A stretch of 64,000 nt of DNA from Pisaster brevispinus (lineage: Eukaryota > Echinodermata > Asteroidea > Forcipulatida > Asteriidae), in contig JAMKCF010000020.1 in NCBI GenBank assembly GCA_023634235.1, positions 3,844,001-3,908,000 on the forward strand, read 5' to 3'. Shown here in pieces: positions 1 to 64,000 of this stretch. A model generated the notes under the pieces. The model made no database searches. It had not been told where the DNA came from and saw only the letters and a list, made by a program, of their open reading frames with translations. Position numbers and translations under genes: made by a program. Within the stretch, counting starts at the first letter, position 1. The number at the start of each line of letters is the position of its first letter.

Positions 1-40
1 TGTGGGAGTCAACTTGTAAATGCTGCGTCCCATAAAAAAG

Positions 41-872
41 CAACACAGCTCGGTGTTGCACACAGCTCGGTGTTGCACACAGCTTGGTGTTGCATACACT
101 CTGTTGCACGCACTCTGTGCTGCATATGCTCTGTGTTGCACACACTCTGTGTTGCATACACTCTGTGTGGCATACACTCTGTGTTGCATACACTGTGTTG
201 CATACACTCTGTGTTGCATACACTCTGTGTTGCATTACACTCTGTGTTGCATACACTCTGTGTTGCATACACTCTGTGTTGCATTACACTCTGTGTTGCA
301 TACACTCTGTGTTGCATACACTCTGTGTTGCACGCACTCTGCATTGCATACACTCTGTGTTGCATTACACTCTGTGTTGCATACACTCTGTTGCACGCAC
401 TCTGCGTTGCATACACTCTGTGTTGCATACACTCTGTGTTGCATACACTCTCTGTTGCACGCACTCTGCGTTGCATACACTCTGTGTTGCATACACTGTG
501 TTGCATACACTCTGTTGCACGCACTCTGCGTTGCATACACTCTGTGTTGCATTACACTCTGTGTTGCATACACTCTGTGTTGCATACACTCTGTTGCATA
601 CACTCTGTGTTGCATACACTCTGTGTTGCATACACTCTGTGTTGCATACACTCTGTGTTGCATACACTCTGTTGCACGCACTCTGCGTTGCATACACTCT
701 GTGTTGCATACACTCTGTTGCACGCACTCTGCGTTGCATACACTCTGTGTTGCATTACACTCTGTGTTGCATACACTCTGTGTTGCATACACTCTGTGTT
801 GCATACACTCTGTGTTGCATACACTCTGTGTTGCATACACTGTGTTGCATGCACTCTGTGTTGCATACACTC
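41..872. repeat. Minisatellite, 16-bp unit
   Basis: The stretch is a near-continuous tandem array of the 16-mer TGTTGCATACACTCTG. Variant units include a CACGCACTCTGCG type, a shortened CACTGTG type and a CATTACACTCTG type. The first units carry AGCTCGG/AGCTTGG instead. The six open frames across it are by-products of a repeat without stop codons and are not genes. Confidence 0.95.
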
Positions 873-880
873 AGTGGACA

Positions 881-3214
881 TTCTTTGTTCTGTGCACCTA
901 AGAAAAAAAATATTCTTCCACACTAAAACTAAAAAACACTTTGTGAATGTGTGTTAGTCCACATAGTGTTTCAAGTCCCTACATTATGGGGACCTCTTTT
1001 GTCCTCAGGTCCACGGGGGAACTTTGATTCCCAAAATGGCTCAACCAAGGCTTTTGTGATGACGACGTGCGATGAATTATTAAGGTCGGTCAATTGATCC
1101 ACTTCCCACAGAAAGTATTAACGGGCGTGCATCTGTGACATCACTTATATTTGTAGTCATCACGGATGTCACGTGCATAGTGAGTTTAAATCTTTGTTTG
1201 TGTGTAATGGGGGGAAAAATGAGCTAAAACATTTTGTAGGTATTCAGTTTCTTTTATGGCCAGTAATATTTCTTTTTGTGTGGAAACTACTTAAAACAGT
1301 TGTTAAACCAACCGTCTTGTCGGCATCACTCTTCCGTCGGCATCACTCTTCCTTTTTTAATGATGTACATGTATGTATTGAGCATACACATGTACATTTA
1401 ATGTGTGAATGTCAAAACAATTTATAGAACGTAGGTTTTTATATCATGAGCCAAGTTTACGCTACTCCAAGTTTACAAGTAATATTGACTTCCTATAGAC
1501 CTTTATCATAATTGAGCCATCTTGTATTCCTTCCGATTGAATCAGTGTGATCAAACCGAGGCTGTAAGGTGGACACAGTCTGGTACAAAGAGAACCAGTG
1601 TTCGTTATTGCTAATGCACACAGGGAACAAGACAGTGATGGTCTAGGGATGATAAAGGTCTTTTATTTAGAGTTGATTTGAATGATTTCTTGTACAATGA
1701 CCCGTGCCAAATTTCATGGCTCTGCTTACCGTAAGCAAAGACTCTGCGCTTTACAGAAGCAGGGAATTCTGCGCTTATATCGAGCGTACTTCACCGGTTA
1801 GCAAGGAATTTTGTGCTTGTCCGGGTGCGTAGTTCACGCTACCAGTCATTCTTCGCTTACACAGCTAGTGCAGAAACTCGGCGCTTGCACAGTAAACGGA
1901 GAATGGTGATCACATTCACAAGTGCAGAATTCAGCGGTAAGCAGAGCCATGAAATTAGGCCCTGGTCGGTCACAACTGGGTGCTCAATTCCAGTGTTGCT
2001 ACGTCACACTTGATTAAGGGGCAGGCTTCTGCACAGTTGCATGAGAGACAGTAGACACCCATGCACAATGTACATGCATGAACCATTTTCATTGGATGGC
2101 CCCCGAACTTGTACATTACAATGAATTGTGTAGACTGAACTGTATGTACCGTACTTCCAATAATGCTGCATTTGATTTTTCCACACGTAATGAGTTTCAG
2201 ATTGTATAGCCGGGGACCAGTAATGGACAGTAATGTGTTGAATTTGGGCTGGTTACCAGTTTCTGTCAAGCGAGTTTGTTCTGTGTCATTAAAGAGGGGC
2301 ACCAAGGTCAAAGTCAGTTTTGTGATGCTCTCATTTTCCGGTGCGAATTTTGTCACCATCTCAAAAGATTCAGTGATGTCACATTTAAGATATATATAAG
2401 GGTCTTTACATTGTTGTACGGGACATTTTTAGTTGATTCCTGAGTTTTGATGATATTGAATCAAAACAGTATTTTGACCTTTTGACATGTTTGACTAATC
2501 CAAAAGTTCCTTGTTGACATCCAATGACGTCTTGTTTATAATTTTGCTCTGAAAGAGTATGAAATAAAATGACAATTATACACCATTTCAACGGGAGGTT
2601 AGAAGCATGGACCCTTTTCTCGCACTTTCATAAAGGACTCTATCTATTGGAAAATGAGTTCATCACAAAAAATGAATTTGACCTTGGAGCCCCTCTTTAA
2701 GAAAAAAATTCCAACTTGAATAAAATGTATGATAATTTTGTTATTGCTGCTTTTGAATTAATTCACGTGATGAAATACATGTAGTATAAAGTTGTGGTAT
2801 TTCTTTGTTGTATAAGTCCAGTAGACTTGGACTAGATTTCTGATGTTTCAGTTCTACATGCACTGCCTGTACAGTACTAGCCATTCAATTTTGTTTTTTA
2901 AAATAGACATCGGCAGAAAGTTAGTTTTGTATAAAAAAAAAAGAAGAAGAATTATATAGAGTGAGTGGTTTTGTTTGTGGTAGCACGTAATAGATTTCGT
3001 TTACGGTCTTGATATTTGTAACTTTTACATATTCAAAATACAAAATTATGTTTGGTTTCTTGTAGAGGGCGTCACCCTAACGTTTAATTGATGTTGTCCT
3101 TCCTGTTGTTGTTTTGTTTGGCCTCAAGGCAAGCTGGGAGGGGAGGGGTGTTTGTTGAGGGTGCAGGACCCATATTTTGCCAATAATTAAAGTGCACTGT
3201 GATACCGCTCACCA
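881..3214. other. Gene-free stretch
   Basis: No exon with convincing coding character and splice borders was found on either strand. Apart from the palindromic element at 1703-1966 it is AT-rich unique sequence with homopolymer runs. Confidence 0.5.
1703..1966. mobile_element. MITE with inverted ends (GCCAAATTTCATGGCTCTGC)
   Basis: The left end reads GCCAAATTTCATGGCTCTGC followed by TTACCGTAAGCA. The right end is its reverse complement (GGTAAGCAGAGCCATGAAAT then TAGGCCC). The roughly 260-bp interior has no coding capacity and repeats GTAAGC/GCGCTT-like motifs. This fits a non-autonomous DNA transposon. A single end of the same family occurs near 9920-9952. Confidence 0.7.
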
Positions 3215-3450
3215 AGACCAAATTTCATAGCGCTGCTGAACGGTAAGCAAATTGTCGTTCTAACTATAGCAGAAAAATTTGCTGAAGCGTAAGCGTATTT
3301 CACAGGTTAGCAAGAAAATAAGGCAGCCATCTTGGGCGTTCACCATGGATTTGCATTGTTACATCATTCATTTTCATACAGTAAGCACCGGAAGGTTAGC
3401 ATGCCTTTTCATGTGCTTACGGTTAGCAGCGCTATGAAATGGAAATCGCA
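3215..3450. mobile_element. MITE related to the 1703 element
   Basis: Inverted ends CAAATTTCATAGCGCTGCTG and GCAGCGCTATGAAAT flank about 230 bp without coding capacity. Both ends continue into GGTAAGCA-type motifs, linking it to the element at 1703-1966. Confidence 0.65.
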
Positions 3451-3466
3451 CAGAAAGCACAAAGTC

Positions 3467-3676
3467 GGTCGTTAAGCAGCTCTATGAAATTGGGCCCTGC
3501 TTAAGCACGAAAAGTAGCTGAGCACAGACAATGTTGCTAAGCAGTTTAAGGTTACCGGCCAAAATACCATGTCTTGTGTTCAATCTGTGACTGGTATCCT
3601 GCTCATTATTGCTCAGCAGGAAACTATAGCTACTTTTGTGTACCTTACATTGTAGCAGCTCTATGAAGTTGGGTTA
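3467..3676. mobile_element. MITE of the GGGCCCAATTTCATAGAGC family
   Basis: The element has ends of the form AGCAGCTCTATGAAATTGGG and internal landmarks shared by all family members: a CAGGATACCAGTCA-like block, a GGTAACC block and a GCTTAGCTACTTTTGTGC block. It abuts the end of another copy at about 3473-3503. No open frame is present. Confidence 0.65.
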
Positions 3677-4130
3677 AGGTGCTTTGTGGCTCAATTTCAC
3701 CTTCCTTCAAAATCCTTCCCGTGCTTAATGTGGTTCGATGGATTTTGTACTGGACGATGAAACCAACTGTGCTTGGAATTTTTGACCCAGGATTGATGGC
3801 AGAAACCATGGAAGTGTTTCTGTGTTGAGTGACCAAATGCTGAATAATCCTGATATATTTTTCATGGGGGTCGTGAGATATTAAAATTGTATTTTTCCCA
3901 ATAAGAGGGGGCAAGGATTAGTTGTATGTGGCATGCTGTGGGTGTCTTCCGCTTTGCTGTCATTGTCAGGTACCCTTGATACTAAAGGACTGTTTATAGC
4001 ACTGTACCCATAAAGGGGCCAGACTACTGTTGCTTCTGGCCTTGTTTGAAACGCAAGGACTTGATACGGTGGAAAACTTTGGACAGCATTGGAAAACATG
4101 TTTTGCTGTGAGAGTAATGAAACATCTGGG

Positions 4131-4289
4131 CCTAGTTTCATCAAGCAGAAAATGATGCTTGGGAAACCTTTCTGCTTAGCAAAAATTGACAGGGAACCAG
4201 TCACAAACAATATACATGGAACTGTAATTTGGCTGGTAACCCATTTCCAATTATCTGTGCTTAACAGCTTTATGAAATTGGGCCCTGGT
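4131..4289. mobile_element. MITE of the GGGCCCAATTTCATAGAGC family
   Basis: Ends read GGGCCTAGTTTCATCAAGC on the left and GCTTTATGAAATTGGGCCC on the right, with the shared internal GGGAACCAGTCACAAA and GGTAACCC blocks. It is about 160 bp, slightly shorter than the relatives near 5568 and 22222. Confidence 0.7.
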
Positions 4290-4340
4290 TGTCGTGTTCC
4301 TGAACATTGCAACACTTTGCCAGATATTTTAATCCTAACC

Positions 4341-4775
4341 ATGCTAAATGCAACAATATGCACCAAATGGTAATAGTTGTTGTAATCTGTTGCATTTGGC
4401 AGTCAACTCAGATGTCATTCTTTGACTGAATTTGTTGCATTCAGCAGTGAAGTGACTTCATATAGGTTTGGGTGCTTCTATTGTATCTGAACAACTTATA
4501 ATGGGTATTTCAACATATTTTTTATGGGAAAAGTTTTGAGAAGTATGATGTAATATTAGGTAAGAATCATAATTCAAATCATTCAAAAAACTGTATAATA
4601 ACAGTTAACAGTTACAAGTCACCACTACACATGTGCATACTGTTGCATTTAGCAGGGCTCAGTCCTTTCACAAACAGCATGCCTGCACATTGCAACAATA
4701 TCCCTTGTTGCATTCTGTTGCATTTGGCATGGTTCTCATTTCAACTGTGTTGCATTCTGTTGTATTTAGCAGGGT
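4341..4775. repeat. Cluster of TGTTGCATTTRGCAG motifs
   Basis: The motif TGTTGCATTTRGCAG or a close variant appears near 4388, 4432, 4640, 4718 and 4757, with an inverted copy near 4341. Spacing is irregular, so this is neither a simple tandem array nor a coding region. No function can be assigned. Confidence 0.5.
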
Positions 4776-5567
4776 ATGTAGAGAGACCCTAATGGGGGTT
4801 AGGGTTAAAACAAATTGCACTTTCTGGAAAGTCAATTTCCCAATTTGTCTTCCCCTTTACAAGAAAAACTAGTTGTTGATCGAATAGAAATTTGCAGCTA
4901 AAACAGACTGGCCCCTGACAGGTACCAATGCTATATATTCATTGTTTTGTATAAGGAATCAGACAATGACGGCAATGGTTTGAGGGAAGCCATATTTGAA
5001 GTGTTGCTTTTTCTTTGGTTTTTAATGTTTGTTTATAGTACATGTACAGAGTATGAATATAAGTAGAATAGGCTTTATTTATTTCAACTTGTTTTCTTGT
5101 GTTGAAAGTGTAGTTTATATTGTAGAATTTTCAATGGCCCTCGTACATTAGTTGAGTCGGAAGGGGGGAACAAAGAAAACAAAGTGCCCCACCCCAACCA
5201 ATAAATAGTGCCAATACAACAGGTTTAGATTGAGGCTGGAATGTGGGCACTATTTATGGACTTACCCCCCCCCCAAAAAAATGGTCTTGACCTCACCTTG
5301 TTTTTGTGTCAGTTTCCATGTGTTAGTTATGTACATGTAATATATCCAGTGGTAATACCCTTTGATAACATTATTCAATCATCTTTTTTTTTATGTTTAC
5401 TTTGGTTAAGCACGATTTAGATTTATTGTCAAAGTTATGCATACTAGGATTACGTAATGTGGCAGAATTTTCTGTTTTTGTACTATTTGTAAGATAATAA
5501 AGTATGGTTTGAATTTTCAGTGCTGTTTTCAATCTGCCTGAGCAATGCCACCTCGCGTCCCCATCTA

Positions 5568-5759
5568 GGCCCAATTTCATAGAGCTGCTTAAGCAGAAAA
5601 TATTGCTTACAAATCTGTTGCTTAGCAAAAATAAGCAGGATACCAGTCAGAAATAGTGCATATGGCACGGTATTCTCACTGGTAACCTTAGTCTGGTAAG
5701 CATTACTTTGTTGTGCTTAGCTACTTTTTGTGCCTAAACAGCTCTATGAAGTTGGTCCC
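5568..5759. mobile_element. MITE of the GGGCCCAATTTCATAGAGC family, good copy
   Basis: Left end GCCCAATTTCATAGAGCTGC continues into TTAAGCAGAAAATATTGCTTA. The right end is the inverted equivalent (CAGCTCTATGAAGTTGGTCCC). Internal ACCAGTCAGAAA, GGTAACC and TGCTTAGCTAC blocks match the other members. Confidence 0.75.
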
Positions 5760-5849
5760 TGACATCAGGATTGGTGTGATTGCGCTTTCTAAAGACCATT
5801 CTTGAGTCTTCAGCATGTACAATTCGTTACAAAGAAGAGCCTGTTATTG

Positions 5850-6360
5850 AGCATGCTTTCAATCAGTTCAGCTACTTAAAGATCCTTGGTTATCTGTAGG
5901 ATCTTACTGAGAAGGCATCTGTGGTTGATTACATCATTAACAGCTGCTTGGTCCACAAACAACACCGGTTACCATCCCTTGCTCAAAACAATCTTCAAAA
6001 TACTGTGTGAGGTCGAGTACTTAGCTTGTTGTAGGCTTGCCAGGGTGGATGCCGGCTTTTTCTGAGGTGAGGAGTTCATCAACAACAGGTGCAACTCTAT
6101 TGAGTATCAGGCGTTCTAGAAGCTTGTTGGTGTGATTCAGAAGTGAGATCAGCCTGAAGCTTTTGGGAGTCGGTGGATCCTGTCCAGGTTTCAGCAGTGC
6201 CATCCGAGGGGGCGTTCTTCTAGATCTTAGGAAGTGTTTGTGTAGTCAAGCAGTGGTTGTAAAGCTTCAGAAGCGATTTTCCTTGCCTTGGGTCCAAAGT
6301 TCTTGATCTGTTCCGTTGCAATGTCATCCAAGCTCCTAGCAGCTTTACCTGGTTTCAGTG
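5850..6360 (-). pseudogene. LINE reverse transcriptase fragment (jockey/CR1-like), decayed
   Basis: Read on the minus strand, 6203-6021 gives a stretch with GQDPPTPKSFRLISLLN, LLERLILNRVAPVVDE and KAGIHPGKPTTS. This matches the early reverse-transcriptase blocks of jockey/CR1-type non-LTR retrotransposons (K-P-G-K-D, F-R-P-I-S-L-L, G-F-R-P-G-K). Upstream (6360-6210) a second frame gives a degraded LDDIATEQIKNFGPKA block. Downstream, beyond an in-frame TAA, VLDLTQYFED and then, after a frameshift, VINHRCLLSKILQITKD can be read. The catalytic YADD region is missing. Frameshifts and stops show an old, 5'- and 3'-truncated, inactive copy. The clade assignment is from motif memory only. Confidence 0.8.
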
Positions 6361-6504
6361 AAGAGATACCGTGTTGAGGTCTGCACTTTCCTTGGAGAGG
6401 CTGGGTATGTATTCAACTATGTAGCTTCTATAACTGAACCTGCTTTGACATAAATGGCACTGCCATACTGTTGGTGGGGTCGCTCGATGGCCATGATCAT
6501 ACCT

Positions 6505-6694
6505 GGGCCCAATTTCATATAGCTGCTTAAGCACAAAGATTAGCACAACAAACTTTTGCTTACAAGAATTAAGGTTACCAGCCAAAATACCATGTCACAT
6601 GTACCATCTGTGACTGGTATCCTGCTAATTTTTGCCTAGCAGGACATTTTTAAGTAATATTTTCTGCATAAGCAGCTCTATGCAAAAGGGCCCA
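6505..6694. mobile_element. MITE of the GGGCCCAATTTCATAGAGC family
   Basis: Left end GGGCCCAATTTCATATAGCT and right end AGCAGCTCTATGCAAAAGGG with inverted agreement. Internal ACCAGCCAAAATACCATGTC and GTGACTGGTATCCTGC blocks are shared with the copy at 3467-3676. Confidence 0.72.
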
Positions 6695-7324
6695 GGTAAG
6701 ACCGGACAATCGTTGTCGCTCTTAATATGGAGACGTTGGTTGTATATTTGTAAACGCAACATTTAAATAAAGTAAATTAGACAGACACAAAAGAAATCCA
6801 AAAAAGTATTTAGTTTTAATATCAACTCAATGCACTTAAATTATGAAAGACCCACAGTAAATAACACATTGATAACTTCATGGCGTCTGCTAACAAGCAT
6901 AAGATTTTATCATTTTCTTTCCTTGAACATATTTCGATCATCCGATCGACTATTTTGTGAACATCATTTTTTCTGCTTTGTCCTGATGCGTGTTTCCAAT
7001 GAATCCAAGTAGCTGGTACACTCTCGGACAGACAAATAGTATAAAAGCATGCATTGACTTAGCCTAGGTTGGACTCCTCTGTCGCAATGCATCGGAAAGT
7101 GGCATCCTACCAGGGCTAGCAATGACCCATTGATTTAATTACTGCTTGGTAAAAATGAATTATTATCGTAGTTTTTATTTGAAACAATGTATATTATTAA
7201 AGTAAAAAGATATTGCTTTTGATTCTTATAATATAAAAAACATGATGAATGTCACAAAATACATAAAATAATGTAAATATTTTCTCCAGGATGTCAAAGC
7301 ACTTATGAAACTACGATTAAAAAA

Positions 7325-7515
7325 ACCTATTATTTGGTTTTACCCAAACACCAATGTGTGTAAAGCACTGTATATACTCAGTACTATGCCGAGTCCTGGG
7401 AAAAAAACAACATGCATATTCAGGTGGGATTTGAACCCGCGACCTTTGCCATTCTAGAGTAGATGTCTTACCACTAGACCACTGAGATTTGCTCGGTAGC
7501 TAGAAGCACTTCAAA
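7325..7515 (-). mobile_element. tRNA-derived SINE (minus strand)
   Basis: On the minus strand there is an A-box-like TGGTCTAGTGGTAAGACATC and a B box in GGTCGCGGGTTCAAATCCC. A tail unrelated to tRNA follows with ACTGAGTATA.ACAGTGCTT and a GGGTAAAACCAAAT terminus. The same head and tail occur at 8050, 8255 and 30825, which defines a family. Downstream of the tRNA part the sequence does not fold as a tRNA 3' half, so this is a retroposon and not a tRNA gene. Confidence 0.8.
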
Positions 7516-7754
7516 TCATATATTAGCAATGGGTACAGCATCGATTTAATAGATGTTTAATTTGCTTGAATTTTTTTTAATATGAAGTCATAATACATTA
7601 GCACTTAAATACATCATGTAATGGTAGTTTTGAGAATAGTGTTGTTGCATTGGCCTTTAGGCAGGGTGCAATGGGTGGCAGAATTTTTAATTTCACATTA
7701 AAGACGCCAACAAGTGACAATTTTTAAGGACACGCATGCGGTCAAAACTGCCAA

Positions 7755-10474
7755 TCAAAGTTCGTCTTTCATGATGCCGTCCCTCTTCAGTCTATCGAGT
7801 AGTTTCAACATGGCATGCTCGATGGCTCCCTGTTTACTCTTGTAATGCTTGGCCTTCTCGCTGATACCGCTGGAGATGTCCCACGCCGTCCCGTCGTAAA
7901 CCCACGGCTCCTTGAAGCTGTGAACACGACCCTTGGCCTTGTAGGAGATCACTCGGCCGGCAATTGTAACCTAGTAGAAGATGAAGTCAACTTTGGTGAT
8001 CAGTGGCAAGAATAAGCTAGGTTTGAGATCAAACTTCTTCTTTTTTTGCAAAGGTCCTGGGTTCAAATCCCACCCGAGTGTTTGCCTGTAGATTTTTTTC
8101 ACAGAGCTTGGGAAAGCACTGAGTATACAGTGCTTAAACACATCGGTGTATAAAGGGTAAAACCAAATTAAGTTCTTTATCCCCGATGCAAATATTTACA
8201 TCTATTAAATCTTTGCAGTACCTGCTGCTAAGGATTCGAACCCACCTCTAACCATCGGGCTAGCTCCGTGATCTAGTGGTAAGACATCTGTTCTAGCAAT
8301 GCAAAGGTCGTGGGTTCGAATCCCACCCGAGTGTTTGCCTGTGGGTTTTGTTCACAGAGCTTGGGAGAGCACTGAGTATACAGTGCTTAATACACATCGG
8401 TGTAAGGGTAAAACCAAATTAAATTCTTTATCCCCGATGCAATTATTAACATCCATTAGATCAAACCTTGTTGTCATAGTAGACTTGTCAAATTATTTTT
8501 TTCATGACTAAGCCCGGTCTTATTTCTAAATGTACCGGTAGTGAAAGGCATTTCAAAAGGTAGTTTATCTTAGATAGCTTCAACTTAAAGAAAGCTAATG
8601 CATTATTCTAAATGGTCTTTGCGTAAAGTGGTCTTAGCTTAGAGTGGATTTTCATCGCACTCTACAAACTGGATTGTTTTTGGGTGATGCAATAAAGCAA
8701 AAGTGAAGTCCTTGTTCGTATGAAGTAAATAATGCAGGCATGATATTCTTCCTACCTTAGTTTGATTTTTGATTTTTGGGGCCTTAAAAAAGTCAGAACA
8801 ACTGTGATTAAATAGCCTGAAAATTCTATTAAAGCCTATACTACATAAATGTACATGTTAGGTCAGCCCTTGCACTGTACACAATTTTCCAACTTTTCCA
8901 AACATCATGCCTGACAATGTCTTGTGAATTTCCTGCTTAATGTTTTCCCATGATGATGTATCCTGTTTCAATGGGATGCGAGTCACACCTTCAGCCACTC
9001 TGGTTGTGGGGGTTGGGTTTTCGTTTTTCTGTTGTACCTAGTCTGTCCTGTAGTTCCTGTACCATATGTGGCTTTCAGTCATATTCTACCACAAAGACTT
9101 TTGACTATCAGCCTGCGATTACTAAATCGTTTGATTTTGATGATTTGTTTTTGTTTAGGAACTTTTGAAAGAAAATAATCACAAGAAAGGTATGAGAACA
9201 AAGCTGCATTTAGCTGTCACAGTGGGAGGTCAGTTTTTGGGACGGTTTTGCTGTGAACCTCGACCCTGACATTTGAGCAGGGTATCAGGGTCATTTAAGT
9301 GTGTCTTACCTGTCCCTCCTCGTTAACAGCATTGTTGATGATAGCACCAACAGTCTTGATCAGCTCAGGGCTGAGGTTGAATGCACTCGACATAGGTACT
9401 GCAAATGGAATTCGGTTCAATATCATACATTATTTAATACCAACGAAAAACGTTCGACGACAAATAACCAACGAGTGTGCGAGTAGTTCAGTTCAGACTA
9501 ATAATAACAACATACTGCACATGTCCCTCCTTAAAAAATTAATCAAATTAAGATAAAGGTGCAATACAAGAAAGTACTAGCGGGCCAATGCGGTAAGTGA
9601 GAAAAACCGACCTGGAACAGGCAACAGTTAAACAAGTCTTGTATCGTTCCTCTGCTTCAAGGAACACTATGTTACGTAGGGATTCATCGCACTGCTTACC
9701 GCGATATTTTGCGCAGATACTGCCACTCTCATAGGCAAGACTGTCCCTCAGAAATTCGGTCGCCATATGGGAAATTAACATGGGCTGGAGGAGGAGGATT
9801 CACAAGAGGGTGCTAAACAGGAGTTTGTACACAGTTCGCCGTATGGGGGGACAGAATCTCCTGCCACATCGCCGTAGAATCAGGTGCATTTTTAACGACA
9901 GTTCGTGGTAAGCAAATTCTGTGGTAAGCAGTGCCATGAAATTTGGGCCTGGTGTGGTTTTGATTTTGGGTTTACATTAGCCCTGGTGGGACGTCAGTGT
10001 ATGTTGCACTACACGTTGTACGCAACGGAGCGAGTCCAACCTGGGCTAGGGTTTACATATCAACCAAACAAAGATTATGTCAATGAAGTTACTAAAATAA
10101 CTTGAAACTCCTCTCACCTGAGTAGAATCTCTGCATGCAACCGGTAATCCGCAGATTTATATTTTCAAGAACTTACTTAATTTTAAATCCAAAGTTAGTG
10201 GCCTGACGTTTCGACCCTAGCAGAGTTTTTCTCGAAAGCCTTTCTCATTTAGCCTTCGAGAAAGACTCTGCTAGGGTCGAAACGTCAGGCCACTAACTAT
10301 TTTTTTTGCATTTATTATACCATAGGTCCTTTTGGTTGGTAAGCAGTTTGCAACAGCTAATACTATTTTTCATTTAATTTTAAATCCAAAGTTTAAAATG
10401 AAATTACAAGATTTCAGAAGACTAAACCTACCTGCTGTTGTAATTATCAGTGCAAATAAAAGGCAAGCTCGCAT
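7755..10474 (-). CDS. Predicted ER-lumen protein (signal peptide and KDEL), homologous to the caspase N-terminal domain
   Basis: Three exons, joined by phase: 10474-10432 (14 codons plus 1 nt, donor GTAGGT), 9398-9310 (89 nt, donor GTAAGA) and 7970-7755 (71 codons and TGA). The product is 115 residues. It starts MRACLLFALIITTA, a good hydrophobic signal sequence, and ends GIMKDEL, the canonical ER-retention tetrapeptide. The body has a predicted helix (SPELIKTVGAIINNAV), a strand-rich part (QVTIAGRVISYK, PWVYDGTAWD) and a basic C-terminal helix (SKQGAIEHAMLKLLDRL). I do not recognise a named family. The same domain, with introns at the same two places, forms the N-terminus of the divergently transcribed caspase next door. 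The start ATG has A at -3. Exons 2 and 3 are firm. Exon 1 is chosen because it supplies a signal peptide in the right phase; a rival upstream exon at 11466-11403 also fits in phase. Intron 2 hosts two SINEs. Confidence 0.68.
8050..8210 (+). mobile_element. tRNA-derived SINE, 5'-truncated
   Basis: The copy begins just before the B box (AAAGGTCCTGGGTTCAAATC). It then carries the family tail: CCACCCGAGTGTTTGCCTGT, CACTGAGTATACAGTGCTTA, ACATCGGTGTA and GGGTAAAACCAAATTAA, ending near TTTATCCCCGATGCAA. It lies within the last intron of the minus-strand KDEL gene. Confidence 0.75.
8255..8470 (+). mobile_element. tRNA-derived SINE, near full length
   Basis: The A-box region CCGTGATCTAGTGGTAAGAC and B box GGTCGTGGGTTCGAATCCC are intact RNA polymerase III promoter elements. 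The same tail as the copy at 8050 follows, ending in TTTATCCCCGATGCAA. This is the best-preserved member in the window. A stray inverted B-box-like GGATTCGAACCCACC sits just upstream at about 8231. Confidence 0.82.
10202..10304. repeat. Inverted repeat with a GTCGAAACGTCAGGC core
   Basis: TAGTGGCCTGACGTTTCGAC followed by CCTAGCAGAG at the left is mirrored by CTCTGCTAGGGTCGAAACGT followed by CAGGCCACTA at the right. The spacer contains GCCTTCGAGAAAG-type arms. A single arm of the same family is at 20505-20563. The CGAAACGTC string resembles the hammerhead-ribozyme core carried by Penelope-like retroelements. That identity is a guess. Confidence 0.6.
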
Positions 10475-11672
10475 CTTCGATGTGTCCACTACCCTGGCAC
10501 AAGAAGTGAACTTTGACAAGATCTCGCTCCCTCGAATCAGAGTGTCTCGTAAGTTTCTTTAATGTCAGGTTTTATAGTGAGATGAGATCAAGTTCTGTCC
10601 CATCAGTGGTTTTTGCTAGTGCTTTTATATTATTCTGATGACCAGCAACACTTTCTCTGTGAACACCAGCGGCCAATCTAATCCAGTGAGTCAATCCGGG
10701 AATAACCAAGTACTATTGCGAAATTTGGGGATTTTTGGTCTTTGCTTTCTGAGAAAATAACGATTGGTTAGTTTAGGGAACTTTGACTTTACTACTGTAC
10801 ATTGACCCTTTGATTTGTTTGTAATCTATTCCTTCCTATTAAAAAGTTTCGCAACGTTAAGGTCACCATAGCTAGCTGCACCTGGGAGATTCCATAGGTT
10901 ATAACGTGGGTTGCATTTTTGTGTGATTTTTCTTTCTGCCACACATACTTTTTTTCAACCCCAAATGTGACGGATTGGAAGGATTACATTTAAAACTAAA
11001 AATGTAATAAACAAAAATACATGACGGGGCTTACCAAACGATTAATTTGTCCAGATATGATGTTTTGAAAATGACGGGGGGGGGGGGGGGCAAGTAAAAA
11101 TCGTCGCGTCAGGCACAGGGCGCCGCCATCTTTGTATTGTGAAGGTGCCCCGTTTCCGGTACCTGGGAATAGTCAACCTCCTGTGGAGGTCTTGGACTTT
11201 CCGTCTGACGTAATGGGAATCCCCGTTTCTCTACTACTATATTAGTCACCATAATACAACATTACGTGATAAACAATACTGCCAAACTTGAGTAAGTACT
11301 CTTTACGATTTATAATTATAGTGTAGAACTTGCGAAATGTTTAGACAGCTTACGAGCTAGGCCCCTACTTTTAACTTTAAAATACACAGTCATGACAGTT
11401 ACCTTTCTTCTTCGACTTCGCGGTTGCATCATTTGAGGGAACTGGGATTTGTGGGAAGGTAGAGGGCTATAATTAACATCATTAACACGGAGTGTTACAA
11501 TTTTCCAAACTGTTGCTAAACATTTTCTTTTTTGATAAATCGTATTTTTCCCAGACGTATTCTTATTACAAGTTTGTTTATATCTTCAATAAGAGCAAGC
11601 ATTCTGCCCTGTCTCCTGTACGTCCGTGTTCATGGTTTGATTGCCTTATCATGGTCTGATCGTCAGTTGCGG
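10475..11672. promoter_or_regulatory. Divergent intergenic region between the KDEL gene and the caspase gene
   Basis: About 1.2 kb separates the two start codons. It would hold both promoters and the 5' untranslated parts. It contains a run of about 18 G at about 11078, a locally CpG-richer stretch at 11100-11180 (CGTCGCGTC, GGCGCCGCC) and a possible acceptor (TTTTTCCCAG, ending at 11554) that could begin the first coding exon of the caspase. No TATA box or specific factor site is claimed. Confidence 0.4.
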
Positions 11673-14067
11673 ATGGCCTTGTCTGTTGTTGAGAACACCA
11701 GGAAACCTGGCAACACATTTTTACTATTCATCATGGCAGGTAAGTGGTAAGAAGAGCCAGTTGTACACAAATTCAACCAAAATATACCAACAATAAATAA
11801 ATTGAATAAATCCTGAATTATTTGTTAACAACCGGTGAGACTTTTCCGAGTGAGTAAGAGGTTCGGAGTGGTACTGATTTAGAATGTCGGTCACTCTGTA
11901 CCCAAGTCACTTCGTCAAGCAAGTCATATGCATATTATGGCGTACTTGGATACGATCGTGTTAGTGGAGTTGTGAGCAGAAAATATTCATTTTTTAAAGC
12001 TGAATTGTGGGTAATTTTTATTTTCTTCTTTTTTTGTTGAAAAGCTGGAAAATTCTTGAAAAGCTAGAAAAATTATTGAGTCTTGAAACAGAATAACATC
12101 AATGTCTCCGGAGAGGCTTTTTATAGACATTGGAAGGATCCATGAAGCATATATCATACATGTAATTTTGTCAACCAATCAGATTGCTCTATCACCCTAC
12201 TCTGATCATGGAGGAATTTCTTCCTCCATGCTCTGATCAAAGAGGCTTTTTATAGACATTGGAAGGATTTAGAGTATAGTTTATTGTCAACCAAAAATAT
12301 CTCTTCGGTCAAAGACGCCGCCAAATGACGTTGATTTGCTTTAATCAGGTCTATTGTCAAGACTGCCGGCAGACAATTGAGGTACGAAGTGACTTGGGTA
12401 GAAACTGACTTTGGTATGAAGCGAGTTGGGTACGAAGTGATCGACAACGCTGATTTAGACCCAGTAAAACTGGGGCATTCACTGTAGGCCTACTCCTTTT
12501 TGAAATATTTTCTAGTAGTAGTACGAATGAATATGTCAAATTTAGAAAAAAGGAAAACAACGCTCCAGTTACTGGGTCTAGTCCTGGTCTTTACATGCTT
12601 GACATACTCCAGGGCTTGAATTTGGGATTTACTACCACAAGACAACACTAAGGTCTTGTATAGCTCAAAATGTTTACCGGACCAGAATTTATTTTACAAG
12701 ACCAGAGACCTTTTCTTTATCTTAACAAGAAAGAGCTTTCTACAAAATTAAACATGTAAACTGTTTTTATTTGAACAATCAATACCCAAAGATTTATCTC
12801 ATTTGTGTTATGAGTAGGCCTAAGTATAGGACCTATAATTTTGATACTCTTGTCTTGTGGAATTTGTGTGTTTTAGTCCGAGACCAAGTCTGTGTCCTCC
12901 CCACCGAGTCCGAGTCCATGTCGGTCTGAGTCCGAGACCCTCGTGTCTTTGTAAAGTTAGCCCAGTTAGCAAGTCATTGGGTAACACACGTTCATATCTG
13001 CTGCCCGCCCCAAACAGTTTGTGACTTTTATCTTCGAAGCTTGCATACGTTTGTTTTGTGTGTGAAATTTTCACAAAAAGTCACCCATTTCATCGCTCAA
13101 AGGCTTTTCTTATGAAAGAATTGTTTATTTCTTTATATGTTAAGTTTTGTATGCATTTATTCCTTAGGTATTCTGTTTGGAAAACTCCTTGGCGCGTCTG
13201 GCAATTCGCTTGAAGATTTTGTGAGTGAAACATTCTTAACTGATGATGGACAGGTACGTTGATGTACAAAGTGTACACCCTTTGGTCAACCCCCCACCCC
13301 CCGCCCCGATCAAACTAGGTTTTCTTTTGAACTAACTAATTGCATTCAATTTCGTTTTTGTGATACACGATTTCATTCTTCTCATTTAGGTTTATTTTAG
13401 TCATTCTATTTCATAAATATGCACTCAAGACTACATGTTCTGAAGTTGAATTTCTACAACCTACATAACATGTATTTACAATTGATGAAACTGATTTGTT
13501 GACCAGCCTCCTGCTGTTGGCTTTTACAAAACTGATTGATATTTGCAACATAATGAACTTGAATAATCTTATTTGACCAGTGAAAGCTAAGCTGCTGTAA
13601 AATGGTATTACTACATGTACTTTCAACCAATGAATACTGAAGCAACGGATCATTCCTTTTCAAACGAAATTGAGTGAGCCAGGCGATAAATTGAATGAGG
13701 TTTTGTTGAAATTGGCCGGGAAAACCCATACAACAAAAAATAAACTTGAACAAAAGCAAGCAAAAATGTTTGCTTAGCAGAAATTTGTTAAGCAATAATC
13801 TTCTTATATATTGCTCTATCTATGATTAAATTGAGCCGTGACTTGATTACGCTGATAAATCGTAACTTATTATGTGGTAAACATACAGATGTTTATTTCC
13901 TAAAGGTTAGATTTGAAGGTCGCACTATTAACTACAGAGCCAGTCCCCGAAACACCGGATTTCCAATATTGTACGTTGGAAAGGCAGTCGACCAAGCCTC
14001 TGGGATCAGTGCTACCATTGGTGAAACAGAAAACTTTAAACATCCGGAAGATGCAAGTCAAAAAGCG
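11673..14067 (+). CDS. Caspase exons 1-3: hydrophobic start and shared sensor-like domain
   Basis: Residues 1-105. A polar start with R10 and K11 is followed by the hydrophobic run TFLLFIMAGILFG, usable as a signal peptide or signal anchor. Residues 23-120 align with the KDEL protein. Landmarks are DDGQVRFEGRTINYRAS against EEGQVTIAGRVISYKAK, then SGIS, and later a helix A..KAVSKLLGVLRERG (completed in exon 4) against AIEHAMLKLLDRLKRDG. Exon 2 enters in phase 1 and leaves in phase 0, as does the matching exon of the KDEL gene (86 against 89 nt). The helix-strands-helix order is visible. No named fold is claimed. Confidence 0.75.
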
Positions 14068-17000
14068 GTAATTAGTTTTTAGGGTTTTTTTTCACAGATT
14101 TTTTCTAGGGGGAAACAATTTGAAAAAAGGATAACAAACAAAAACAAATTTAAAAAGTTGTTAAGCTTAGAGAAAATGAATGTTGACATGGGCCCACTAA
14201 CACAAAGATTCCCCGAATGTAAGGAACATGCAAGTCAAAAAACAGTAATTAGTACCATGTTTATTTTCCAAGGATTTTTTTCTGGTAAAAAAGAAAAGAA
14301 AAAGGAAATAACAAAGAGTAATAACATGCATGTGTGAAAGAAAAAAACAAACACACCAAAAACAAAAACAACAATTAAGCTTACAGTGTTGACATGCTGG
14401 GCACTAAAAACACTGTACTCCAAATGTCCAAAGTGAATCTTATTTCGTTTAAATGAGCGAATTCTTATGAACGACCTTTCCAGATGGTAGACCTTCAGGG
14501 ATGCCAGGTCACAGGGTGGCAGCGATTTTACAGAGTAACTGTTCTCGGAAATGAGCACAAATTAATAACAATGTTAACAATGTACCTTTCCCCCTAGCGT
14601 CTAAATAAGAATCTACCTTTATAGAAATGCTGAATCACCAAACTTGTTGTTGTATTGATCTTCAAGGTCATTTTGATATTTTTCTTCTATTTCCTTGGAT
14701 TCTAAAGGTTTCAAAATTACTAGGTGTTCTTCGGGAAAGAGGATTGGTCATTGACCAGGTTCAGAAAACATTACCGGAGTCGTCTCCCACGAAACCTGTA
14801 CCGCTGGAACCGGAACCGAAAGGGCCCGAGCCACAGCCGACTCAGCGGCCAATAGAAGATGGACACGATTCCAAATCCGTGAATAATCCTCCGTTGTCTG
14901 AACCAGGCTGCGAAAGAGCGCAAGATAAGAAGGAGAATGAGGAGGATCTTGAGGAACCGCATTTGGAGCTTGAACAGGGATCGAACCAAGAACCTGTGCC
15001 AGGCAACAGTTGCAGTAATAATGAAGGGGAGGAAGCTCACCTGGCAGACAATCAAAGTTCTGATGAGCTGGAGAAAGATCAGGGGTTCCTTGCCAATCAT
15101 GCAGGTATGCACTCGTAGTCTCTGCAAAAACATTGCAATCAAAGAACTTGCCATCTATTTTAATTGTTTATTAAAAAATATTGAGCACATATGAAATGTA
15201 CATGGTGTGTTTGTTTGGGTTACACACCTACGTTCCGACACCTATGTTCCGACACCCCTACGTTCGGACACACCTATGTTCCGAAATTCATATGTTCTTA
15301 CACCCATATGTTCTGAAACCCGTATATTCCAACACCCGTTTGCTCCTACACCCATATGTTCCAACACCCCTATGTTCCGACATACCCTATGTTCCAACAC
15401 CCCTATGTTCCAACACCCTTATGTTTCTGACACCCCTATGTTCTGAAACCACTATGTTCCGACACCCCTATGTTCCAACACACTTATGTTCTGACACCCC
15501 TATGTTCCAACACCCCTATGTTCTGACACCCCTATGTTCTGACACCCCTATGTTCCGACACCCCTATGTTCCAACACCCTTATGTTCTGACACCCCTATG
15601 TTCCGACACCCCCATGTTCTGACACCCCTATGTTCCAACACCCCTATGTTCTGACACCCCTATGTTCTGACACCCCTATGTTCCAACACCCCTATGTTCT
15701 GACTCCCCTATGTTCTGACACCCCTATGTTCCAACACCCTTATGTTCCAACACCCCTATGTTCTGACACCCCTATGTTCCGACACCCCTATGTTCCGACA
15801 CCCCCATGTTCTGACACCCCTATGTTCCAACACCCCTATGTTCTGACACCCCTAAGTTCCGACACCCCTATGTTCCAACACCCCTATGTTCCAACACCCC
15901 TATGTTCCAACACCCCTATGTTCCGACACCCCTATGTTCCAACATCCATATGTTCCAACACCCCTATGTTCTGACACCCCTATGTTCCGACACCCCTATG
16001 TTCCAACACCCCTATGTTCCGACACCCCTATGTTCCAACATCCATATGTTCCAACACCCCTATGTTCTGACACCCCTATGTTCCGACACCCCTATGTTCC
16101 GACACCCCTATGTTCCAACATCCATATGTTCCAACACCCCTATGTTCTGACACCCCTATGTTCCGACACCCCTATGTTCCAACACCCCTATGTTCCGACA
16201 CCCCTATGTTCCAACATCCATATGTTCCGACACCCCTATGTTCTGACACCCCTATGTTCCGACACCCCTATGTTCCGACACCCCTATGTTCCAACATCCA
16301 TATGTTCCGACACCCCTATGTTCCAACACCAATGGTCTGCCACCCATGTTCCAACACCCCTTGTGTTTTTTCCTAATACTGTTAACCCAACCCTAATCCT
16401 AACACTAGGGGAACCCTTAAGTTGCACAAACATAAGAGTATCAGACTATAGTACAGTCACCGTTTGTTTGTCTGGTTGATAGTCTTCTTAACAAGGGAAT
16501 TCGGCAAAACTCCCACAGGGGATATAAACGCCAAGCTGGCAACAACCAATCTCTCTCATACATGTCATATACACAAACATTAGTTTAACGTCTATGATTA
16601 TGGATTGCACAAATCAATAAATTTTGATTCAGTAAAGCCCGGTTCATACTTCCTGCGAACGCGAATGCGAAGCGAATATTGACGTCACAAATTCGCAACG
16701 AATAATTCGCAGCAGTTGAAATGTGCTCAACTCCTGCAAAACATTCGCTGCGAAAACGGCCCTGTGACGTCAAAATTCGCTTTGCATTCGCATTCGCAGG
16801 AAGTATGAACCGGGCTTAACTAGAAGACAAGAGCCAGAACGACGTGCATAAAAAAGAAAAGAAAAATTGTGTCCAGTATGGCCTTTTTATTTAACTTTAC
16901 TATCTAGGCATTCTCAAACATGTATTGAATTTCAATTATTCTACTTAGGTTGGTGGTCTATGCACACATTGATGACTGTGTCTGCAGCAATCATCGTTGC

Positions 17001-20000
17001 CTCAGTTTCGTGTTATTTTTTAGACAGATGTCAAGTAAGTGGGTTTTTTTTAATGAAAATAAATGCCTTGGTCAAGGCCAGGAACTAGTTTAAAACATTG
17101 TTGACGGTTCCTGCATTGCCTAAACCATGTTTTTTTAAGTGAACCCTTTTTCACAGTTGCGTTACGTGAAAGCTCCATTAAAAAAAGTGGCTGGAATAAA
17201 ACATCCTTTTCATCTGACAACTCACACCTGTTACTCCATGTAATTCCTTTTCCAAAGAGCGGTCTTAATATTGGATCATCCACAAACTGCCCCAGGCAGA
17301 TTAACTGCTCATCCTTTTAAGTTTAATGACCCAAGTAATTCAATGTAAACACACCTACTGGTGAAAAGGATGCATATAAAAAAATAGTCTAGCATTTGGC
17401 CAGTGGACATCTGTCAAGAGAGAACACTGACTAACCTGATTTGTGTGGTACCGTGTCACTTAGTGTCACATACACTGTAGTCTCCAGTTGGCCCATAACA
17501 ACGAGAGCCGACTGTGGTCACAGTAATAATCATTGCTTTCATTTCCACAGCTCTTGCCAGGCAGCATCTCCATGGTGTTATCAGCCGTCCTCAGTATACC
17601 TGTAGCCTATACATTTGGGACCTACAAGATTCTTGGTGTATTGTTTGATACTCTTTCAAAGGTACGTTAATAATTATCAGAAGTACTCCATTCATTGACT
17701 TTCCGTGGATAGTTGTTACTTATTGTCACTTGGGCCCAATTTCATAAAGCTGTTAAGCAGAAATTTCTTTACTTCGCAAGAAATGAGCAGGATTTTTCTG
17801 TGCTTAGTAAGTTTTTGTGCTTATACAGGCTTTATGAAATTTGGCCCTGGTGTTTTTACAAAGTGTATTTTTTTACTATTTAGCATGTTTAGAAATAAAT
17901 ATTTGATCAGTTGAACTGTATGGGGCGCTTGTATTAGAACTTAGCAACAGCAGACCTGTGCCCAATTTCAGAGAGCTGCTTAAGCAGCAAATATTGCTCA
18001 ACAGTTTTCTGCTTAGCATTTAATGAGCAGGATACATGTCACAAATGGCACATGATGAGTGGTATGGCTGGTTTCCCTATTCTTGTAAGCATAATTTTGT
18101 GCTTAGCTACTTTGTGTGCTCTAAGCGGCTCGATGAAATTGCGGACACTGAGCCCAAAGTCATGAACCTGCTTGCGTGCAAAAAGGTAGCTCTGCACAAA
18201 ATATGAAATTGGGCCCAGGTTCTTGTTCAGGATGTAGCGATGCATGATGGGACTGACACTACCGCTCACCAGCAAAGTGCACACAATCACAACACGCGGT
18301 ATTGCACGTGTGTTGTCGTCATTTGAATCACATGAACACTGCAAATTATTATTTGATGTTGCCATCAAGACCCGATTGTTACTTGAATTAGGGAAGTTGA
18401 ATACAAACCTTAAACAATTGATCTGTTGTCCAGATACATCAAATTATTGTGGCATTGGTGGAATTTTGTAAACAGGAAGAAGTGAGTATTACTTGTTAGA
18501 TGCAGAATAGAGTACTTGATAAAGACCAATAACTGAGGTATGATGTTTCCAATAGCTTACAGTTTCCCATTTTTTCCTGATAGGCTATACAGAAAGCAAT
18601 TAATGTCACTCTAAAGCTGTCCAAATCATTTTCAAATCTTCCAGGAGTTCTGCGGCCAAGTAAGTTAATTATTCTGTTAAGATTATAAAGAAGCATATCA
18701 ATCTGTTTATGGCCCAAACCACTCCTATTTATTTTAATCAGTTTTACTGCATTTTGTGCATTGTGCGATTGTAACAAATTGTAATACATTGGCATGCGCG
18801 TGCTAGCTCTCACAGGATTACTTTGTGGAAAGGGATTATGGACTGTGCGTTGTAGCATACACGAGCAATGCATACCTTTGGCGATTATCTTCTTTGATGT
18901 TAAAAGTATGATCCTTAACAATGATGGCAGACTACGGCAGTGGCAAGAGCAGCAGTTTCGCGGGAGCCTGCAGTCGCACGATTACAGGAGCAATATCACA
19001 GAGACTTTTTATACACTTGCGTGAGTTTCCAAAACTAAACTTACAGAACGCTAGAAAAATCTGGAGTAACAAGTTATGTTTCTAGCAATTTTCATTCATT
19101 GAAAAAACGTAGCCCCGCCTCTTGGGGGTCAAATTCTCTTTTCGCTTACATTTGACATAATACTGTTGATGTTGCCTACATAAAGTATTATTCAATGCAT
19201 GCAGTTTGCGGTAGCACCATGTGTATGTATCTAATTTGCTGCGTAGATTTTTTTTTGAGAACTTGTCTGCTGTTTGTTCTACTGCCGCGGAGTAGACTTA
19301 GGAATTCAGGAGACTACTTGGTTCTGAAAAAAACTGTCCTCATAACGGGAAAGCTCCATTAAAGAGTTTCCGAGTTTTGCCACAAAAACTCGGAATCTAT
19401 TCATCCTTTTAACCAGTGGGTGTGTTTACATTGAATTACTTGGGTCATTAAACTGAATGGATGGAGCATTTAGTCTGCCTTGGGCAGTCAACAGCACTAC
19501 TAGTTTGTGCATGATCCAATTAAGTCCTCTGTTTGGAAAAGGAATCATATGGAGGTTGTCAGATGAAAAGGATGTTTCATTCTAGCCTCTTTCTTTGATA
19601 GGGCTCTCCCGTAATGTGCTTATTAACTTCTACCTTCCACCTTTTCTAGTCATCATCAGGAGATCTATATACACATGGTCTTAACTCAAACTGAATATCA
19701 TCGTGTCAGTGCAAAAACATTGTAACTCAAATTTTGCTAAATGTCATACCTCGCAGGGAAATGGTCCGTGCAAAAAGGTCATATTTGGGCGCGCACTTGT
19801 TTTGTGTGTACATCCAGGCTATTTTAACAGAGATTCAATGTTTAGTAATCAAACTCTGGCACAACCCGTAAAAGTGCTATTTTAGGACATACAACATTTT
19901 TGCACTGACACAATGATTGATACCTTACCATACAATGCCTTAAAACTCATAGAGTTGTTTTCCTTTTTGGACACTCTAGTTGGTACTGTTTTTGAGGTTG

Positions 20001-21207
20001 TTCCTGATTACAAAGGATCGTATGCTGCATATGTGATGAAGAAATCACATCCCACACCTGACATGCTGGCACGGAAATATGTGAGAAGTTAACCTTTCTT
20101 TTGAGTTTGCTCAGAGCTAGAGTAAAAGAGTCTTGTTGTCACATTTTGGCCGGAGCTTGTGCCTGTCTTTTAGCTTAATTAGATAGAGGACCAGCAGCCG
20201 ATTTCACGAAACGCCAGGATTAATCCTATCTCGAGTTAGGACGAGTGGCTAGTCCTAACTTGGGATTAATCTTAAGGTTTACATGTTACAGTGCAAGGCT
20301 GGGACTCGTCCTAAGTACTAAGATTAATCCTAAGTTAGGAAGAGTTTGGTGAAATCGACAGCTGCCCCTTCCCCCAGTTGCCCCCTTTTTGTTACCCTCT
20401 CTGTTCATTCCCCTGCTCTTTCTCTGTGCTTTAATCTCTATCATCTGTTTCCACTTGACTGCTTTTGTTACACCAGTATACCTGTTTATGTTTGTAGTGT
20501 TGTCATTTAGCCTTTCGAGAAAGACACTGCTAGGGTTGAAACGTCAGGCCACTAACTGTTTTTTTGTCATAAGACAGAGTGCAGAAGCAAATTGTTAATC
20601 CTTTTGGTGAAGGATTAGGATCAATGTTACAACCTCTTGCCCACTGTAGGTCTGTAGCCAACTTCAGTCCTTTCTGCAGATATTTTTGTGGTAAATGTGC
20701 CACCAGTGTGTGCAACCTGGTTCCTTCTATGAGGTATAAGTACGTGAACGGAAAATACCAATGAATGGACAACCATATCTCATAATTTACTATTCAATAA
20801 TTACTTTTTGTAGTGACACATCAAGGAATGGTGCACCTATAATTGAGTTGACCAGTGCGTAGATTCCCTCTTTGAAAAATTACACATTCCGCATTATTTT
20901 ATTTTACATATCATTTGTGTTTGGTAGGCAGTTGCAACACTTGTTTGTTTTAGGGTCTTTTTCTAGATCTGCCATAATTCATGATAAAATTGTTTGCATT
21001 GGGAGACTTTGGTAAGCTAGGTTGCAGCAGACTTACCAAGTTATTCATTGTTTACGTAGTTCTAAGCATGATGCGCACATTACCGAGAACAATAGATTTA
21101 CCTGGTAAGTCTGCTGCCACCTAGAGTTCCCAAAGTCCCCCATCGATATGTGCCCTGTAATATTTTACAGGCACTTTGAGCCATTTTGTAGTAATATGGG
21201 CCCTCTT

Positions 21208-21288
<81 letters not shown>

Positions 21289-24200
21289 TTGTGACACCAA
21301 TTTAGTTTTTAAAATAATCAGTGGAGGATTGGAAAGGGCAGACTTTTAAATTGTTTTGTGTTTAAATGTTAAATACAATGTATTCTAGACTTTCGACTTG
21401 AATTTGCATGAAGGGCGAGTCAACGTTATTATAATTTTATTTCAACTGTTGTATAAAAAACGACTTTTTGTGTTAAAAAAACAAAAACCCAGAACTACCA
21501 GCTGATGTCGACTTGTAAAGGGATTGCCTTCATTCTGAACAACTTTGATTTTGAAAGCAGCAAGCGACTAGGTTCCGAAATCGACCTCAACAACGTCAAA
21601 CACCTGTTTCGCGAGCTGGGGTATAGGAATGTCGTCCATGAAAATCTTACTGGAAAGGTAGGTCAAGTTGAAAGAGGGCGCAAAATCCGTCAAGAGAGGG
21701 AGCACTTCATGGCGTAAAGCCAGAGCTGTGTGTTGACAGAGTTGTGTCAACTTGCATTTAGAAGCTGTACCCAGTCCCCCCAAAATGCATGTGCGCACAC
21801 AGGGTGCCAACCTTGACTGCAAATTGAGTTATGCTACATTTGGACTGAAAATGGCGCCCAGCTATGTGACTGAAGAAAGATAGTCCCTCCATGTTGGAGG
21901 TCTCTCAAAACACAGCTCTGCGTAAAGTCCCGGCGGATGCCATCTTGGAAGAGCCAAAGATCATTCTACCGTACAATTTCTTTTATTCACAATTCCACTA
22001 TCTTTGTTAGTGCGGCGTCCTACTGTATGAACCCCTAAAAAGGGGAAGTAAAGAAAGAGTTGGAACAATGGCTTTTAAGTAAGTGTATTTTTGGGCACCC
22101 TGCTCATACAGAAATGGGAGTTCTTAACTGGGTACACAGGGAATAAGGTATCGAAGAATCCTTTGGCGTTAATGAAGAGTTACCCGCACCCATGCTCTAA
22201 ATGGTTAGCTGAGCATACGACTGGGCCCAATTTCAAAGAGCTGCTTAAGCAGAAAATAATGCTTAACAATTTCCTGCTAAGCAGAAATGAGCAGGATACC
22301 AGTCATAAATTGTACACGTGACATGGTAGTTTGCCTGGTAACCTTGTTCTGGTAAGCAAAATTTTAATGTGCTTAGCAAATTTTTGTGCTTAAGCAGCTC
22401 TATGAAATTGTGCCCTGGTTTCGACAATTAGTGCACCCCTGAAACAAATCACAAGATCATGGTGTACTATTGGTTCCATTTTTGCAAGGTTAAGGTTGCG
22501 GTCTGGCCTGATTAAACTAAGAGTCTGCTATAATAATCTACTAAATTAAGAAAATTGCCCTTCTGTTTTACTGTTCCAGAAAATTGTGGAGTCCTTTCGA
22601 CTCTTTGCTGCTATGTTTGAGGAAACCTCTTACGACTCTGCCGTGGTTGTCTTGATGAGCCATGGCGATACCGGGGTGATTCTGGGCACCGACCGCGTTG
22701 AGGTCAAGCTCCGAGACCTGGAGAGGGAACTGGAAGGGGACAAGTGTCCCGGACTGAACGGCAAGCCCAAGATGTACTTTGTACAAGCATGTCGAGGAGG
22801 TGGGTCAATTCGTTAACGATTTTGAAGAACGTGCTTCCAATATGTAACCTATAGTAATTATATGGGCAGTGTTGTCATTGATTACTTTTTTATCAAGTAT
22901 GAAGTAGCTAAGTACTAGAGTGGCTGAGTACTACTTGAGTTTGAGTACTTGGTCCTCCAAATCAAATAATCAAATGAGGTTTCAAAGTTTCAACAATCAG
23001 TAGCAGCCTGCAACATACATCGATGAGTATAAGTATTGTCCTCAATTTAGTTAATCAATTTAGTGAATCACTTAAGTCGATATTGCCTTTATGCACCTCC
23101 ATCAGGCAAGGGGGAAATTTCATTCAACTAGTGTCAGAAATGGGAACCTGTGTTAGTGTGTTCATTTGATGCATCATATCGGTGATAGCTGTTTAGTGTT
23201 AGTATTAGTACGTACACTGATCGCGGTTTAAACACAGGCAACAACCTTCTCAAAATATCACACTAGAACTTGAATATTATTCTTCAGATTCTCCAATATT
23301 TGTAGGCCTACCCGTTGTTGCCGATGGGCCATCCTCAACGATAACCCCGGGGGAAGAGTGGGCCACCAGGTCTCTGGAATGTGTACCAGATAATGATTTT
23401 GCAAAGCACACAGCAGACAGAGCGGATGTGCACATTGCTTTTGCCACAACAGAAGGTTGGTTTCATGTTTCCCTCTGAGCACTTGTGTATGAATATAATA
23501 ACAACAAAATCTAACAATGCTGAATGCAGGTATGGTAAAAAAGACTCATAACTTCGTTGAAAAAAATAAACCATTCCTACTTGATATACTCCTCAGTAGA
23601 AGGTTGGGTTTTGAGTGCAAGATATCGAGTACTTGCTTTCACTCGAGTAGAACTAGTAGCCGAGCATGCTAAGTTTTACTCCAATACTGCCATTGAATCA
23701 TGAAGAACTTCGGTATTAGATGGAACATTAATATAATATAACACACTAGTCAATTCATGTCATTTGATTGGAGGATTGGAGGTCACGTGACATTCATTGT
23801 TAGCACCATTTCATGGCTCGTCACTGAGTGTGCATTTTTGCTATATACAGCGTGCATTTCTGGTACTATCTTTTTGAACTGTTGTACGCTATTACATGCG
23901 TCATACACAGCCGTATATCCCTCTAACAGCCGTCTAACGTGTTCGCTAGACTACAGCATTATGCACGCGCCCGTGCTGTACACAGCAGCTTACAGGCTCT
24001 TGTTTTGTTGCACTGGAATTAGCAGAATAAGCCTACATTCGTAAATGTTGTTTTTAACTCCAAATGACAAAGTTTTACTTGATGGATGTTGTATAAAACA
24101 AACAATAAATGTTTTGCATCTGCCTCGTTGAATGGAACAAACCATCTTTCAGCTTATAAAAATATTCTCACCATTGCACTCATAAACATTCATTATTTGT

Positions 24201-26315
24201 ATAATAGCTTCCTTGTTTACTGTTTATAGGTCACTTGTCATTGAGAAGTGAAGTGATTGGTTCCTTCTTTGTTCAAGCTATGTGTGAGGCGTTCTTCGCC
24301 AACGCCCATCAAGACAATTTGGATACACTTATGAACAAGGTAAACCTATATAATCAGATGTTACCTTATGCCTTAACTGTTATTCCAACCCCATTTCTTA
24401 CTTGCATTAGGTTCTGCTTCCTTCATTGCGTTACTGACAGACTGCTTAACCCTTCCCTATTCTTGTTCTGGGAATTCACAGGACAGTGTGCCACCAACTA
24501 TTTTCCCAAGATGGGTCTTTTCAACCATGCAGAAAAGTCACAGTGCACGTTCAAATATCACCTTCAAATTTGAGTTTTGGTCATGGAAAAGCATATCCGT
24601 AGGCCTAAATCATCACCCACACACCCATTATCAAGTTCAAGTTCACATTTTTGGTGCAGGTGAACTGAGTCTCACTGTGTGTTTGCAAATAATGTGGACA
24701 TTTGTGTATCTTGTGTGCCCAGTTCGAATTAATGGTTGTAGCAGTGACTATGGCCAGAGCGCTGAAAAAAAAATGCATTCTTCAGTCGCTCGACTTGGAC
24801 ATGACCTGTGTAAAAAACAGTGTTGGAGGTCTCGAGGCCGGCCTCGGCCTCGAGGCCGACTTTGGACGGCCTTGGTCTCGGCCTCGGCCTCCCTTTGTCA
24901 TGACTCGGTCTTGGCCTTGGCCTCGGCACCTTCTGGCCTCGAAGAATAAGCCGAGGCCGGTTCGAGGCCGCCAGTTTCTACTCAAATTTCCCACCATTTA
25001 CTTTTTAAAAAAAATTATCTCGAGAAAAAATACAATTACTGAAGCGGACTCCTGAGGTTTCGCGGAATGAAATTGCGCATACTTTACGAGCGCAAAAGAC
25101 ACAACTAACGTGCACAACCGGACCCCAAAGATTGCAGATTTGAAATAGACTGGCTCCTGCTCATTACCGGCATTACCGAAAGTAATGACGCGGCATAGAA
25201 ACCAGCCCAATGTATTTAGATACGAATGCTTTGGAAACCCTTTTGTTTTTAAAGTGTAATGAACATGTACTTTGAGGAGTGAAGATACAGTACTGGTTAA
25301 ATACATAATACAATCTATGATTTGGAATGTTAAAGAGACACGTTGCCTTCGGATTGGGCGATTTGAGCTATAAAAGCGTTTGTTATGAAATGGATGTGGT
25401 TGGAAAGATCTTTTAAAATTAGAATATAATGATCAGACTGATAATGATCCAAACAAATATGCCTCAAAATTGTGTGGTTTTCCTTTTACTTCGTGAACTA
25501 TTAAACACAGTTTGCCATTTTGTGGAGTCAAAGATTTGGTCTCACAAAATGGCGGGCCGTGTTAGTCCACGAAGTAAAAGGAAAAATCACACAATTTTGA
25601 GGCATATTTTGTTTACATCATTAAATTCTACTTCTAAAATATCTTTCCGACCATATTTCATATCACAAAAAACACCTTTTACATCACAAAACTGCCCAAA
25701 TTGCCCAATCCAAGGCAAGGTGTCCCTACATGTAAACGCTCGCAGTTTGTCAATCTCATTGTACCTTCATGGTGAAATAATAAAACCGTTTCAAAGTAGC
25801 ACCTTTGCGTAAACGTTTGCTTTTTTTCTACTCGTATGTGTGTGCATAATATTATAATAATTTAACTGGCCTTGGCCTCGGCCTTGGCCTCGGACACTGT
25901 GGCCTTGGCCTTGGCCTCGGCCTCGAGTGCTGTGACTCGGTCTTGGCCTCGGCCTTGCAGACCCATGACTCGGACTCGGCCTTGGCCTCGAAGGTCATGG
26001 ACTCGACTACAACACTGGTAAAAAATAGCCTCCCCGTGCAAACTGTGGGTAGCACTCTAGGTTTTGAATTCCACAAATTGCCATACTTTAGGTTCCCCAA
26101 TGCTGGAACCTATTTAGTTCCTCATTTCTTAATCCTGTTTCATTCCTCTTTCCATTTTTTTTCTGCAGGTTGCTTACAGAGTAGACCTCATGAAAGGGAA
26201 ACTGTTTGACCATGCAACCCAAAAATGGATCAATGTGAAGCAGACTCCGGAATGTATCAAACGGGGCATGCGAAAGTCTCTCTACTTCCTCCCTAAATAC
26301 ACCACAGAAAAGTGA
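11673..26315 (+). CDS. Caspase with a membrane-associated N-terminal half
   Basis: Thirteen exons join without a phase conflict: 11673-11739, 13168-13253, 13906-14067, 14708-15104, 16949-17034, 17551-17661, 18584-18659, 19980-20080, 21493-21657, 22580-22799, 23288-23455, 24230-24339 and 26169-26315. The product is 631 residues. Residues 363-631 are a full caspase: S1 arginine R387 (SSKRLGSEID), catalytic H445 (LMSHGDTG), catalytic C488 (VQACRGG) and p10 S-x-R arginine R552. Caspases are aspartate-specific cysteine proteases made as zymogens. The N-terminal 362 residues contain a hydrophobic start (15-27), the domain shared with the neighbouring KDEL gene, an acidic linker and two hydrophobic segments (about 243-261 and 272-298). 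I see no CARD or DED. The start ATG sits in GCGGATGG; the frame is open upstream, so a longer N-terminus is possible. Six consecutive compatible junctions link the membrane half to the protease half. Confidence 0.82.
14708..15104 (+). CDS. Caspase exon 4: end of shared domain and acidic linker
   Basis: Residues 106-237. The first 20 residues finish the C-terminal helix of the shared domain (VSKLLGVLRERGLVIDQVQK). The rest is low-complexity, rich in Pro, Glu, Asp, Ser and Asn (PLEPEPKGPEPQP, EDLEEPHLELEQ, SDELEKDQG) and has two cysteines. It looks like an extended spacer between the N-terminal domain and the membrane segments. The exon ends in phase 1 (GCA G, donor GTATGC). The following intron contains the 16-bp minisatellite at 15225-16350. 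Confidence 0.78.
15225..16350. repeat. Minisatellite, 16-bp unit, with higher-order structure
   Basis: A tandem array of TTCCGACACCCCTATG-type 16-mers with CCAACA, CTGACA and CCGACA variants occupies over 1.1 kb of caspase intron 4. In the right half a diverged unit containing CATCCATATG recurs at 15943, 16039, 16119, 16215 and 16295, that is at 96, 80, 96 and 80 bp. The open frames here are repeat artefacts. Confidence 0.95.
16628..16822. mobile_element. Palindromic MITE (AAGCCCGGTTCATACTTCC ends)
   Basis: AAGCCCGGTTCATACTTCC then TGCGAA at the left is mirrored by TTCGCAGGAAGTATGAACC then GGGCTT at the right. The inverted repeats reach about 60 bp inward through GAATGCGAAGCGAAT. Length is about 190 bp and there is no coding capacity. 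It sits in caspase intron 4, just before the first membrane exon. Confidence 0.8.
16949..17661 (+). CDS. Caspase exons 5-6: two hydrophobic, likely membrane segments
   Basis: Residues 238-303. Exon 5 encodes WWSMHTLMTV then SAAIIVASVSCYFLDRC. Exon 6 encodes LPGSISMVLSAVLSIPVAYT and then FGTYKILGVLF. The loop between them is only about ten residues, so they form either a tight membrane hairpin or one spanning and one reentrant segment. The sequence after segment 2 (TLSKAIQKAI, KLSKS) is basic, which favours the cytosol by the positive-inside rule. Two full spans would put the caspase on the same side as the N-terminal domain, so topology is unresolved. Both exons start and end at good splice sites (ACTTAG, CAAGTAAGT, TTCCACAG, AAGGTACGT). 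Confidence 0.75.
17150..17385 (-). mobile_element. DNA element, ACGGGAAAGCTCCATTAAAG family, inverted copy
   Basis: One end reads GTTACGTGAAAGCTCCATTA. The body (CATCCTTTTCATCTGACAAC, TTTAATGACCCAAGTAATTC) is the reverse complement of 19410-19590. The second inverted end is not seen, so this copy is truncated. It lies in caspase intron 5. Confidence 0.65.
17731..17849. mobile_element. Short MITE of the GGGCCCAATTTCATAGAGC family
   Basis: Ends GGGCCCAATTTCATAAAGCT and GCTTTATGAAATTTGGCCC enclose only about 120 bp, so the centre is deleted relative to the 190-bp members. It lies in caspase intron 6. Confidence 0.7.
17958..18215. mobile_element. MITE of the GGGCCCAATTTCATAGAGC family with a duplicated end
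   Basis: It begins GCCCAATTTCAGAGAGCTGC and reaches a right end GCGGCTCGATGAAATTG at about 18125-18141. An extra end, ATGAAATTGGGCCC, follows at about 18202-18215, suggesting nested or partial insertion. The internal blocks match the family. Confidence 0.62.
18584..20080 (+). CDS. Caspase exons 7-8: juxtamembrane connector
   Basis: Residues 304-362. Exon 7 gives a basic amphipathic stretch (AIQKAINVTLKLSKSFSNL). Exon 8 gives VFEVVPDYKGSYAAYVMKKS and then HPTPDMLARKY, leading straight into the caspase start in exon 9 (NYQLMSTCKG). The exon 8 donor is ATATGTGAGA. Aspartates here (DYKG, PTPD) are candidate sites for removal of the prodomain, but none is proven. Confidence 0.68.
19350..19620 (+). 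mobile_element. DNA element, ACGGGAAAGCTCCATTAAAG family, full copy
   Basis: Left end CATAACGGGAAAGCTCCATT and right end AGGGCTCTCCCGTAATG are imperfect inverted repeats. The body is shared in opposite orientation with 17150-17385. It lies in caspase intron 7. Confidence 0.68.
20192..20362. mobile_element. MITE with GATTTCACGAAACGCC / TTTGGTGAAATCG ends
   Basis: Terminal GCCGATTTCACGAAACGCC and AGTTTGGTGAAATCGAC are inverted. The interior is built from repeated AGGATTAATCC and CTAAGTTAGGA/CCTAACT motifs that pair with each other. About 170 bp, in caspase intron 8. Confidence 0.7.
20505..20563. repeat. Single arm of the GTTGAAACGTCAGGC family
   Basis: GCCTTTCGAGAAAGACACTG then CTAGGGTTGAAACGTCAGGC and CACTAACTG match the right arm of the inverted repeat at 10202-10304 over about 55 bp. 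Confidence 0.6.
21000..21141. mobile_element. Small MITE (GGGAGACTTTGG ends)
   Basis: GGGAGACTTTGGTAAGCTAG then GTTGCAGCAGACTTACCA is mirrored by TGGTAAGTCTGCTGCCACCT then AGAGTTCCCAAAGTCCCC. Total about 140 bp, with no coding capacity, in caspase intron 8. Confidence 0.7.
21201..21288. repeat. CT microsatellite
   Basis: An almost pure (CT)n run of about 88 bp is interrupted by regularly placed CTTT units. It lies about 200 bp upstream of the first protease exon of the caspase. Confidence 0.95.
21493..22799 (+). CDS. Caspase exons 9-10: large (p20) subunit with catalytic dyad
   Basis: Residues 363-490. Exon 9 carries the first strand (KGIAFILNNFDF), the S1 arginine in KRLGSEIDLNNVKHLF and the ELGYRNVVHENLT block. 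Exon 10 carries VVVLMSHGDTG with the catalytic histidine and MYFVQACRGG with the catalytic cysteine in the canonical QACRG pentapeptide. All residues needed for catalysis in this subunit are present. Splice borders are AAACCCAG/GGTAGGT and GTTCCAG/GGTGGGT. Confidence 0.95.
22222..22420. mobile_element. MITE of the GGGCCCAATTTCATAGAGC family, good copy
   Basis: GGGCCCAATTTCAAAGAGCT and AGCAGCTCTATGAAATTGTG then CCC end the element. Internal ACCAGTCATAAATTG, GGTAACC and TGTGCTTAGCA blocks match the copies at 5568 and 6505. It lies in caspase intron 9. Confidence 0.75.
23288..26315 (+). CDS. Caspase exons 11-13: intersubunit linker and small (p10) subunit
   Basis: Residues 491-631. Exon 11 holds the linker, with candidate processing aspartates in CVPDNDFAKHTADRADV, followed by the start of p10 (HIAFATTEG). 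Exon 12 gives HLSLRSEVIGSFFVQAMCEA; the Ser-x-Arg is kept but the usual Trp of S-W-R is Leu. Exon 13 ends with MRKSLYFLPKYTTEK and TGA, as p10 subunits usually end. The exon 11 donor reads GAAGGTTGGT, weaker than the others. The intron before exon 13 contains a MITE and two GGCCTC-rich repeats. Confidence 0.93.
24828..24975. repeat. Degenerate hexamer repeat (GGCCTC type)
   Basis: A run built from GGCCTC, GGCCTT and GAGGCC units with TGACTCGG interruptions lies in caspase intron 12. It gives Arg/Pro-rich chance frames on both strands. It is related to 25866-25990 and more distantly to the GACTCG-type runs at 12870-12950 and 30400-30545. Confidence 0.8.
25315..25718. mobile_element. MITE (GACACGTTGCCTTCGGATTG ends)
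   Basis: GACACGTTGCCTTCGGATTG then GGCGATTT at the left is mirrored by AATTGCCCAATCCAAGGCAA then GGTGTCC at the right. The middle contains a second nested palindrome: TGCCTCAAAATTGTGTGG and TTTTACTTCGTG against CACGAAGTAAAA and CACAATTTTGAGGCA. About 400 bp, in caspase intron 12. Confidence 0.78.
25866..25990. repeat. Degenerate hexamer repeat (GGCCTC type), second block
   Basis: CTTGGCCTCGGCCTTGGCCT-type units grade into GACTCGGACTCGGCCTTGG, tying the GGCCTC and GACTCG variants into one repeat family. It ends about 180 bp before the last caspase exon. Confidence 0.8.
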
Positions 26316-26435
26316 GCTACATAACCTGTTTAGACGGGGTTGACCAACAGTGGCTAACTGTACTGTAGTAATAACTTGGGCGGCTACAAACTGCAGCTGA
26401 GCAGCTGCATTGCAAAGGAAATGACTACTGTGTTT

Positions 26436-26836
26436 AAAGGAAAGGTATACATTTGGTAATCACTCTTAACATTAATGGCAATAAAAACTTCTTGGTCTTC
26501 ATCAGCTACATTCGATAGTAAAAGCATTTTGAGAAACATTTCACTTCAAAGTAATATGGTTATGTAAAAAGTTATCAGTTTTTATGCCACCAAATTTGAA
26601 TCTGAGAAGCCTTACCAAACCTGGCTGCTGTCATTTAGCATGCACTTAGCATTCCTAAACAGCATGCGAATGCTATTTGGACAGCCTTCCAATAGCATTC
26701 ACATGCCAGCACGTAATTTGAAAATACAGAAATTTTCATAGCATATGTATAACATGCCAATAGCATGTCAGGAAGCCGAAATATTTAAATTAGGTATAGC
26801 ATTCCAAAAACCAAAGGTATACTTTGCCTTGAAGCC
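26436..26836. mobile_element. Putative MITE (AAGGTATACxTTTGGT ends)
   Basis: AAAGGAAAGGTATACATTTG at the left and, reverse-complemented, AAGGCAAAGTATACCTTTGG at the right are inverted. The interior holds repeated AGCATGC/TAGCATTC motifs at 26620-26780. It begins about 120 bp past the caspase stop codon and may lie in the 3' untranslated region. Confidence 0.6.
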
Positions 26837-29060
26837 ACAGGCATAAAGTTCAGATCTTTCCAATGATGGTAAAATAAAATAGGGTTGTTATTATGCAATC
26901 ACTTCAAATTGGAGTGGAAAGATCCAAATTTCCAAACACCTACAGAGCACCATAAGGTTGTGTGCAAAAAAGTGTTTGGGTTTACAGAACAAACTAGGGA
27001 AATAAAGACCAAGAACTTGAACATTTATTGGCTGATTTCAATGTTTTTTATTTAAGTGAAAGGAAATTCAATATGTAAGACAATTTGTATTTCTTATTAT
27101 GTAATAATACAGTTTGTAAAATCGAACTTTGAACACAAGCTTCCTGTTGTGTGAGAATGTGTGCCTCATGCTTCAGTGGTCAGATTATGTGGGCTCCAGC
27201 AGTTTTAAAAGAACTTGGGGCTGTTAATCATTTTAATTAACTAATTAACTAATTAATTATAAGATTACTTGTATATTTGGGTTCATGCTGTAATTGTGGA
27301 ATTTTACATTTGTTCATATTGTATTCAAGCATAATGAAGGGAAAAAAACTGTACAAGTTGATGACAAATTGAGTAGTGAACTCAAGCCAATGCACCTCGC
27401 GTTGACATGAAAACAAACGTGTGTCGTCCATTGGTTTCTTAAGTGTGTGGCAGACAACTGTTCAAGGTTACTCTGTATGTACTCCACACACACAGCCTTA
27501 TCTGCTGGAATCAATATTTGATTTGACCTCAAACAGTGCAAGCGCCAATTATAAAATGGTAAATACGATATGATAAGAAATGCTCGGTTTTAGGTGTTGG
27601 AGGAAAACCCCAATAGGGAAAGCACATGAGTTTTACTTGATGATATTCAAGACAGTCTTGTAAGGCTGTGACCTTCAATCAAACATTTTGTTTCTGTGTC
27701 TCATTCAAATCTACAAAAACGATTGTAGTGACATGTAAATTAATCAACCGCATGCGCGAGCTATTTGCAAAGCGTTTGGGCGGTTGGTTTCTTTTTTATT
27801 AATATTAATATTTTTTAAAAGAAAATTATGAAAAACAAAGACTTGAATAAATTATAGAATAAGAGTTCAGTGTCTGATAGATACTGAAAGGGAGCAGAGC
27901 TCCTAATAAAATAGAGATATCAATTTGTTGCGTCAACTCATTTCATTGATGGTTACCCATAATTGTTCATAACCATTACGCATGGAAGAAAGGACACAGG
28001 AGAAATCCTACCCACGCTCCAGATGCTACAATATATTTAAAATTTGGTCAAACTGAAGGAGTTACTTCACACACTAAAATACACTTAGACAAACTGGAAA
28101 GTCCCAGAAAAAATTAAATTACCAGTCAGGATGTGCAGGTGTATACATCTTTAGTTACCCCCACCCCCTGCCCATTCTACCCCCCCCCCCCAAAAAAAAA
28201 AAGGTAATTTGCCACAAACCTAAACTTATTAACTCAATTCAAACTCAAATTACTTTCATTTCAAAAGAAGAAAGTAGGCCCTAAAACTTTTAACCAAAAA
28301 CCTTTGCTACTTTAAATAGTACACCCCAGGGGCACACCCCTTTAATCTTTCTAACGCTCCAGCAAAAGTAGAACCTCATCACCACTGTTGTCTTTATACG
28401 TCACGCAAAAGTAGTCCGCCATTTATCAAAAATTAGGTTTATTTAACCAACATGAAGTTTGAAGTTTTTGGAAAGTTTGTGTATAACAGTACAGGAATTT
28501 TAGATATAATAGTTGAGAATTAGAAGCAGGTATTTGTGTTCAATATATCGCAGCCCTATCACCCTTCTTGGTCTGCGTAGGGATATTTCATTGCGGGTAA
28601 AATACGGAAAGAGCTGCTGGAAGTTCTCGAACGGGCACCGCTGAACTTCAATATTTCGTCATTTTAATCATGCTACCGTTAATTTATGTTATCCACTTTA
28701 TGCCAGGTTCCAAACCTTGTATCTTAGAAGAGTTAAGGTGAGTTTTGTATCTCATATTGATCTTGTATTGGCTAAACATACGATGCAAATGTGTCGAAGT
28801 TTTCATTTCATCATAAAATGGCGAACGTTGTTGCACTGGTGTTGATTTGATACACAGCAGGGGCAGGACGGACGGCGTATTGTGTACGCTGAGATTGTTA
28901 TACGCACACGCACCTTGTGTTGTGTGGACTGTTTGTATGCATGGTGAGTGTGGGTAGATTGCTCACCTGCTCATCCGTGGCTTGTAGTTATATAATAGAA
29001 CCATGTTTTATGTCTTGCCGGTAGAGGGATCACGATCATGTTTGTTGCTTTCTAAAATGC
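26837..29060. other. Gene-free stretch
   Basis: AT-rich sequence with no exon that could be supported on either strand. Poly-C and poly-A runs lie at about 28141-28203. Confidence 0.5.
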
Positions 29061-29069
29061 GCAAGAGTA

Positions 29070-29265
29070 CAGTGGCGTGTCGTGGCTGAGCAGATAAGAA
29101 GAACACCAAACTCAAGCTCTGGTGTTTCTGATCTTTAAAAGTGTGGGTTTGAGTTCCAGTTGTGACACTTGGGGGAAGATAACCGTTATTGTTGTGTCCT
29201 TCAAGTTCAGATGGGACAGAAAGCGGTAAGTCCTGTGTTTTGTGTAACGCATGTTTCCTGCCACC
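29070..29265 (+). mobile_element. tRNA-derived SINE, degenerate second family
   Basis: An A-box-like GTGGCTGAGCAGATAAGA and B-box-like GTGGGTTTGAGTTCCAG start the element. A tail with GTGTCCTTCAAG, GGGACAGAAAGCGGTAAGTC and TGTGTAACGCATG follows, a pattern common in marine-invertebrate tRNA SINEs as I remember them. It differs from the family at 8255. Confidence 0.55.
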
Positions 29266-29647
29266 TTTGTACAGTTGTAAGTTGTATATGCAGCTTTCCT
29301 TTTGCCTGGTTGACGGAATTAGTTTGTCTGGACTTTGGAACAGTAACTTTTAAAAGAGATGTCCTTTATTTTAATTAAACATGTCATCTCGTTCTACTCC
29401 TAGAACTATTCGGTTCGTTCCGCTATCGTCTCCCCGACCCTCATAGGTCATCATGTACAAAATCCTATTCGAAACTTTTTCCCCTTCACGTTTATGCACC
29501 TGGACTTCTCTTTTGAAAATGGAGCTTGCCAAAATTAGGCTCTATCTATTCATTGTTTTCAAAGTGAGCTCGGGGTGGGTCCAGAAAATCCACTCCGCAA
29601 AAAAAAAGGTGCAAAAAATGATAATTTCTCATCGTTATTCGGAATCG

Positions 29648-29872
29648 TCGCCTTCCGATAACAAAAATGGCCGCCGTCGCTTGTATCAATGGTATGCTGC
29701 GCGCAACGCTGGTTCACAATAACCAACGGTTTACGGATAAAAGATAAGCCATTGATTATTGTGGACCAGTGTTGCACACAGAATACTATGCGAAGGCATG
29801 TCGTGGACCAGCGTTGCACGCATCATACCAGTGATACAAGCGACGGCGGCCATTTTGTTATCGGAAGGCGCA
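29648..29872. mobile_element. Palindromic MITE (CGCCTTCCGATAACAAAA ends)
   Basis: CGCCTTCCGATAACAAAAAT then GGCCGCCGTCGCTTGTATCA is mirrored at the right by TGATACAAGCGACGGCGGCC then ATTTTGTTATCGGAAGGCG. The arms extend inward through GGTATG and GCAACGCTGGT. About 225 bp, highly palindromic, no coding capacity. Confidence 0.8.
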
Positions 29873-29919
29873 CGCACCTATACTACAACACAGCATTTTG
29901 TGTTACTTTATGAAACTAG

Positions 29920-30230
29920 GTCAGCGCGCGCGCGCTCACACAACTTGCGTGCTACTTCGTGAAAACGTTTTTACCTCACTTTGACTTGAGTGCGTGCCAT
30001 GCATTACAACGGTAAACAGAGGTTCGGGTGCTACTTCGTGAAAACAAAAATGCCACATTTGTGCAAAAATTGAAAACACTAATTAGCTTAATTTAAAAAG
30101 TAAAGCTGTCTGAGCTTTGAAACTTCATGGAATTGTAGGTCTTCATGCATTATCAACAGAAATGTAAAAAAATAAAAATGTTTAAAAAAAATCCTTAACC
30201 ACGTAGAGTGCTACTTCGTGAAAACGCTGA
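29920..30230. repeat. Dispersed repeat with GTGCTACTTCGTGAAAAC units
   Basis: GTGCTACTTCGTGAAAAC occurs three times (about 29950, 30029 and 30208). The segment with GTAAAGCTGTCTGAGCTTTG and AAACTTCATGGAATTGTAGG matches 63000-63045 near the right edge of the window. Both are copies of one element. Confidence 0.6.
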
Positions 30231-30369
30231 TGATTTAAGTAAATATTTTTTACTCATCATGAAATGAATGTTGCTATGATCACTGTTTGGATCTGTTGAG
30301 TCAAATGCCCTGTGCAAAGCTTTTAATTGCAAAGTCCAAATATTAACTGCTAAGATACGTACAATTCAA

Positions 30370-30545
30370 CTTGGATTCAGACGTCAAATATAGCACTGAA
30401 ACTTACTTGGAAAACAGGGACTTGGACTGGAACTCTGACAACAACAGACTCAGACTCGGACTCAAAGGGGAAGACTCACACTCTAACTTGAACTTGGACA
30501 AGGGGACTCACTCGGTCTGGGACTCGGCTTGTGTGGACTCGTTCA
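30370..30545. repeat. Degenerate hexamer repeat (GACTCG/GGACTT type)
   Basis: Units such as GACTTGGACTGG, AGACTCAGACTCGGACTC and GGGACTCACTCGGTCTGGG run for about 170 bp. A similar run is at 12870-12950. The Asp/Ser/Leu-rich open frame across it is a product of the repeat. Confidence 0.7.
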
Positions 30546-30824
30546 CAGCACTGATTGAGCTAAAACAAACAATTGAATAAAGTAAACGATCATCAACTTT
30601 TTAATATTATAATAAATTTGTATTAGGGATAAAGCAATGGTCTTACCCACAGGGTTTTAGCTAGATATTGATTAAAGGGTGTCCATTGCTGAAAATTGAA
30701 AAACTGGGTGTCCAAATTGTTGCCATACAATACATTTACATGTAGGCTAAGTGACAGATAAAACAGGGTGTCCAAATTTCAAACAGGTTGTCTAAAAGAC
30801 ACCCAGACACCCCTCTGGCTAACA

Positions 30825-30990
30825 CTATGCTTACCCATACACCGATGTGTGTTAGTACTTTCCCAATTCTTGAGAAAAACACCACAGGCATAAATTACTT
30901 GGGTGGGACTTGAACCCATGACCCTCATTTGCAACTCATGGGAAGATGTCTTACCACCAGACCACCAAAATTGCCCAGTATCTAGAGGCA
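30825..30990 (-). mobile_element. tRNA-derived SINE, same family as 8255
   Basis: On the minus strand, TGGTCTGGTGGTAAGACATC (A-box region) and GGTCATGGGTTCAAGTCCC (B box) are followed by a shortened family tail ending at ACACATCGGTGTATGGGTAA. A shared extension, ATCTAGAGGCATTTCAAGTC, links it to the copy at 7325. Confidence 0.78.
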
Positions 30991-31699
30991 TTTCAAGTCC
31001 TACATGTATATTTTAGCAGATGTTAAATTAGCATCAGCTTGTCGAGCATCTTATCCTTTGATGCTGGGTACTGACACTTTCGCATGACAATATGCACTAG
31101 GATGACAATATGCACTAGGATGCACTGGTCCCGTCAACAAGGGCTGCGTCAAAACCTCATCGCAGACACAATGTCCTGGTGATGATTGTAGAGATGCGCA
31201 AATATCTTTACATTGTGGATAATGTGGGACGAGCAATTTCAGACTTTTATCTGAACTCGGACTTCTTTTATCTGGTGAAAGAAAACCTGGTATTTTGTCC
31301 TTAAAATGAGGAAATCTTGCACTGTGATCTACCTAGCTAGCTTTGAGGATGCTGTTTTTAGGAGGTCCTTGAAACTCAAGGGGATACCAGAAGGTAGAAA
31401 TGTCATCATTTAATGTACCTCCTAATTTTGCCTGGTTTCAGACCTTTTTATCAGCGATGACTCTCACCCTGGATAGCGATGACAAGCCAGAAGAGGGTGT
31501 GACCACCCATGGGAAATTTTGCAGTTGCATGACACACACCAAGATACATTTTCAAGGCTGCTGTTGACACAGAGGAGTAAGACTCAGTCAATGAAATGAA
31601 ACCCCACTTTGTGATGTTATAAAGTCCAAGTCCTGGCTGGAGTGTCCACCTGGAGTTATCTGCTACAACAAGTAAAGTCATTGTCTACAAACTTCTATG

Positions 31700-32400
31700 G
31701 GGACAACTGGCCATCAGTGCTGACACAACACACTACTGGTATGTATTGGTTAAGGACAGTTCAGGGCTTTGAATGTCAAGAAAATCTCTTCTTGGCTATA
31801 GGTCTCTTTGTGTCACAGATATTTTTCTGTATTGGCATGTCTTGGCCAACAGCACAGTGCACTGGACTCAAGTTCTGGGCCTGATTTCATCATAAAAAGC
31901 TGCTTAAGGACTAAAAGTAGCTAAGGACAACAAAATTATGCTTACCAGAGTAAGGCGACTAGCCAACACAGTGTCACATTTACCACCTTTGACTGTTATC
32001 CTGCTAATGTAAACTGCTATGGGGAACAACTGGCCGTACAACTGTGCTGTACATAACACATTAATAGTATGTATTGGTTGGTGTTTCTAGATATAGCTTT
32101 GAATGTCAAGAATATCTCCTCTTGGCTATAGGTGTCTTTGTGTCCCAGGTATTTTTCTGTCTGGTCCATTTCAAGCAGCCTAGTGCACTGTATGGACTTG
32201 GGTTGGGACAAAAAGTTTACGGACAAAAAGTAGCGATAAGGACAACACAAAATTATGCTTACCAGAGTGTAAGGCGGCCAGAGAAAACACCATGTCACAT
32301 TCACCATCTTTGACTAACACCCTGCCACTTTTTGCTCAGCGACAAATTGGTAAGCAAAATTGTCTGCTTGAACAGCTCTATACCGTTAAATTGGGCCTAC
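31700..32400 (+). repeat. Local tandem duplication of about 330 bp, with MITE remnants
   Basis: The block TTTGAATGTCAAGAA.ATCTC followed by CTTGGCTATAGGT.TCTTTGT occurs at about 31770 and 32098. Both copies run into partial ends of the GGGCCCAATTTCATAGAGC MITE family (31875-32000, 32205-32395). No gene was found. Confidence 0.65.
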
Positions 32401-32554
32401 GTGGCGAAGTCGTCAAGGGGTTGATGGGCTAGAATTCAGGACACTAATTTGCTTCCCTTCATCAAGGAGTAAATGGCTACCTGTAAGGGCAAACATGACA
32501 ACAATATCTTTGTTTGAGGGGCACCAGTCAGAAGTCCTGCAACAAGACACTGGC

Positions 32555-33975
32555 ACTGTATAGCTAGTGATCACACCCAAGTTATGGTGCAACATAAAGC
32601 AGCAAGGGCATCACATAAGGGAATGCAACCTTTTTTTCTTAAAACTTGTTGTGAGATTTTTTTCAAGGTCATTTGAAATTCCAGCCTTACATCCTGTTTT
32701 TCTCAATCCTGGTAGGTCTGAAATTATTACACCAATATGCCACTCATTTTCTCCCTAAAACAAAAGATGCTTGTATTTATTCTCAGTTGGTGTTCAAGAG
32801 TAACACATCTTCATCCATCCTCCGCCGTGATGTCACACACTTCCTCCTGGGTGCATGCCTGTGATTCACCCCAAAGCACACATCTGATCTGCTCTTTCGG
32901 ACATGCTTCAGTTATTTAGAGCAGCCAGAAAGCAACTTGCACAAGGTTATCATCAATCAATAGGTATGTTCTCTTTGGAGTTTTTTGCACCGTTTCTATT
33001 TTGACTGAAATCTGCTAATATTTCACCTGTGAAAGTTTCATTTAGATACACTTGCTACTTATTGAGAAAAATAGCAAACGCTGTCAAGATATTTTCACAA
33101 AGATTGTCAAATCAATCCATGTTTAGCGAGGTGACAGCAGGTACCAACCTCATTTCTGCTGCATTGAGGGCAGCATTGGAGCGGACCCCACAGAAATTTT
33201 AAAAGACACCTTCTTGCGTATTCTTTGAAGAATTTTTTTCTGACATACTTTTATTGATTTCTAATCAACCGGGGCACTCTCTAATTAACAGGGGTACTTG
33301 ATAATTAATCAGGCATTTTTTAATCAACTGGGGCACTTTATAACAAATAAGCCTATTTTATGTTACATCCTCTTGTGAGGTAATTCAGGTAAATCATCAT
33401 GACAAGTCAACTTCCATAGGTTCAGTATAAGTTGTTGAATGATGTTGCACCAATGGAGCTCCGTAGTCAACTCCCTTTGTGTTTATATGATGCGTAAATG
33501 TGTACAAACAAAGATACCTTGAAATCTAAAATAAATGGCAGTTAAATCTTTAAACTGTCTTTTTCAACATGGGACTTGAAACAGTGGCTTAATTAACATG
33601 ATTAGTTATTAGCTTTCTGTTTATTTAGGTGTTCATGCAGTGGCGCATACATGTCTTATTGTTATTCAAGTTTTTAAAAATTTATTTGTCAGAAGTCCTG
33701 CATTCATATGCTGGCAACCATACACTGTATAGCCAGTGATCACACCAAGGTTATGGTGCAACATAAAGCAGCAAGGGCATCACATAAGGAAATGCAACCT
33801 TTTTTTCTTAAAACTTGTTGTGAGATTTTTTCAAGGTCATTTGAAGTTCCAGCCTTGTATCCTAAACAGTGGCTTAATTAACATGATTAGTTATTAGCTT
33901 TCTGTTTATTTAGGTGTTCATGCAGCAGCGCATACATGTCTTGTTGTTATTCAAGTTTTTAAAAATGTATTTGTT
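32555..33975 (+). repeat. Interleaved segmental duplications
   Basis: The block TATGGTGCAACATAAAGCAG to TTCAAGGTCATTTGAA (about 150 bp) is at 32555-32705 and again at 33722-33862. A second block, AACAGTGGCTTAATTAACAT to TTCAAGTTTTTAAAAAT, is at 33587-33682 and again at 33867-33966. The order A..B A' B' shows a duplication that joined previously separate segments. No gene was found. Confidence 0.75.
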
Positions 33976-33999
33976 ATTTTTTTTCTATTTTTTTTTTCA

Positions 34000-35740
34000 A
34001 TCCTGACTATTGTCTTTTAGACTGAACGTAATTTCAGTCAAACTCGATAGTTATTTTTTTCATGATTACCAAACGTGTGTGATGGTGCACCATGACAACA
34101 CTGCTGCTTGAACTGATTGTACATGTAGCTAACTGCCACAGGCATGGTATTGTCCTTACTCTAGTCTGATTTCTGAGTATTTTGCCCTTGGAAAAAATCA
34201 GACAAATTATGATTAAATAGCCTGATAAAAATGTCTATGAAAGTCTACACCATGTGTATTTCATCGCATCAGTGCAGCACTAAGGTTGTAACTCCAATTG
34301 TTGTCTTGCATAGGTATAGTCTATGAGTAATCTTTGATCTAAGGAATTGAAGTTAGCAATTAATAGAGTTTTTGGCATCAAAGATAGGCATAATTTTGAA
34401 AAATTGTTACTGCGATGTGGGTATCCTGCATAACAAGACAGAATTGGATTATAGAGATTAATTAACAGTGGGGTGGTTTTTTGTCATCAATCTTTATTAT
34501 TGAATTGTTTTATATCTTGTACTGTACAATAACTTTGTTTATTTTAAGCTTTTCTTTAAACAAAATCATCAGCCCTTGCGAATTCATAGTCTTCCTTAAA
34601 AGCAAAATATTCAGGTTCTTGAAGTGACTGCATTTTACACAACAATTTAGTCACAAGGTCGGGCTCACAGCACAGTTTGCTATCGAGAACTAGGTTGGTA
34701 TGTCATCGAGGTGTGAACAAAAATTACGCTGTTGAATCCTGTATTGATGGCCAATTTATGATGTGGCTGCTATGGTTACAACACGCTTGTCCTTTCCATA
34801 ACAGTACATCAAACCTTAACAATAAACCGCATTGATAAAGAACTGCCGGGTGCAAATTGATTTTATTTCGATGGCATCTAGTGGAAAGTGTTTAAAGGGC
34901 CTGGTTGGTATCGCATCGGTATCTAAATTCATGTGCCTGGAATGTTGTGCATAGCAAAAATATAATAATAATAATAATACTAAAATACACGAATAAATAA
35001 CGCAGTTACATAAGTACAAACAAAACTTCGTCAGAGCACTGTTTCAAACCATTGAAAGTTACAGAATAACATCTGTTTAAAATTCATATTTTTCCACTGC
35101 CCCCCAAAAAATAAATAACCATATATAAATTTTAAAGCAAACTGGCAATATCATTACATTTCAGTAATTAATCTTGTCAAAAAGAAACAATGCAGATTTC
35201 TCGACTAGCAACCTACACTTAAAACAATTTTCATTCAAGTTGGTTGTTTTTTAGATGAAATCATTGCATTTCAGCAATTACATGTAATCAATGTCAAAAC
35301 TGTTGTGGATTTTTCAACTAGCAACCTACACTGACAAATTATTCCTCATCGATCAAGTACAGTGTAGGTCATAATGTTAGATGGAATTTGGCTAAGATTT
35401 ACACAAAAAGTATGGATGTTTTTAATGTTATTTATTCTACAAAGCTAAATCGTTACTTTCTGAGAATAGTTCAAATATGAAAATAACCAATTCCATTGAC
35501 GTGTAAGTTGAGGATGTTTAAAATGTGCAAAGCCTGATTTTCGCTGGAAGATTTTTTATTTGTTGTATATATTTGTATTTAAAAGATTTTTGACAGATGC
35601 TGCTGTTTTAAATTGAAATCATACACAAATTTTCCATCTGCAACAGACAGTGCAAAAACTGAATGTAACATGCCAAGATGTTGGTACATGGATGATGGAC
35701 CTAAGGTGTCAGGAACCCTGATGGTAATTCATTCCTTTTT
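34000..35740. other. Gene-free stretch left of the gene array
   Basis: AT-rich sequence with no supported exon. The block at 34170-34262 (GATTAAATAGCCTGATAAAA) is a copy of a repeat also at 8758-8850. Similarity to the array spacers begins at about 35790. Confidence 0.5.
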
Positions 35741-36180
35741 TTCCTTTTAATTAACTACTTTTTATCATTGGCAGATTAGTTTTCTTACAACACCTGAAAT
35801 TAAAGCATATAACTTTCTCAAATCTGTACAAGTAGCCATTAAAATTTAAATCTAATTTCTTCCTGGTAAAATCGGCCAAAAGTCAGACCTAGCATCTCGA
35901 ATGTGTGCCTGTATTCTCTTTTGACATTGTAATTATAATAATAATAACTTAAGATTTATATTGCGCCCTTACTTTAAAATATATAGAATTTAAGAACTTC
36001 TTTGGACAGTCAGACAGTCACATAAAATCAAAAAATATATATATATTTATTTTCTTTTTTGCTGTATGCCATGCGCATCAAAGTGACCTTGCCGTGTTGT
36101 ATCATGTGTGTATACCAATCTAACCAAACTAAAAAAGCATCATGCGCTGCTCTCGTCATTGCCGCACCCATGTTTATATT

Positions 36181-36213
36181 GGTAACCATGGCTGAGTTTC
36201 ATATGGTTACCAT
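36181..36213. promoter_or_regulatory. Conserved palindromic motif upstream of array gene 1
   Basis: GGTAACCATGG and ATGGTTACCAT are arranged as inverted half-sites about 125 bp before the start codon. The same pair is at 43466-43500 and 51004-51038 before genes 2 and 3, and is missing before pseudogene 4. It is a candidate promoter element; no factor is claimed. Confidence 0.45.
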
Positions 36214-36338
36214 AGTTCCTGCATCCATACGTATCTAAGGAGCGGCATACCAAACTTGGATTAGTACAGAGTTGACTTTACAAGAGTCGACAAGCTCATG
36301 AACGAGTGTCTCCTGCATGTTTCTGTCATGACCAAAAT

Positions 36339-38733
36339 ATGGATTTGATGGCATCACTTAATGTTCTACTGATATCGTCATTATCTATCCAAGGTAAGAC
36401 TACTAGACTACAGTGTAAAATAGTTTGTTGTATCAAGTTTATCTATTGTAAAAACAAAACTAGTGAGTAGGCTTACCTTTCATAAGGAAGCATATTTTCA
36501 GACAACTTGTCGCTTTGAATGAAGAATAAAACCCAATACAATCTAAACACTCCCGAGTAAATTCCTAATTGATGCCAATCAGTCCCCCAAACTTTTGGGA
36601 TTCGAAAATTTCAGAGTAAAATGTTACATTTTGTTTGAATTGATAATTTTGATGTTTTTAAAAACTATTGTTCAATTTACATGCAGAATGCAAACAAAGT
36701 AATTGTTTTTACACTAACACCAGATTATCTCAATTTTACAAATAACATTAAAAAGGCGCTAAAAAGGGGCTTTTTTAAGAAAAAATCTGAAACTTGGCCA
36801 GAAGTGCCCCCCTTAGAAAAAATGGTGCACTCCCTTGTGCCCCCTATTTACAGTGCTCTACAAACATGACAAATAAAACAATATTGATCATGTTAAAGCT
36901 TGATATTTTATACTACAAAACATACAGAGATATGGCACTATTCCTCTAATACTGAGAGGGCCACAAGGTTTGTTTTCTCCTTAACATTAAATAACTGACA
37001 CCAAACCGGCAACGATATAAAATATTTACATTAATCGGGATTCTTTCCAAATTCTTAATGTTGGACTGGTCAGTAATAATGTCAAAATTATTGAAACACT
37101 TCGAACAGCCTGAACATGTGGGGCTATTTTTGTTTCCAGTTCAAGCCCATGTTTGCTACATTGGTCAAGAGCCAGCCGCTGAAAATGGTTATCGCTGGTA
37201 CATTGCTGAGAGAAACTTGTGTGATTGCACAAAGTTTCGACTGGGTGGATTGAACAACAAACCACAACCTCGTCCCAGCGGAGTGGGTGATGTGTATTAC
37301 ATCCCATTCACAACAAACAAGGAGAAGATTCGTGAAGTGATTGGATGCAAGAATGGTATGTTTCATTCATGTGAATATCTCTTAATATCCAAAGGTTCCC
37401 CACTTTGCTGTATCTTTGAATACTTTTTAGAAGGGGTTTAATTTTAGTATTAATTTTATTGAAGGATTTTGGAGATTCTGATTTATCAGACTATTCCGTT
37501 CATTCTTGTACAATAAATTGCCATAAGTTGGGCACAAACTGATGAAGAGGATTCCAAAGTCTGTGAGTGAGGGTTATCCATAAGAGGGTTGTGAGGCTCT
37601 GTTTCAGGCAGTACATTATTATGGGCTACTTGGAAAGGGAAAAACACAGCAACAGACTGAAATCAAGACTGAGGTTAACTTTGCTTTCTTCGATACCCGT
37701 GGAGTAATGTAGTAGTTAAAAATCTAATGCAACAAGCAATCTTTTCAGTAAACATCTGAAAAACATTTGTAATAAGTTCGCTGAGCTTTTTTATGGAACA
37801 ACAATAGCATTTGACTCAACCTGAATACTTTCATTACATTTCAGCAAGCGCAGTAATGCACGAATCACCATGTGACAGATTCACTTCTACAAGTCCTGGT
37901 GTCATTGAGAAAGTAGCAAGAGTAGTACTGCCAGTGGAAATGGAGCTAACTATAGATCGACAAGAAAGTGTGACTCTATACTTTGCTACCGAAGAGCCAA
38001 CAACAGAAAATAGCATCAAAGTGGGTAAGTGCTATTTCACGACTGTAAATGTCTTGTCACATGGGGCAATTTTTACTGGCAAATTGGAGGCAACAAACTG
38101 TACAGCTTGCAAAAGGAACTCTTTAGTGTTGTACAAGGGAAGTTTTCTTCTCTTACTACACACACTGTTTATCCTTTTTTTGAAAAACAAAATGTAAATA
38201 CATGTAGTCTGCTTTCTTGGTGTTGGCCTAGAAATATTAGCATATAAATTAGTCCTGTGTGATTTGGGCTAAAGGGAAATTGCTGTAATTTTGTTTTATG
38301 TTTTATTTTTTCCCAAATAAGAAAGTTGTAAATTGTTCATGTCCTGTCTTGCAAAGCAAAATTTATATTATATTTTTAAATTACTTGGGAAGTTTCCCTA
38401 TTAGACGTAGCATTGATAATTGAAAACATCTTGTCTCTGTTTTATTTTATTTTTTTCTGTAAAGAGGTGAGGCCATATTTCTCTTTGGCCATCTATTTCA
38501 GCAATCAGCAACAACAGAAAGTCACTTCAACCTGGGACATCATTGATTCAGCAGTCATGATAACATTTGATGGAATGAGCATCAATGTCGGGTTGAAAGG
38601 GAATCCTGAGTCATTCATCGAATACAGTTCAGCTAACCCTTCTCGCGAGAGTGAGTGGTTCATTGGCCTCTACAGTAACTTAGAAGGTAAAGTTTTGTCA
38701 TTTTATAAGCCGTGTGGCTTATTCAATAACTGA
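36339..38733 (+). CDS. Secreted cysteine-containing protein, array copy 1
   Basis: Exons 36339-36393, 37140-37355, 37845-38024 and 38465-38733 join in phases 1, 1, 1 to give 239 residues. MDLMASLNVLLISSLSIQ is a signal peptide, so the product should enter the secretory pathway; no membrane segment follows. The mature part has six cysteines (AHVCYIG, NLCDCTKF, VIGCKN, ESPCDRF, YKPCGLFNN), enough for three disulfides. Other landmarks are GLNNKPQPRPSGVGDVY, MELTIDRQESVT and AVMITFDGMSINVGLKG. I do not recognise the family. Upstream ATGs in the leader are out of frame here; the signal-peptide ATG is the one shared by all four copies. This copy is the most diverged of the intact three and lacks the 13-bp repeat in intron 1. 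Confidence 0.8.
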
Positions 38734-41700
38734 GATAACCACTGGGTTTAACACGACTAGAAATAATCTACTTCAAGTAGTAATATCAGCCAAAACTAGG
38801 GGCACAAGGGGGTGCACCATTTTTTCTAAGGGAGCACTTATTGCCAATTAAAACTGTAAAATTTAAACAAGACTGCAGCTCATGATACATTGAGTTTGTA
38901 CACGTGCCTTGTGTTTACTTGTACTTAGTTGGTAGGTCAACTGTTGCTACCATCCATGACGGTAGCAACATGGCGTTACTCAAGAGCCTGGATATGTGGC
39001 ATCAATTTCTGTTTGCCTTTTTCCTAAACTATCCCCTTTTCAGTGCTCTCTTTAGGTCATTTACTATTTGTTGTAAGATAATCTGCTGAGGATGTAAAAA
39101 CAAATACATTGTCTGGGTGTAAATAGAAAAACAAAGTTATAAAAATGCTGACAATTCTACCTACATGCTCATAAAATTCTGGTAATTTTCAATCTTAAAA
39201 GTGCAGATTTCAAATGGGGGGCACCCGGGGGTGGGGAGGGGCATCACAAACATCAATGGGGACCCCTTACACATGCCACTCCTTAGTTACGCCACTGAGC
39301 AATATAAATCTCCAATCGATGTTTACATAATTGCGATCTCATACACTTCAGAACTCTCTTTTCCAAAAAAACCCAAACATATTTATTTATTTCAATAAAG
39401 CTTAACATTGTATAACATTTACAACCATTACAAATTTGATAAATTTAAGAATTTAATTGTGTGTATAAAGAACTAAAAAAGATACATAACTATTATCATT
39501 ATTTATTATTATTTATTTGACCAAAACAATGCAAAATGTACAATAAATAATTAAATGCACATAATAATTATGAAAAAATGAGCAAGAAAGCAAACAAAAT
39601 AAACAAAAGAAAATACGTAATTTAATAACTGTCAATGTTTAGGGAAAGTTATTTAGAAAATTGTAATCTGCTGTTGTGTATCATAGTAAAATATTTGAAA
39701 TTAATGTTATTATATTAAGTACATTTTTAAACATAAGTAGTTGATAGTGTTAAAAGTACTCCGTGAAATTTGTGAGACTTTTTAGGAATCTGATCATTAT
39801 TTCCGAAAGTATCGTCATGAAATGTAACAAAACAAAAGTGTATTCTCGAACCCCCCTCCCCCTCAAAAAAAAGAAAGAAGATAAAGGACAGACAGACAAA
39901 CAGGCAGGCATACAGTTAAAAAACATACAGACAAGCAAACAAAAGACTGGCCAGAGGAAAACACCGCTTCAATCAAAATGTAGACTTTTATTGTGAAATG
40001 ATACGTCGTATATCAACTTGTTATAAATTAATCAAAATCAAGTTTGATTTAAACTACATTTTGCAGCATTTAGTGTAACACAAGTGTATTGAGGATGGTT
40101 ACTAAGGGCAACAGATTTTGCTTAAAAAATAGGACACCGATTGTAATTGGGCTTAAAATATGATGCCATATTTTATTTTGTTAGGAAATATTTTTTGTTT
40201 AACAGGTTTAACATGAAATACATTCTTTTACTCGGACTCCACAACAGCAATTCAATATTGTTTTGTGTAATTCCGGTGACTTTTGGCACATTAGACTATT
40301 TAAAAAAAGAAAAAGAAAAAAAAAGTAAAGTATGTTTATAGATGCAGTTCTAAACGCACATATCTTTGTTTTACTAGTGTTCCGTTTGTGTAATTGCAGT
40401 TGAGCTGGATATCATGTAAACATTTAATTGTAACGTAGACAGCATGGATGTACAATGTCAATGAATGAATAAATGAAACCTTGACAATGGGAAAAAGGCA
40501 TTATTTTTGCGAGTCCTTTGATTGTTCAGCACCTAAATGTTGTGCCAGATGTACACCTAACTTGGACTTCAGCAAAACTTAAACCTATACAAGACTGCAG
40601 CTCATGATTCATTCTTGTACAAGGTTTGTACGCGTGCCTTGAGTGTACTTGTACTTTCTTGGTAGGTCAACTGTTCCTACCATCCAACTAGAGCTTCTGT
40701 AAATGACCATCAATCCAGCGGTGTAGCCAGGTCCCCCCCCCCACAAATTTCCGGTGCCCCCCCCCCACCCCGGCAAAACAAATTTGTGATAGTGCTCACA
40801 AAAATAAAAAGAGGAGAATGCGTGGTTGCATCTAATGTAGTGAACGATCGCTATCGGGATCGCTACTGCGGCCACAAAATGCCAAGAACATAAGAGGATG
40901 GTGGGCCCTCTGCAGCATCCCCCTTCCAAAATAAAAGCATGACCCCCAAAACTGACAAACACATTCCCCCTGGCCCCCAACTTAATAGAGATGCCCCCTC
41001 CCCCCCCCCCCCCACTTAAAAGCAATGGCCCCCATGAGCCCCCCCCCCCCACAGAAAATGTCCTGGCTTTGCTGCTGATTACATCAAAAGAGGGCGCCGT
41101 TTATTCATCACTTTGCTTTGGCTACATTGAGCAGCTACACGGTACTGAATGAAAGCATTGTTTCCATGTTACCTCAGACATGGAACCTTTCCACGTTCCC
41201 ATTATCCAAGATTACTCAGTTAATTTTTAACATCAAAGGTAAACATTTGCAGAATCTTAGGCCATGTCCATTGGTCCAAACTGGCTACTACAGCTACGGC
41301 TATGGCTGGCAATTTATCATGCGCTTAAGTCAAGGAAGTCCTTAGCAACCCTAAGCATCAGTCATAGCCACCAATTCAGATGTAGCCATAGTGTCTTGTG
41401 ACCTGGTACGTTCAAACCTACATGTAGGAACTGTAAAAAATATCTAAAATACTTTGTAATGGTTTTTATTTTTGTTACTTGGTTTTAATATCATCGTTTG
41501 GTGGATTCCCTTTTGTACTAGGTTATTAAAAGTGCTATCCCAGCTCTTTGTGTGTTGTAAGTTAGCCTATGAACATGATGAATGATATTATTATTATACT
41601 TTGGTGAGATCATTAATTGCACTCAGACATAACCAAGCATCTTTGCATACACTACAAAAAATAGTTGACAATACATTCATGCGTGAAGAATAGCTCATAT

Positions 41701-43628
41701 TTTTTTGTTAACTCATGAAATTTTGCAGGGGGTGGTGTGGTTGAAGTGAACTGTATGTTACTTTCTTTTGGTAAAACTAAAAAGGAAAGTCAAGAAACTT
41801 GTCCTCAACTTGTGTCAAACTGATGTGTTCTTTAACTGCTGCAACCAACCTGCACAAGGCACTGAAAGTCTGCTATGGTGTTCCATATTTGCCAACATTA
41901 TTCATCTTTAGTAAAAATGTGAAACTAAGAAAAACAAATTAAACAGGAAAAAAAAGTGATGGGAAAAGAAGTGCAACGGAAACAAAATGAGACAGGCAAA
42001 AAAAAGTTACAGAAAAAAAGCAATAGGGAAAACAATTTAACGCAAAAAAATGTGACGGAAATCACCAAAAAATCCATGTTTTAAAAAGTGATTTGGGGTT
42101 GAACAAAGTGGCAGCGGTACCGTTCTCTCCTATGAGGGTTTGTGGTTTGGACGCGGTTAGCTCTAGCTATTATTTTTTTTGGGGGGGGGGGTTTAGTGGC
42201 AAATACAAATATTGTTACTACTTTAATTGCATGTATGGTTAATGTTAATGACCAATTCTATGAACATGATTTGTATTCCTAAAAAAAAAAATTATTTCCA
42301 TTTGTATCCATTCTGGTATTACAGTATGTATTACTGTAAACAAAAAATCTGAAAAATACTTTTCATAATTGAGATGGGAAACTGCAGTTTGATTGATTGA
42401 AATATGGTCACAATGCATACTTACTAACCAATCATGGGGTTAAAAGAGATTAAAACTATATAAATAGTAGACATGTTGATGATAAAACCATACCAAATTC
42501 AGTCCAAATTGATTATACACACATTCCAATTCCAGCCTATACGTCCTTGGCCGACGCTTGAGCAACTTTTTTCCTGACAACTGATAAAGAGAGGGTTTTC
42601 GTCTATCTTTATTAAACCGTAGAGAAAGGGTTTTCGTAACGCTGATGTCACAGTTATATCCATGGAAAATATTGATTTCTTGGTGTACAATTTCCAGCTG
42701 GGATTCCCCACAGGGAGGGAACGTGTTTGAAACCAATCAGACTTTGCTTTGACTGTTTTATTGCTCAGCAGAGCCAAGCTCGACTGGTTGTCGCACAAAC
42801 CTTTTCAGTTTACTCTTTTTTTTACTGTATTCATCCAGTGCTGAATGTCAAGCAAAAACTGTAAGATAAAAACCTGCTAATAACAAAATCATCAAGGTGT
42901 GAATTTATCAGGATCTTTGCAGGAGCTTGGAATTATGATTTTTAACAATTTCAGGCAAGCGTTTCTGAAAGTTGCATGGCCTAATTTTTGACAAAAGGCT
43001 TTTTATTGATTAATCTTTTTTATTATTAGTTGTCGGTATCCCGGCGATAAATCATTTATAGATTTTTTAAAACAGTCACTTTTCAGTGGCATCGTTTTGT
43101 ATTAAACAATTCCTAAAACTTAAGCTTATAATTGACTTTCTCAAATCTGTGCAATTAGCTTTTGAAAATTTGAACCTATTTTTTCGGCCAAAAGTCTGAC
43201 CTACCTGACCTAGCATCTTTGATGTGAGGGTATTCTCTTCTTGCATCAAAAGCTTCATAATTGTATGGTGCTGTCATGGCTGTAACATAAAATTGAAGAA
43301 TGTTTACATGTATTAGATTTGGACAGTCGCATCAAATCAATAATACAGCTTTGCTGATTATGCCATATGCTTGAAGTGACCTTGTGGTGTCGTGTCTTGT
43401 ATTTAGTATCACCAGTCTAACCAAGCTAAAAATCATCTCGTCATTGCCGCACCCATGTTTCTATTGGTAACCATGGCTTAGATTTATATGGTTACCATAG
43501 CTCCTGCATCCATACTTGTCTGGAGGAGCGGCATACCAAACTTGGATTAGTACAGAATTGAATTTACGAGAATCGACAAGCTCATGAACGGGCGTCTCCT
43601 GCCTGAATGTTTCTGTCATGATCAAAAT
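38734..43628. other. Array spacer 1 (contains transposon-like repeats)
   Basis: No gene. The spacer carries a G/C-run repeat around 39210-39300 (GGGGAGGGGCATCACA, GTTACGCCACTGAGC), another at about 40720-41085 with long poly-C tracts, a GACAGACAGACAAACAGGCA stretch at 39890 and AT-rich parts. It is nearly identical to the spacers after copies 2 and 3. Frames such as 40609-41052 minus are chance readings of poly-G. Confidence 0.7.
43466..43500. promoter_or_regulatory. Conserved palindromic motif upstream of array gene 2
   Basis: GGTAACCATGG and TATGGTTACCATA lie about 150 bp before the start codon, as in copies 1 and 3. Confidence 0.45.
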
Positions 43629-46379
43629 ATGGCTCTGATGACATCACTGTTTAAGGTTCTACTGATATCGTCATTATCTATCCAAGGTAAGACTAGTTTC
43701 CTACGACATATCAAACCATTATCTATTGTACAAATTAGTGAGTAGGCCTATAATTCATAATGTAGCTTTCTTTATAGATGTTTTATGTATTATCAGACAA
43801 CCTGATGAGGAAAAAAACCCCCATTAAACTACCAGATCAGAATTGACCCGGATTCCGGGTAGCTGGGCTCTGACCCATGTCTGGGTCGGAATCCTGGGTC
43901 GGAATCCTGGGTCGGAATCCTGGGTCGGAATCCTGGGTCGGAATCCTGGGTCGGAATCCTGTGTCGGAATCATGGGGCAAGTTCGATCAGCGACCATTTT
44001 GTCAACCACTAGTCAATGATCCATTGTTACCTATGCATAAAATACATCCTGGGTACCAGGCAAAATCGCCCAATGGTCGACAAAATTCAACTATAGTCCC
44101 TTGATCGAAAATGCTCCTGGTAGACAATTTCCAGGCTGACCCGGAAACTGGCTACAAATGGGATTTGAATATTGATTATGAGTAATGTTCTTGGCCGAAT
44201 GTCTAAACTGAACTGCAGTCATTTTCCCGCCTTTTTTAGTACAATTTGCAACATTTTGGAGTAGTGCTTGGAGTAAAAGTAAAAACAAGTGTACCCTCTT
44301 TTAGAGGTGATATTCGTAACGGAACGCGATATCTCCCCGATTTGGCCCTGCCGTGATAACGTTTTTAAGTTATCTTACTTTGAAACCATTGAGGGCAACT
44401 GCTATTTACCATGTATGCTGTTTTATTACTTTTTAAAGCACTTGATACTATACTGCAGTTTTGTATGATGTCATATGAAACACTATTGATCCTGTTAAAG
44501 CTTGATAATGATACTATGAAACATTCAGCGATATGGCACTCTTCCTCTATACTGAGACGGCCACAAGGTTTGTTTTCACTTTAACAACAAATAACTGCTA
44601 CCAAACCAACGTCAATGTGGTAATTATGTTGTTTGACATAAATTGTGATTCTTTCCGAATTCTAAATGCTGGACGGTCAGTAATAATGTAGAAATTATTG
44701 AAACACTTTGGTCAGACTGAACATGTGGGACTATTTTTGTTTCCAGTTCAAGCACATGTTTGCTACATTGGTCAAGAGCCAACTGCTGAAAATGGATATC
44801 GCTGGTACATTGCTGAGAGAAACTTGTGTGCATGCACAGAGTTTCGACTGGGTGGATTGAACAACAAACCACAACCTCGTCCCAGCGGAGTGGGTGATGT
44901 GTATAACATCCCATTCACAACAAACAAGGAGAAGATTCGTGAAGTGATTGGATGCAAGAATGGTATGTTTCATTCATGTGAATATCTCTAAATATCCAAA
45001 GGTTCCCCACTTTGCTGTATCTCTTTTAATACTTTTTAGCAGGGGTTTAATTTGAATATTAATTTTATTGAAGGATTTTGGAGATTCTGATTTATCAGAT
45101 TATTCCCTTCATTCTTGTATAATAAATCGCCATAGGTTGGGAACAAACTGATGAACAGGATTCCAAAGTCTGTTTTTGAGGATTTTCCATAAGAGGGTTG
45201 TGAGGCTCTGTTTCAGGCAGTTCATTATTATTGGCTTTTAAGGATGGGGAAAAACACAGCAACAGACAAAAATCAAGACTGAGGTAAACTTGGTTTTACT
45301 TTCTTCGATACCCGTGGAGTACTGTAGTAGTTAAAAATCTTATACAACAAGCAATCTTTTCAGTAAACATCTGAAAACATTTTTAATCAGTTGGGTGAGC
45401 TTTTTTATGGAAAAACACTAGCGTTTGACTCAAGCTGTTCTCTTGCTCAACGACTGCTAGTTGAAAAAGACTACTTTCATTACATTTCAGCAAGCGCAGT
45501 AATGCACGAATCACCATGTGACAGATTCACTTCTACAAATAGTGGTGTCATTGAGAGAGTATCAAAAGTAGTACTACCAGTGGAAATGGAGCTAACTATA
45601 GATCGACAAGAAAGTGTGACTCTATTCTTTGCTACCGAAGAGCCAACAATAGAAAATAGCATCAAAGTGGGTAAGTGCTATTTCATGACTGTAAATGTCT
45701 TGTCACATGGGGCATTTTTTACTGGCAAATTGGAGGCAGCAAACTGTACAGCTTGCAAAAGGAACTCATTAGTGTTGCACAAGGGAAGTTTTCTTCTCTT
45801 ACTACACACACTGTTTATCCTTTTTTTGAAAAACAAAATGTAAATACATGTAGTCTGCTTTCTTGGGGTTGGCCTAGAAATATTAGCATATAAATTAGTC
45901 CTGTGTGATTTGGGCTAAAGGGAAATTGCTGTAATTTTGTTTTATGTTTTATTTTTTCCCAAATAAGAAAGTTGTACATTTTTCATGTCCTGTCTTGCAA
46001 AGCAAAATTTATATTATATTTTTAAATTACTTGGGAAGTTTCCCTATTAGACGTAGCATTGATAATTGAAAACATCTTGTCTCTGTTTTATTTTATTTTT
46101 TTCTGTAAAGAGGTGGGGCCATATTTCTCTTTGGCCATCTATTTCAGCAATCGGCAACAACAGAAAGTCACTACAAGCTGGAACTTCATTGATTCAGCAG
46201 TCATGATAACATTTGATGGAATGAGCATCAATGTCGGGTTGAAAGGGATTCCTGAGTCATTCATCGAATACAGTTCAACTAACCCTTCTCTCGGGAGTGA
46301 GTGGTTCATTGGCCTCTACAGTAACTCAGTAGGTACAGTTTGGTCATTTTATAAACCGTGTGGCTTATTCAATAACTGA
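43629..46379 (+). CDS. Secreted cysteine-containing protein, array copy 2
   Basis: Exons 43629-43686, 44747-44962, 45491-45670 and 46111-46379 give 240 residues, starting with the signal peptide MALMTSLFKVLLISSLSIQ. All six cysteines of copy 1 are kept (NLCACTEF here). Exon lengths of 216, 180 and 269 nt are identical to copy 1. Most differences are single substitutions (YFSNRQQQKV for YFSNQQQQKV, GIPESF for GNPESF, SLGSEW for SRESEW). An in-frame upstream ATG (MNGRLLPECFCHDQN) would bury the signal peptide, so the internal ATG is preferred. Intron 1 contains seven copies of a 13-bp repeat. Function unknown. Confidence 0.82.
43881..43971. repeat. 13-bp tandem repeat, 7 units
   Basis: CTGGGTCGGAATC is repeated exactly seven times (91 bp), the last unit with one change, in intron 1 of array copy 2. 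The matching place has 2 units in copy 3, 3 in copy 4 and none in copy 1. Confidence 0.95.
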
Positions 46380-49300
46380 GATAACCACTGGGTTTAACAC
46401 GGCCAGAAATAATCTACTTCAAGTAGTAATATCAGCCAAAACTAGGGGCACAAGGGGGTGCACCATTTTTTCTAAGGGAGCACTTTTGGCCAAATAAAAC
46501 TGTAAAACATAAACAAGACTGCAGCTCATGATTCATTGAGTTTGTACACGTGCCTTGTGTTTACTTGTACTTAGTTGGTAGGTCAACTGTTGCTACCATC
46601 CATGACGGTAGCAACCTGGCATTACTCAAGAGCCTGGATATGTGGCATCAATTTCTGTTTGCCTTTTTCCTAAACTCTCCTCTTTTCAGTGCTCTCTTTA
46701 GGTCATTTGCTATTTGTTGTAAGATAATCTGCTGAGGATGTAAAAACAAATACATTGTCTGGGTGTAAATAGAAAAACAAAGTTATAAAAATGCTGACAA
46801 TTCTACCTACATGCTCATAAAATTCTGGTAATTTTCAATCTTAAAAGTGCAGATTTCAAATGGGGGGAACCCGGGGGTGGGGAGGGGGTCACAGACATCA
46901 ATGGGGACCCCTTACACATGCCACTCCTTAGTTACGCCACTGAGCAATATAAATCTCCAATCGATGTTTACATAATCGCGATACCATACACTTCAAAACA
47001 TATTTATTTATTTCAATAAAGCTTAACATTGTATAACATTTACAACCATTAAAAATTTGATAAATTTAAGAATTTGTGTGTATAAAGAACTAAAAAAGAT
47101 ACATAACTATTATCATTATTTATTATTATTTATTTGACCAAAACAATGCAAAATGTACAATAAATAATTAAATGCACATAATAATTATGAAAAAATGAGC
47201 AAGAAAGCAAACAAAATAAACAAAAGAAAATACGTAATTTAATAACTGTCAATGTTTAGGGAAAGTTATTTAGAAAATTGTAATCTGCTGTTGTGTATCA
47301 TAGTAAAATATTTGAAATTAATGTTATTATATTAAGTACATTTTTAAACATAATTAGTTGATTGGGTTAAAAGTACTCCGTGAAATTTGTGAGACTTTTT
47401 AGGAATCTGATCATTATTTCCGAAAGTATCGTCATGAAATGTAACAAAACAAAAGTGTATTCTCGAACCCCCCTCCCCCTCAAAAAAAAGAAAGAAGATA
47501 AAGGACAGACAGACAAACAGGCAGGCATACAGTTAAAAAACATACAGACAAGCAAACAAAAGACTGGCCAGAGGAAAACACCGCTTCAATCAAAATGTAG
47601 ACTTTTATTGTGAAATGATACGTCGTATATCAAGTTGTTATAAATTAATCAAAATCAAGTTTGATTTAAAATATTTTATGCAGCATTTAGTGTAACACAA
47701 GTGTATTGAGGATGGTTACTAAGGGCAACAGATTTTGCTAAAAATAGGACACCGATTGAAATTGGGCTTAAAATATGATGCCATATTTTATTTTGTTAGG
47801 AAATAGTTTTTGTTTAACAGGTTTAACATGAAGTACATTCTTTTACTCGGACTCCACAACAGCAATTCAATATTGTTTTGTGTAATTCCGGTGACTTTTG
47901 GCACATTAGACTATTTAAAAAAAAAAAAAAAAAAAAAGTAAAGTATGTTTATAGATGCAGTTCTAAACGCATATATCTTTGTTTTACTAGTGTTCCGTTT
48001 GTGTAATTGCAGTTGAGCTGGATGTCATGTAAACATTTAATTGTAACGTAGACAGCATGGATGTACAATGTCAATGAAAGAATAAATGAAACCATGGGAA
48101 AAAGGCATTATTTTTGCGAGTCCTTTGATTGTTCAGCACCTAAATGTTGTGCCAGATGTACACTTAACTTGGACTTCAGCAAAACTTAAACTTATACAAG
48201 ACTGCAGCTCATGATTCATTCTTGTACAAGGTTTGTACGCGTGCCTTGAGTGTACTTGTACTTTCTTGGTAGGTCAACTGTTCTACCATCCAACTAGAGT
48301 TTCTGTAAATGACCATCAATCCAGCGGTGTAGCCAGGTCCCCCCCCCCCACAAATTTCCGGTGCCCCCCCCCACCCTGGCAAAACAAATTTGTGATAGTG
48401 CTCACAAAAATAAAAAGAGGAAAATGCGTGGTTGCATCTAATGTAGTGAACGATCGCTATCGGGATCGCTACTGCGGCCACAAAATGCCAAGAACATAAG
48501 AGGATGGTGGGCCCTCTGCAGCATCCCCCTTCCAAAATAAAAGCATGACCCCCAAAACTGACAAACACATTCCCCCTGGCCCCCAACTTAATAGAGATGC
48601 CCCCTCCCCCCCCCACTTAAAAGCAATGGCCCCCATGAGCCCCCCCCCCCCCCCCACAGAAAATGTCCTGGCTTTGCTGCTGATTACTTCAAAAGAGGGC
48701 GCCGTTTATTCATCACTTTGCTTTGGCTACATTGAGCAGCTACACGGTACTGAATGAAAGCATTGTTTCCATGTTACCTCAGACATGGAACCTTTCCACG
48801 TTCCCATTATCCAAGTTATCAAGATTACTCAGTTAATTTTTAACATCAAAGGTAAACATTTGCAGAATCTTAGGCCATGTCCATTGTTCCAAACTGGCTA
48901 CTACAGCTACGGCTATGGCTGGCAATTTATCATGCGCTTAAGTCAAGGAAGTCCTTAGCAACCCTAAGCATCAGTTATAGCCACCAGTTCAGATGTAGCC
49001 ATAGTGTCTTGTGACCTGGTACGTTCAAACCTACATGTAGGAATTGTAAAAAATATCTAAAATACTTTGTAATGGTTTTTATTTTTGTTACTTGGTTTTA
49101 ATATCATTGTTTGGTGGATTCCCTTTTGTACTAGGTTATTAAACGTGCTATCCCCGCTCTTTGTGTGTTGTAATTTAGCCTATGAACATCATGAATGATA
49201 TCATTATTATTATACTTTGATGAGATCCGTAATTGCACTCAGACATAACCAAGCATCTTTGCATACACTACAAAAAATAGTTGTCAATACTTTCATGCGT

Positions 49301-51166
49301 AAAGAATAGCTCATATTTTTTGTTAACTCCTGTAGTTTTGCAGGGGGTGGTGTGGTGGAAGTAAACTGTATGTTACTTTCATTTGGTAAAACTAAAAAGG
49401 AAAGTCAAGAAACTTGTCCTCAACTTGTGTCAAACCTATGTGTTCTTTAACTGCTGCAAACAACCTGCACAAGGCACTGAAAGTCTGCTATGGTGTTCCA
49501 TATTTGCCAACATTATTCATCTTTAGAAAAAATGTGAAACTATAAAAAACAAATTAAACTGGAAAAAAAAGTGATGGGAAAAGAAGTGCAATGGAAACAA
49601 AATGAGACAGGCAAAACAAAGTTACACAAAAAGTCCATGTTTTAAAAAGTGATTTGGGGTTGAACAAAGTGGCAGTGGTACCGTTCTCTCCTATGAGGGT
49701 TGGTGGTTTGGACGCGGTCAGCTCTAGCTATTATTTTGGGGGGTTTAGTGGCAAATACAAATATTGTTACTACTTTAATTGCATGTATGGTTAATGTTAA
49801 TGACCAATTGTATGAACATGATTTGTATTCCTAAAAAAAATATTTCCATTTGTATCCATTCTGGTATTACAGTATGTATTACTGTAAACAAAAAATCTGA
49901 AAAATAATTGAGATGGGAAACTGCAGTTGGATTGATTGAAATATGGTCACAATGCAGACTTACTCACCAATCATGGGGTTAAAAGAGATTAAAACTATAT
50001 AAATAGAAATTTTGATGATAAAACCATACAAAATTCAGTCCAAATTGATTATACACACATTCCTATTCCAGCCTATACGTCCTTGGCCGACGCTTGAGCA
50101 ACTTTTTTCAACTGATAAAGAGAAGGTTTTCGTCTATCTTTATTAAACCGTAGACAAAGGGTTTTCGTAACGCTGGTGTCACAGTTATATCCATGGAAAA
50201 TATTGATTTCTTGGTGTACAATTTCCTGCTGGGATTCCCCACAGGGAGGGAACGTGTTTGAAACCAATCAGACTTTGCTTTGACTGTTTTATTGCTCAGC
50301 AGAGCCAAGCTCGACTGGTTGTCGCACAAACCTTTTCAGTTTACTTTTGTTTTACTATATTCATCCAGTGCTGAATGTCAAGCAAAAACTGTAAGATAAA
50401 AACTTGCTAATAACAAAATCATCAAGGTGTGAGTTTATCAGGATCTTTGCAGGAGCTTGGAATTTTGATTTTTAACAATTTCAGGCAAGGTTTTCTGAAA
50501 GTTGCATGGCCCGATTTTGCGACAAAAGGCTTTTTATTGATTAATCTTTTTTTATTATTAGATGTCGGGATCCCGGCGATAAATCATTTATAGATTTTGT
50601 AAAGCAGCCACTCATCATTGCCATCTTTTTGTATCAAACAATTCCTAAAACTTACATGTATGCTTATAACTGACTTTCTCAAATCTGTGCAATTAGCTTT
50701 TGAAAATTTAAATCTATTTTTTCGGCCAAAAGTCTGACCTACATGACCTAGCATCTTTGATGTGAGGGTATTCTCTTCTTGCATCAAAAACTTCATAATT
50801 GTATGGTGCTGTCATGGCTGTAACATAAAATTGAAGAATGTTTACATGTATTAGATTTGGACAGTCGCATCAAATCAATAATACAGCTTTGCTGATTATG
50901 CCATATGCTTGAAGTGACCTTGTGGTGTCGTGTCTTGTATTTAGTATCACCAGTCTAACCAAGCTAAAAATCATCTCGTCATTGCCGCACCCATGTTTCT
51001 ATTGGTAACCATGGCTGAGATTTATATGGTTACCATAGCTCCTGCATCCATACTTGTCTAGAGGAGCGGCATACCAAACTTGGATTAGTACAGAATTGAA
51101 TTTACGAGAATCGACAAGCTCATGAACGGGCGTCTCCTGCCTGAATGTTTCTGTCATGATCAAAAT
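46380..51166. other. Array spacer 2
   Basis: Closely matches spacer 1 (38734-43628), including the GTTACGCCACTGAGC repeat, the GACAGACAGACAAACAGGCA stretch and the poly-C tracts at 48340-48375 and 48600-48655. Differences are small indels and homopolymer lengths. It ends with the palindromic motif at 51004-51038. No gene was found. Confidence 0.7.
51004..51038. promoter_or_regulatory. Conserved palindromic motif upstream of array gene 3
   Basis: GGTAACCATGG and TATGGTTACCATA are present as in copies 1 and 2, about 130-160 bp before the start codon. Confidence 0.45.
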
Positions 51167-53833
51167 ATGGCTCTGATGACATCACTGTTTAAGGTTCTAC
51201 TGATATCGTCATTATCTATCCAAGGTAAGACTAGTTTCCTACGGCATATCAAACCATTATCTATTTTACAAATTAGTGAGTAGGCCTATAATTCGTAATG
51301 TAGCTTTCTTTATAGATGTTTAAAGTATTACCAGACAACCTGATGAGGAAAAAAGAAACCCATTAAACTACCAGGTCAGAATTGACCCGGATTCCGCGTA
51401 GCTGGGCTCTGACCCATGTCTGGGTCGGAATCCTGGGTCGGAATCATGGGGCAAGTTCGATCAGCGACCATTTGTCAACCACTAGTCAATGTTCCATGGT
51501 TACCTATGCATGAAATATATCCTGGGTACGAGGCAAAATCGCCCAATGGTCGACAATAGTCAACTATAGTCCCTTGATCGAACTTGCTCCTGGCAGACAA
51601 TTTCCAGACTGACCCGAAAACTGGCTACAAATGGAATTTGAATATTGATTATGAGTAATTTTGCCCAATTCTGGGTCATGTTCTAAGCCAAAAGTCTAAA
51701 CTGAAATGCAGTCATTTTCCCCGCCTTTTTAGTACAATTTGCAGCATTGTGGAGTAGTGCTTGGAGTACCTGCCAAAAGTAAAAACAAGTGTACCCTCTT
51801 TTAGAGATGACACATTCGTAACGGAACGCGATATCTCCCTGATTTGGCGCTATCGTGATAAAGTTTTTAGAGTTATCTTACTTTGAAGCCATTGAGGGCA
51901 ACTGCTATTTTCCATGTATGCTGTTTTATTACTTTTTAAAGCACTTGATATCATACTGCAGACTTGTATGATGTCATTACATATGAAACATACAGATGTA
52001 TGGCACTCTTCCTGTATAATGAGAGGGCCACAGGGTTTGTTTTCTCCTTAACATCAAATAACTGCTACCAAACTAACCCCAATGTTGTAATTATGTTTTT
52101 TGACATAAATTGTGATTCTTTCCGAATTCTTAATGCTGGACGGGTCAGTAATAATGTCAAAATTATTGAAACACTTCGAACAGCCTGAACATGTGAGGTT
52201 ATTTTTGTTTCCAGTTCAAGCCCATGTTTGCTACATTGGTCAAGAGCCAGCTGCTGAAAATGGATATCGCTGGTACATTGCTGAGAGAAACCTGTGTGCA
52301 TGCACAGAGTTTCGACTGGGTGGATTGAACAACAAACCACAACCTCGTCCCAGCGGAGTGGGTGATGTGTATTACATCCCATTCACAACAAACGAGGAGA
52401 AGATTCGTGAAGTGATTGGATGCAAGAATGGTATGTTTCATTCATGTGAATATCTCTTAATATCCAAAGGTTCCCCACTTTGCTGTATCTCTTTAATACT
52501 TTTTAGTAGGGGTTTAATTTGAGTACCAATTTCGTTGAAGGATTTTGGAGATTCTGATTTATCAGATTATTCTTGTATAATAAATCGCTATAGGTTGGGC
52601 ACAAACTGATGAAGAGGATTCCAAAGTCTGTGAGTGAGGATTTTCCATAAGAGGGTTGTGAGGCTCTGTTTCAGGCAGTACATTATTATTGGCTTTTAAG
52701 GAAGGGGAAAAACACAGCAACAGACTTAAATCAAGACTGAGGTAAACTTTGCTTTCTTCGATACCCGTGGGGTACTGTAGTATTTAAAAATCTTATACAA
52801 CAAGCAGTCTTTTCAGTAAACATCTGAAAAACATTTTTAATCAGTTGGGTGAGCTTTTTTATGGAAAAACACCAGCGTTTGACTCAAGCTGTTCTCTTGC
52901 TCAACGACTGCTAGTTGAAAAAGAATACTTTCATTACATTTCAGCAAGCGCAGTAATGCACGAATCACCATGTGACAGATTCACTTCTACAAGTAGTGGT
53001 GTCATTGAGAAAGTATCAAAAGTAGTACTACCATTGGAAATGGAGCTAACTATAGATCGACAAGAAAGTGTGACTCTATTCTTTGCTACCGAAGAGCCAA
53101 CAAGAGAAAATGGCATCTTCAAAGTGGGTAAGTGCTATTTCACGACTATAAATGTCTTGTCACTTGGGGCAATTGTTACTGGCAAATTGGAGGCAACAAA
53201 CTGTACAGCTTGCAAAAGAAACTCATTAGTGTTGCACAAGGGAAGTTTTCTTCTCTTACCATAGGCCCCTATCCTTTATTTGAAAAACAAAATGTAAATC
53301 CATGTAGTCTGCTTTCTTGGGGTTTGCCTAGAAATATTAGCATATAAATTAGTCCTGTGTGATTTGGGCTAAAGGGAAATTGCTGTAATTTTGTTTTATG
53401 TTTTATTTTTTCCCAAATAAGAAAGTTGTAAATTGTTCATGTCCTGTCTTGCAAAGCAAGATTTATATTATATTTTTAAATTACTTGGGAAGTTTCCCTA
53501 TTAGACGTAGCATTGATAATTGAAAACATCTTGTCTCTGTTTTATTTTATTTTTTTCTGTAAAGAGGTGGGGCCAGATTTCTCTTTGGCCATCTATTTCA
53601 GCAGTCGGCAACAACAGAAATTCACTTCAAGCTGGAACTTCATTGATTCAGCAGTCATGATAACATTTGATGGAATGAGCATCAATGTCGGGTTGAAAGG
53701 GATTCCTGAGTCATTCATCGAATACAGTTCAACTATCCCTTCTCTCGGGAGTGAGTGGTTCATTGGCCTCTACAGTAACTCAGTAGGTACAGTTTGGTCA
53801 TTTTATAAGCCGTGTGGCTTATTCAATAACTGA
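51167..53833 (+). CDS. Secreted cysteine-containing protein, array copy 3
   Basis: Exons 51167-51224, 52215-52430, 52945-53127 and 53565-53833 give 241 residues. The signal peptide is identical to copy 2 and all six cysteines are present. Exon 3 is 183 nt, one codon longer than in copies 1 and 2 (ENGIFKV against ENSIKV). Single differences include NEEKIREVIG, VLPLEMEL and QQQKFTSSWNF. It is intact at every splice site. Intron 1 has two 13-bp repeat units (51420-51445). Confidence 0.82.
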
Positions 53834-56800
53834 GATAACCACTGGGTTTAACACGGCCAAAAATAATCTACTTCAAGTAGTAATATCAGCCAAAACTAGG
53901 GGCACAAGGGGGTGCACCATTTTTTCAAAGGGAGCACTTATTGCCAATTAAAACTGTAAAACTTAAACAAGACTGCAGCTCATGATTCATTGAGTTTGTA
54001 CACGTGCCTTGTGTTTACGTGTACTTAGTTGGTAGGTCAACTGTTGCTACCATCCATGACGGTAGCAACCTGGCGTTACTCAAGAGCCTGGATATGTGGC
54101 ATCAACTTCTGTTTGCCTTTTTCCTAAACTCTCCTCTTTTCAGCACTCTCTTTAGGTCATTTACTATTTGTTGTAAGATAATCTGCTGAGGATGAAAAAA
54201 AACAAATACCTTGTCTGGGTGTAAATAGAAAAACAAAGTTATAAAAATGCTGACAATTCTACCTACATGCTCATGAAATGTAATATTTTATTCTGGTAAT
54301 TTTCAATCTTAAAAGTGCAGATTTCAAATGGGGGGGAACCCGGGGGTGGGGAGGGGCATCACATACATCAATGTGGACCCCTTACACATGCCCCTCCTTA
54401 GTTACTCCACTGAGCAATATAAATCTTCAATCTTCAATCTTCAGAACTCTCTTTTCTAAAAAAAACAAACCATATTTATTTATTTCAATGAAGCTTAACA
54501 TTGTTTAACATTTACAACCATTAAAAATTAGATAAATTTAAGTATTTAATTGTGTGTATAAAGAACTAAAAAAGATACATAACTATTATCAATATTTATT
54601 ATTATTTATTTGACCAAAACAGAGCAAAATGTACAATAAATAATTAAATGCACATAATAATTATGAAAAAATGAGCAAGGAAGCAAACAAAATAAACAAA
54701 AGAAAATACGTAATTTAATAACTGTAAATGTTTAGGGAAAGTTATTTAGAAAATTGTAATCTGCTGTTGTGTATCATAGTAAAATATTTGAAATTAATGT
54801 TATTATATTAAGTACATTTTTAAACATAAGTAGTTGATTGGGTTAAAAGTACTCCGTGAAATTTTTGAGACTTTTTAGGAATCTGATCATTATTTCCGAA
54901 AGTATCGTCATGAAATGTAACAAAACAAAAGTGTATTCTCGAACCCCCCTCCCCCTCAAAAAAAAGAAAGAAGATAAAGGACAGACAGACAAACAGGCAG
55001 GCATACAGTTAAAAAACATACAGACAAGCAAACAAAAGACTGGCCAGAGGAAAACACCGCTTCAATCAAAATGTAGACTTTTATTGTGAAATGATACGTC
55101 GTATATCAAGTTGTTATAAATTAATCAAAATCAAGTTTGATTTAAAATATTTTATGCAGCATTTAGTGTTACACAAGTGTATTGAGGATGGTTACTAAGG
55201 GCAACAGATTTTGCTCAAAATAGGACACCGATTGTAATTGGGCTTAAAATATGATGACATTATTTTGTTAGGAAATAGTTTTTGTTTAACAGGTTTAACA
55301 TGAAGTACATTCTTTTACTCGGACTCCACAACAGCAATTCAATATTGTTTTGTGTAATTCCGGTGACTTTTGGCACATTAGACTATTTAAAAAAAAAAAA
55401 AAAAAAAAAGTAAAGTATGTTTATAGATGCAGTTCTAAACGCATATATCTTTGTTTTACTAGTGTTCCGTTTGTGTAATTGCAGTTGAGCTGGATGTCAT
55501 GTAAACATTTAATTGTAACGTAGACAGCATGGATGTACAATGTCAATGAATGAATAAATGAAACCTTGACAATGGGAAAAAGGCATTATTTTTGCGAGTC
55601 CTTTGATTGTTCAGCACCTAAATGTTGTGCCAGATGTACACTTAACTTGGACTTCAGCAAAACTTAAACTTATACAAGACTGCAGCTCATGATTCATTCT
55701 TGTACAAGGTTTGTACGCGTGCCTTGAGTGTACTTGTACTTTCTTGGTAGGTCAACTGTTCCTACCATCCAACTAGAGCTTCTGTAAATGACCATCAATC
55801 CAGCGGTGTAGCCAGGTTCCCGCCCCCACAATTTTCCGGTGCCCCCCCCCCCCACCCCGGCAAAACAAATTTGTGATAGTGCTCACAAAAATAAAAAGAG
55901 GAAAATGCGTGGTTGCATCTAATGTAGTGAACGATCGCTATCGGGATCGCTACTGCGGCCACAAAATGCCAAGAACATAAGAGGATGGTGGGCCCTCTGC
56001 AGCATCCCCCTTCCAAAATAAAAGCATGACCCCCAAAACTGACAAACACATTCCCCCTGGCCCCCAACTTAATAGAGATGCCCCCTCCCCTCCCCCACTT
56101 AAAAGCAATGGCCCCCATGAGCCCCCCCCCCAGCTCTTTGTGTGTTGTAAGTTAGCCTATGAAAATGATGAATGATATTATTATTATACTTTGGTGAGAT
56201 CATTAATTGCACTCAGACATAACCAAGCATAACCAAGCATCTTTGCATACACATACAATACTTTCATGCGTGAAGAATAGCTCATATTTTTTTGTTAACT
56301 CATGAAATTTTGCAGGGAGTGGTGTGGTTGAAGTGAACTGTATGTTACTTTCTTTTGGTAAAACTAAAAAGGAAAGTCAAGAAACTTGTCCTCAACTTGT
56401 GTCAAACTGATGTGTTCTTTAACTGCTGCAACCAACCTGCACAAGGCACTGAAAGTCTGCTATGGTGTTCCATATTTGCCAACATTATTCATCTTTAGAA
56501 AAAATGTGAAACTAAGAAAAACAAATTAAACTAGAAAAAAAAGTGATGGGAAAAGAAGTGCAACGGAAACAAAATGAGACAGGCAAAAAAAAAGGTACAG
56601 AAAAAAAGCAATAGGGAAAACAATTTAACGCAAAAAAATGTGACGGAAATCACCAAAAAATCCATGTTTTAAAAAGTGATTTGGGGTTGAACAAAGTGGC
56701 AGCGGTACCGTTCTCTCCTATGAGGGTTTGTGGTTTGGACGCGGTTAGCTCTAGCTTCTATTTTTGGGGGGGTTTAGTGGCAAATACAAATATTGTTACT

Positions 56801-57891
56801 ACTTTAATTGCATGTATGGTTAATGTTAATGACCAATTCTATGAACATGATTTGTATTCCTAAAAAAAATTCTTTCCATTTGTTTCCATTCTGGTAAATA
56901 GTAGAAATTTTGATTATAAAACCATACAAAATTCAGTCCAAATTGATTATACACACATTCCCATTCCAGCCTATACGTCCTTGGCCAACGCTTGAGCAAC
57001 TTTTTTCCTGACAACTGATAAAGATTGGGTTTTCGTCTATCTTTATTAAACCGTAGAGAAAGGGTTTTCGTAACGCTGATGTCACAGTTACATCCATGGA
57101 AAATATTGATTTCTTGGTGTACAATTTCCTGCTGGGATTCCCCACAGGGAGGGAACGTGTTTGAAACCAATCAGACTTTGCTTTGACTGTTTTATTGCTC
57201 AGCAGAGCCAAGCTCGACTGGTTGTCGCACAAACCTTTTCAGTTTACTCTTTTTTTTACTGTATTCATCCAGTGCTGAATGTCAAGCAAAAACTGTGAGA
57301 TAAAAACCTGCTAATAACAAAATCATCAAGGTGTGAGTTTATCAGGATCTTTGCAGGAGCTTGGAATTATGATTTTTAACAATTTCAGGCAAGCGTTTCT
57401 GAAAGTTGCATGGCCCAATTTTCGACAAAAGGCTTTTTATTGATTAATCTTTTTTATTATTAGTTGTCAGTATCCCGGCGATAAATCATTTATAGATTTT
57501 TTAAAACAGTCACTTTTCAGTGCCATCTTTTTGTATTAAACAATTCCTAAAACTTTAGCTTATAATTGACTTTCTCAAATCTGTGCAATTAGCTTTTTAG
57601 AATTTTAACCTATTTTTTCGGCCAAAAGTCTGACCTACCTGACCTAGCATCTTTGATGTGAGGGTATTCTCTTCTTGCATCAAAAGCTTCATAATTGTAT
57701 GGTGCTGTCATGGCTGTAACATAAAATTGAAGAATGTTTACATGTATTAGATTTGGACAGTCGCATCAAATCAATAATACAGCTTTGCTGATTATGCCAT
57801 ATGCTTGAAGTGACATATGCTTGAAGTGACGAGAATCGACAAGCTCATGAACGGGCGTCTCCTGCCTGAATGTTTCTGTCATGATCAAAAT
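53834..57891. other. Array spacer 3, shortened
   Basis: Same content as spacers 1 and 2 but with deletions. About 500 bp is missing at the poly-C tract near 56130, about 150 bp near 56895, and about 190 bp just before pseudogene 4 near 57815-57830, where CATATGCTTGAAGTGAC is also duplicated. The last deletion removes the palindromic motif. No gene was found. Confidence 0.7.
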
Positions 57892-60532
57892 ATGGCTCTG
57901 ATGACATCACTGTTTAAGGTTCTACTGATATCGTCATTATCTATCCAAGGTAAGACTAGTTTCCTACGACATATCAAACCATTATCTATTGTACAAATTA
58001 GTGAGTAGGCCTATAATTCATAATGTAGCTTTCTTTATAGATGTTTAATGTATTATCAGACAACCTGATGAGGAAAAAAAACCCCATTAAACTACCAGGT
58101 CAGAATTGACCCGGATTCCGGGTAGCTGGGCTCTGACCCATGTCTGGGTCGGAATCCTGGGTCGGAATCCTGGGTCGGAATCCTGGGGCAAGTTCGATCA
58201 GCGACCATTTGTCAACCACTGGTCAATGATCCATGGTTACCTATGCATGAAATACATCGTTGGTACCAGGCAAAATCGCCCAATGGTCGACACTAGTCAA
58301 CTATAGTCCCTTGATCGAACTTGCTCCTGGTAGACAATTTCCAGGCTGACCCGGAAACTGGCTACAAATGGGATTTAAACTTGGATTATGAGTCTTAACT
58401 GAAATGCAGTCATTTTTCCGCCTTTTAAAAGTAAAATTTGCAACATTGTGGAGTAGTGCTTGGAGTAGCTGCCAAAAGTAAAAACAAGTGTACCCTCTTT
58501 TAGAGGTGATATTCGTAACTGAACGCGATATCTCCCTGATTTGGCGCTATCGTGATAACGTTTTTGAGTTATCTTACTTTGAAACCATTGAGGGCAACTG
58601 CTATTTACCATGTATGCTGTTTTATTACTTTTTAAAGCACTTGATATTATACTGCAGACTTGTATGATATCATTACATATGAAACAATATTGATCATAAA
58701 GCTTGATAATGATACTATGAAACATTCAGAGATATGGCACTCTTCCTCCATACTGAGACGGCCACAAGGTTTGTTTTCACTTTAACAACAAATAACTGCT
58801 ACCAAACCAACGTCAATGTGGTAATTATGTTGTTTGACATAAATTGTGATTCTTTACGAATTCTAAATGCTGGATTGGTCAGTAATAATGTATAAATTAT
58901 TGAAACACTTTGGTCAGCCTGAACATGTGGGGCTATTTTTGTTTCCAGTTCAAGCCCATGTTTGCTACATTTGTCAAGAGCCATCTGCTGAAAATGGATA
59001 TCGCTGGTACATTGCTAAGAGAAACTTGTGTGATTGCACAAAGTTTCGACTGGGTGGATTGAACAACAAACCACAACCTCGTCCCAGCGGAGTGGGTGAT
59101 GTGTATAACATCCCATTCACAACAAACAAAGAGAAGATTCGTGAAGTGATTGGATGCAAGAATGGTATGTTTCATTCATGTGAATATCTCTGAATATCCA
59201 AAGGTTCCCCACGTTGCTGTATCTCTTTAATACTTTTCAGTAGGGGTTTAATTTGAGTATCAATTTCGTTGAAGGATTTTGGAGAGTCTGATTTATCAGA
59301 TGATTCCGTTCATTCTTGGACAATCACAAACTGATGAAGAGGATTTCAAAGTCTGTGATTGAGGGTTTTCCATAAGAGGGTTGTGAGGCTCTGTTTCAGG
59401 CAGTACATTATTATTGGCTTTTAAGGAAGGGGAAAAACACAGCAACAGACTGAGGTAAACTTGGTTTTACTTTCTTCAATACCCGTTGAGTACTGTAATA
59501 GTTTAAAATTTAATACATTTTATACAACAAGCAATCTTTTCAGTAAACATCTGAAAAACATTTTTAATCAGTTGGGTGAGCTTTTTTATGCAAAAATAAT
59601 AGCGTTTGACTCAAGCTGTTCTCCATGCTCAACGACTGCAAGTTGAAAAAAGAGTATTTTCCTTAAATTTCAGCAAGTGCAGTAATGCGCGAATCATCAT
59701 GTGACAGATTCACTTCTACAAGTAGTGGTGTCATTGAGAAATATCAAAAGTAGAACTACCAGTGGAAATGGAACTAACTATAGATCGACAAGAAGGTGTG
59801 ATTCTATACTTTGCTACCGAAAAGCCAACAAACGAAAATAGCAAATTCACAGTGGGTAAGTGCTATTTCCCGACTGTAAACGTCTTGTCATATGGGGCAA
59901 TTTTTACTGGCAAATTGGAGGCAACAAACTGTACAGCTTGCAAAAGGAACTCTTCAGTTTTGCACAAGGGACATTTTCTTCTGTAAATACAGTTTACTTT
60001 TTTGGGGAGTGGAAAAAGTTGCATATAAACTATCCTTGTGTGACTTGGGCCCAAGTGCCTATTTGCTGTTACCTATTTATTTATTTATTGGCTTATTTTC
60101 AAATATGAAAGTTGTCAATTTGTATGTCCTTCCTTTCTAGCAAATCAAGATTTATATAAAAAAATTATATTTTAAAATTACCTGGTAAGGTTTCCCTGTT
60201 GCATGTAGCATTGATGCTTGAAAACATCTTTTCTTTGTTTTATTTTCTTCTGGAAAGAGGTAGGGCCAACGTTCCATTCAGCCATCTATTTCAACAATAG
60301 CCGATGGGAACGAAAGAAAGTCACTTCAAGCTGGAACTTCATTGATTCAGCAGTCATGATAACATGTGATGGAATGAGCATCAATGTCGGGTTGAAAGGG
60401 ATTCCTGAATCATTCATCGAATACAGTTCAACTATCCCTTCTCTCGGGAGTGAGTGGTTCATTGGCCTCTACAGTAACTCAGAAGGTACAGTTTGGTCAT
60501 TTTATAAACCGTGTGGTTTATTCAATAACTGA
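57892..60532 (+). pseudogene. Array copy 4, frameshifted pseudogene of the secreted protein
   Basis: Exons 57892-57949, 58949-59164, 59674-59855 and 60258-60532 correspond to those of copies 1-3, with good splice borders. In exon 3 the text GAGAAATATCAAAAG has one base less than GAGAAAGTATCAAAAG in copy 3. This brings TAG at 59751-59753 into frame after about 117 residues. Further marks of decay are Gly to Cys in YICQEP, Phe to Cys in MITCDGMS, a six-base insertion in exon 4 (SNSRWERKKV) and loss of about 190 bp upstream including the conserved palindromic motif. A truncated secreted peptide cannot be excluded. Confidence 0.82.
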
Positions 60533-62650
60533 GATAACCACTGGGTTTAACACGGCCAGAAATAATCTACTTCAAGTAGTAATATCAGCCAAAACTAGGC
60601 TAACATTTTAGAGGGGCGCAAGGGGGTGCACCATTTTTTCTAAGGGGGCACTTCTGGTCATTTAAAACTGTAGTTTATGTTTGCATTTTTCCTAAATAAT
60701 CCATTTGTCAGTGCTCTCTTTGTGTCATTTACTATTTGTTGTAAGATATAGTGCGCAGTGGATGTAAAAACAAATATATTGTCTGGGGGTAAATAGAAAA
60801 AAGTTATAAAAGTACTGACAATTCTACCTAAAAGCTCATAAAATGTAACATTTCATTCGGGTAAGTTTTAATCTTTAAAGTCCAGATTTCAAATTGGGGC
60901 ACCCTGGGTCGGGGGGGGGGGGCGAGAAATGGGGCTTGGACATCAATGGGGGAAAGCGGGCACATGCCCCTCCTTAGTTACACCACTGACCAATATAGAA
61001 CTTCAAACAATAATGTTTACATAAGCGCGATACCATACACTTGAGAACTTTCTTTTCTCAAAAAACAAACCATATTTATTTAACTCATTGTATTTCTTTT
61101 ATATAATCATTAAAAATTAATTAACATTAAGTATTTATTTGTGTGTAAAAAAGTCTCAATGAGATTGGTAATTTAATAACTGTCGATATTTAGGGAAGGT
61201 TATCTGGAAAATTATATTCTGCTGTTATGTTTCATGTTTAATTGTATTTAGTGCATTTTTTAACACAAGTAGTCGAATGTGTTTGAAAGTACTCCGTGAA
61301 TTTTTAGAGACTTTTTAGGAATCTGATCAATATTTCCTAAAGTATTGTCATGAAATGGTTCAAAACAAAATTGTATTCTCGAACCCCCCAAAAAGCAAGC
61401 AGATAAAGGACAGACAAACAAACAGTCAGGCATACATTAAAAAAACATACAGACAAGCAAACAAAAGACTGGCCATAGAGCGAAAACACCACTTCAATCA
61501 AAATGTAGACCTTTAACCATATATCAAGTTGTTGTAAATTAATCAAAATCAAGTTTGATGTAAATTGTATTATGCTGCATTCACTGTAACAAAAGTGTAT
61601 TAAGGATGGTCACTAACATGACTAAGGGCATCAGATTTTTTCTAAAATAGGACACCGATTCTAATAGGCTAGGTCTTAAAATATGATGACATTCTTTATT
61701 CTTTTTTGTTTAACAAGTTTAACATGAAGTTAACTCTTTTACTCAGACTCGACAGCAGCAGTTAAATATTGTTCTGTGTATTTCTGGTGACTTTTGGCAC
61801 ATACAGTGTAAATGTAGCATGCAAAAAGTAGCAAACAAAAACACAAAACATAAATTCAAACACTTATATAAAATTCAAGTATACTGAAGCTGCAGAAGAA
61901 ATATAAATGTTTTTCATTGGGAATAACAGTGTGGGGAGCCGGTCTTCACTGCGTTGTAATGACCGGGTTGGTGGCTGGTCGCTGTTAATGGACCGAGCTG
62001 TAGAAAATAATGTTCCACTCATGTTCAAGGACCTTTATTTAGGCTGTTCAATGTTTGCGTGGCACCTAGTCTCTTACACATAATTAACTATATGTGCATA
62101 TTTTGAAGAACCAGACTATGCGAATTAAAAGTAACAACACTCTAAATAGAAACACTTTGGTTGGTGTTCGGCTTTATGTTTTGCATTACCTTGGTTTCAT
62201 GCTCGTACCAGCTACCTTAAATTTATACGTTGTCTGCGCGTTTACGCATACGCGTGGTATGGTTTTTGTCATCGTCAAAAGACAATACGCGCAAAGAAAA
62301 CAGTTTTGATAGTTTCCGCACAACAAGTACCGTGGAAACATAACTTTTACACATCAAGTTGCTTGATTAAGGGCCATTCATTCGCTAGTTTACAGAGTGC
62401 CCATTCTTCGACCAATTATAATGCATAAACCCTCTGAGGTATTTATTAATATATTTTAAACATGTTTTCTTTTAAATATAAATTCCTATACTTCAGTGTT
62501 TAAATTATACTATTTTGTCTAAACGTTTATACTTTATACAAGTTGTTTCAATGTGTGTAGTTGCAGTTGAACTGGATGACATTTTACGTGGTACTTAACC
62601 TAGACAGCATCGATGTACAATGCCAATGCATAACTGAATGAATGAAACCT
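60533..62650. other. Diverged right end of the gene array
   Basis: Sequence still resembles spacer 1 in order (TTACACCACTGACCAAT at 60979, GGACAGACAAACAAACAG at 61407, GTAGTTGCAGTTGAACTGGA at 62558) but with many more indels and substitutions than spacers 1-3 show among themselves. Similarity stops at about 62650 (ATGAATGAAACCTT). No gene was found. Confidence 0.65.
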
Positions 62651-62799
62651 TCGGTCGTGTTTTTTATACAATGCTTTGAACTTGATTATAGTGTTTTTGA
62701 ATGCTTTCTGTCTTATAGAGTCAGACAGAAAAAACAGCAAAACAGACAATATCACGAGTGACACATTCCATCGTATTACAACATTGTGCGTGTGTCACT

Positions 62800-63060
62800 C
62801 TGCGAAAAGGAGCAGAGAGCACGCGCAAGACACACATAGTTTGTGTTAGTTTGTGAAAAACGTTTTGTTCATATTTTGAGCATACTGCACGCCTTGCAAT
62901 ACATTATTTGTTAATGGAACCTGTGTGTCATTTCATGAAAACGAAAATTGCCCTTCGTACAAAGGTTGCAATGCGTCATTATTGTAATGAAAAAAAAGTA
63001 AAGCTCTTGAAGCTTTGAAACTTTATGAAATTGTAGGCCTTGATGAGTGTTGTATATAAA
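62800..63060. repeat. Dispersed repeat, second copy of the 29920 element
   Basis: AGTAAAGCTCTTGAAGCTTT then GAAACTTTATGAAATTGTAG and CATTTCATGAAAACGAAAAT correspond in order to 29920-30170. Flanking CGTGTGTCAC/GCACGCGCAAG motifs also match. Confidence 0.5.
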
Positions 63061-63304
63061 CATGTATAAAAAACTGATATCTGGTATTTTTTCAAATAGT
63101 TTTGTACCTAATTTGTCAGTTTGTGGCATCAATGATGGTATGTTCCCAGGTATGGTCTCTGAGGCCAATGCCAATATAAAGGCATATATGTCTTCAAGGC
63201 CAAGACCATACACCTTTTTTGTGGCATCGTCCTAAGGCTTTTCAACAATGCTTGCTGATGATACAAATTATGTCCAAAACGCTTGGTAGTTGAACAAATT
63301 ATTG

Positions 63305-64000
63305 CTACCTTCGCCTGAAGAAGCAAAGCAGTGATAGCATCTGTGCTTTGTAATGAACGTTAGTTGAAGCGTAAAGGAATGGGTTAATTGCTGAGTTTGC
63401 AAACAGTAGATATGACATTGACCACAGCAAGTCAAAGCTGACATAGTCTCCACCATTGAGGGCATTAAGAAATATAATGATAAACCACGGGAACCAGCAT
63501 ATGACAAATGCCCCCGTCATCAGTCCAAGCATGATGGCTGACTTGCGGTAGGCTTGTGGACCGGGCTGCCTCGGTGAGGCAATGCCGTTTTGGGTCTGCT
63601 GACGAAGGCTTTCGTCATTCCTGTCAACATTCGATGTTGTCTTGTCCCTCGCGCTGTTTTTCCTGCATTCGATTGATATTGTCCCTGATTCAGTACGTTG
63701 ACGCTGCAGCAGCGTCTTTCGGATCTTGACGAACACCATTACGTTGAACGTTGCAAGCAACCCAGCGGGAAGGACAAACTCAAAGGTGAACGTTATGAAG
63801 GCATACGGTATTGAGTAGATCCCTTCCGACTCGCAGGTGGTCGAGTAGTTCACCTGGTGCTTCCCGGAAAACGCCTCCCACCCAATATCGAATACAGACA
63901 CAAAGGTATATGTGGCCAAAATCGTACCAGCTATGACAGCTAGTGCCCGCTTCTTCGACTGGTTGTGGATGTAAACCAACGGGGCTCTCACCCACAAATA
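63305..64000 (-). CDS. Class A G-protein-coupled receptor, C-terminal part (TM4-TM7)
   Basis: A single open exon runs in from the window edge and stops at 63305. In order it has ICL2 (YLWVRAPLVYIHNQSKKRA), TM4, an extracellular loop 2 with one cysteine (STTCESEG), TM5 (FITFTFEFVLPAGLLATFNV), a third intracellular loop of about 80 polar residues, TM6 with FVICWFPWFII (C-W-x-P motif) and TM7 with NSAINPFLY (N-P-x-x-Y). A short tail ends SLLCFFRRR. The first codon in the window is Tyr, which fits the Y of a D-R-Y motif just outside. The layout resembles amine-type receptors, but the binding residues of TM3 are outside the window and no ligand is proposed. TM1-TM3 are missing only because the window ends. 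Confidence 0.9.
   Translation of the reverse strand, partial: YLWVRAPLVYIHNQSKKRALAVIAGTILATYTFVSVFDIGWEAFSGKHQVNYSTTCESEGIYSIPYAFITFTFEFVLPAGLLATFNVMVFVKIRKTLLQRQRTESGTISIECRKNSARDKTTSNVDRNDESLRQQTQNGIASPRQPGPQAYRKSAIMLGLMTGAFVICWFPWFIIIFLNALNGGDYVSFDLLWSMSYLLFANSAINPFLYASTNVHYKAQMLSLLCFFRRR

Follow-up and report, generated by a model that had tools for sequence, protein, structure and literature searches.

The question raised by this locus is why a starfish caspase gene lies head to head with a small gene whose product resembles the N-terminal part of the caspase itself, and what the two proteins might do. Both genes were found in a stretch of 64,000 nucleotides from the genome of Pisaster brevispinus (contig C20, bases 3844001-3908000), referred to here as the window, in whose coordinates all positions are given. 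The free gene occupies 7755-10474 on the minus strand (3 exons, 115 aa) and the caspase gene 11673-26315 on the plus strand (13 exons, 625 aa, 12 GT-AG introns), with a gap of 1.2 kb (10475..11672) between the two divergent start codons. A preliminary description of the interval 7755..14770, which covers the free gene but not the whole of the caspase gene, since the latter reaches 26315, had seen in the small gene a free copy of an unnamed caspase domain that might serve as a soluble partner, decoy or ligand-like regulator. We lean towards a different reading, in which the plus-strand gene would encode a membrane-anchored, receptor-type caspase and the minus-strand gene a free, ancestral-type form of its first domain that would reside in the lumen of the endoplasmic reticulum (ER). 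This reading starts from what is observed: the homology of the two domains, the domain order, hydrophobic segments and catalytic motifs of the caspase, and the conservation of this architecture. The window also holds a short-period satellite that is open in several frames (1-950), a four-copy tandem array on the plus strand (36907-60598; spacing 6.7-7.6 kb, 300-nt blocks 61-99% alike, repeated ORFs), in which none of the four ORFs tested matched a Pfam family with an E of 0.01 or less, and part of a rhodopsin-family GPCR on the minus strand (63308-64000; PF00001, 64.5 bits).

The exon structures of the two genes run in parallel at their 5' ends. In the free gene, exon 1 (10432..10474, minus strand, 43 nt) encodes the hydrophobic leader MRACLLFALIITTA and ends in phase 1, exon 2 (9310..9398, minus, 89 nt) encodes the first helix and ends in phase 0 after G-Q, and exon 3 (7755..7970, minus, 216 nt including the stop, with its own match in the genome) encodes four strands, the last helix and a C-terminal KDEL. 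In the caspase gene, exon 1 (11673..11739, plus strand) encodes a hydrophobic leader with an IMAG...LFG stretch in common with a protein of Asterias amurensis (P0026) and also ends in phase 1; its start codon is inferred, being either the ATG at 11673 or a later in-frame ATG. Exon 2 (13168..13253, plus, 86 nt) encodes the end of the leader and the predicted first helix of the domain and ends in phase 0 after G-Q, exon 3 (13906..14067, plus) begins with V and encodes the strands, as judged from profile and shuffle comparison and from the P0026 model, and exon 4 (14708..15104, plus) encodes the last helix followed by an acidic linker. The exon sizes of 89 and 86 nt, the phases 1 and 0, the G-Q|V junction and the hydrophobic first exon are thus present in both gene models as the preliminary description had claimed, with the addition that the hydrophobic stretch of the caspase (residues 16-34 by hydropathy) spans exon 1 and continues into exon 2. 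The alignment claimed for the two proteins was confirmed: its local score is 105, where shuffled sequences average 23.8 (sd 4.1) and none of 2000 scores as high, and a profile of 12 free copies, compared with one of the 4 caspase copies from starfish, gave an hhalign probability of 98.9 and an E of 2.3e-17 over 81 columns. Common ancestry of the two domains is therefore upheld by sequence, profile and introns alike.

The free protein, MRACLLFALIITTAV...GIMKDEL (115 aa), has by hydropathy alone a leader at residues 3-21 (1.96), and the helix encoded by its exon 2 has a counterpart at residues 25-37 in the predicted model of the homologue from Acanthaster planci. Its nearest named records are from starfish (Asterias rubens, Acanthaster planci and Patiria miniata). 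A search of the Pisaster genome (549.7 Mb) with the free protein returned only its own two larger exons, in a search that also failed to pick up the copy in the caspase, and divergent copies could escape it. A second free gene adjoins the first by LOC number in Acanthaster and Patiria (P0007, P0011), and the window gave no separate match to it. Intron 2 of the free gene contains a tRNA-like (SINE-like) stretch (8260-8340, seen by eye) with GTGGGTTCGAATCCCACCC, and a similar stretch lies on the opposite strand beside the gene (7420-7490, also by eye).

The domain need no longer go unnamed: the names given to coral proteins, the Pfam matches and the fold identify it as similar to the anti-lipopolysaccharide factors (ALFs; PF11630, shrimp ALFPm3, 2job), which are among the known systems closest to it. 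The model of the free copy has helices packed on a four-stranded sheet, which is the ALF fold. In the model of P0026 the four strands and the last helix form a block with pLDDT 84-96 (residues 41-110) and the first helix (30-34) is poorly modelled; the alignment behind that model included free ALF rows, and a fold search with the whole model gave caspase-domain rows only. The domain departs from the known ALFs in several respects, namely the lack of paired cysteines, a score below the Pfam cut-off, the KDEL end and the fusion to a caspase. A PF11630 match of any score was obtained for 5 of the 11 members of one sequence set, with neither window protein among them, and the best scores, 24.0 bits for a coral protein (P0014) and 13.7 for A. 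planci P0003, fall below the gathering score of 25 bits. The ALF cysteine pair that flanks the central hairpin is absent, 10 of 12 sequences having no cysteine in the domain and two echinoid caspase copies having 1 and 3. Searched by sequence against the PDB, the free copy, a coral copy and two profiles yielded chance rows only, and Pfam searches with the first pieces gave nothing beyond ThiN (E 0.17).

Downstream of the acidic linker, the caspase gene encodes two features absent from the preliminary description, which are membrane-like segments placed between the ALF-like domain and the protease. Exon 5 (16949..17034, plus) encodes the first predicted transmembrane helix (hydropathy 1.93; helix 237-261 of 25 residues in the P0026 model, at low confidence) and exon 6 (17551..17661, plus) a second hydrophobic segment (hydropathy 1.87; short helix 271-283 in the P0026 model, also at low confidence). 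These are followed by a lysine-rich segment in exon 7 (18584..18659, plus) and a pre-caspase segment, FEVVPDYKGSY..., in exon 8 (19980..20080, plus); exon 7 was confirmed and exon 8 revealed by comparison with P0026, and exon 8 also matches P0027. The p20 subunit starts in exon 9 (21493..21657, plus) and continues in exon 10 (22580..22799, plus), which carries the catalytic His (MSHGD) and Cys (QACRG) and by itself scores 55.9 bits with PF00656, so that a peptidase family C14 domain with both catalytic residues is present. Exon 11 (23306..23455, plus) encodes the inter-subunit linker with VVAD and the start of p10, exon 12 (24230..24339, plus) more of p10 (RSEVIGSFFVQA), and exon 13 (26169..26315, plus) its end and the stop. 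Intron 4 holds a minisatellite (15222-16330) in which a 16-base unit is repeated about 69 times. Elsewhere in the same genome, a paralogous caspase on another contig (C16) has similarly spaced catalytic exons, and the 35 kb examined around it contains no ALF-like match at E up to 0.05.

The fusion is known here from genomic sequence alone, and introns as long as about 1.9 kb lie between the exons, so one might suppose that gene prediction has joined the ALF-like exons to a separate caspase gene. We consider this very improbable, as a single reading frame runs across the 13 exons with 12 GT-AG introns, and the same fusion is found in three other starfish records and in an echinoid version, although these records of other species are gene models too. 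The A. amurensis protein P0026 (631 aa) is 75% identical to our first model of the window caspase and was the only one of 5010 candidates to match, at E up to 1, in a protein search with the N-terminal part; this search missed P0027 and P0030, which have the same fusion, and little can be read into the absence of a protein from its results. Querying with the caspase part of P0026 returned 14 proteins, P0026 included, among 1363 candidates. An ALF-like part, recognised by comparison with the free copy (0 of 300 shuffles), is present in five of these (P0026, P0027, P0028, P0030 and P0033) and not seen in the other nine (129-280 of 300 shuffles), including the close Patiria relatives P0029 and P0031. 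Pfam finds no CARD or DED prodomain in P0026, P0027 or P0030. The proteins of Patiria (LOC119724777) and Acanthaster (LOC110978261) have a leader, an ALF-like domain, an acidic linker, hydrophobic segments and a caspase, in the same order. P0032 of Amphiura filiformis, a caspase related to that of the starfish and without an ALF-like part, is joined to DBB and ZU5 domains and also matches ankyrin weakly.

The echinoid records are more varied. P0033 of Lytechinus opens with part of an ALF-like domain; a Sushi repeat just below the cut-off (20.6 of 20.7 bits) and a Thr-rich stalk come next, then a single hydrophobic segment with VFRHRRKK behind it, and a caspase. In P0028 of Diadema a first caspase is followed by an ALF-like part, by a cysteine-rich stretch that resembles a Sushi repeat to the eye but is not matched by Pfam, and by another caspase, with no hydrophobic segment by hydropathy; it is perhaps two genes merged by prediction. 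Seven of eight shuffle-tested pairs of domains had no shuffle reaching the score. The exception pairs the Lytechinus N-terminus with the caspase copy of the window, where 1424 of 2000 shuffles did as well; this N-terminus hardly resembles the Acanthaster caspase copy either (5 of 300), but it does resemble the free copy, whose score no shuffle reached in sets of 2000 and 300. In a tree of the caspase parts, the echinoid and starfish forms fall in one group (87/88) with the Amphiura protein and two Patiria proteins without the domain; because of these members, one early fusion with losses and two separate fusions are both possible. A tree of the short ALF-like domain leaves 8 of its 16 inner branches open; it unites the caspase copies of the four starfish in a single clade (100/99) and gives the two from echinoids long branches.

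The topology of the caspase is the point on which its function as a receptor would turn. By hydropathy, a leader is present in all four starfish caspase proteins, and the segments beyond it number two in the window and in A. amurensis, three in Patiria and Acanthaster and one in Lytechinus; the model of P0026 places helices of 25, 13 and 29 residues in the membrane region at low confidence, and two further weak hydropathy peaks of this protein fall within the caspase domain. Ahead of the first segment the four starfish proteins carry a net charge of -15 to -26 and the Lytechinus protein one of +10; beyond the last segment the charge is +2 to +12 in all five, which is what a caspase in the cytosol should show. 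Caspases require the reducing environment of the cytosol. A cleaved leader combined with two full crossings would put the protease outside it, so that one segment must not cross the membrane or the topology must differ, and this contradiction between an even number of crossings and the receptor model is its weakest point. An alternative that avoids it is that the leader is no signal, the two segments form a hairpin and the ALF-like domain and caspase are both cytosolic; the two segments of the window and A. amurensis proteins would then place both ends on one side, in the reducing setting required. The domain would sense lipid as the CARD of caspase-4/11 does, and LPS binding is reported for the caspase-11/4/5 CARD (PMC11117641). 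We regard this arrangement as unlikely in view of the leader kept in all four starfish proteins and encoded in the same exon as that of the free gene, the three segments of Patiria and Acanthaster, and the Sushi repeat and Thr-rich stalk that precede the single segment in Lytechinus.

Returning to a receptor-type caspase with an ALF-like ectodomain, we next consider the origin of that domain. The description of the small gene as a free copy of the caspase domain was right as to homology and probably reversed as to direction. Free copies are also present in corals and a sea urchin, with two coral proteins named ALF-like, and the free copy evolves slowly: its identity among the window, Acanthaster and Patiria is 81-88%, compared with 45-71% for the ALF-like copy of the caspase and 58-65% for the catalytic part. 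On these grounds we infer that the likelier event was the capture of an ALF-like gene by the caspase, which would have taken its first exons from the ancestral-type form of the minus-strand gene, and not the origin of the free gene from the caspase. The same distribution and very slow evolution suit a second explanation, whose chances we put just short of even, in which the free gene encodes an antimicrobial or house-keeping ALF-like protein, its location marks the site of capture and the two products never meet; exon capture alone would explain the matching introns. What speaks for a continuing relationship is that in Patiria and Acanthaster the LOC numbers of the free gene and the caspase lie within three of each other, on equally long contigs (18124431 and 1714110, respectively), so that, from LOC numbers and contig match alone, the linkage is likely to be old, and that the two domains carry opposite charges in starfish.

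Five of the six free copies examined have a pI of 9.2-9.6 (9.2 in the window), the second Acanthaster free copy being acidic (5.26), whereas the caspase copies of all four starfish are acidic (pI 5.0-5.3; 5.0 in the window), and the net charges in the window are +3 for the free copy and -3 for the caspase copy. The caspase copies of two echinoids are basic and the Lytechinus ectodomain as a whole is not acidic, so the flip is a starfish feature. By charge, the window's free copy would be favoured over the caspase copy for putative LPS binding. The acidity of the starfish ectodomain makes plain LPS binding there less likely and a protein partner more so, and the basic free copy is an obvious candidate for that partner.

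The C-terminus of the free protein suggests where such a partner might be found. KDEL at a C-terminus is an ER retention signal. It ends six of nine free copies picked for comparison, whereas the A. rubens copy ends in KEEL, the second one of Patiria in KDEI and that of Montipora in RAEL; the 25 matches to the free protein comprise 6 with KDEL, 2 with KEEL and 17 with neither, many of the 17 being short or unnamed records. P0001-P0007, which include proteins of starfish and of a sea urchin, end in KDEL or KEEL, which is unexpected for a supposed antimicrobial protein. The combination of leader and KDEL suggests that the echinoderm free copy is an ER-lumenal resident. This bears directly on the earlier proposal that a secreted free protein competes for the ligand of the caspase, to which the hydrophobic leader, the common domain and the head-to-head genes lend some appeal. 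ER retention suggested by KDEL or KEEL in seven of the nine copies compared, and slow evolution unlike that of an arms race, make such a decoy improbable in our judgement. Given the opposite charges (pI 9.2 and 5.0) and the KDEL end, an ER-lumenal binding partner would be at least as plausible.

The mechanism that we propose for the receptor-type caspase would run as follows. The hydrophobic leader, ALF-like domain and acidic stalk would lie outside the cell or in the lumen, followed by the membrane segments and then, in the cytosol, by a caspase whose His and Cys are intact. A microbial lipid, a membrane lipid or a partner protein might cluster the ALF-like ectodomains, so that the cytosolic caspases meet and cut themselves at the Asp that is conserved in the linker (VVAD in Pisaster brevispinus), and coelomocyte death could be triggered, perhaps via caspase-cleaved MLKL as described for one sea cucumber. 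The free protein, with its leader and KDEL, would most likely be in the ER lumen, where the basic copy may bind or cap the acidic ectodomain of the caspase. Apart from the topology, several observations tell against this reading: the nine of 14 related caspases in which no ALF-like part is seen, the slight likeness of the Lytechinus N-terminus to the caspase copies, its ectodomain that is not acidic, and the 17 of 25 matches to the free protein that end in neither KDEL nor KEEL. The whole would amount to a new echinoderm immune receptor, a membrane-spanning chain with an ALF-like ectodomain of an endotoxin-binding type and a cytosolic caspase in which the ligand dimerises the protease without adaptors, accompanied by an ER-lumenal chaperone or cap encoded head to head with it; in this complete form the proposal is a tentative one, and we would sooner expect parts of it to fail than all of it to hold. 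If true, a membrane-anchored caspase with an ALF-like ectodomain would be a direct receptor protease and would offer a testable model of how echinoderm coelomocytes turn sensing into lytic death. The architecture of the caspase is itself a more interesting fact than the free copy.

Several known systems can be set beside this locus. ALFs appear exclusive to marine chelicerates and crustaceans according to a 2018 paper (PMC6213531), and measured against that limit the ALF-like fold is here extended to echinoderms and corals; unlike the cationic, LPS-binding ALFs, the copies in starfish caspases are acidic and lack the ALF cysteines, which tells against the receptor reading. Among the matches listed, the literature contained no transmembrane, receptor or membrane-anchored caspase and no caspase with an ALF; the word 'transmembrane' does not occur in the available passages of an amphioxus caspase paper (PMC3196919), and in those of an Acropora paper (PMC4715348) it is confined to Bcl-2 proteins and abbreviation lists. 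Mammalian caspases are reported to bind LPS through the CARD (PMC11117641) and oyster caspases via the catalytic domain (PMC5877582), and another known route from microbial signals to caspases is through death-fold prodomains and adaptors (PMC11117641, PMC5877582). By analogy, the non-canonical inflammasome of caspase-4/5/11 (PMC11117641) likewise has an N-terminal domain of an LPS-binding kind and a caspase in one chain, but here the domain is ALF-like rather than a CARD, membrane-like segments and an acidic ectodomain are present, and LPS binding is only putative. AjCASPX1/2 of the sea cucumber are echinoderm caspases too, theirs with a CARD prodomain; LPS binding is reported for AjCASPX2 in a paper from whose text 'transmembrane' is absent (PMC11121444), and another source describes a sea cucumber without gasdermins, in which lytic coelomocyte death proceeds via MLKL cut by caspase at LVAD (PMC11932488). 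The CARD-only proteins that adjoin caspases, an analogy drawn in the preliminary description, are alike in being free prodomain copies beside a caspase, but the free copy here models as an alpha-beta domain rather than a CARD fold and is probably in another compartment. Death receptors, with FADD and caspase-8, couple extracellular sensing to caspase clustering, and the likeness is again one of logic. No Pfam death-fold domain is found in P0026, P0027 or P0030, and, unlike the death receptors, the starfish would have the sensor and the caspase in one polypeptide.
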